Part shown: positions 1 to 38,475 of the stretch, piece by piece
Layout of the letters: each line of letters starts with the position of its first letter
Position numbering within the stretch: the first letter of the stretch is position 1
Source of the DNA: Colwellia sp.
Lineage (GTDB): Bacteria; Pseudomonadota; Gammaproteobacteria; Enterobacterales; Alteromonadaceae
NCBI GenBank assembly: GCA_022969215.1
Contig: JALJPA010000017.1
Span: 1-38,475, forward strand
DNA length: 38,475 nucleotides
Reading direction: 5' to 3'
The notes under the pieces: model-generated
What the model was told of the DNA's origin: nothing
What the model saw: only the letters and a program-made list of their open reading frames with translations
Database searches by the model: none
Position numbers and translations under genes: made by a program

Positions 1-15
1 ATATTTTGAACTCAT
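1..15 (-). CDS. 5' end of an ORF running off the left edge (MSSKY...)
   Basis: ATG at 15 on the minus strand just downstream of the HNH stop; truncated by the window. Confidence 0.35.
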
Positions 16-19
16 TTCT

Positions 20-430
20 TTAACGCATTCCGTTACTTTCAAACCAAAATACAACAGGCTCTTTTTTTACTGTGATTAATCCAAATCTTTCAGCGGTTCT
101 AAAGTTAACCGATGTTTCTCTGGCTCTATCTGTTTGCTCTTGAATCTCTAGCCTAAATGCTTCAACGTTAAATGTAGACTTGAACAAGTTACAAGGTGGG
201 CAAGATGGCACTAAATTATCAATAGTATCTAAATGAGGCCTCCTGCACTCTCCAGTGTTTACGTATTTATGCGAAAACTGGCCATTGCTGTGATCACGAA
301 CTAATTCGGATACTCTTATTATTGGCTCTAAATGATCTTGATGCCAACCCTTTTGTAATTCGCAGCCACAATACCAACACCTACCGCCTGATTTATCAAA
401 AATAGCTTGCCTTTTTTTATTCAAAATCAT
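20..430 (-). CDS. HNH endonuclease-like protein
   Basis: CWYCG...HQDHLEPI...LVPSCPPCN: paired CxxC with an HNH-type core. Confidence 0.8.
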   Translation of the reverse strand: MILNKKRQAIFDKSGGRCWYCGCELQKGWHQDHLEPIIRVSELVRDHSNGQFSHKYVNTGECRRPHLDTIDNLVPSCPPCNLFKSTFNVEAFRLEIQEQTDRARETSVNFRTAERFGLITVKKEPVVFWFESNGMR

Positions 431-478
431 CTCCGTTAAGTTATGCGATCACACTACTATGTGATCGCTTTGTTAAAA

Positions 479-892
479 TTAATTAAAGTCTGAAGTTTTG
501 TATGAATAGTTAATTACCTTTGCAGTCCTTAGTAAATCATTATCAATATAAACTACAGCCCCGTTTCTCTTTACTAGTTCACATATTTGATTCATATGCT
601 TAAGCTCTTCTTTTGAAAAATCAGAAGGCACTACATGCAAGATAGTTGACTTATTGCTCATATGGCTAGATTGAACAGCTTCAGCTATTGAAAATATACT
701 CTTTGGACTTGTGATGACGTAAAGGTGTATATTGCACTTATTTTCCTGTTCGTCCTTCTCAATTGCCATGTCGTCTTCTGTCCAATCCTCTACCAAAGGA
801 TTGTAATGATCAACCTGTATGTTTGGCATCAACTCCTTTCGCCAATCTCGACCAAAACACGTACCACCTAAAAACACTTTATTCTTTTTCAA
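479..892 (-). CDS. Nucleoside 2-deoxyribosyltransferase-like protein
   Basis: VFLGGT..DWR.EL...YNPLVEDW...YVITSP...SIAEAVQSS resembles the family fold and motifs. Confidence 0.6.
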   Translation of the reverse strand: MKKNKVFLGGTCFGRDWRKELMPNIQVDHYNPLVEDWTEDDMAIEKDEQENKCNIHLYVITSPKSIFSIAEAVQSSHMSNKSTILHVVPSDFSKEELKHMNQICELVKRNGAVVYIDNDLLRTAKVINYSYKTSDFN

Positions 893-947
893 TTGTATTG
901 CCTCTGTTAGTTAAAATTAATACTGCCCCCGTAGATTGATCACCTCC

Positions 948-1142
948 TTATTGGTTCATCATTCCGAAAATTTTAAGGTTAACTCTGTATGCTAACCCAC
1001 CTTTTTTAGCTGTGACATCTGAATTTAATACAACAATTTTAGATGGCTTCCATGCTTCCATTGCATCTAAATTATTTAGCGCCTCGGTAATTCTATCTAA
1101 AGATTTATCTGATATATCATTTCTGGTTACTGGTCTATTCAT
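948..1142 (-). CDS. Hypothetical phage protein
   Basis: ORF packed against the upstream gene. Confidence 0.5.
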   Translation of the reverse strand: MNRPVTRNDISDKSLDRITEALNNLDAMEAWKPSKIVVLNSDVTAKKGGLAYRVNLKIFGMMNQ

Positions 1143-1576
1143 TAGAAAAATCCCATTAGTTTGTTATATTCGCTTTCATCCGCTGTATGAAATACCTTTT
1201 CTAAAGCTGCATTTACTAAGTTATTGTAAAATACCCCCCTATCTTCAGGGTTCATTTTTTCGTAGCTAATTGATACAGGAACTAATTCAAACCGTTTGCC
1301 ATCTGGTAAAAATTCTTGTTTCACATAGCCAGCAAACATTGTTAACTTCCTTCTTGTTAACTCGACCTGTCCCCTCGTTACATTTTTATCACCATAATAA
1401 AACTGAGTACAATAATTAAAAAACGCCCATACTTTTTTATGCAATCTGTAATTCTGATAAAGCTTTATATCTGCAATGTAATATTCGTTATTCTTAAGTG
1501 CCTTTAGTTGTTCTTCAGCTACCTCATCTGCTGGAGAAAGTAAGCCACCTGGATTCTTTTTCATGCTAACTTTCAA
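1142..1576 (-). CDS. DUF1367-like phage protein
   Basis: GGLLSPADEVAEEQLKALK...YRLHKKVWAFFNYC pattern; likely start may be internal Met (MKKNPGG). Confidence 0.5.
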   Translation of the reverse strand: MKVSMKKNPGGLLSPADEVAEEQLKALKNNEYYIADIKLYQNYRLHKKVWAFFNYCTQFYYGDKNVTRGQVELTRRKLTMFAGYVKQEFLPDGKRFELVPVSISYEKMNPEDRGVFYNNLVNAALEKVFHTADESEYNKLMGFF

Positions 1577-1860
1577 GATTGTGCCTTTTTTATTTTTCTT
1601 CCGACCTGCATTGATAGCCTGGTGGCATGATTTGCTGAGATAAGACAGTATTTAGCTATCTCTGGCAATGTCATTTCAATCAAGCCTAGATGCTTTAATT
1701 CACACATTAACTCACCACGAATAGAAAACTTGTTCTGTACTTTGGTCCTAGCTGCTGCATTTTTCCACTTCACATTGGAAGTACGCAAGTTATGCAGTTT
1801 AGACTTTAGCTTTTTAATTTCATTTTGGTTAGAAAAATAAAGAGATAGATCAGTCGACAT
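1573..1860 (-). CDS. Hypothetical protein with possible C-terminal HTH
   Basis: AAGGAG Shine-Dalgarno upstream; LPEIAKYCLISANHATRL could form an HTH. Confidence 0.5.
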   Translation of the reverse strand: MSTDLSLYFSNQNEIKKLKSKLHNLRTSNVKWKNAAARTKVQNKFSIRGELMCELKHLGLIEMTLPEIAKYCLISANHATRLSMQVGRKIKKAQS

Positions 1861-1873
1861 GTTATTGCTCCTT

Positions 1874-2134
1874 AGTCTGTTTAGATGAATGAGCTAGGCA
1901 AGTCGTTAATCTTGCTCTGAGCTAATTTTGCCGCGAGAGTTATTGCAACTATTTATTTATGGAATTGCACCATATCTGACAATTTCCGACGGGTTCTTAT
2001 GTCCACCGCTGCTATTTAAAGCTAGGCATTGCTATTCAGGTTATTTGTTCCCTGAATCGTCAGGCATCTCTTAAGCTTATCACGGGTCAGTGCTTCTACT
2101 TTCAGCACCGCTAACTCACTCACCTAAACAGACT
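1874..2134 (-). ncRNA. Candidate structured RNA or cis-regulatory leader
   Basis: 24-nt inverted repeat (1874-1897 / 2111-2134) with no mismatches and three G-U pairs on the minus strand; internal hairpins; lies in a gap without a convincing ORF. Confidence 0.55.
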
Positions 2135-2143
2135 GTTTATTGA

Positions 2144-2332
2144 TTACTCGCCTACAATTATGGACGAACTCAAAACCTTCATTCTGTCCTCGTAATTTAC
2201 CATCACAAAAAGACCTGTATCAACTCCACACATACAGCAAAGCTCTTCGTAAGCCTCTTTACTATCACCTTTTAGCATTAAATCCAGTATTGAAATGTAA
2301 GATTCTTTTCTTTCTTTTTTATTCATTGCCAT
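2144..2332 (-). CDS. Hypothetical small protein
   Basis: ORF in operon context. Confidence 0.45.
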   Translation of the reverse strand: MAMNKKERKESYISILDLMLKGDSKEAYEELCCMCGVDTGLFVMVNYEDRMKVLSSSIIVGE

Positions 2333-2335
2333 TAT

Positions 2336-2545
2336 TCATTTCCTTATATTGCCATTGGCAAATAACTTTATTAGTGATGTTATATTGCCGTTAGTTTGAT
2401 TATTAGCCATAACTTGCAACTTCTCTTTTTCAGATTCAGAAAGCTTTAAGTGTATGGCTACCATTTTATCTTTTGATATTTTAATTTTATCTTCCAAAAC
2501 AAACCCTTTTAAATATTCGATATATATAAGATAGTTTAAATACAT
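2336..2545 (-). CDS. Small basic protein, possibly RHH-type
   Basis: MVAIHLKLSESEKEKLQVMANNQTNGNITSLIKLF resembles a ribbon-helix-helix sequence. Confidence 0.4.
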   Translation of the reverse strand: MYLNYLIYIEYLKGFVLEDKIKISKDKMVAIHLKLSESEKEKLQVMANNQTNGNITSLIKLFANGNIRK

Positions 2546-2563
2546 AAAATATACAAGGTTTAT

Positions 2564-2731
2564 TTACGTGTAAGGCTTTAAACCTTTTTTATTTCTAATC
2601 TCACACCACAATTTACATTTTTTTATTGCTAGTGCAATGTTTTGATCGCTTGGCTTTTTACCTTCTGAAAAGTATAAAGCCGTTGCACGCTCAAACTTGG
2701 TTAATGGAAAGTCAAAGCTGTGTTGACTCAT
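2564..2731 (-). CDS. 55-aa hypothetical protein missed by the ORF track
   Basis: MSQHSFDFPLTKFERATALYFSEGKKPSDQNIALAIKKCKLWCEIRNKKGLKPYT; ATGA overlap with the stop of 2728..2961. Confidence 0.6.
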   Translation of the reverse strand: MSQHSFDFPLTKFERATALYFSEGKKPSDQNIALAIKKCKLWCEIRNKKGLKPYT

Positions 2732-2961
2732 ATCGCGCATGGCCCGTCAAGACAGCTATCGTTATCATCGAAATTAAAAACTTCCATCTCTTCATGATAA
2801 AATTCAAAGTCGATTACGTTCATCCATTTAACCGTACCACAGCCGTAAATTAATTTATAACCAGCCGGGTTATCATGGTTCACTGTTCCGTGAAATTGGT
2901 TGTGAGTCATATGTACAGCTTCTAATTCATAGTTTATCGTTTTGTACTTTTTCATTGTCAT
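2728..2961 (-). CDS. Hypothetical phage protein
   Basis: ORF in operon context. Confidence 0.5.
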   Translation of the reverse strand: MTMKKYKTINYELEAVHMTHNQFHGTVNHDNPAGYKLIYGCGTVKWMNVIDFEFYHEEMEVFNFDDNDSCLDGPCAI

Positions 2962-2968
2962 TTCTTCC

Positions 2969-3304
2969 TTAAATTAAAATTGGTTCTTCACAGTATTGAC
3001 ATTCGCCGAGTGATAAGATTTTTTTCCCTGAAAAACTCCAGCCCTCAACCAAGCTAATATTGCTTAAAGTTAAATAGTTAAAATCATAGCCAACCGATAC
3101 ATTCTTAACCTCGCCGGTAATGTCGTAATATTTACCTTGGTAATTAGTAATTACATGATCACGCTCTTCGTTTATCATCGCCTTGCATTCAGGAAATAAT
3201 GCTTTTAAGAACAAATGAAACTGATAGCATCCACCTTCTAAAAATATAGTTTTAATATATTTGTCTGATTCTCGTAATGAGTTAATTACAGTTAGTATTT
3301 CCAT
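2969..3304 (-). CDS. Small protein with possible Cys/His/Asp peptidase-like motif
   Basis: GGCYQFHLFLKALF...DHVITNYQGKYYDITGEV. Confidence 0.45.
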   Translation of the reverse strand: MEILTVINSLRESDKYIKTIFLEGGCYQFHLFLKALFPECKAMINEERDHVITNYQGKYYDITGEVKNVSVGYDFNYLTLSNISLVEGWSFSGKKILSLGECQYCEEPILI

Positions 3305-3933
3305 TGTTGTTTATTCCTTGTTTTGATTATTCGATTCATTCTATTTTCAAGCTGTGATTTACTTCGCTCATTTGAGTTCGAGCAACGTTCGCTGATCTCT
3401 TTGTCAATTTCAGTTGAGGTGCTTTCAATTGTTAATAGCTTTTGGTCACGTATGGGTAATTTACCTTTGCGCTTTAACTCCAGCTTTAAACCGAACGTTT
3501 TATTAAATAACACTCTAGCTTTTGAATCAGATAAAACACGCTTGCATTCATAGCCACATGCTTGCCTTGTGAAGTATTCAACATCGTCTAGCACTGGCTT
3601 TTTGTTAATCATGCGGTTGTATGCTTCCGTAGTATCAAAATCAAGACACAAACTTAAAAACTCAGGCAATGATGGGGGCCAACTTAATCTGTCACTTACC
3701 GTTCTTTCTACACCCCTTTTAATGTGTTGCTCAGTAATCGGTGAAAGATTGGTTATCCACATGTTCGATGGCGTTTCCCCTCTCTCCCTCATCCACTGTT
3801 CCCCCCATATATCCGCCATTTGTTCCCACACCCAATCCGCATTCATTTGGTTGTTGTCTATACTTGGTATCGTTTCTTTGCTTGACCCTTTCGAGTGCTG
3901 AAAGTTTTTGACCAGTGCTTGAAGTTTGTCCAT
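3292..3933 (-). CDS. Lambda P-like replication protein
   Basis: WVWEQMADIWGEQW...SWPPSLPEFLSLCLDF pattern; downstream of an O-like gene. Confidence 0.65.
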   Translation of the reverse strand: MDKLQALVKNFQHSKGSSKETIPSIDNNQMNADWVWEQMADIWGEQWMRERGETPSNMWITNLSPITEQHIKRGVERTVSDRLSWPPSLPEFLSLCLDFDTTEAYNRMINKKPVLDDVEYFTRQACGYECKRVLSDSKARVLFNKTFGLKLELKRKGKLPIRDQKLLTIESTSTEIDKEISERCSNSNERSKSQLENRMNRIIKTRNKQQWKY

Positions 3934-4369
3934 TATTAACGCGCCCTATATTTTTGCACCACTTTAATTTAAAACCAGCCCAACCTTCTTGAGCTGAAAT
4001 TTTTATAGCCTCTGAGAATTCAATCTCTGAACTTTTTACTTCGTTTACAATTGCCATAAGAGCCGTTTTAGTGTCTGATGACTTTTTGGTTTTTCTAACT
4101 TTTAACCAATCATCTAAAACGTCCTTATCAACACCTAGCAACAAGCATTCATTTTTGAAATCGAATTTATTTCCCACCACCTCTTTTGCAGGAGCTTTCT
4201 TTTTACTTTCACTTTTCTCTAGCGCTTTAAAATGGTCCGTTAAAAGTATATCCAGGTAAAGACTTGCGCTTGGTCTGCAATGAGGTATATCAAGCTTTGC
4301 CCCGTACTTGTCTAAATTTGACTGATTACCATTCGACAGGTAGTAGCCCTTAGTTGTCTTTTTATTCAT
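3731..4369 (-). CDS. Replication protein, O-like C-terminal region
   Basis: DFKNECLLLGVDKDVLDDWLKVRKTKKSSDTKTAL...AQEGWAGFKLKW pattern; gene order with P. Confidence 0.5.
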   Translation of the reverse strand: MNKKTTKGYYLSNGNQSNLDKYGAKLDIPHCRPSASLYLDILLTDHFKALEKSESKKKAPAKEVVGNKFDFKNECLLLGVDKDVLDDWLKVRKTKKSSDTKTALMAIVNEVKSSEIEFSEAIKISAQEGWAGFKLKWCKNIGRVNNGQTSSTGQKLSALERVKQRNDTKYRQQPNECGLGVGTNGGYMGGTVDEGERGNAIEHVDNQSFTDY

Positions 4370-4468
4370 ACACTTATCATTCCTCTTAACTGATTAGTTA
4401 CTACTTCTGATAGAGCCTAGTTAAAATAAAAGGCAATGTCAATGCCTCTTGTTTATCTATTGCTTGAA

Positions 4469-4873
4469 TTAACCTTCTAGCATCTTTTTAGCTAGTCGTA
4501 CTGAACGATTACCAACTTGATTGGCCCATTTACTATCTAGCATTTGCTTGGCTGCTTCTTCGTAATTATTACACTCTAAAGCTGCTAGCATTTTCTTGAA
4601 CGTCATAAAGCGAGTCAGTCCCAAGTTAAAGTTCATATTCACCATTACCGACCGCCTAGTTGGACTAAGCATGTAATACCAGGTAAAGGTATCAGCAAGC
4701 TCTTTATTTACTCTTGCGATGTCATTCATAAATAAATAGTTTGATTCCTCCTTTGATATTCCCGCCTCTAAATTCCTGCCTATTCCGATAGTGGGAACGC
4801 CAGCGGTGCAATTGTAAATCGTGAGGCTTTCACCTTCATCACTTTTAAGTTGTTCGATTGCTTCTTTGTTCAT
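4469..4873 (-). CDS. Phage T4-type lysozyme / endolysin (GH24)
   Basis: DEGESLTIYNCTAGVPTIGIGRNL...RRSVMVNMNFNLG. Confidence 0.9.
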   Translation of the reverse strand: MNKEAIEQLKSDEGESLTIYNCTAGVPTIGIGRNLEAGISKEESNYLFMNDIARVNKELADTFTWYYMLSPTRRSVMVNMNFNLGLTRFMTFKKMLAALECNNYEEAAKQMLDSKWANQVGNRSVRLAKKMLEG

Positions 4874-4906
4874 TGTTATTCCTTATGTTTGTTTATATTG
4901 TGATTG

Positions 4907-5167
4907 TTAAACGTAATCTAGCAAGCTATCTATATCAGACTTGGCTTGCATGTAAGCGTGGTTCCTAGCAAAACATGCAGCCTGTTCTTTTCTAAGTGAA
5001 GAGTAATCATTATTAGATCTCCTAACCTCTCTTATTGCACTTTTTAAATGGCTTAATTGTAAATTAACTTCATCTATTTTTGCGTCATATTGAGCTAATA
5101 GTTTTTCTATTTCAGTTTCCATACTCACCTCATTAGTTAAATTGATTTTCTCTTTTATACTCAGCAC
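4907..5167 (-). CDS. Hypothetical coiled-coil protein
   Basis: ORF, charged helical composition. Confidence 0.45.
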   Translation of the reverse strand: MLSIKEKINLTNEVSMETEIEKLLAQYDAKIDEVNLQLSHLKSAIREVRRSNNDYSSLRKEQAACFARNHAYMQAKSDIDSLLDYV

Positions 5168-5366
5168 CGCAAGATTCCTGTATGTAAGGCCAATTACCCT
5201 TACAAGCTCCGCAAAAATGAACGTTACCAGAAGCGAACCATTTTAAATCCTCCACATCCATTGGATTTATCAACCTACTGTTCATATTCTCCTTGCTCGA
5301 TGCTTTTTTTGTTTTTACTACTTTACAGTTATCGCATTCCACCGTAAAAGGTATGAAAAATGCCAT
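5133..5366 (-). CDS. Zinc-ribbon-like protein
   Basis: CDNC...CGAC pairs. Confidence 0.55.
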   Translation of the reverse strand: MAFFIPFTVECDNCKVVKTKKASSKENMNSRLINPMDVEDLKWFASGNVHFCGACKGNWPYIQESCGAEYKRENQFN

Positions 5367-5391
5367 TGTCCTTCCTTATCGTGTATTAGTG

Positions 5392-5577
5392 TTAAAAATC
5401 TCGTTTAAGATCTTCTGGTCCTAAACCTTCTTTAATTATCATTTCTAGTTTTCTGTTTTCTTTTTGTGAATTTTTAACTTTAAACGATAATTCTTTTTTA
5501 CTATACTCATTCCATGGCCCGTGAGGATCATCTCTCCAGCATAATACCCCGTCAAACTCTCTCTCTTCGTAATACAT
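5392..5577 (-). CDS. Hypothetical protein
   Basis: ORF in operon context. Confidence 0.4.
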   Translation of the reverse strand: MYYEEREFDGVLCWRDDPHGPWNEYSKKELSFKVKNSQKENRKLEMIIKEGLGPEDLKRDF

Positions 5578-5601
5578 TTGATTCTCTCTTAGTGTTGGTG
5601 G

Positions 5602-5772
5602 TTATTTAATTAGTATTGGAAATGTTCTTTTTGCCCTGTTAGGAGTTCCGCAACTATCACAAGTCGGATGCCCTGACCAAGTGTGAGTAGCTTGATTATT
5701 ACACCCTATACATGCACATTTAAGTTGCTTTGCTTCCTCTTCTTTTTTTATCCTTTCAAGTAGTGCGTTCAT
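5602..5772 (-). CDS. 56-aa Cys-rich (zinc-ribbon) protein missed by the ORF track
   Basis: MNALLERIKKEEEAKQLKCACIGCNNQATHTWSGHPTCDSCGTPNRAKRTFPILIK. Confidence 0.65.
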   Translation of the reverse strand: MNALLERIKKEEEAKQLKCACIGCNNQATHTWSGHPTCDSCGTPNRAKRTFPILIK

Positions 5773-5795
5773 TATTAGTTACCTTTCCTTCTTGG

Positions 5796-5981
5796 TTATT
5801 TACTTATCAAAGACAAACTAGTCACAGTGAATTTATCTGATGCAACTCCACCAAAATAATCGTCTGAAATCCTTTCTTTTAATTGATTGTAATCTTCCTT
5901 TGTTTTTATTGCGTCTGAAAAAGTTCCTATACCGTCAACTGTTCCGTTCTGGTAAGTTGCGCAGAAATGATATGTGACCAT
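5796..5981 (-). CDS. Hypothetical phage protein
   Basis: VTYHFCATYQNGTVDGIG pattern typical of small phage ORFs. Confidence 0.5.
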   Translation of the reverse strand: MVTYHFCATYQNGTVDGIGTFSDAIKTKEDYNQLKERISDDYFGGVASDKFTVTSLSLISK

Positions 5982-5983
5982 TA

Positions 5984-6307
5984 TTAGTTACCTCGTTTAT
6001 AAAAAATCGGTTTTTGGTGGGTGATTCTAACCTGTTGCTTGCTTGTGATATTCTTACTTATTTTTAACTCTTCATCAAGATAGTCACCGAACTCCCAAAC
6101 CATGTTTTTTACAGCTACGGGAAAGGTTAGGATTTTAATATCAAGACCTTTGTAAAGAACATTCCACGCAGTACCTTTTGATATTGATTTATTGACGTTA
6201 CTAACAACGGTCCAATCTGTGATTTTATCTTTTGCAGTATCAAACATTTTAGTTAGCTGTTCATATGTAATCGTTTCTGCTATTTTTTTCGCGTCTGTTT
6301 TGTTCAT
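5984..6307 (-). CDS. Hypothetical protein
   Basis: ORF. Confidence 0.5.
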   Translation of the reverse strand: MNKTDAKKIAETITYEQLTKMFDTAKDKITDWTVVSNVNKSISKGTAWNVLYKGLDIKILTFPVAVKNMVWEFGDYLDEELKISKNITSKQQVRITHQKPIFYKRGN

Positions 6308-6311
6308 TTGT

Positions 6312-6602
6312 TTAATATCCTTGTTTTATCTTTACACCGTGATGCTGCATACCATTTAAAATACACATTCCAGCTGGCCCGTCTGGCAAATAATCACCAT
6401 CTATTGAGTCAAATATTTTTGATATTCTTGAAAATACAGCTTCCTGCCAATCGTCATTGTCTTCAACTAATAAAGGGATTGCGTTATACCAATCCAAGGA
6501 GAAATCAATAGCTTTTTCCTGATCGCTAATCATCCCTTGAAACGGTCTTAATATATGCTGCTCGACAAACTTTTTATAATCTTGTCTTTTTAATTGTTTC
6601 AT
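6312..6602 (-). CDS. Hypothetical protein
   Basis: ORF. Confidence 0.5.
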   Translation of the reverse strand: MKQLKRQDYKKFVEQHILRPFQGMISDQEKAIDFSLDWYNAIPLLVEDNDDWQEAVFSRISKIFDSIDGDYLPDGPAGMCILNGMQHHGVKIKQGY

Positions 6603-6625
6603 TTATCTATTCCTATATTTTAAAG

Positions 6626-7411
6626 TTAAGCTTCGTTTATTCTGTTTACAGCAGTGTTGAAATATTTATCATCTAACTCAATGCCTATGAATTTACGGTT
6701 AAGGTTCTTAGCTGCTACTCCAGTTGTTCCGCTTCCCATTGTGAAATCTAAAACTATATCGCTTTCGTTTGTGTAAGTTTTAATTAAGTATTCCATTAGT
6801 GGTGCGGGCTTTTGCGTTGGGTGTAAGCTGCCGTTGTTTGGGTTTGAAAAGTCTAATACTTGTCTTGGGTAATTCTTTTTTGATATCACCCGACTAAGCT
6901 TTGAGTTTTTCCTTGCTGGGTTGACCCCTTTATCACCTCCTAAATACGTTTTTGGTCTACTCCACGGTATATTGCAATCTTCTGTACCTTGTGGCGTATA
7001 AGGCATATTACGTTTTGACCCGTTTGCCGTAGCTCCACTGCTAAACACAGATATAACCTCTAAGTCCTTTAATGGCTTTAGCTTGGCGTTAGGAAAACCA
7101 GAAGGTCTACTTTTACGCCATTGCCAATCGTACTTAAATTGGACCACGTTAGATATTCTAAGGTAGCTACTAAAGGGTTCCTGCCCAAACAATACAATAG
7201 CGCCATTAGGCTTAATGATTCGCTTCAATTGCTCCCACATCAAAGTTAAATCAATAACTGAATCCCACTTACACGCTGTTGTGCCGTATGGAGGGTCAGT
7301 TAAAATCATATCAACCGAGCCATCGTCAATCCACTTCATTTTCTCTAAACAATCCCCGTGCATTAGCCAAGGCTTATTTGATTCATTTTCTCTTTGTTCA
7401 TCGTAGTGCAT
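6626..7411 (-). CDS. Site-specific DNA methyltransferase (amino-MTase, DPPY)
   Basis: MILTDPPYGTT near the N-terminus and DFTMGSGTTGVAAKNLNRKFIGIELD near the C-terminus (beta-class order). Confidence 0.92.
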   Translation of the reverse strand: MHYDEQRENESNKPWLMHGDCLEKMKWIDDGSVDMILTDPPYGTTACKWDSVIDLTLMWEQLKRIIKPNGAIVLFGQEPFSSYLRISNVVQFKYDWQWRKSRPSGFPNAKLKPLKDLEVISVFSSGATANGSKRNMPYTPQGTEDCNIPWSRPKTYLGGDKGVNPARKNSKLSRVISKKNYPRQVLDFSNPNNGSLHPTQKPAPLMEYLIKTYTNESDIVLDFTMGSGTTGVAAKNLNRKFIGIELDDKYFNTAVNRINEA

Positions 7412-7444
7412 TTGTTTATTCCTATATTTTAAAGTTAAGGGTCA

Positions 7445-7810
7445 CTAGATACGGTTTATCGCTTCATTTAAGCATGCCATATCGAGCTCGTTATCTATGT
7501 CATTGTCTCTGTACTTTTTGAAATCAACCTTTTTATTCGTGTACCACTTAGACATAACCTTATCTATCCGCCTCATGCAGGAGGCGAACCACTCGCCTCT
7601 AATCTTTCTTTTAGATAGTTGCCTATGCAAGTATGACTCTATGTTAAATGCTTCCATTCTGTTAGCGCACTTTATAGATGCGACTACTTTTAACTCTTCC
7701 GGATTTCCAGTTTGTAATTCTAGTAAACGTTTATCTATGTTTTCAGCAACTCCTATTTTTATAGGTGGCTTTTTGCCATAACCGCTTTGAATGAAATAAA
7801 CATAACTCAT
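7445..7810 (-). CDS. T5orf172 / GIY-YIG-like nuclease domain protein
   Basis: VYFIQSGYGKKPPIKIGVAENIDKRLLELQTGNPEELKVV...HRQLSKRKIRGEWF. Confidence 0.75.
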   Translation of the reverse strand: MSYVYFIQSGYGKKPPIKIGVAENIDKRLLELQTGNPEELKVVASIKCANRMEAFNIESYLHRQLSKRKIRGEWFASCMRRIDKVMSKWYTNKKVDFKKYRDNDIDNELDMACLNEAINRI

Positions 7811-8192
7811 ATATGTACCTTATAATTTAAACATAACTGTCATTTTAGATACGGTTTCTTGGTAAGAAATAAGTACCTTTAACAATTCATAATTAACTAA
7901 TCATATATAAACAATTTTATCGTTCGAAGTTTTAACACTTTCCAGGTGCGGTAACATTAATGACAATTTCAGTTTTATTTATAAGGTGGGTATCTGCTCG
8001 GCTTATTCAGCCTTTCCCACATTTGTCTATAATGATTTTCCCAAGGGATTAATCGTTTATCCACCACCCCACGGTTAAGTTAGGGGTCAGGCCATCGTAT
8101 CTCTCACGTATCGCTTCACAGCGTGGGCGGCATCTTCCTTGACACAAATGGATTGTTTATAACGGGAATTTGGAATTGAACTCTAGAAATGG

Positions 8193-8266
8193 AAAAAGCC
8201 TTTGGCGATATCTCTGTCGAGCCGGACTAATGAATTAATCCGCAGAAACACCATCAAAGGCTTTTT
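8193..8266 (-). terminator. Branched hairpin, probable terminator of the leftward transcript
   Basis: AAAAAGCCTTTG/CAAAGGCTTTTT 12-bp stem enclosing GGATTAAT-TC-ATTAGTCC; T-rich on exit. Confidence 0.55.
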
Positions 8267-8304
8267 TATCACTCGGGCTCGATCCAAATAACAAATCTAT
8301 TATA

Positions 8305-8463
8305 TTATTTTCCTTGTTCCTTTTCAAGTTTAATATTTGGTATGTGTACTTCCCACTTGTTATTACAAAACATATAAGTAACTCCATCATTACCAAGACC
8401 AAATAAATTACTATTGTCATCGTCACGGAAGTGCAATATTTGTATTATCTTTAACTCATTCAT
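8305..8463 (-). CDS. 52-aa phage protein missed by the ORF track; probably the real gene here rather than 8235..8426
   Basis: MNELKIIQILHFRDDDNSNLFGLGNDGVTYMFCNNKWEVHIPNIKLEKEQGK; start overlaps the stop of 8456..8770. Confidence 0.65.
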   Translation of the reverse strand: MNELKIIQILHFRDDDNSNLFGLGNDGVTYMFCNNKWEVHIPNIKLEKEQGK

Positions 8464-8770
8464 GATTCTTGTTCCTTTTCAAGTTTAAATGCTCAGGATA
8501 GTGAATATAAACATTTACATAAACACCGCCAGTATTTTCTTTACCTTCTGGTACAGGATCTCCCTCGCCAGAAAATAAAGATTTAAACTTTCCATCCTCG
8601 ATAATCCCAAAATCATAAAAAGGGGATGGATCGACATCGTTATAAATCTCTTTAATGTGATCAAAGTTAAATTTACTGAATTTTAGTTTATGCACGATAC
8701 TATTATAAACAGTCAAATCTTTAACTAGTTGTAATTCTGTAGTTTGAAATTTAATTATTAACTCACTCAT
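8456..8770 (-). CDS. Hypothetical protein
   Basis: ORF in operon context. Confidence 0.5.
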   Translation of the reverse strand: MSELIIKFQTTELQLVKDLTVYNSIVHKLKFSKFNFDHIKEIYNDVDPSPFYDFGIIEDGKFKSLFSGEGDPVPEGKENTGGVYVNVYIHYPEHLNLKRNKNHE

Positions 8771-8967
8771 CCTACTTGTTCCTTTTCGGTAACGGATATT
8801 TTAATTGAAAATGTAGGTCCGTCTAATTCAAAAGTATCTTTCTTTAATGATAAAAGAGCTAGAGATAATAAAAATGCAAGGCTTGTAGCGAACTCTTCAC
8901 CCGTCACAACTTTATCTCGATATAGTTTTATAACCTCTTCCTCTATCTTGTGTATTTCTTCATTCAT
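8767..8967 (-). CDS. Hypothetical protein
   Basis: ATGA-type overlap with downstream gene. Confidence 0.5.
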   Translation of the reverse strand: MNEEIHKIEEEVIKLYRDKVVTGEEFATSLAFLLSLALLSLKKDTFELDGPTFSIKISVTEKEQVG

Positions 8968-8994
8968 GATGTTATTTACCCTTTGTGTTTGTTG

Positions 8995-9240
8995 TTAAAC
9001 GTCAAAATGATCTACAAGCATCTCGACAATATCAAAAGCCTCAAGCATTGCTTTGTTTTCAATTTCAAAATGATTTCTGGTTGTTTTTGAAGTCAATTCA
9101 TCGCCGGTTCTTATTTCGGACTGTCCGAATATAAAATCGTTTATACTGTCTGAATTATGTTCATGTGAATTCTTAACAGGAGCTAGTATTTTATAAAGCT
9201 CTGCTAGTTTTTGTTTTTCTAATCTTGATAGTGTTTTCAT
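8995..9240 (-). CDS. Hypothetical protein
   Basis: ORF in operon context. Confidence 0.5.
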   Translation of the reverse strand: MKTLSRLEKQKLAELYKILAPVKNSHEHNSDSINDFIFGQSEIRTGDELTSKTTRNHFEIENKAMLEAFDIVEMLVDHFDV

Positions 9241-9404
9241 TTCTGTTCATCCTTATTAAGTGCTTTTAAGTGCTTCGTCATATCATCAATCTTACTCATG
9301 ACGTACTTTTTATCCTTTTCTGATTCAAACCAATACTCAAAGTAATCACCAATTTGATTTACACATTTTAATAAAGCGTAAGATACTTTTAATTCTTTAC
9401 TCAT
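9237..9404 (-). CDS. 55-aa hypothetical protein missed by the ORF track
   Basis: MSKELKVSYALLKCVNQIGDYFEYWFESEKDKKYVMSKIDDMTKHLKALNKDEQK; ATGA overlap with 8995..9240 and overlap with 9397..9642. Confidence 0.6.
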   Translation of the reverse strand: MSKELKVSYALLKCVNQIGDYFEYWFESEKDKKYVMSKIDDMTKHLKALNKDEQK

Positions 9405-9642
9405 TACTATCATCCTTATTAAGTGATTGGGCCAAAAGTTCCGTCATCCTTTTTTCAAGTATAGGAATAATAACAACTGGGTCGTGACTGTTTATTTCAA
9501 AAAAACTAAACTTATCATCTCCATTTTTGTAATAAAGCATACCGTCAGGCTGGTAATCTTTGTTTGGACCACAGAATATACCGTGCTCATGCATTAATTC
9601 AGAATGTCTTTTTATTGCTTGTTCGCGCGTTAGTGTTGTCAT
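9397..9642 (-). CDS. Hypothetical protein
   Basis: ORF in operon context. Confidence 0.5.
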   Translation of the reverse strand: MTTLTREQAIKRHSELMHEHGIFCGPNKDYQPDGMLYYKNGDDKFSFFEINSHDPVVIIPILEKRMTELLAQSLNKDDSNE

Positions 9643-9845
9643 TACTGTTCATCTCCGTTACTGGTTACAATTGATTGAATTTTTGTTACGCAAACTATGC
9701 CTCTTGGTTCGTCTCTTCTTAGAAGCTCTTTTTCGCATTCATTATTTACCTGGTTTGAATGTAGAGCGAAAGCAGAAACGGTAACAATCAAGCCTAACAA
9801 AAAACCAAAAGTCCCAAAAATAACAATTTTTTTTATATCATTCAT
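9642..9845 (-). CDS. Small protein with N-terminal TM segment
   Basis: IVIFGTFGFLLGLIVTVSAFAL. Confidence 0.5.
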   Translation of the reverse strand: MNDIKKIVIFGTFGFLLGLIVTVSAFALHSNQVNNECEKELLRRDEPRGIVCVTKIQSIVTSNGDEQ

Positions 9846-10012
9846 GCGAAGCTCTCATTTAATTTATTAATTTCAAGTTTAAAGAATATTTCATCTTTAC
9901 GTTTTTTTTGGTCTTCCCTGCTATCTTTGTGACAGTCAAAAATTTGAGTTAACTCTTTTAATGCACGAGCTTCTTTGTTTAGCTTTTCTTGCAGATTGTC
10001 GTTAAGTTTCAT
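9842..10012 (-). CDS. Hypothetical protein (start re-assigned to MKLNDNLQ)
   Basis: Internal ATG at 10012 overlaps the end of 10002..10247; the track start at 10033 is less likely. Confidence 0.45.
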   Translation of the reverse strand: MKLNDNLQEKLNKEARALKELTQIFDCHKDSREDQKKRKDEIFFKLEINKLNESFA

Positions 10013-10247
10013 GATTCTGCCCCTGCATATCACTTAATGGTTTAACTTCTATTTTGCTGGTTTGATTGGTAAAGAAGTTATAAGTGTTCAATCCGTCTTT
10101 TTCTCCTGTCTGGCAAATAAAGTGGTAATCACCTTCCTCATCCGGTAGGTATTTTTTTAAAGTTCCTCGCTGTATATTTAAAGTAGCTGCGAGATATGAT
10201 TGATTTCCTCTAAAGTGATTGTTTAATAATAAGTCATTTAATGTCAT
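10002..10247 (-). CDS. Fis/NinH-like HTH protein
   Basis: MTLNDLLLNNHFRGNQSYLAATLNIQRGTLKKYL. Confidence 0.55.
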   Translation of the reverse strand: MTLNDLLLNNHFRGNQSYLAATLNIQRGTLKKYLPDEEGDYHFICQTGEKDGLNTYNFFTNQTSKIEVKPLSDMQGQNHET

Positions 10248-10334
10248 TTTTATACATCTCCTTTGATTGATTTATATACACAGTACAGTTGTTTTATGTA
10301 CAAATCAAGTTATTTATAATTTATTTCACGCAAT

Positions 10335-10355
10335 AAAAAAGAGCCGTTAAGCTCT
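10335..10355 (-). terminator. Rho-independent-type terminator
   Basis: AGAGC-TTAACG-GCTCT followed by TTTTT on the minus strand. Confidence 0.65.
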
Positions 10356-10404
10356 CTTTGTTTATTTTGTTTATTTTGTTTGCTTTGGCTTATGCCGCCA
10401 TATT

Positions 10405-10815
10405 TTATTGATGCGTAGGTAGCTGCTTGGTATTGGTGCTGGTGTCATTATCATTTCCCTTTTGTTCGTTTAGTAGTTCTGTGTTTTCGTTTACTGTTCC
10501 GATTATTCTACACCCCAACCATTCACTCAAAGAATCAGATTCATTAAAATTACAATCGACCACGTAAGATAATCTATTCTTGCACCACCTAACCACACCT
10601 GTAGCACAAAAAGACTCATCTGGCGCGAAGAATAGCGCAGTTACAATACTTCCTTCGTATACGTCAAATAAGTCTGTATCTGTATCCCCCGTACACTGCT
10701 CAACAACAAATTGATCACTGCCATTAAAGCCGTGCTTTTCAATTAACCTGGTTGCATCTTGCCATTCTGGAATATAACATTTGTTCTTCTTGTCCCATGC
10801 TCTGAATTTATACAT
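10405..10815 (-). CDS. YopX-family protein
   Basis: YKFRAWDKKNKCY...QCTGDTDTD...DVYEGSIV...IIGTVNENTELL. Confidence 0.75.
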   Translation of the reverse strand: MYKFRAWDKKNKCYIPEWQDATRLIEKHGFNGSDQFVVEQCTGDTDTDLFDVYEGSIVTALFFAPDESFCATGVVRWCKNRLSYVVDCNFNESDSLSEWLGCRIIGTVNENTELLNEQKGNDNDTSTNTKQLPTHQ

Positions 10816-11281
10816 TATTTTGTTGTCCTTTTAATTCATGTATCTTTTTTGCAAGGCAGTGTAAATCATCAATATATTTAGTTGTTATTCCAGCGCTAGT
10901 ATCAAATAGATCTTCAATTACTAATTCTGCATCTGTTGGCTTTTTTCTGTATTCAGAAGAAGTACCCCAACAAGGTTGTATATCTGTATCCTCCCACTGC
11001 CCATCACCACCCAAAAATTGGATAAAGTTCTCGCTTGGACAATCTGCCCACCAGTTAATTAAATCAGCGTGTACGTGTCGCTTTTTTCCTATTAATTCGA
11101 ATTTGCATGAGTTACCCATCCAGTACATATCATCAGTACCTTTTAACACTGGGAAGCGCCCACGAGGAGATTCCTGAATAACATGCTCGCCGTTCTCTAG
11201 CCCTGTATCACCTGACCAAGTACATAAAACACTGTCGCCTACTTTTAAATTATTCTCTTCCACTATTTCTTGTAAGTTCAT
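10808..11281 (-). CDS. Hypothetical phage protein
   Basis: ORF, phage-like composition (WADCPSENFIQFL...YRKKPTDAELV). Confidence 0.5.
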   Translation of the reverse strand: MNLQEIVEENNLKVGDSVLCTWSGDTGLENGEHVIQESPRGRFPVLKGTDDMYWMGNSCKFELIGKKRHVHADLINWWADCPSENFIQFLGGDGQWEDTDIQPCWGTSSEYRKKPTDAELVIEDLFDTSAGITTKYIDDLHCLAKKIHELKGQQNNV

Positions 11282-11305
11282 TGTTTGTTTATCCTTTTAT
11301 ATTGT

Positions 11306-11734
11306 TTAAAATGGCACGTCTTCGTCAAAGTCAATTACCTTCTCAGTGGGTATATTGACATCTATTAATTTTTGTACGACTGGCTTATTTTGGTCGGTTA
11401 AGTTATTAACAACACTATCAATCGCAAGTGTTATTTTTGCTCTAGTAGTTGGGTCTGATTTTAATTTGTTTACCGACTTTTCAAGTTCGCCACCAAACTG
11501 AGATATTAAAACCCTTGCAAGTTTACGTTTCATTTCTTCTTTCATTATTAAAGTGAACTCTTCAGAATTAAGAAGATCACTTACTGCAGCTTGCGAGATT
11601 TGCTTTAACTTTTCAGACTCATCAAATAATGCGTCTTTAACTGCTGATACTAATGGTGAAGAATAGCTTGTTAAAGCCTCATGTAGTGCCTTGTCAATTG
11701 TTTGTTTGCATTGCTCTATTAGTTCTTGTTTCAT
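11306..11734 (-). CDS. Helical protein with SSB-like C-terminal tip (DFDEDVPF)
   Basis: C-terminus VIDFDEDVPF* read directly from 11306-11335; body looks helical, not OB-fold. Confidence 0.6.
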   Translation of the reverse strand: MKQELIEQCKQTIDKALHEALTSYSSPLVSAVKDALFDESEKLKQISQAAVSDLLNSEEFTLIMKEEMKRKLARVLISQFGGELEKSVNKLKSDPTTRAKITLAIDSVVNNLTDQNKPVVQKLIDVNIPTEKVIDFDEDVPF

Positions 11735-11741
11735 TGTTTGT

Positions 11742-11969
11742 TTATCCTTTTATATTTGTTAATGAATTTCCAACGAGGCCTGTTTTATCTTCGCCGAAAT
11801 GCTCTATACCGCATGTTCTACAATAATATATGCCGCAATGGTGACACCTATACATTTTAATTATTGAAACAGTTTTCCCACACTGACAAGGTATTTTTAC
11901 GCCGCTTGCTGGTTTTGCAGCTCTTAACTGCTCACCGAGAATTACTGTCAGCTTTGTTACTCTGTCCAC
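11742..11969 (-). CDS. Zinc-finger protein (GTG start)
   Basis: CQCGKTVSIIKMYRCHHCGIYYCRTCGIEHFGE. Confidence 0.6.
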   Translation of the reverse strand: MDRVTKLTVILGEQLRAAKPASGVKIPCQCGKTVSIIKMYRCHHCGIYYCRTCGIEHFGEDKTGLVGNSLTNIKG

Positions 11970-11972
11970 TAT

Positions 11973-12065
11973 TCACCCCATTACCCATGTTGCAAATATA
12001 ATCGATGCGCATACACATAAAGTAAGTAGTGTGCGCCCTATGTATTCTTTAGTTGATGCTTTCAC
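11973..12065 (-). CDS. 30-aa putative membrane micropeptide (GTG start)
   Basis: MKASTKEYIGRTLLTLCVCASIIFATWVMG; GTGA overlap with the stop of 12062..12217. Confidence 0.4.
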   Translation of the reverse strand: MKASTKEYIGRTLLTLCVCASIIFATWVMG

Positions 12066-12217
12066 TTTTTAATCTCCTTCTTATATAAGGCATCAACAGC
12101 TTCAGCGTTAATTGCTTGCTTTGTTTTAATAGGTGAGAATTCCTCTCTTCTCTTTTTTACTAGCTCATCTAATTGGCCGTGAGTTTTACTATTTGCTAAT
12201 ATATTCTTCAATGACAT
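12062..12217 (-). CDS. 51-aa hypothetical protein, first gene of the leftward transcript
   Basis: MSLKNILANSKTHGQLDELVKKRREEFSPIKTKQAINAEAVDALYKKEIKK. Confidence 0.55.
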   Translation of the reverse strand: MSLKNILANSKTHGQLDELVKKRREEFSPIKTKQAINAEAVDALYKKEIKK

Positions 12218-12272
12218 TTTTTAACCTTAATGTTGTTTATTTACCTAATACTAATATATATAAGGGAAATAA

Positions 12273-12314
12273 GCAACATTTAAAAAACATTGGATATATC
12301 TTTAAATATGTTGC
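12273..12314. promoter_or_regulatory. Operator-like dyad
   Basis: GCAACAT(12273-12279)...ATGTTGC(12308-12314) with A/T-rich TTTAAA extensions, overlapping the leftward promoter. Confidence 0.45.
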
Positions 12315-12329
12315 AATAATGTTTGACAA
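12301..12329 (-). promoter_or_regulatory. Leftward sigma70-type promoter
   Basis: -35 TTGTCA (12324-12329), 17-bp spacer, -10 TTTAAA (12301-12306). Confidence 0.55.
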
Positions 12330-12351
12330 GCATTTAACACTAGTCTAAAGT
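12323..12351 (+). promoter_or_regulatory. Rightward sigma70-type promoter
   Basis: -35 TTGACA (12323-12328), 17-bp spacer, -10 TAAAGT (12346-12351). Confidence 0.6.
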
Positions 12352-12389
12352 TACGGTATCAAAACAACTTAACAACCAGCGAGAATAAA

Positions 12390-12587
12390 ATGTCAAAAAC
12401 TACAGAATGGATTTTACCAGAAGATAATCAACCTAACACAGATGACGATAACAGCATCCTTGCACAATTTTTCAATGGTTCTATTGAAACGATACACATT
12501 TCAGACTTCGACTGGTTGGTAACTAGAACAGACGGAAATAAGCTAGTTTGTTGGCAAGAGTTACCCGAACCAATGAAATTTAATTAA
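12390..12587 (+). CDS. Hypothetical phage protein
   Basis: First ORF after the rightward promoter. Confidence 0.55.
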   Translation: MSKTTEWILPEDNQPNTDDDNSILAQFFNGSIETIHISDFDWLVTRTDGNKLVCWQELPEPMKFN

Positions 12588-12622
12588 AAAGTATCGTTAT
12601 ACACGTAATAAGGAATATTGAA

Positions 12623-12739
12623 ATGTGCGAATTTAAAAATCACCCAATGGCAGTACCGGTTATTTGGTTGGGTATATTTACAGTGATGGCAGTGATGGCA
12701 GTTTGTAGCGCACAGTATTCGTTTGAAGTATTTTTTTAA
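12623..12739 (+). CDS. 38-aa putative membrane micropeptide
   Basis: MCEFKNHPMAVPVIWLGIFTVMAVMAVCSAQYSFEVFF; AAGGAA Shine-Dalgarno upstream. Confidence 0.5.
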   Translation: MCEFKNHPMAVPVIWLGIFTVMAVMAVCSAQYSFEVFF

Positions 12740-12872
12740 TAAGGAATAAAACACACCACCAAGCTGCTTAATTGCAGTTTTAAGGGTACAAGTAGGCGAG
12801 TGATTAGGGGTTGAGACCACACACCGTCGAATAAACAAAATTAAAATGCGGACTCTTCAAATTTAATAAGGA

Positions 12873-13073
12873 ATGTTTATGTTATCAATAAAAGAAGGGC
12901 TGGAAGTTGATATAAAACAAGCTAGCCAAAACAGAATAAACGTAAGAGTAACCGAATTACTGAATTTGGGCCAAGAAATCGCAATGGCTGGTTCGCTATC
13001 AAAAAGTGAAGTGCTAACCATGATCAATAATAGAGTTGAAATATACCAAGCTATAATAAAGGAGCGTTTTTAA
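12873..13073 (+). CDS. Hypothetical protein
   Basis: ORF immediately upstream of recT. Confidence 0.55.
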   Translation: MFMLSIKEGLEVDIKQASQNRINVRVTELLNLGQEIAMAGSLSKSEVLTMINNRVEIYQAIIKERF

Positions 13074-13915
13074 TGAGTGAATTAGTTCAGTACATAGAAA
13101 GTCAAAAGGATTTATTTGTCCCTGCCCTGACTGATAACTCAATAATGTGGGATAAAGAAAAAAACTTTGCATACCAGATGATAATGGCAAATGATTATCT
13201 GCACGGTATAGCGAAGAAAAACAATCAAAGCTTACAAGACGCACTTGTCAATATAGCTACAATTGGTATAAGCCTAAACCCTGTATTGAAGCACGCATAT
13301 TTAATACCACGTAAAGGTAAGGTTTGCTTAGATGTTGGTTATATGGGCTTGCTTCATATAGCGCAATCGTCAGGTGTTATATTGTGGGGGCAATCTAAAT
13401 TGGTTTATGGTAACGATAATTACGTAAACAAAGGGATCGACAAATCGCCTCTGCATGAATTTAAGGCGTTTAGTGATCGCGGGCCTATTGTCGGGTGTTA
13501 TTGCACGGTAAAAACTGTTGATGGTGACTTTTTGACTGAAGAGATGAGTATATCAGATGTTTACGCTATACGGTCAAGGTCTGAATCGTACAAGAAGAAA
13601 TCTGGACCATGGGCAACTGATGAGGGGGAAATGATCCGAAAAACAGTTGTTAAACGCGCTTATAAATACTGGCCCAAATGCGAGCGATTAGGTACTGCTA
13701 TCCAAATGCTTAACGATAACGGCGAAGGTATAGAAAAAGATATAACTCCTGACCTGATAAGCCCAGAACAAATAGACATTTTACTGCCGTTACTTTGTGA
13801 TGATAAAGGAATGTACACAGAAAAAGGTTCAAAAATTTGTAGGGCTTACAAATTCAGTAATCTTGATGAAGTTACAATCGATCAGTTTGATGATGTGTTG
13901 GAGATGGCACAATGA
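13073..13915 (+). CDS. recT: RecT-family single-strand annealing protein
   Basis: ATIGISLNPVLKHAYLIPRKGKVCLDVGYMGLLHIAQSSG...KTVVKRAYKYWP. Confidence 0.92.
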   Translation: MSELVQYIESQKDLFVPALTDNSIMWDKEKNFAYQMIMANDYLHGIAKKNNQSLQDALVNIATIGISLNPVLKHAYLIPRKGKVCLDVGYMGLLHIAQSSGVILWGQSKLVYGNDNYVNKGIDKSPLHEFKAFSDRGPIVGCYCTVKTVDGDFLTEEMSISDVYAIRSRSESYKKKSGPWATDEGEMIRKTVVKRAYKYWPKCERLGTAIQMLNDNGEGIEKDITPDLISPEQIDILLPLLCDDKGMYTEKGSKICRAYKFSNLDEVTIDQFDDVLEMAQ

Positions 13916-14691
13916 TTATTATTGATGATATAGAGCAAGGAACAGATTCATGGTTTAGGTGTAAAGCTGGCGTTGCGAGTGCTAGCCGTTCTGCTGAATT
14001 CTCAATTGAGCCAAAGCTAGCGCCTATGCCTGATGCAACATATAGCAAAGAAGGTAAAGATCATGTTTATTGGCATGATTACACTTGCTACAGAGGTACA
14101 AACAAGGCGATTTTGCAGACTGTGATACGTGAGACATTACCGCAAGTATATGGTGATATGAGATGGGGCTATTTAGCTGAATTAGTCGCACAAGTAGCAA
14201 CTGGATTGTTACCGGATGAAATGAGCTTTAAACAGTGCGAATGGGGCAAAGAATGGGAGGACGTAGCCCGCGCACACTTTGAATTAACTCTTGGTGTCGA
14301 TGTCGATGTACCGGCGTTTATTTACAAAGATAACGAAATGCGCTTTGGTATTAGTCCAGACGGATTAATCAAAGGTAAAAAAGTCGGACTTGAATTAAAG
14401 TGCCCATATACAACCAAAGTTTACATTGAATTCCTAACGTGCGACAAAATCAAAAAAGAATATATCGAACAGTGCCAATACTCAATGTGGGTTACTGGTT
14501 ATGAGGGTTGGTATTTTGCAAACTACGATCCGCGAATGATAGATAAATCAAAACGCTTGCATTATGTGTTGATTGATCGGGATCAAGAGTTCATGGATAA
14601 ATACGACAATGCTTCAAAGCAATTTATTATTGATATGGATTCGATGCTGGAAAAGTCAGGCGTTAAATTCAAGTCACAATGGCAAGATTAA
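13912..14691 (+). CDS. YqaJ / lambda-exo-like exonuclease
   Basis: IEQGTDSWFRCKAGVASAS...FGISPDGLIKGKKVGLELKCPY...QCQYSMWVTG. Confidence 0.9.
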   Translation: MIIIDDIEQGTDSWFRCKAGVASASRSAEFSIEPKLAPMPDATYSKEGKDHVYWHDYTCYRGTNKAILQTVIRETLPQVYGDMRWGYLAELVAQVATGLLPDEMSFKQCEWGKEWEDVARAHFELTLGVDVDVPAFIYKDNEMRFGISPDGLIKGKKVGLELKCPYTTKVYIEFLTCDKIKKEYIEQCQYSMWVTGYEGWYFANYDPRMIDKSKRLHYVLIDRDQEFMDKYDNASKQFIIDMDSMLEKSGVKFKSQWQD

Positions 14692-14728
14692 TTACTAAGC
14701 GTATAGTGCGCAACAAGGAAAATGAAAT

Positions 14729-15103
14729 ATGAGAGATAAAACTTTAATGGAAATAGGAATAAATGATGCCGTTACAACCTGTCACGAATCTGCTACCTCG
14801 GCTGGTTGGTGGGATGGTATTGATGTCTTTGCACCTCACGTAATACCAGCCAAATTATGCTTGGTACACTCTGAGATAAGTGAAGCTATGGAAGGTGATA
14901 GAAAGGATTTGATGGATGATCATCTGCCCGATAGAAAAATGCTAGAAGTTGAGCTAGCTGATGCAGTAATAAGAATATTTGATCTGGCTGGTGCATGTAA
15001 ATTAGACCTTGGTGGCGCAGTTGTTGAAAAAATGATTTACAACAAAAATAGGCAAGATCATAAAATTGAGAACAGGCAGAAGCCTCAAGGTAAAAAGTAT
15101 TAA
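14729..15103 (+). CDS. MazG-like NTP pyrophosphohydrolase
   Basis: LCLVHSEISEAMEGDRK...VELADAVIRIFDLAG. Confidence 0.8.
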   Translation: MRDKTLMEIGINDAVTTCHESATSAGWWDGIDVFAPHVIPAKLCLVHSEISEAMEGDRKDLMDDHLPDRKMLEVELADAVIRIFDLAGACKLDLGGAVVEKMIYNKNRQDHKIENRQKPQGKKY

Positions 15104-15117
15104 CAATCAATATAAAG

Positions 15118-15137
15118 CTACCTGTAATCGCAGGTAG
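15118..15137 (+). terminator. Hairpin, possible attenuator
   Basis: CTACCTG-TAATCG-CAGGTAG. Confidence 0.4.
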
Positions 15138-15156
15138 TTAACTCAAGGCGAATAAT

Positions 15157-15363
15157 ATGGAACATAATCACAAGTATTTCACAGATAAAAAAATAAATCA
15201 TGAGATGCGGATGGGGACCGGTAGATTTATAGATTCTATATTTATGATAAAGTGTCGAGGCTGTTACGCTGAAAAGGAAGCTAGCGAGGAAAATTTTCAC
15301 AAGCTAAGTGGAGGGTTAAGAGCTAGATGTAAGCCTTGCGTTTACCTAGCTGTTAAGATATGA
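15157..15363 (+). CDS. Cys-rich zinc-binding protein
   Basis: CRGC...CKPC. Confidence 0.5.
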   Translation: MEHNHKYFTDKKINHEMRMGTGRFIDSIFMIKCRGCYAEKEASEENFHKLSGGLRARCKPCVYLAVKI

Positions 15364-15380
15364 AATTAATAAACTGTAAC

Positions 15381-15416
15381 CACCCTACGATTTTTTAATA
15401 TCGTAGGGTGTTATTT
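15381..15416 (+). terminator. Strong rho-independent-type hairpin
   Basis: CACCCTACGAT-TTTTTAAT-ATCGTAGGGTG (11 bp) followed by TTATTT. Confidence 0.7.
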
Positions 15417-15432
15417 AACTGATAATTTAAGG

Positions 15433-15783
15433 ATGAAGAAAATGAAAGTTTATATTTTAATTGCAATGATGATAGTTTCTTTTAATTCTAGTGCTGCTGA
15501 TATTGGCAAGGATAAATATATGCACGTTGTAGCTACTACAGCAATAAGTACTGCGTTTAAATTTTACGGTTACAGTGAGACGGAATCGTTTTGGGGCGGT
15601 GTGATAGCGGGGGCGACAAAGGAGGCGGCAAGTTATGTTTTCTTGAACGTAAAGCCTGATTTGGGCGATATGGTAGCAAACACAATCGGCGCTTATATCG
15701 GTTCAAAATCAAACTTTACATTTGGAATAGTAAATAATGAATTTGAAACGATATATAAATCTAGTTACACTTGTAAATTCTAA
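15433..15783 (+). CDS. Exported YfiM-like (DUF2279-like) protein
   Basis: Signal peptide MKKMKVYILIAMMIVSFNSSAA; DKYMHVVATTAISTAFKFYG...GATKEAAS...DMVANTIGAYIG. Confidence 0.55.
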   Translation: MKKMKVYILIAMMIVSFNSSAADIGKDKYMHVVATTAISTAFKFYGYSETESFWGGVIAGATKEAASYVFLNVKPDLGDMVANTIGAYIGSKSNFTFGIVNNEFETIYKSSYTCKF

Positions 15784-15787
15784 TTAT

Positions 15788-15816
15788 ATACTCGGACTTA
15801 TTGTCGTGCCGAGTAT
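15788..15816 (+). terminator. Terminator between convergent operons
   Basis: ATACTCGG...CCGAGTAT stem with 13-nt loop. Confidence 0.5.
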
Positions 15817-15859
15817 GTTTGTGATATAAATTTAACCTCTTCAGCGTTTAGGGTGTTAT

Positions 15860-17539
15860 TTAAACCTGCATTATACCGAAAAACCAAATATTACCGAATT
15901 GCATCCCTATTTCACCACTACGATCACGTCCATCAAAATAAATCAACCCTGAAAAGTTCTTAACAACAGAAAATGACATTCTTGTATCTTCTGTACTTGT
16001 TGTAACAAAGCTACCGTCAATAACATCAGTGAAGTTTATTATAAACTGGTCATCAAGGGGGCTTTTCATTAAAGGTAAGTAAGGCTGCCCAACCGTACCG
16101 CCACCGCTATCGGGCATACAGATTACCGCTCTACCAGGGCAAAACGAATGCGGTACGGTTAGGTTACCGCCAGACAATGTTATTAAATCAGTGAATATCT
16201 TCCCCTGGTCTGGATCTGGTGTTACTTGCCAATCTGCGCCATTCCATAAAACCCTTGCTGCTATTGTCTTGTCCACCGATGCCCTTATCTGCATCGCACC
16301 CAAACTTAACGATGCGCCGATTGACATACCGTGAGCCGGCGCTATTTGCTCGTCGGGGACGACTATCATGGTAAGTACTTTCGTGTACGTCTTTAAAAAG
16401 TTTATTGTCAGACCAATTCCTGTTATGTCTGTTGTTACAGGTACGGTATCAACAACGCCCAAAGGTTCATGATCGCCATCCTTTATCCACTCCCACAAAC
16501 CAGGTTTTTTAGCCACTATCGTTCCTGTTGCAGCCGTTGCGCCTGAAGAATCCACCACGACAGTATAATTATCAACATCAACAACCGTTTGTATCTGGAA
16601 TGTACCAAGAAATTTAAAATCCGATGCGCCAGAAATATATATATAGTCACCAGTTGAATAGTCATGCGCCACTTGGTTTACCGTGCCAACTGTACCTGAT
16701 GAGGTAAATGATAATACATCTTGATCTAGTTGTGCTCGAATAGTCCCTGAAATTATTTCTATCTGCTTCCCTCTGATCTCAGGACTAAAAACATAACCTG
16801 AATAAATACCATTATTTATTTGTATTCCGTTGAGATCTTCAAGTGTTGCCGTGCCTACTAGCTGACTATCACCGTTGAATACACACGTTAAATTACTTAT
16901 TGTTACAGGCGTATTTATTACATACCCACTTACACCAAAAGGAAAATCTAACTGGTTAATATTACCTTTGGCTGCTGCGGCGCTAACTAAGCTTGCTATA
17001 TCCGTAGTTCCGTCTGCAAATCCACCAAGTTGGTTTATGTTTTTAACATCCCTTATAGATAATGCTAGACTAGCAATACCAGTGCACTGCACAAAGAATA
17101 TCCCATCTATCACCACGCTGGACGCTAGAACAACGCTCCAATCTCCGCCCCCTCCCTTGTCTGTCTCCCTTTCTTTTATTTTTAAGGTGTCACCGTCTGC
17201 AATATCATTACTAGCTATAGCAATTGATAGCGTATCTATATTTCTAACAAATGCGTTGTCGGTAACTGTGGCAAATTCAAATATTGGCTCTAAACCAAAT
17301 ATTTGAAGGTCGTCTTTATCGGTTAATGTAACTAAATAATCACCAGTTATGTAAATAGCTTGAAACAAGCCTATGGCGTTTGCTATTACAGGATTTGAAT
17401 TTGCAACTGTGGCCGCTTTTGTTGTATACGTGTCTTTCTTCGTCCCACCATCCAGTTCAAAAAATTCAAGTTTAGCGCCATCTGGCGGTTTTACTCCGCT
17501 ACCAACATCGGTCCTCGGCATTACAAACAGTGAAGTCAT
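15860..17539 (-). CDS. Tailspike / tail fibre-like protein
   Basis: N-terminal particle-binding-like region and pectate-lyase-like start (INQLGGFADGTTDIASLVSAAAA); last gene of the structural operon. Confidence 0.7.
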   Translation of the reverse strand: MTSLFVMPRTDVGSGVKPPDGAKLEFFELDGGTKKDTYTTKAATVANSNPVIANAIGLFQAIYITGDYLVTLTDKDDLQIFGLEPIFEFATVTDNAFVRNIDTLSIAIASNDIADGDTLKIKERETDKGGGGDWSVVLASSVVIDGIFFVQCTGIASLALSIRDVKNINQLGGFADGTTDIASLVSAAAAKGNINQLDFPFGVSGYVINTPVTISNLTCVFNGDSQLVGTATLEDLNGIQINNGIYSGYVFSPEIRGKQIEIISGTIRAQLDQDVLSFTSSGTVGTVNQVAHDYSTGDYIYISGASDFKFLGTFQIQTVVDVDNYTVVVDSSGATAATGTIVAKKPGLWEWIKDGDHEPLGVVDTVPVTTDITGIGLTINFLKTYTKVLTMIVVPDEQIAPAHGMSIGASLSLGAMQIRASVDKTIAARVLWNGADWQVTPDPDQGKIFTDLITLSGGNLTVPHSFCPGRAVICMPDSGGGTVGQPYLPLMKSPLDDQFIINFTDVIDGSFVTTSTEDTRMSFSVVKNFSGLIYFDGRDRSGEIGMQFGNIWFFGIMQV

Positions 17540-19795
17540 TTAATCACCCTCTTTATCTAGTTCTCTTATTTCTAAAAACGCCAATGTTTTCGCAGCCTTT
17601 GTAAGTTGCGTCCTATTCATTGACGGGCTATCTTTTTTAAGTCTGTTTATTTTAGTGTTAACTATTCCGTCCAGAGTTTTCTTTCTTGCTGCTATATCTC
17701 TGCCTTTTCTCGCAGTCTCAGCAACTAAGGAACCAACATTGAATTGTCCAAAACCCGCGAAATTGCCCAGCCTTTCAGTTATATTTAAAAATTTGTTAAA
17801 TGTTCCGCTAGGGTTTGTTGTTCCTGGTGGTGGTATTGTGGCATCACCAATTACTTTTTGGAGAGTTTTTAGTTCGTTAAACCTCTCCTTCCCTAAAACT
17901 TCCATTAATGCCTCTGGTTTTATTTTTTTCATGGCAGAGTTCAACCTAAAACCTGAAATTTCCAGAGTATCTTTGTTTATGGCTTGGCCTAATATATCTC
18001 CAACCATTTCAGACTGTATAGATTTCCATGCGGTTTTGGTTTGTTCTGTAGGGCTTTGTAATAGTATTGACTTTATTTTTCTTATGTTTGTTACAGCGCC
18101 CTGACTTTTAACTATTTTATTTATTACTATTTCTGGATCAACCTTTGGTGTGCTTGTTCCTCTCTTGAAGCTCGTCAAGTCCTCTATTATATCCTTGGCT
18201 CCAAAGGTTTCTATTTGCTCCCTTGCTGCACCCCTAGCCTCTTTAAATGCGTCTGTTCTTCCGCCTTTTACGCCCTGATCAATGACTGCCGCTATTTGCT
18301 TGTCTAATTCACTAACAACAGCTTTGGCGCTTCCTGTTTGATCTGCGCCCACAGCCTTGTTCAAAGCCTTTCTGAATTCTTCCGCATTATTCAAGGTTAG
18401 TGGGGTAACATCGCCTGTTATCGTGATCGCCTGATCTCCGTCCATAACCTTAAATTTGTTTCTAGTCGATTGCTCCACACTATCCCCAATTAACCCGAAT
18501 TTAGCTAAAGCGGTGTTTATTGACTTTTCAACTTCTGGCGTTATTGGTCTGTTTACTATTATGTCGTCTGCTATTTCAACTATGCTCGGATTGTTTAATG
18601 GTAAGGCTTCCCCTGCTGTATCACCGGCTAAAGTATAAAGCTCTGAAACTTCTTTGCGACCAAGCTCTTTTCTTTCAAGCAACACATCTTGTACAAGCTC
18701 ACCTTTACCTCTTGCGGTATCTGTTACCGTTTCCCCTGTGGCCTCTGCAAACCTAGATGAACCGCCGAATTTTTCCGTGAACTTGGTTGCCGCTTCCTTT
18801 AACTGATCTTGTTGTGAAGTTGCAAAGGATCGCGCTTGTTCACCTTCAGGGGAAACAGATTTCAATAATGTTTGTTCCGCCTCTGATGGGGCGAACTTTT
18901 GCGAAGCTTGCGCCCTTGTTAGTTGTACACCTTGGGACTCAGCTTGTCTGATTCTACTTAATGCTTCAGGCGTTAAGTCTTCCTGTGATATTTGTTGCTT
19001 TAATGTCTCTGATGGCTTCAGCTCATCTTTGCTGAGATTGCTTTTGGTTCGCTTTGGTTCAAAAGATTTTAATAATTGGTCCGGGTCGATATTTGCATCT
19101 TTGCGTAAAACGTCTTTTATATTTCTACCTGTGGCTTTTGCAATGTCAAAAGCTTTATCTAAAACGCCGGCTGTCACCGTATCAATAGCAACTTGGGATG
19201 CGTCAAACTCACCACCAGACAAAGCCTGTAATGCTTCAATACCTGCACTGGTTGCACCTGCCCCCGCCGCAACCTTTTTGGCTCCTGTCAACCTACCAGC
19301 GGGTGTAAATGCCGCTGCTATACCAAGACCTTGCATAATATCAATATTGCTTATTCCTGGCTTATTCAATACAACCTGTGCGCCTGTCTCGTTATTAGTT
19401 GCAAAAAAGTTTCCTTTTTCATCCTGGGTAACCCCGACATTTTTGAAGTTACTCCTTAGTATCTCGCCCATTTCAAACGGATCAGTAGCAGTAAGTAGCG
19501 AGGGTGTGATCTCGGCTACTCTTGCTTTATCCTCTCCGAACAGTAAGCCGCCCCGCCCTATTTCAGGTAAATTTTTTGTGGCTTCTGTTTCCCTTTCTGA
19601 GCCGGTAAAAAATTCCCCAATACTTGATAGGATTCCGGGATCTTCTTTTATTTCTGGTTTTGCTGCTTGTGCTGTGACGTTATTATCTGAAGGGATCAAC
19701 CCTCTCTTTACTGCTTCATCAAATTGTGTTTTTTTGTCACCAGACAAAAGGCCCCTTTTATTGGCCTCTTTTAGCATTTCGAATTTTGTTGGCAT
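17540..19795 (-). CDS. P22 gp16-like ejection / DNA transfer protein
   Basis: Position and composition (large Ala/Lys-rich protein after gp7/gp20-like genes). Confidence 0.6.
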   Translation of the reverse strand: MPTKFEMLKEANKRGLLSGDKKTQFDEAVKRGLIPSDNNVTAQAAKPEIKEDPGILSSIGEFFTGSERETEATKNLPEIGRGGLLFGEDKARVAEITPSLLTATDPFEMGEILRSNFKNVGVTQDEKGNFFATNNETGAQVVLNKPGISNIDIMQGLGIAAAFTPAGRLTGAKKVAAGAGATSAGIEALQALSGGEFDASQVAIDTVTAGVLDKAFDIAKATGRNIKDVLRKDANIDPDQLLKSFEPKRTKSNLSKDELKPSETLKQQISQEDLTPEALSRIRQAESQGVQLTRAQASQKFAPSEAEQTLLKSVSPEGEQARSFATSQQDQLKEAATKFTEKFGGSSRFAEATGETVTDTARGKGELVQDVLLERKELGRKEVSELYTLAGDTAGEALPLNNPSIVEIADDIIVNRPITPEVEKSINTALAKFGLIGDSVEQSTRNKFKVMDGDQAITITGDVTPLTLNNAEEFRKALNKAVGADQTGSAKAVVSELDKQIAAVIDQGVKGGRTDAFKEARGAAREQIETFGAKDIIEDLTSFKRGTSTPKVDPEIVINKIVKSQGAVTNIRKIKSILLQSPTEQTKTAWKSIQSEMVGDILGQAINKDTLEISGFRLNSAMKKIKPEALMEVLGKERFNELKTLQKVIGDATIPPPGTTNPSGTFNKFLNITERLGNFAGFGQFNVGSLVAETARKGRDIAARKKTLDGIVNTKINRLKKDSPSMNRTQLTKAAKTLAFLEIRELDKEGD

Positions 19796-20874
19796 TATAA
19801 CCCCAGCGCTTTTTTAATATCTTCATCTGACATGTCTGAAATGTCACCTGTGAATACTTGAGGGTTATCAAATTGCACTTTAAAAACACCCTTTGACTGA
19901 TTTTTAAGGTTTTCAAAGGCTCTTTTTCTACCCGCTGCTTTTTGCTTTAACACACCTGGTTTATCGCCAACTTGAGGGAAGAATTTTTTATCTTCGTTTA
20001 TGAATTCGTCCTTGCCAATGGCTGCGCCTGACTCTTTACGAAGTACCGCTGTTATAAAATCCCTTTTAGCTTGCGAGTATCTTTGCTGATCATCCGATAA
20101 CACTATATTTCCACCTGGTACAGCGCCAAAGAAAGCCGCCTGTATTGAGGTTGGATCGAATCCTTCTATTGATTCAATTTCGTCAAGGTTCGCATTTGCC
20201 GCATTTACCCTATTGGCAAAACCTGCGGCGGCTAGTTGCCCTTCATTTGCGCTTTTTAATATCTGTTGATCGGTTGGCTTTAATGATGGATCTGTTGCTG
20301 CCCTTTGGTTTAATTCTTTAGCTCTTGCGAATCCTTCTTTACTATTAGGTTCTATACCTTCGGCTTGTACTTTTTGTTGTAATGGACTTAATTTTTGTGA
20401 TGGTTTAATCTTTCCTAAGCGCACACCCATTTGAACCGCTCCGTCTATTAGCGCATTGGCTTGTTTTGAGTTACCTGACTCATAAAGGGCTATGATTTCA
20501 TCTGTATCACCTGTTTTTATATTTTTACTTGCTAATTCAGATCTTCTATTTTTTAAAAAGCTTAACTTGCTTTCATCGTCAGGTAATATGCTTGCTTGTA
20601 ATGCTCCAAGCATAACGGATTCAATCCTACTTTCCTCTTCAGCTTTAGAGTTTTGAGATTGACCAGAGTTAAACTTTTGTATTTGCGTTGCTCGTTCTGG
20701 ATCTAAACCCGCTAAACGAGATAATGAGGACTGATCCCCACCTGCCGCGCTTCGGCTTAATTGGTTTATCTGTGGTTGCTGTAGCTTTTGGTGTAGGTCG
20801 ATGCCCCTACCTATAGCGCCGGACATATTAGGAACTAATTGAAATTGATTTGCAGTAACTAACCCGTTAGACAT
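19795..20874 (-). CDS. P22 gp20-like ejection protein
   Basis: Synteny; Gln/Ala-rich. Confidence 0.6.
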   Translation of the reverse strand: MSNGLVTANQFQLVPNMSGAIGRGIDLHQKLQQPQINQLSRSAAGGDQSSLSRLAGLDPERATQIQKFNSGQSQNSKAEEESRIESVMLGALQASILPDDESKLSFLKNRRSELASKNIKTGDTDEIIALYESGNSKQANALIDGAVQMGVRLGKIKPSQKLSPLQQKVQAEGIEPNSKEGFARAKELNQRAATDPSLKPTDQQILKSANEGQLAAAGFANRVNAANANLDEIESIEGFDPTSIQAAFFGAVPGGNIVLSDDQQRYSQAKRDFITAVLRKESGAAIGKDEFINEDKKFFPQVGDKPGVLKQKAAGRKRAFENLKNQSKGVFKVQFDNPQVFTGDISDMSDEDIKKALGL

Positions 20875-20898
20875 AATTAAACCTTAAAAATAAATAAA

Positions 20899-21603
20899 TT
20901 AACTTAATGCGGCCGTGCCAAGTTCTAAAAATTGTTGAAACTGTTGGGCATTAGCTTGCTGTGAGCCTAGTATACCAGAGGCGCGAGCCTGACCTTGTGT
21001 CTGTAATAAATTCGATATATTATCCGCCTTTCTTTGTCCGAAACTTCCCGTCCTAGCCGCTGTATTTATAGCGCCAGAACCGATATTAGTCGCAGCATCT
21101 TGACCAGAGCGTCTTAAATCGCTTAACCTTGAAAATTCATTGCCAAAATCTTGAGCGGCAAGATCTACGCCTTGTTGATTTAATGCGGTCAACACATTTC
21201 CGCCAAAGTTACCACCAACTGAACTCGCACTCCTTAACAAATTCTTTCTAGCTCTATCACGTAAAAATTGTTGACCGGGTGAGTTTCCAAAAGAATCAAA
21301 CGCCTTTTCTTGATCTTCTTTACCACCAAACCCTAGCAATGACCGTTGCCGATTAAGAGCATCAACACCAGCGGTTGAAAATGGTGATAGTTCATCCCTG
21401 TTCACTTGCTCCGCCCTTGACAAATCCTCCCTTGTAAGGTCGAATTGCCTCCCTTGCTCTGTTATTCCTGCCTGTGCTGCGTCAGCTTGTATTTTTGCTG
21501 CTTTTTCTGCTGCCTTTTCTGCTGAATCGTCAAAGGTCCGTCCAAGTAAAGCGCCTTTTGTGCTGCCGAACAATGTTTTTACTGCGCTTTCCAGAAAACT
21601 CAT
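20899..21603 (-). CDS. P22 gp7-like DNA transfer protein
   Basis: MSFLESAVKTLFGS...; ATGA overlap with the upstream gene favours start at 21603. Confidence 0.65.
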   Translation of the reverse strand: MSFLESAVKTLFGSTKGALLGRTFDDSAEKAAEKAAKIQADAAQAGITEQGRQFDLTREDLSRAEQVNRDELSPFSTAGVDALNRQRSLLGFGGKEDQEKAFDSFGNSPGQQFLRDRARKNLLRSASSVGGNFGGNVLTALNQQGVDLAAQDFGNEFSRLSDLRRSGQDAATNIGSGAINTAARTGSFGQRKADNISNLLQTQGQARASGILGSQQANAQQFQQFLELGTAALS

Positions 21604-22073
21604 AACATTCCCCTTATCTCTTTTCTTGTTAAACCTAAAAGCCACTGATCGTGTGTTTTACCATTTTTGGTAAAGCTCATTCTATTTACACCTTCATCCT
21701 TGAACCCTACGTTTTTTGCAAGGTTGTAGACTATCCTTCTAGTTTTAGGTATGGATATATTAACCTTTTGCATCTCGCCGCCCATCTTAACAAGCCACTT
21801 GAAAAGCTCAATGATCATACGCCTAGAGTGCGACCTATAACCACTTAGTAAGCAAGGGTGTATCTTAACAGATGTTTTGTTTTCGTAATGTACCGAAATA
21901 ACACCGACAGTAACATTTTCAACTTCGCATATTAGCCAATATGCTGTGGCGCTTGTTTCCGGGTAAAAGTCGTTAAGACTTACCGAATCTTCCACCGAAT
22001 GTTCCCATATTTCAGGCTTGGTTATTATATTTCTAACCAATATCATATCGTTAGTAAGCGCCACTTTTATCAT
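21600..22073 (-). CDS. P22 gp14-like (DUF2824 / GNAT-like) protein
   Basis: AYWLICEVENVTVGVISVHYEN...SRRMIIELFKWLV; synteny. Confidence 0.6.
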   Translation of the reverse strand: MIKVALTNDMILVRNIITKPEIWEHSVEDSVSLNDFYPETSATAYWLICEVENVTVGVISVHYENKTSVKIHPCLLSGYRSHSRRMIIELFKWLVKMGGEMQKVNISIPKTRRIVYNLAKNVGFKDEGVNRMSFTKNGKTHDQWLLGLTRKEIRGML

Positions 22074-22411
22074 GTAAATTCTATCCCACTCGCACGAACT
22101 GCAATAGTTAATGTTGTTGATGCTAATACCGATATTGTACCACCTGGGGGGATCAAATGGTTAATTATCGCTACAGGCTCATCATCCTCGTTAGTTATAA
22201 GGCTTTTAGCTTTAACTAGTACGTTGGTGGAATCGGCACTACCACCACTAGGAACAACGTGTAAAGTGTATGTTTCTGTCCCTGCGGAAGAGTTTGTTGC
22301 AGTAAATGCCACAACCCTAGTACCAGCGCCGTTCACTGGTGAGGTGTACAGCGCAACCGCTGAGGCAGTAAGTTGAACCCCGTTTATTAATGTTTCGTTT
22401 TTTGCTGCCAT
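22070..22411 (-). CDS. Beta-rich structural protein
   Basis: AVALYTSPVNGAGTRVVAFTATNSSAGTETYTLHVVPSG. Confidence 0.55.
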   Translation of the reverse strand: MAAKNETLINGVQLTASAVALYTSPVNGAGTRVVAFTATNSSAGTETYTLHVVPSGGSADSTNVLVKAKSLITNEDDEPVAIINHLIPPGGTISVLASTTLTIAVRASGIEFT

Positions 22412-22416
22412 TGTAT

Positions 22417-22767
22417 TTATCCTATTAGTGTATTTTCTAGGTTTTCAATTCTTTTTAGTAATTCTGGGTTTGCTGCTGGCGTTATTGAGTTTTCTAATTC
22501 CTCTATTCTTTCAACTAACGCTTTTATCAATTTTAACGCTAACCCTGAACTATCCGCCAAAGTTGTATTTTCTAACTCTTCAATTCTTTTTAGCAACCCT
22601 TTAACATTTGTTATCTGCCTGATGGATGCGGGGTCCGCCTCTGTTAATTCTGTTGACTCATTTGTCTGTGCTGTGTTTTCCTCTAAATATATAGCAGTCC
22701 TAAGATCAAGTATCCCATCTTTCGTTATTGGCTGATCGCGCCTTGGTGGTACTAATCTATTTGCCAT
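22417..22767 (-). CDS. Short coiled-coil protein, candidate gp26-like needle
   Basis: NRLVPPRRDQPITKDG...LEEN plus three RIE(E/N)LEN(T/S) repeats; located between gp10-like and gp14-like genes. Confidence 0.5.
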   Translation of the reverse strand: MANRLVPPRRDQPITKDGILDLRTAIYLEENTAQTNESTELTEADPASIRQITNVKGLLKRIEELENTTLADSSGLALKLIKALVERIEELENSITPAANPELLKRIENLENTLIG

Positions 22768-24224
22768 TACTTAGATCCAACCTCTGCATTAGATGCCAAT
22801 TTCATAAAGTTTGCATCAACTGGATCAGTAACAGTAAAGCTCATCATTCTTGATACGGGGATTCTTCCTTGCTGCCTCCATATGGTTCGATGATTGTATT
22901 CGCCTACCCTGCCTATTTTTCTTTTAAAATTACCAAAAAATGACCGTCCGCCGTTATCTGATATTGACATTCTAACGGTTGGAACTGAGCCGTTACCAGT
23001 AGTTAACCCAACACCAGATTCAAAGGTCGCCTCTACTTCACCGACAAACAAAGGCGTTCCATCCTGGCTAAATGGCTGTGTTACCGCATGTCTGAATATA
23101 TTAGTTCCATAATAGGATAGTGTCTTTTTATCCAACTCGCCAATAAGACCAGTATTCAAATCGCTAACAAGTAACTTACCGTAAATACTCATTATTGTTG
23201 CAACTTGAAATTTATTATCCTCAAACCCTGATTGAAATTCAAACCACACTTTCATTCCTGATAATGCGGAGGCTGTAGCGTTATACACAAATGTTTTTGA
23301 AGGTATCCTTACGGATTCAAACGTAAACAAGGCTAAAGTTTGCCCCCTTTCTGTGTACGTCATTGAAAATGATTTTTCTATCTCTTCTCTTGTGAATTCC
23401 TGTATAGAATCATCCACCGCATCAGTTGAGATCTTTTGCGCGCTTGCACTGCCAACGACTTTCCATATAGAAGAAAGTTCATTTTTATCACCACCAACAA
23501 AGCAAAATGAATTGTCAAATTGTAAAAGCGAGTGTTTAGCATGGCAACCTTTTTGTATATTGGCCCCTTGTATCCTTTGGAAAACAAAACCACTACCGCC
23601 GATGTTTTGAAATAACTCTATGGTGTCCCTGTTTAAAACAAATAACTCGTTATGGTTGACATGAAGCGCGACAATAGGATCGGGGCTTATTTCTGATGCG
23701 CCAAAATCTAAGGCATCAAAATCTAAAGGATCGTTTAGTTCGCTATGAAAAAACACTTCGCCACCTGTCGCACTAAATACGAAAAATGTATCTTTAAATA
23801 CAACAGTGTCAGATGCAATAAAGTCTGGATCAGTTATTTTAGAAAGCGTATTTGTTTTATTGTCAAAAACGTAAGCGCTATTGCCTGGTATAACGATCAC
23901 CAAATGCCTCTTACTTACCGCTGTTGATACTCTACCCGTACCAGGTATAAGCCCATGATTAGTTATTGCGCCCAATGATGTTGTAGATATTAAACTATTA
24001 CCGTTTATGTAAAATGCAACACCGTTTAGGTTTGCGCTACCTCTTCCTTTTGATACCAATGCATTTGTAAACTCTTTTATTCCTCTAGGCTGCATTAGCA
24101 TAGCCGTGTTAAGTGCTGGACCTTCAGCCACAACAGGTATCCAATTAATGCACCTTTGAGACGAAAACGGCGCGCTAGGGGACTGATAGAATGTAATTGG
24201 TATTGGTATATTAGTTCTTGGCAT
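22767..24224 (-). CDS. P22 gp10-like packaged-DNA stabilisation protein
   Basis: PITFYQSPSAPFSSQRCINWIPVVAEG...MLMQPRGI. Confidence 0.75.
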   Translation of the reverse strand: MPRTNIPIPITFYQSPSAPFSSQRCINWIPVVAEGPALNTAMLMQPRGIKEFTNALVSKGRGSANLNGVAFYINGNSLISTTSLGAITNHGLIPGTGRVSTAVSKRHLVIVIPGNSAYVFDNKTNTLSKITDPDFIASDTVVFKDTFFVFSATGGEVFFHSELNDPLDFDALDFGASEISPDPIVALHVNHNELFVLNRDTIELFQNIGGSGFVFQRIQGANIQKGCHAKHSLLQFDNSFCFVGGDKNELSSIWKVVGSASAQKISTDAVDDSIQEFTREEIEKSFSMTYTERGQTLALFTFESVRIPSKTFVYNATASALSGMKVWFEFQSGFEDNKFQVATIMSIYGKLLVSDLNTGLIGELDKKTLSYYGTNIFRHAVTQPFSQDGTPLFVGEVEATFESGVGLTTGNGSVPTVRMSISDNGGRSFFGNFKRKIGRVGEYNHRTIWRQQGRIPVSRMMSFTVTDPVDANFMKLASNAEVGSK

Positions 24225-25168
24225 CAGTTAAAATCCGGTTGAATGAATAAGCTGGTCATTTCTTCATCCCAGCCTAAAATATCATCAAGTAAGGATGCGG
24301 CTTTAGCGTTTATTTTTTGCATCTTCGCGGGTGTTACATCGTAATCATCAGCTAAAATATCAGCTAAATTATAGATTATTGGTAATAACCATTCTTGAGG
24401 AAAGTCTAAGTTATCCGTGTCGGTTGTGACATCCTCAAGCTGCCTTTCAAAAGTGTACCGTATAAAATCGTTTACACTGTTTGCAGTTTGCCATACATAA
24501 ACACGTCCATTATTTAATTGCGGTGAGTAATACGCATTTACAACAGTACCTTTCGATGATTTATTTATCTGGTTAAAATATTCTTCTCTACTCCATGTAA
24601 TAACAGGTATTTCATTATCATTATCGAAGGTTTTTCGTCTAAATGATAATATTCTTTGCGGCCTTGATACTAAAGTGGTAAACGTAAAGGCCGTACTACC
24701 TGATTTAGATGCTGAGGGTATACCTGCTGTTAGTGTTATTTGAATTGAGCTATCAACAGTTAATATCGTCGTCCAGTGGCGTGTATTATTATCTAGTTCT
24801 ATTCCTACACTATCACCAGCGACCATGCCGGCAGTGTCAACTAATTGGAATACTGTATCTGTGGAAACTTTATCTAATATCGTTGTTGTCCCGATAAAAT
24901 CATCTAATTGACAAGCCTCATCACCAGTAGCGCCAACAAGGTAATCACTTTTTCCAGCATCTAAGAACAAGACAGCTTCGTCTTTAGCCCACAAATGCAA
25001 ACCCTGTGCTGCCCAGTTTTTAATTAACAAATTAAGACTGTCAATACCGTCTTGAAATTCGTGCGGCTCTAGTTCTTGTTCGCCTATCTTAACGCCAAGC
25101 TTTGAGAATGCTTTTGTTACAATATCAACGGTCGGCATTGTATAAGTTATAGTTCCGCTAGTAGCCAT
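24224..25168 (-). CDS. P22 gp4-like tail accessory / head completion protein
   Basis: VTKAFSKLGVKIGEQELEPHEFQDGIDSLNLLIKNWAAQGLHLW. Confidence 0.75.
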   Translation of the reverse strand: MATSGTITYTMPTVDIVTKAFSKLGVKIGEQELEPHEFQDGIDSLNLLIKNWAAQGLHLWAKDEAVLFLDAGKSDYLVGATGDEACQLDDFIGTTTILDKVSTDTVFQLVDTAGMVAGDSVGIELDNNTRHWTTILTVDSSIQITLTAGIPSASKSGSTAFTFTTLVSRPQRILSFRRKTFDNDNEIPVITWSREEYFNQINKSSKGTVVNAYYSPQLNNGRVYVWQTANSVNDFIRYTFERQLEDVTTDTDNLDFPQEWLLPIIYNLADILADDYDVTPAKMQKINAKAASLLDDILGWDEEMTSLFIQPDFN

Positions 25169-25414
25169 TTATAAATCGTCCTGTGTTATTTGGTCAGGGA
25201 ATAAGTCAACAGGTCGTAACCTAACGTTTTTTACTGTTTGGTCGTCCTTTCTAGGGCGTATTTTTAACTGGGGGTGCGCTGGATTCCATTCAGACCTATG
25301 AACCAAAAGCCCAGCTTGATCCCCTGTTAACTTCATCATTTCAGAAGCCGGGTATTTAAATCCTGATATATCACTAATAACCCAGTGATCACCTGCCTTG
25401 GGATTTGTTTTCAC
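25169..25414 (-). CDS. Small phage structural-region protein
   Basis: VISDISGFKYPASEMMKLTGDQAGLLVHRSEWNPAHPQ. Confidence 0.6.
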   Translation of the reverse strand: MKTNPKAGDHWVISDISGFKYPASEMMKLTGDQAGLLVHRSEWNPAHPQLKIRPRKDDQTVKNVRLRPVDLFPDQITQDDL

Positions 25415-25416
25415 AG

Positions 25417-25932
25417 TTAAACCCTACCATCTACAATAGCGTTAACGGCTGTAATGGTCGTTGCGTCTCGAATATCAATTATCAATTCACTCTCTTCATC
25501 TTTTATGTATCTGTACCTTGATAACCCATCATTGACAAATAAGTCATAAGCCGCTTGATCTGCAATGGCTAACACATCATCTTGATCACCGTTTTGTATT
25601 TTATACGGGAATCCACCGAATACTTGAATACCAATATAATTGCTGCGATTATCTAAAACCAATGGGAACGGCATAGATAAATGAGTAAAGCCATCACTTA
25701 TCAACTGTACCGTTTTTATTCTAACATCACTTAGCTTTTCTTCTTGAGCGAATGCAAGTTGTCCACCTAACACAAAACCATCAATCGTTGTTTCCTCGGC
25801 TGGGGTAAATGTACCGATTATTGTCATCTGATCGCCAGTGTAATTAACACCGTCATTAGTTATTGGCTCATCGTCAATTTGTTGCTGCATGTACTTGATA
25901 CTTGCATCTGTCGCAGTTAATGTATAGCTCAT
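25417..25932 (-). CDS. Hypothetical structural protein (start re-assigned to MSYTLTA)
   Basis: GGAGGG Shine-Dalgarno upstream of 25932. Confidence 0.55.
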   Translation of the reverse strand: MSYTLTATDASIKYMQQQIDDEPITNDGVNYTGDQMTIIGTFTPAEETTIDGFVLGGQLAFAQEEKLSDVRIKTVQLISDGFTHLSMPFPLVLDNRSNYIGIQVFGGFPYKIQNGDQDDVLAIADQAAYDLFVNDGLSRYRYIKDEESELIIDIRDATTITAVNAIVDGRV

Positions 25933-27524
25933 TATGAAACCCTCCATATATCTATTCTGGCATCGCTTATCCTGGCTTCGTCTTCATCCTTCCTATAACT
26001 TATATCTAAATCTATTGTTGCTGGTGAACCTAGTGTTGTATAGGTTGTTATTGATTCTGATACCCAACCGTTGTCCTCTTTTATGTTATGAAATAAGTAA
26101 TCACCGCCGTTACTGTGTGTATGCTGGGCTACGCCATCGACTTTAAATTCTAGATCGGTTCCTTTTTCTTTCTTTTTATTTGTTATTTGTGCAGTGAATG
26201 AAATTCTATATTTACCGGCGGGCTTTGTTGATGTTGTTACTGAGAGTTTTGATTGAAATGATCCTGAAGTTGTCGAACTTTGCGGTAAGCTGCTAAACTC
26301 TTCGAACTCAGTGCCGAATAAGCCCGCACCAATTGCACTAAAAGATAACGGGGTTTCTGATCCCTTGCCTGTCTCCCAATCTCCACTTGTTCCTGATCTA
26401 ATAACAGAGACATTTACTTTTGTTATTACTGCGCTATCTTCATAAAAGAAAAAATCATCTCTTGTGAAGTCTTCGACAGTGCCAACAGTGCCAACACCCC
26501 TGATAGTTAAATCATTTAATATGTGACTCTCAACTTCAAATAACCCGTTATTTATCCTTGAACCAGTTATAGAGACAATATCGTTTTGAGAAAATATTGC
26601 AGAACCAACCGTAACAACCGTTGGGTTAGTAGTTGAAGGCTCTCCATTAGTGAATCGCTCACCCGCCACGGAATCAGTCGTTGATGTGGCTTGGTAAATC
26701 ACAGAAATTCCCGACTGTGTCGGAGTTGTAGAAGTATATTCGCTGTTCAATCTAGCGTAATCATCAGATATATTGCTAGTGTCACCTATATTTGCGATAG
26801 GGAAAGGTCGTGCTACTGCAAATCCTGATTCAATATAGGGCTTTGTTTGCCCGATAAACAAACCGTCCGTCTGAAGACCACCAAACAATTCAACACCGGA
26901 AAGTTTCAATAACATCTCATCGCCGGTATAGAAAAATACTACATTACCACCTTCAACTTTTGTTATGTCTAAGGTTAATATAGTTCCAACATCACTAATT
27001 AAAACGGGTAGTGTCACGTCAAGTATTACCGGACCTGTATCTAAAGGGCCAGCGAACGACTGAACCCTAATGTTACCCGCTGTTGCTGGTCTTATGCCAA
27101 AAGTTGATATTAAACTATCTACCGGAAATTGAAATAGCATCTCTTGAGGATCTGCTAACTGAGTTGTAAACACTGAAGCAACAATAAATGTTGAATCATC
27201 AGTTAAATCATAAACAACGCTTTCCACAACCCCATCGCTATTGTATTGAGTTGTCAACGGTATGTAATTAGCTCCGTACGCATCTGTTAGAGCCAGTACT
27301 CTTGTGCCGGGTGATACCTCTAACCCATCCCTTCCTAATCTAACAGAGCCGGGATTTGTTTCTACCGTCCCATCAACCTTGAGTATGTTTGTGCTGCTAG
27401 CTATTGACTCAACAAGCATACCACCTGATGATTTAGGTACGGAGTCATCAGGTAAGTTAATAATTGAATCGACAGCCTCTTGTTGTGAAGCGGATAGCCC
27501 CTTGGGTATTGATACGGTTCCCAT
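25932..27524 (-). CDS. Large virion-type protein of unknown role
   Basis: Beta-rich, in head operon between coat and gp4-like genes. Confidence 0.5.
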   Translation of the reverse strand: MGTVSIPKGLSASQQEAVDSIINLPDDSVPKSSGGMLVESIASSTNILKVDGTVETNPGSVRLGRDGLEVSPGTRVLALTDAYGANYIPLTTQYNSDGVVESVVYDLTDDSTFIVASVFTTQLADPQEMLFQFPVDSLISTFGIRPATAGNIRVQSFAGPLDTGPVILDVTLPVLISDVGTILTLDITKVEGGNVVFFYTGDEMLLKLSGVELFGGLQTDGLFIGQTKPYIESGFAVARPFPIANIGDTSNISDDYARLNSEYTSTTPTQSGISVIYQATSTTDSVAGERFTNGEPSTTNPTVVTVGSAIFSQNDIVSITGSRINNGLFEVESHILNDLTIRGVGTVGTVEDFTRDDFFFYEDSAVITKVNVSVIRSGTSGDWETGKGSETPLSFSAIGAGLFGTEFEEFSSLPQSSTTSGSFQSKLSVTTSTKPAGKYRISFTAQITNKKKEKGTDLEFKVDGVAQHTHSNGGDYLFHNIKEDNGWVSESITTYTTLGSPATIDLDISYRKDEDEARISDARIDIWRVS

Positions 27525-27525
27525 G

Positions 27526-27846
27526 TTATCTACCTCCAGCCTGTAACAGTGTTATTGTTGCTTCGCCAGATGTATGACTGGTTACATTTAAACGCACGGC
27601 AGAAACGGGGATGATTATATTTCCCTCGTCATTAGTCGTAAGCCCAGTAAGCCCATCAGTATCAAACCATGTCGGCGTAACACTTTCGTCTTGGATGTCG
27701 TCAAAAGTGTGTTCAACGGTAAAAGTCAACGCCGCGCCAACACTAAGAACCACAGCCATACCAAGCTTAAAGTTGCTCTCTCTCCAATCAACAGGTAGTG
27801 TGCTCCCTGCCGATTGAGAAGATACGGTGTTTTTTACTCTACGCAT
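27526..27846 (-). CDS. Small structural protein
   Basis: Beta-rich, in head operon. Confidence 0.5.
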   Translation of the reverse strand: MRRVKNTVSSQSAGSTLPVDWRESNFKLGMAVVLSVGAALTFTVEHTFDDIQDESVTPTWFDTDGLTGLTTNDEGNIIIPVSAVRLNVTSHTSGEATITLLQAGGR

Positions 27847-27850
27847 AATA

Positions 27851-28261
27851 TCAAGCCTCTTTAGCCCAAACGCCGCGAACTGCTACAACTTGCCACGCGG
27901 CAGTGCCATTCAAGCTTGCTAAAGTGACGTAATCGCCCTTTTTAGCCGTTGCCTTAGTGTTTATCAAGTCTTTATTGTCTGTATTGCTACCGATGTAATT
28001 AATGCCGTCTACGGCTGCTGGGCTAACACTCAACTCGGCTGTTCCGTCTTCGGCAGTGTTAACAAATGTGATAGTATTGCCGGTTGCGATTGATGGCATT
28101 GTAAATACAACACCGTCCAAATCAGAGGCTAATGATTTACCTGAATCTGTGTTGATTATAACTGTGTAATTTGCTGTTTTTTCTTCTGCGTTGATGTCAA
28201 CGAGAAAGGAAGCTAAACCATTGGGAATTACAGATAAGCGTTTTTTTGAAAGGTTTGACAT
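27851..28261 (-). CDS. Putative head decoration protein
   Basis: MSNLSKKRLSVIPNGLASFLVDINAEEK...; next to the coat gene. Confidence 0.5.
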   Translation of the reverse strand: MSNLSKKRLSVIPNGLASFLVDINAEEKTANYTVIINTDSGKSLASDLDGVVFTMPSIATGNTITFVNTAEDGTAELSVSPAAVDGINYIGSNTDNKDLINTKATAKKGDYVTLASLNGTAAWQVVAVRGVWAKEA

Positions 28262-28352
28262 TTTTGAATCTCCAAAGCGCCGCCACGGATTCAAACCGTG
28301 ATTTACCCATCAGGGACGCGATTATAGGAAGGGGCGTTAACCCCTGCATTAA

Positions 28353-29276
28353 TTATATACCCGCTGAACCATAACAACCGCGAGGATCAGACCAACCGAA
28401 CGAATAACGCTCATCGGCTTTGAATCGCATGTTGCTTGTACCAAAATCTTTATCTTGATCAAAGTCCACTTCTTGACGGGTGAAATACTTCATCCCATCC
28501 GGCGCATTAGTTTTGATAAACCATGCAGATGCAGAGGTAAGATAATTGTTTACCGAATGACCACCCGGCAACATACCAGTTGAGCGGATAGCATTAACAG
28601 CATTGTTGGCCGTATCATTTTGCAATGAAGATTTTAATATTCGCTCTGCTTCAAAACTTAATTTAGATGGGACAATCAAATTAAGTCCTTGCAATGCAAT
28701 ACGCAAACCTCGCGGATCAGTCGCTTCATTAATCTGTATTAGCAAATCTTCAAGCGATGCTTCAGATAACGCCGCTGGTGTCGCTAATCTGTTGCTAAAG
28801 GTTGTGTTATCTGATGGACCGTTAATGTGGGCAGTTGAAAATAATTCCACCCCATCGCCACCAGGCATTAAGAACGCAGAGTTAAAGCCACGGTTGTATA
28901 CATTAGCGCCAACGTTCTCTTTAGTTTGATGCATTGAAAACGACAAAGCACGCGCGCGTTTTTCAAATAAATGGTATAGGTTATCCGCTAAGTTCTCTTT
29001 AGTAACAATAAAGCCTTTAGCATATGTTAAGTTTTTAAACTTAGGACTAAATCCTTCTTGTTGCGAGTCGTAAGCAATGCCCGCGCCCTCTTGCTTTTCA
29101 GGAGCTAACCCAAAACCTTCGAATTGTTGATCTTGTTCAAATGCTTTTTTAGACTGATCAGTATTAAAAAGCATATCCCATTGCGTTTGGTGCTTCGTGT
29201 AAGCTTGACCAAATACATTCTTAACGCCTTCAACTAGTAGGCGTGCGTTATTACCCGTTGTGATTATGCCGCCCAT
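28353..29276 (-). CDS. Major capsid protein, Mu gpT-like flavour
   Basis: ARLLVEGVKNVFGQAYTKHQTQWDMLF...KNLTYAKGFIVTKENLADNLYHLFEKRARALSFSMHQTKE...FSTAH. Confidence 0.85.
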   Translation of the reverse strand: MGGIITTGNNARLLVEGVKNVFGQAYTKHQTQWDMLFNTDQSKKAFEQDQQFEGFGLAPEKQEGAGIAYDSQQEGFSPKFKNLTYAKGFIVTKENLADNLYHLFEKRARALSFSMHQTKENVGANVYNRGFNSAFLMPGGDGVELFSTAHINGPSDNTTFSNRLATPAALSEASLEDLLIQINEATDPRGLRIALQGLNLIVPSKLSFEAERILKSSLQNDTANNAVNAIRSTGMLPGGHSVNNYLTSASAWFIKTNAPDGMKYFTRQEVDFDQDKDFGTSNMRFKADERYSFGWSDPRGCYGSAGI

Positions 29277-29277
29277 A

Positions 29278-29838
29278 TTATACTCCTACCACATCATTGG
29301 TTGATTCATTAATACGACAAATTAAAGTCGTTCCGATTGGTGCTGGGTAAGTAATACTTCCAGAATCCTTAACACCAACAATACGAACCTGAGCAGAACC
29401 AGAGGAAGCCGCACCAGTTGCATTGATAGTCATATTGGAATTTACTAAACCACCCGTTTGTGTGGCCGCTGTTGCTACAATGTCTAAATTGCCGCTAACG
29501 TCTGTTAATGCAAAGGTTCCGTCTGATGTTTCAGCTTCAAGTAACATATCTTTACCAGTGGCAACTTTAACGGTTCCTGCGGTGCTAGCCGCTAAACCTT
29601 TTTGCTCTAGATTTGACATGTTGAAATCAATACCGACAATAACACCAGTAATCAAACCGGCCGCGCTTGATGCGTCTACTTCAGAAATACCAGTTGATGC
29701 GTCTAAGTTGCCTGTTTCGGTAACTAAATCGCCAACTGATAATAAGGTTGAATGTGTTGCGTCAACGGCGTAGGTTTCGACCTTACCGATATATGGGTGA
29801 CCTGAACGGTCTTGTATGGGGCGAAATCCACCAGCCAT
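29278..29838 (-). CDS. Decoration / capsid-associated protein
   Basis: MAGGFRPIQDRSGHPYIGKVETYAVDATHST...; GGAG upstream of the ATG at 29838. Confidence 0.6.
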   Translation of the reverse strand: MAGGFRPIQDRSGHPYIGKVETYAVDATHSTLLSVGDLVTETGNLDASTGISEVDASSAAGLITGVIVGIDFNMSNLEQKGLAASTAGTVKVATGKDMLLEAETSDGTFALTDVSGNLDIVATAATQTGGLVNSNMTINATGAASSGSAQVRIVGVKDSGSITYPAPIGTTLICRINESTNDVVGV

Positions 29839-29986
29839 AATGTTCTCCAAATTAAAAAGTAATAAATAGCACGTTGTGTACTATGAGCTTACAAATCAAT
29901 CCAGAGTTTCTTTCTGTATTTTGATTTGGGGCTTAAATTCGCATCTACGAAAATGGCCACTTATCAATAAATATAGTCATTTTGTA

Positions 29987-30021
29987 GTAAATTTCACCAC
30001 TTTTCTAATGGTGAAATTTAC
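29987..30021. promoter_or_regulatory. 13-bp perfect hairpin in head-operon leader
   Basis: GTAAATTTCACCA-CTTTTCTAA-TGGTGAAATTTAC. Confidence 0.65.
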
Positions 30022-30059
30022 CAAGGTTGGTTAATACTACCATAATTTAGTTGTTTTTA

Positions 30060-30467
30060 CTAAACTATATCCCTTTCCCTTGATACCACATGATCTTGTC
30101 CTTTAGGGACGTATTCATTTTCGCCAAGGTTTTGTGCTTGATTGGTCGATGTTGCGATATTCAAATCTTGCTGCTTTTTAATATCTTCATCGTAATACGT
30201 TTGTTCTATTTGCATTAAAAAAAGAGTATTGCCGTTACCGGCTGGTGTGGTTATATGTTCGTTTCGCTCGTTTGTAACCTTCTCCCACCATGCCCGTTCC
30301 ATTTGCTCAATAGCTCCATCCTTATCAACTTGCCAATACTGCTGGTAACCTTCTTTTTTTAATGAGTCCGGTACTTGTAATTTATTACCCGCTGACATTG
30401 GGATTCGGGCAGGTCTTTCGGTATTGGTGTGGGCCTGGTCCGCTCTGCTCTTGTTTTGATTTTTCAT
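30060..30467 (-). CDS. Hypothetical head-operon protein
   Basis: ORF between scaffold and decoration genes. Confidence 0.55.
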   Translation of the reverse strand: MKNQNKSRADQAHTNTERPARIPMSAGNKLQVPDSLKKEGYQQYWQVDKDGAIEQMERAWWEKVTNERNEHITTPAGNGNTLFLMQIEQTYYDEDIKKQQDLNIATSTNQAQNLGENEYVPKGQDHVVSRERDIV

Positions 30468-31279
30468 TATTTTCCCCTCGTAGCTGAAACAGCTTTTAAA
30501 AATTCAGCTTCGGTTTTGAATAGCTCACTACCAAATGAGTTCCAGTTATCGCGTTCCTCTGCTGTCAAATCGTTCATTGTTAAACCTTTGTTAGATCTGC
30601 GCGGCGTGCTTGTATTGTTTTCAGATAGATTTGATTGACTTCTTCGGGGGTTTGTTGGTGTTGTCGGGTATAAGCTTTCAATGCGTGAATCAACATGAGC
30701 TAGTACTTGGCTATTTGTCCACGTTGGATTTTTGTTTAAACAGCTTTTCCAAACGCCTTCCGCCACTCCGCCACGTTCATCATTTGCATCATTAAACCAA
30801 GGGTTTTTTGTAATCCATGCGCTTATTTCAGGTGGTTGCGATTCGGTTTCTACCGTTTTTACTGGTTCTTCTTTTTCAAGCTTGTCAATTTCTTCTTGGT
30901 TTTTGTCGTAAGTATCTAAATCGCTAACTTTTGTCGCTTCCCTTTGACCGTCTTTTAATTTCTTTATCTCCGCTTCCTTGGTAGCTTTGTGGTATTTGTT
31001 TAAGTTTACGATCTGCGAGTCAAAGCTGACTTTTTGGTCACTCATTGTCTGCTTGACTTCGTTTAGCTGCTTAATCCACTTACCATCATTAACGTACTCT
31101 TTTGCGGACTTCCAGTTACCTGCATCACCTTCAAATTGATCTTCAGGCTTCCAACCTTGATCATGCGCTTTCTGCTCTATCGCTGTAAATTTAATTCCTT
31201 CGGTGATTTCTTCCTGACCTTCTAGATCAGCCTTTGCCAACTCTTCTAAGTTAACATCTTCCACTTTTTCGCCGCTCAT
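30467..31279 (-). CDS. Scaffold protein
   Basis: Acidic/charged helical protein between portal and coat genes. Confidence 0.6.
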   Translation of the reverse strand: MSGEKVEDVNLEELAKADLEGQEEITEGIKFTAIEQKAHDQGWKPEDQFEGDAGNWKSAKEYVNDGKWIKQLNEVKQTMSDQKVSFDSQIVNLNKYHKATKEAEIKKLKDGQREATKVSDLDTYDKNQEEIDKLEKEEPVKTVETESQPPEISAWITKNPWFNDANDERGGVAEGVWKSCLNKNPTWTNSQVLAHVDSRIESLYPTTPTNPRRSQSNLSENNTSTPRRSNKGLTMNDLTAEERDNWNSFGSELFKTEAEFLKAVSATRGK

Positions 31280-31660
31280 TTACTTATCCTCATTAATAAG
31301 TTGATTTACTAGCTCTTCACTAAGTACGCCGATAATGTCGCTGTCTGCAACGTAACGTAACTTTTTATACTGTGGCTCATAATCACCCGTTCTTGAGTGC
31401 TTGCCATCGTATCGGCTTTTAAGTTCTACCGTGTCACCGATTTTAACGCCCCAATCGCCGGGACCATCACAACCTGAAAACCCCTTGTAAGCAGTTGGTC
31501 CAAACGCTAGTATTTTGGCTACATCACTACCCTTTGATTCTCTTGATTGTTCTGTTTCTGACATTGTTATAATGCCGCCTTTTGATTTAAACTGCACTGG
31601 TATAACTTCGATCAATACATGAAAACCTAATGGTAATACTGGTGTTTTAATTTCCAACAT
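31280..31660 (-). CDS. GroES-like co-chaperonin
   Basis: PLGFHVLIEVIPVQFKSKGGIITMSE...SDVAKILAFGP...VKIGDTVELK...ADSDIIGVL, in GroES motif order. Confidence 0.65.
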   Translation of the reverse strand: MLEIKTPVLPLGFHVLIEVIPVQFKSKGGIITMSETEQSRESKGSDVAKILAFGPTAYKGFSGCDGPGDWGVKIGDTVELKSRYDGKHSRTGDYEPQYKKLRYVADSDIIGVLSEELVNQLINEDK

Positions 31661-31881
31661 TATTCGTCACCATCCCTTAACATTTCGTAAGCTTCTTTAA
31701 ATAAATTAGCACCTTCAACTGTAGCTTCATTGGTACACGCTTGCATTGCTGTTAAGTCCATAGTTTCCCTTACTACTGATTCACCTTGTATTACTTTTAT
31801 CTGCTCTGCTACTTCTGCAAATACTGCTTGTGTTACGGGGTGGCTGTTCCAATCCGCTAAATCTTCTTTACTTATCATCAT
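31660..31881 (-). CDS. Hypothetical protein
   Basis: ORF overlapping portal stop. Confidence 0.5.
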   Translation of the reverse strand: MMISKEDLADWNSHPVTQAVFAEVAEQIKVIQGESVVRETMDLTAMQACTNEATVEGANLFKEAYEMLRDGDE

Positions 31882-34024
31882 TTAAACCCTGTGGTTGTTG
31901 TATTTGTTGCAAAGCCTGCTGATTTTGCAACTCTTGATTATCAAGCTCACCCACTGCTTTGTGGGTAGATATTTGATTTTTTACGTCTTCTGTTTCTGCT
32001 TTTTCATAATTAAGCACTTCGATTGATTTGTTCTTTTTAATCTCACTATGTGCTTTATCTGCATCACTTGATGCTTTCAAGTCTGCTCTTGCTTCTTCAC
32101 GTTCTATTCTATCAGCTTCGGCCGCTGCTAACAAATCAAGCCTTTCAGCTTCGCCGCTTATTAACTCGGCTAGCTCTGGATTTTCTGATAATAACCTTTG
32201 TAAACGCTGCTCTGCGTCTTCTTCAGGAAATATCTCTTCCATTCTCTGCGAACCTATAGCCTCATAGAAGTTTTCAATAATTGGTCTAATATTACCCCCT
32301 GCCATTGCTACAAGTTCAACCTGACTAACTTCTGTTTGCGCCTGTTGTATCCGCTGTATTTGGCTGGATATTTCAGGGTTAGCAACTGGTACGATATTCA
32401 TCCGGCGTAAATCAAAATCAAACTCAAAGTTAGCCTCGGGATCGTCAAGTACTTCTTGGTATTCTTGCGGATCAAGAAACTTTGAATTAAGGATAAACAG
32501 CTTTTTAAACTCTGATGCCATTGCCCGGTAAATTCTGAGTATTATTGCGCCCGCTGATTGCTGTTGCTCTTGTACTAATGCAAGTGTTGTTGTTGCTGGT
32601 GCGTTGGCCCCGATTGTTTGCGATAAATCTGCTGATGCTGATAGCTCTTGGGATGAACTAATAAACAGTTGCATCATTGAGAATAGCGTTGGGCTAGCGT
32701 CTTGAATAGGCCTAGGGAATATTCCGCTACTGAGGTCTTGCGCTGATATACCCGTTTGTTTATACTCGCCTGGCTTGAATGCCGACGATCCCATTTTACC
32801 CCTAAAGCCTTTTGCCAACCAGCCGCCGCCCGTATTTGCCAATGTACCGGAATCAACTAGCTGGTTTGTTGTCGCGTTAATGGCATTGGTTAATGCACCC
32901 AAGATGTAAGAGTAGCCAATATCTAAAAAGCCCCCTTCAGGATCGTGAAGGAAACTATACTTAGTTATATCATTTACTGGTTTGATTCTTACCACTTCGC
33001 GCTTACCATCAGCACCGGCTAGTCCGTCAACTGTCATTAAGCTAGATAAATCAGTGGCGCGTCTATTCTTTTCATCTTTGACTAATACGTCAGAAGGCTC
33101 AAAGCGAGGTGTTATCCTTACTATTTGGCTGGAATGTTTAGCAATGGTGAAAGTATAAGGTTCTTCGTAACCGTCACCGTCTAAATCAAAATAACCTTGC
33201 TGCTCGATAAAATCTGTCATCTTGTCAGCTTCGGCTTGATCTTCTGTGTCTTCACTGTCAGAAATTGCGCTAATTTCTATATCTAGCCAAAGCCCTTGAT
33301 TTTGACGCTCTAATATATCGTTATGCGACAATTCAAACTGAGTGCTAAACCTTCTTAGTCTGGATATGCTTTTGACCCGATTGTTAACCACAAAGTCAGG
33401 GTACAGGATAATGTTTGACATTGAGCGACCTAAGCGCTGGTCAAAGAATGTTTTCTTAAATGCACAGCCATCATAAGGAAGTTTGTAAATAAGCGTTTCG
33501 TGTTCTTCCCGCCATTCTTCCATTTGAACATTGATCTGAAAGTTTGAATACTCTGCTACACGTTCAGCGGATTTTGCTTTCTCACCATCTAAATCTTTGC
33601 CGATGATTTTTGTTTTAACGATATTATCTTGGCGTAATAGCTCGGTTGATGCACGGTCACTAAATTTAAGCGCCGCTTGCATTAAGGTAGGTGATTTAAA
33701 GTTGCTAGCACCATCCCAAGGGGTAGATTTGGCGTTCTTTTCTTGCTTAACTAACTCTAGACCTCTTTTATTAAAGTCGTTCCATTCGTCCATCGAGCTC
33801 AAATCAGCGATAAAGCCGTTATTTACATTTTGACCTACTTTATTAAGCATGTCATCACTGAACTGGTCCGCTACATTAGCTCTCGGTATGAAGATAATCT
33901 TAGTTTCTTGCTCAGTGCCACTAGCGACAATATCAAAAAAGCTTGCAAGCAATTCAACGCCTTCTAGCTCGGTTTGTTTGTTTTGCTCTTCTCGTTCTTC
34001 TAATTTAATTTCTGGTTTATTCAT
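31868..34024 (-). CDS. Portal protein
   Basis: 718 aa, position after terminase; KSTPWDGASNFKSPTLMQAALKF..., C-terminal helical/Gln-rich. Confidence 0.85.
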   Translation of the reverse strand: MNKPEIKLEEREEQNKQTELEGVELLASFFDIVASGTEQETKIIFIPRANVADQFSDDMLNKVGQNVNNGFIADLSSMDEWNDFNKRGLELVKQEKNAKSTPWDGASNFKSPTLMQAALKFSDRASTELLRQDNIVKTKIIGKDLDGEKAKSAERVAEYSNFQINVQMEEWREEHETLIYKLPYDGCAFKKTFFDQRLGRSMSNIILYPDFVVNNRVKSISRLRRFSTQFELSHNDILERQNQGLWLDIEISAISDSEDTEDQAEADKMTDFIEQQGYFDLDGDGYEEPYTFTIAKHSSQIVRITPRFEPSDVLVKDEKNRRATDLSSLMTVDGLAGADGKREVVRIKPVNDITKYSFLHDPEGGFLDIGYSYILGALTNAINATTNQLVDSGTLANTGGGWLAKGFRGKMGSSAFKPGEYKQTGISAQDLSSGIFPRPIQDASPTLFSMMQLFISSSQELSASADLSQTIGANAPATTTLALVQEQQQSAGAIILRIYRAMASEFKKLFILNSKFLDPQEYQEVLDDPEANFEFDFDLRRMNIVPVANPEISSQIQRIQQAQTEVSQVELVAMAGGNIRPIIENFYEAIGSQRMEEIFPEEDAEQRLQRLLSENPELAELISGEAERLDLLAAAEADRIEREEARADLKASSDADKAHSEIKKNKSIEVLNYEKAETEDVKNQISTHKAVGELDNQELQNQQALQQIQQPQGLNDDK

Positions 34025-34025
34025 G

Positions 34026-34355
34026 TTAATGCCCTGTTGTTCCCGTTGCTATTGAAGCTATAATCATAGTGTCCACACCTTCAACAAAATCGAGTAGTGC
34101 TTTGTATTCTTTATTGTGAATTAAGCGCTCGATATACCCGAGCTTCATCTTGACTTTGTAACCGTTACGCCAGTTGTTTATATTAATATAATTGGCATCA
34201 ACCTTAACTGATAAACCGCTTCTTTTTGCTACCGACATCACACAGTCCATCACAAGACTGGTATTCTCTTGTTTTGTAATTAATTTAGGCACATATTTAT
34301 CGTTACCTACTGCGCTTGGTTTTTTTTTAAAATACTCAAACATATCACTCACCAT
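34026..34355 (-). CDS. Hypothetical protein
   Basis: ORF between portal and terminase. Confidence 0.45.
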   Translation of the reverse strand: MVSDMFEYFKKKPSAVGNDKYVPKLITKQENTSLVMDCVMSVAKRSGLSVKVDANYININNWRNGYKVKMKLGYIERLIHNKEYKALLDFVEGVDTMIIASIATGTTGH

Positions 34356-34542
34356 TTCTTTTTGCTAACCCTAAAGAGGCAAGACATAAATTTGTTGTTT
34401 GACTGGCGATAAAAGAAGTCATGAATGCAATGTATTCGTGTTTACTTGCTATTTTTGCGCTCTCTATTAATCGCTTTATTCGCTGTTCTGATTGCTTGGC
34501 CTGTAGATCAAGTATGTATTCAAGTTGTTCTGAATTTGTCAT
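34345..34542 (-). CDS. Hypothetical protein
   Basis: ORF between portal and terminase. Confidence 0.45.
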   Translation of the reverse strand: MTNSEQLEYILDLQAKQSEQRIKRLIESAKIASKHEYIAFMTSFIASQTTNLCLASLGLAKRNGE

Positions 34543-34543
34543 A

Positions 34544-36208
34544 TCAATATCCCATTACTCCAACGTCTTCATAATCGTCAAAATCATCATCGTAGTCATC
34601 ACTAGAGTCTACCACATAACCACCCATAAACCCTAAAACGAGGTATTGCTCTGCGTCTGCTGGGTGTGAGTATTTGTTTTTATCTGGTTTATCTTTATAT
34701 CGTTCTTCGCCCGACATTTGCATTCGCTTGTACTGGTAGCCGCCTATTTTACCTTTACGTATCATTGGGCAGCTACGGCTAACTAAATAACCTGGTTCAC
34801 CTTCTACCATTTTAATTAAGTATGAGTTTACAGCGTCTATTCGTCTTGTCGGGTCGTTGGTTGGTGCTTTCTCTGTTTCAAAGCCCATATTCAACGGTTG
34901 TAGTATGTCGCCATCTTCGTTTAGTACGCTTTCTCCATCCTCGTTGTATTCAATGTATTCATCATTAAGGATATTCATTGCGCTTTTAGCTTCTGCCTCG
35001 CCTCGTCCTGCTCCTGCTGGATCGATATAACTAAACGCTATCTTCATGCCGTAAAAGTTTCTTTGCAAAAATGGCTTTACGATGTCACGGGCAAACTGTC
35101 TTACTCCCATGTCCTCAGATACCATTTCAGCGATAATTCTTAACTGTCCACGTTCTGTTTGCTGTCCAATAATACATGTTGGTGTAAGTCCACCATCCCA
35201 GCCCAAGCCGATTGGCAAGTCTTCAAGTATCTTTAATGGTTTTTCAGGGCAATGAATTCTATCGTTGTATTGTGGGTAAACTGGCTTGCCATCTTTGATT
35301 GTTCCATAGTTACCCATGATCATTACATTTATATGATCTTCTGAATTGCCGGCTAACATGTCTCGATAGTATTTGTATCCACCTGGTAGAAACTTAATGT
35401 TTTCAGCTAGAGGGTTATCAATGTAATTATCACCCTCCTTGAGAAATGGTGCAGGACCACGGAAAAAGTCAAATATCTCTGTCACTGCTCTTTTCGCCTC
35501 TGCTGACTTGTTTGATTTCAAGCATCCATCTTCAGCGAGTTGATACCACCAATGATCGTCCTCTGGTGGGTTTGTATCCATTAGTAAAGCTTTGCGGGTG
35601 CATGGTTTATATTTTGGCGTGCCATCCTTGTTGAAGGTGACGTTGCCGCTTGAGTCTAGTTCTTTTGGTGCTGAGTATGTTAGTTCGCCGTTGTTATCGT
35701 AAACATCAGTATAACCGTCAATTTGTGAAGGATAACGACCTATTCGTTCACGTGCTGCTTTGACTAGTGCATATGGTAGTTCACGTGCTTCATTGAGGAA
35801 TACACCCGTTAATTCTAATGATAGGAGCTTTTTAACATCGTCTGGCCTATCCACCGATACAAACATACACAAAGCTTCGACAGTTGTTCCGTCCGCTAGT
35901 GGGTATTTAATCATGCCCCTGATAGGTTTCATTGTGATACTGCAAACGTCCCACGGTAACCATTGTTTGAATGTTGCCAGTGTTGTGGATTCTAATTGGT
36001 CGTAAGTGTTGCGGAATATACCCCATTTAGTTTTACGTATACCGTCACTGTTTGGTTCCTGTAATACTGCTAGCCTGTGAATCTCATTGATACACATTAC
36101 TGACTTGCCGTTACCTACTGGACCAAGAACGCCCCGAACAACTTTGTTAGAGGCGTGAAACTTTGCACCCGTTGGCGATGCTATGTAGTTGATAGTTGTT
36201 ATAATCAT
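34544..36208 (-). CDS. terL: Terminase large subunit
   Basis: Walker A GPVGNGKS, Walker B-like LTGVFLNEAREL, nuclease region with AFSYIDPAGAGRGEAEAKSAMNIL. Confidence 0.9.
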   Translation of the reverse strand: MIITTINYIASPTGAKFHASNKVVRGVLGPVGNGKSVMCINEIHRLAVLQEPNSDGIRKTKWGIFRNTYDQLESTTLATFKQWLPWDVCSITMKPIRGMIKYPLADGTTVEALCMFVSVDRPDDVKKLLSLELTGVFLNEARELPYALVKAARERIGRYPSQIDGYTDVYDNNGELTYSAPKELDSSGNVTFNKDGTPKYKPCTRKALLMDTNPPEDDHWWYQLAEDGCLKSNKSAEAKRAVTEIFDFFRGPAPFLKEGDNYIDNPLAENIKFLPGGYKYYRDMLAGNSEDHINVMIMGNYGTIKDGKPVYPQYNDRIHCPEKPLKILEDLPIGLGWDGGLTPTCIIGQQTERGQLRIIAEMVSEDMGVRQFARDIVKPFLQRNFYGMKIAFSYIDPAGAGRGEAEAKSAMNILNDEYIEYNEDGESVLNEDGDILQPLNMGFETEKAPTNDPTRRIDAVNSYLIKMVEGEPGYLVSRSCPMIRKGKIGGYQYKRMQMSGEERYKDKPDKNKYSHPADAEQYLVLGFMGGYVVDSSDDYDDDFDDYEDVGVMGY

Positions 36209-36263
36209 TCACCTTTCATTATATAACAGCGTGTATTTAGATACTTTACGTATGTTTATTCAG

Positions 36264-36689
36264 TTATTTTGTATTTTTATTCTGGTTTGAATTGCCAAAG
36301 TCCATGTTAAACGTGACAACTTCGCCTGAATGTTCAACCTCTTGTTTGTCGCGCCATGCTAGTTCGTCAACGTCCATTTTACCAAAGCGGTTTTTCATGT
36401 TGAATATCCAGGATACAGCGTTGAAGTTTTCGACTTGACCGAATGCGGCTTTGCGCCCTATTTGCTCCCACTTGCCCTTAGAAAAGTGTAAGCCTTTCTT
36501 TACGGACTCTAAAAACTCAGGGTGCTGGGTTTGCCAATTTAGGAATGTTTGAAAGCAACAGTTAAGCTCTAGGCATACTTCTGCCTTGCTTGCTCCTTCT
36601 CTCATTAGATTTACTACTATGTCACAATGTGATTCTTCGTACTTAGTTGGTGCTCCACCTAAGTTTTTTACAGCCTTTTCTTTAGCCAT
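36264..36689 (-). CDS. terS: Terminase small subunit
   Basis: GGAPTKYEESHCDIVVNLMREGASKAEVCLELNCCFQTFLNWQTQHPEFLESVKKG. Confidence 0.8.
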   Translation of the reverse strand: MAKEKAVKNLGGAPTKYEESHCDIVVNLMREGASKAEVCLELNCCFQTFLNWQTQHPEFLESVKKGLHFSKGKWEQIGRKAAFGQVENFNAVSWIFNMKNRFGKMDVDELAWRDKQEVEHSGEVVTFNMDFGNSNQNKNTK

Positions 36690-36734
36690 AATATATCCTC
36701 TATTTGATTTACGTTAAATTGTATCATAAATAGG

Positions 36735-36758
36735 AAAGCTTGTCATTTGGCAAGCTTT
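36735..36758. terminator. Hairpin upstream of the terminase operon
   Basis: AAAGCTTG-TCATTTGG-CAAGCTTT. Confidence 0.45.
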
Positions 36759-36824
36759 TATGGTGTTACTGTGTGTTTATTTTACCCTGGAATTTTAATA
36801 CTTCCTCCCCATCTAAATTAAATA

Positions 36825-37187
36825 TTAAATCCAATCAAAGCAATCAGCAGGATCATCTACAAATCGCTTTACCTTTATGGTTTCGCACTCGTCCAAAATA
36901 GCTTTGGCCAGTCTATGCCTACCATCAATAATACACCCATCTTCATTCATTAATATTGGGCATGATAGATCAGCATCGTTTACCATTTTTACATGCTCTA
37001 AAAAGCTTCTAAAAGAGTCTTTGCACATACTTCCATATGACATATAAATCTCACTGAGTTTGATCTCTTTTACAGGCAAATCTTTTGATAGCCTTATCGC
37101 CTCATGAACATAATACTTCTTGGTTCTTGTTTCGTAACATTGGATTTCATCAAATTCCCATTGTTTTTTAATTTCAACCTTTGACAT
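36825..37187 (-). CDS. ParB-N / Srx-like domain protein
   Basis: SCPILMNEDGCIIDGRHRLAKAILDECETIKVKRF. Confidence 0.65.
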   Translation of the reverse strand: MSKVEIKKQWEFDEIQCYETRTKKYYVHEAIRLSKDLPVKEIKLSEIYMSYGSMCKDSFRSFLEHVKMVNDADLSCPILMNEDGCIIDGRHRLAKAILDECETIKVKRFVDDPADCFDWI

Positions 37188-37291
37188 TACTCACACTCTC
37201 TAATTAAATTATCTCTGTACATGCACGGGATAGCATGCCTAATTGAACTTGATAAAAAGTTAAGTTTGAATCTTTGATTGTTATTTACCAT
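37187..37291 (-). CDS. 34-aa micro-ORF missed by the track
   Basis: MVNNNQRFKLNFLSSSIRHAIPCMYRDNLIRECE; overlaps start and stop of its neighbours. Confidence 0.4.
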   Translation of the reverse strand: MVNNNQRFKLNFLSSSIRHAIPCMYRDNLIRECE

Positions 37292-37424
37292 TACTATATT
37301 CCTCATCTATTTTCGAGCAACTAAAGCCAGGCAATTCAACCTTTGCTAATATCTCTTCTGGCTTGGCTGTCCATAAAAGCATTACTATTATTGTGGCTAC
37401 AAGTAAACAGTTAAAAGCTTTCAT
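37281..37424 (-). CDS. 47-aa protein with N-terminal TM / signal anchor, missed by the track
   Basis: MKAFNCLLVATIIVMLLWTAKPEEILAKVELPGFSCSKIDEEYSNGK; ATGA overlap with upstream stop. Confidence 0.55.
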   Translation of the reverse strand: MKAFNCLLVATIIVMLLWTAKPEEILAKVELPGFSCSKIDEEYSNGK

Positions 37425-37864
37425 GAGGCTATCTCCTTCCTGATAATAGGCAACCAACCCTTTAATTTGTCATCGATAAAATATTCTACTCTGTCTTCGG
37501 TTATGTTGTGTTTAACTGATAATAAATTAAAGTGAAATTCGTCACTGACCAACTCACTATTATCACAAATAAACGCTCTAATCATTTCAGAGTCAAAACA
37601 TGAACCATGATAAACAGGCGTCGAACAATCATTTATCCAAACCGTTAGCTCACTATTCAGAGCATCATTCAAGGCACGTGCAATAAATTCAGGCTCGTCC
37701 CTTTCTATTTGATGCCACCGCTGGAATAGTTTTGTTGCTATGTCTAGTTTTATTGTTGCGCAATCAAAAACTAGTTCGTCGTTAGTTATAAATGCGACAC
37801 AAAATTTTAGAGTGTCAGATATAAGATCAATTCTCTGTGCTTTTTTATCATAAATTACTTTCAT
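37421..37864 (-). CDS. Hypothetical protein (start re-assigned to MKVIYDKK)
   Basis: AAAGGAGC Shine-Dalgarno upstream of the ATG at 37864. Confidence 0.5.
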   Translation of the reverse strand: MKVIYDKKAQRIDLISDTLKFCVAFITNDELVFDCATIKLDIATKLFQRWHQIERDEPEFIARALNDALNSELTVWINDCSTPVYHGSCFDSEMIRAFICDNSELVSDEFHFNLLSVKHNITEDRVEYFIDDKLKGWLPIIRKEIAS

Positions 37865-37883
37865 TTTGCTTGCTCCTTTAGTT

Positions 37884-38195
37884 TTAATTAAAAAATATCC
37901 ATGCAATAGCGTATGACACCGCACCAAGTGCGGCACCCATAAAGAAATGTGTAGCTAGTCCGCTACCAAGTCCATTCCAAATAGAAATACAACCGTGCCT
38001 CTTCACGTTGTTAGCCTCATACAAATCAAAGCTGTCGCTTATCTCGCTGAATTTAAACCCATCATCCATAAGACTAACAGTAAACTTTGTCTTTCTCTGC
38101 TCAAACTCAGCTACGGTATGCATACGATTGTCATCAATCCAAATGCTAACCCTGTCATATAGTGGCATTTCGCCTGTTCTGTCATCGTGACTCAT
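37884..38195 (-). CDS. Protein with C-terminal TM segment
   Basis: HFFMGAALGAVSYAIAWIFF. Confidence 0.5.
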   Translation of the reverse strand: MSHDDRTGEMPLYDRVSIWIDDNRMHTVAEFEQRKTKFTVSLMDDGFKFSEISDSFDLYEANNVKRHGCISIWNGLGSGLATHFFMGAALGAVSYAIAWIFFN

Positions 38196-38475
38196 AAGTC
38201 CTCACCCGTTAATTTAAAGTGTTTAGCTATTGCTATTGCGTCGCCTTTGGTTATACCGAAAAATGAATCTCCAAGTTCGAAATTTAAATCCCCATCTGCG
38301 TCTATAGCCCTAACACTGGGGTGCCTGTCTTCAAACTCATACTTCTGAATATCGAACCTTTCACTCATTTTAAATTGAACACCATCAAAACCAGCGTCAT
38401 CTATGCTGTAATCAGCAACATCGCCATCATCATCTTCAACTGTCCCTCCTAATAAAGTATATTCCTTTCCCTCAG
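38192..38475 (-). CDS. 3' part of an ORF entering from the right edge
   Basis: ...EGKEYTLLGGTVEDDDGDVADYSIDDAGFDGVQFKMSERFDIQKYEFEDRHPSVRAIDADGDLNFELGDSFFGITKGDAIAIAKHFKLTGEDL*; ATGA overlap with the next gene. Confidence 0.65.
   Translation of the reverse strand, partial: EGKEYTLLGGTVEDDDGDVADYSIDDAGFDGVQFKMSERFDIQKYEFEDRHPSVRAIDADGDLNFELGDSFFGITKGDAIAIAKHFKLTGEDL

Follow-up and report, generated by a model that had tools for sequence, protein, structure and literature searches.

The Locus and Its Gene Product

The window, a stretch of 38,475 nucleotides, is contig C79 of a Colwellia sp. bin, and the phage it represents is assigned to this host only by being a contig of that bin; the GC content of the window is 0.38, versus 0.39 for the bin loci that were read. 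Its minus strand contains an open reading frame of 142 codons with an ATG at 11734 and a TAA at 11306-11308 (table 1). GC content by codon position in this ORF follows a pattern like that of the neighboring genes. A strong ribosome-binding site (AAAGGATAAACAAACAATG) precedes it within the leader AAAGGATAAACAAACA, and a near-exact repeat of this signal stands before the next gene at 11281. The predicted protein terminates in EKVIDFDEDVPF (KVIDFDEDVPF; also given as TEKVIDFDEDVPF) followed by TAA, confirming the first-pass annotation, which had read the frame as ending in DFDEDVPF. At the composition of the window, DFD[DE]D[IV]PF is expected as a C-terminus 3.8e-10 times per gene, which rules out a chance match, and the looser form [DE]3[IVLM]PF is expected 8.9e-7 times per gene, or 4e-5 times in 50 genes.

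The gene is part of a leftward operon that also includes O-like, P-like, and NinB/Orf genes, is read towards a YopX-family gene, and is divergent from recT-yqaJ. Its earlier designation as an "early" protein rests on inference from these O-like, P-like, and NinB/Orf neighbors. No SSB was found in the window by a family search of most early genes and a home-made SSB profile run over all ORFs, which is weak evidence in a fragmentary contig. Just upstream of the SSB-tip gene (11742-11969, minus strand) is a 75-aa ORF with a GTG start and a zinc-ribbon-like CxC...CHHCGIYYCRTC pattern. A near-identical phage from another metagenome (L021, IMG/VR) shares 99-100% identity with several proteins of the terminase/portal region of the window and about 85% with the protein at 25932-27524; its sequence does not extend to the SSB-tip gene.

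Table 1. Features of the SSB-tip gene and its surroundings in the window
Feature	Position	Strand	Basis
SSB-tip ORF, 142 aa (helical body and disordered tail with SSB-type tip)	11306..11734	-	ORF translation, AF2
Body, residues 1-112 (helices 2-22, 27-55, 58-92, 95-115)	11399..11734	-	Alignment A3 with L311, L322, L315; AF2
C-terminal extension, 30 residues and stop codon	11306..11398	-	Alignment A3, AF2; disordered from residue 119
SSB-type tip IDFDEDVPF and stop	11306..11335	-	Translation, comparison with congener SSBs
Leader with ribosome-binding site	11735..11759	-	Leader sequence
Next gene after SSB-tip ORF, 157 aa, unknown	10808..11281	-	25-base leader nearly repeats the ribosome-binding-site sequence of the SSB-tip gene
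YopX-family gene	10405..10815	-	Pfam PF09643 2e-7; phrog_98
O-like replication initiator	3731..4369	-	phrog_678 1e-14, phrog_6451 6e-16
P-like helicase loader	3292..3933	-	phrog_109 5e-6
NinB/Orf-type recombination mediator (candidate phage reader of SSB tips)	1142..1576	-	phrog_319 3e-25
RecT-family annealing protein, divergent operon	13073..13915	+	Pfam PF03837 3e-29; phrog_148 5e-62
YqaJ-type exonuclease	13912..14691	+	Pfam PF09588 1e-20

A Helical Body with a Disordered Tail

The protein has no family match above cut-off in Pfam, PHROGs, NCBIfam, or PADLOC, and no SSB (PF00436) match in the first three of these. Membership of DUF445 (PF04286) was rejected, the score being 17.7 bits where the cut-off is 33.8 (E 0.0036); the homologs described below have no DUF445 match. 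An AF2 model built from four aligned rows (the window protein and its relatives, one of them truncated) comprises four helices with a pLDDT of about 76-94 to residue 110, followed by a tail that falls below 50 from residue 119 and is predicted to be disordered. The low pTM of this four-row model (0.33) leaves the packing of the helices uncertain, and the single-sequence model reached a pLDDT of 42. Foldseek returned no significant match to the four-row model in BFVD or PDB.

As modeled, the body is a helical, non-OB protein. The OB-fold ssDNA-binding domain of SSB (PF00436) is missing, and the disordered tail closes, as in SSB, with an acidic tip whose last two residues are Pro-Phe (IDFDEDVPF). 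An ordinary OB-fold SSB is ruled out by the lack of an SSB match in Pfam, PHROGs, and NCBIfam together with the all-helical model. The first-pass annotation had anticipated an alpha-helical protein with no obvious OB-fold and proposed structure prediction of the 142 residues as a check, and on both counts the model agrees with it.

A Small Phage Family That Lacks the Tip

Three relatives of the body were found, all in phage contigs, with phmmer E-values of 2e-33 and 4e-15. An exact-peptide scan of viral contigs was empty, and relatives surfaced only with the degenerate pattern DPTxRAKIxL, which recovered a 117-aa protein (L311, 9310-9663; 51% identity over the aligned part, phmmer 2e-33) and a truncated one (L315/L323; 52% identity over the aligned part in L315); a 113-aa protein (L322, 6001-6342; 37% identity over the aligned part) was added by an alignment-based scan. 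They share the core LAR/KVLISxFGGELEKxVNxLKxDPTTRAKITLAI (alignment A3), also written LAKVLISKxGGELEKxVNxLKQDPTTRAKITLAI. The family can be described as a helical protein of about 113 aa with this conserved core, a description that the window protein fits.

Direct searches recovered no homologs of the window protein from 50,697 phage records or from plasmids, and only chance matches from genomes of the host order (395) and of its class and phylum (several hundred). Nothing further came from profile searches of the host family and class or from a pattern-based scan of GTDB contigs. Two weak matches, a membrane-anchored coiled-coil protein (L113) and a LysR-type regulator assigned by eye (L003), were dismissed as chance. 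As judged from the alignment, the body belongs to a new, small, phage-only family of four members, one truncated, that is missing from Pfam, PHROGs, and NCBIfam.

In L311, L322, and L315 alike, the homolog terminates about five residues or less from the shared body, and the window copy extends 25-30 residues past it to end in the tip; bar a few residues, this extension is absent from the homologs. Conservation of the tip in the family, which the first-pass annotation had listed as a point to check and whose absence it had counted as refuting its view, was not borne out, as none of the three homologs carries it. The tip is therefore, on the aligned sequences, an extension added on the window copy, although this does not show it to be inert, and the homologs suggest that the body works elsewhere without it.

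Gene Neighborhoods of the Family

The homologs lie within the recombination modules of other phages. In L311, the gene is flanked on one side by an exonuclease VIII-type nuclease (phrog_412, 7e-66) and on the other by an ATPase that weakly resembles Sak4 (phrog_124, 3.5e-4) and whose best match is phrog_1366, a family with no assigned function. The L322 genes run in the order Erf (phrog_155), YqaJ (phrog_149), the homolog, YopX (6368-6790, phrog_8684/98), and NinB/Orf (phrog_72). Around the truncated copy in L323, a UvsX-like recombinase is found at a distance of about 1 kb and a gene with a match to the exonuclease family phrog_2506 at <1 kb. Separately, the Sak4-like ATPase of L311 (8312-9313, minus strand) has a charged tail of its own that ends in TDEEITSKF, acidic with a terminal Phe and noncanonical.

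Because other phages encode the body homologs within their recombination modules, a link to recombination is independently supported. The partnership with RecT and YqaJ that had been proposed at the outset stands to that extent; the part that placed the gene in the same operon does not, as it belongs to the leftward operon, divergent from recT-yqaJ.

The Tip Is of the Host SSB Type

No canonical ssb was found in the bin (5.04 Mb, 87% complete), and the host tip was therefore taken from congeners of the bin. Canonical ssb loci were found in 11 congeners, 10 of which end exactly in PSIDFDDDIPF; the eleventh has one ssb copy whose tip lies out of frame (L065) and another in which further residues come after the tip (L070). 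The phage tip shares I-D-F-D-x-D-x-P-F with the congener tip IDFDDDIPF, the sole exchanges being D to E and I to V. By comparison with these congeners it is a host-type SSB tip, and the resemblance to the acidic tip of bacterial SSB remarked on in the first reading holds. The bin also contains a 246-aa ORF (L055; G000:C379, 13639-14235) that encodes two SSB-like OB domains in succession and lacks an acidic tip.

Nearly all of the tip codons that keep their amino acid differ from host ssb at the third base. This leaves a recent capture of the 3' end of host ssb unsupported and suggests upkeep by selection or convergence. The same pattern weighs against the view that the tip is a neutral relic with no present function, left behind, for example, by a past fusion to the 3' end of an SSB gene. 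Such a relic would fit with the absence of the tip from all three homologs, but we regard it as highly improbable.

The tail could also serve the protein itself, folding onto the C-terminal half of the body and gating DNA or partner binding, with its likeness to the SSB tip being incidental. That half is mildly basic (10 K/R vs. 6 D/E), and in phage SSBs, for example Enc34 ORF6, acidic tails are known to act as gates on DNA binding (PMC5686142). A gate, however, requires acid only and not the exact host form IDFDxDxPF-COOH, which makes this reading improbable.

The Tip on Other Phage Proteins

Three exact scans of IMG/VR returned at least 186 ORFs ending in DFD[DE]D[IV]PF. Among the matches listed, 78 fit the home-made SSB profile and 108 do not, many of the latter matching PHROGs labeled as single-strand DNA-binding, so that most tip-bearing ORFs among these matches are SSBs or SSB-like and a few are not. 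In related phages found by TerL or RecT, tips ending in PF occur only on real SSBs (L013, L086). A clear exception to SSB identity is a 612-aa SF2 helicase (L230, 7479-9317, minus strand; ResIII/Helicase_C, PF04851 3e-20) with the C-terminus DFDDDIPF. A 309-aa ATPase ending in DFDDDVPF (L288, 7053-7982, minus strand; AAA_25, weak DnaB_C, start uncertain) is probably a RecA/DnaB-like ATPase fragment rather than an SSB, and a 234-aa protein of no known family that ends in DFDEDVPF occurs in two contigs (L118, 165-869, minus strand; L120, 814-1518, plus strand). Taken at face value, these C-termini indicate that the tip is mainly a mark of SSB yet occurs on other phage replication proteins. We found no account of a non-SSB phage protein with an SSB-type tip in open-licence papers.

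The predominance of SSBs and SSB-labeled families among the matches listed raises the question of whether the window protein is itself an SSB substitute, its helical body binding ssDNA and, with the tip, replacing the OB-fold SSB usually encoded beside the annealase. The body homologs occupy usual places of phage SSBs, after YqaJ or beside the Sak4-like protein, and none of the three homolog contigs has a Pfam SSB, although these contigs are fragmentary and the evidence is weak; the basic C-terminal half of the body would also suit such a role. However, the body has no OB fold and belongs to no known ssDNA-binding family, it is near neutral as a whole (pI 5.9), and an acidic tail, which phage SSBs typically retain, is missing from its homologs. 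We therefore consider substitution quite unlikely.

A broader generalization, which we put forward tentatively and consider less likely than not, is that phages have repeatedly grafted the tip, as a portable docking peptide, onto unrelated non-SSB replication and recombination proteins (the window factor, the SF2 helicase, the DnaB/RecA-like ATPase, and the 234-aa protein), thereby placing host SSB-partner enzymes on phage complexes without SSB. The window protein would be the clearest such case because its tip-less homologs show the graft.

A Proposed Accessory Factor

The SSB tip is a hub on which bacterial DNA repair and replication restart are assembled. We propose, with about even confidence, that the window protein is a phage recombination/replication accessory factor that has gained an SSB-type docking peptide and uses it to tether an SSB partner to the phage recombination/replication complex. 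Its four-helix body, representing a small family restricted to phages and normally found beside an annealase/exonuclease pair, would in this phage have gained a flexible tail of roughly 25-30 residues ending in the host-type peptide. As in SSB, the tail would trail loosely from the folded body, and IDFDEDVPF-COOH would enter the pocket common to SSB-interacting proteins, with RecO, PriA, chi, DnaG, ExoI, and RecQ of the host or the phage's own NinB/Orf as candidate partners. The partner may then be brought to, or held at, the recombination complex of a phage that has no recognizable SSB of its own, and the window protein would probably redirect host repair and replication enzymes in this way. 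Docking, the identity of the partner, its recruitment rather than blockade, and the binding target of the body are all features that we infer.

Several observations are consistent with an accessory factor: the near-host tip with its minute chance expectation, the SSB-like layout of folded body and loose tail, the position of the homologs in recombination modules, and the presence of RecT, YqaJ, NinB/Orf, and O- and P-like genes in the window phage. Against it stand the lack of the tip in all three homologs, the operon opposite to recT/yqaJ, the assignment of the host by bin only, and a family of four with one member truncated. According to PMC10018359, SSB recruits at least 17 partners via a nine-residue tip, and binding by the Orf-family protein YbcN requires the SSB C-terminus PMDFDDDIPF (PMC4118853).

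Alternatively, the tip may act as a decoy that fills the SSB-binding pocket of host nucleases and helicases (ExoI, RecJ, RecQ) or of an SSB-reading defense protein, keeping them off SSB-coated phage DNA, with the body as a mere scaffold that multimerizes for avidity. A host-type tip would be apt in a phage that needs to protect its recombination intermediates, and defense systems that respond to phage SSB exist, for example AbpAB (PMC10732053). Nevertheless, a decoy does not need a recombination-specific body, yet an association with recombination modules is what the tip-less body homologs show, and we consider this reading unlikely.

Comparison with Known Systems

The proposed accessory factor resembles bacterial SSB in having the same extreme C-terminal peptide, IDFD[DE]D[IV]PF, on a disordered tail, but its helical body is unrelated to the OB fold and its docking is predicted. 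Phage SSB families (phrog_7364, 18154, 743, 9002; T7 gp2.5-like) end in the same or a similar acidic tip; these bind ssDNA, whereas the window body is helical and belongs to none of them. The tail of the T7 gp4 helicase-primase, a non-SSB phage replication protein that docks via an acidic C-terminal tail, provides a working precedent (PMC12593628), with the differences that it binds the phage polymerase gp5, that the window peptide has the host SSB form, and that the window body is of no known enzyme kind. The phage NinB/Orf mediators are likewise recombination accessory proteins that work with host SSB, and they are encoded close by in L322 and also by the window phage; Orf, however, reads the SSB tip, whereas the window protein carries it.

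The occurrence of a tip-bearing factor alongside tip-less relatives offers a simple test of whether transplanting a nine-residue peptide re-routes host enzymes. The body family itself adds a previously unlisted member to the components of phage recombination modules, where it accompanies recombinases of the Erf, RecT, Sak4-like, and UvsX-like kinds.
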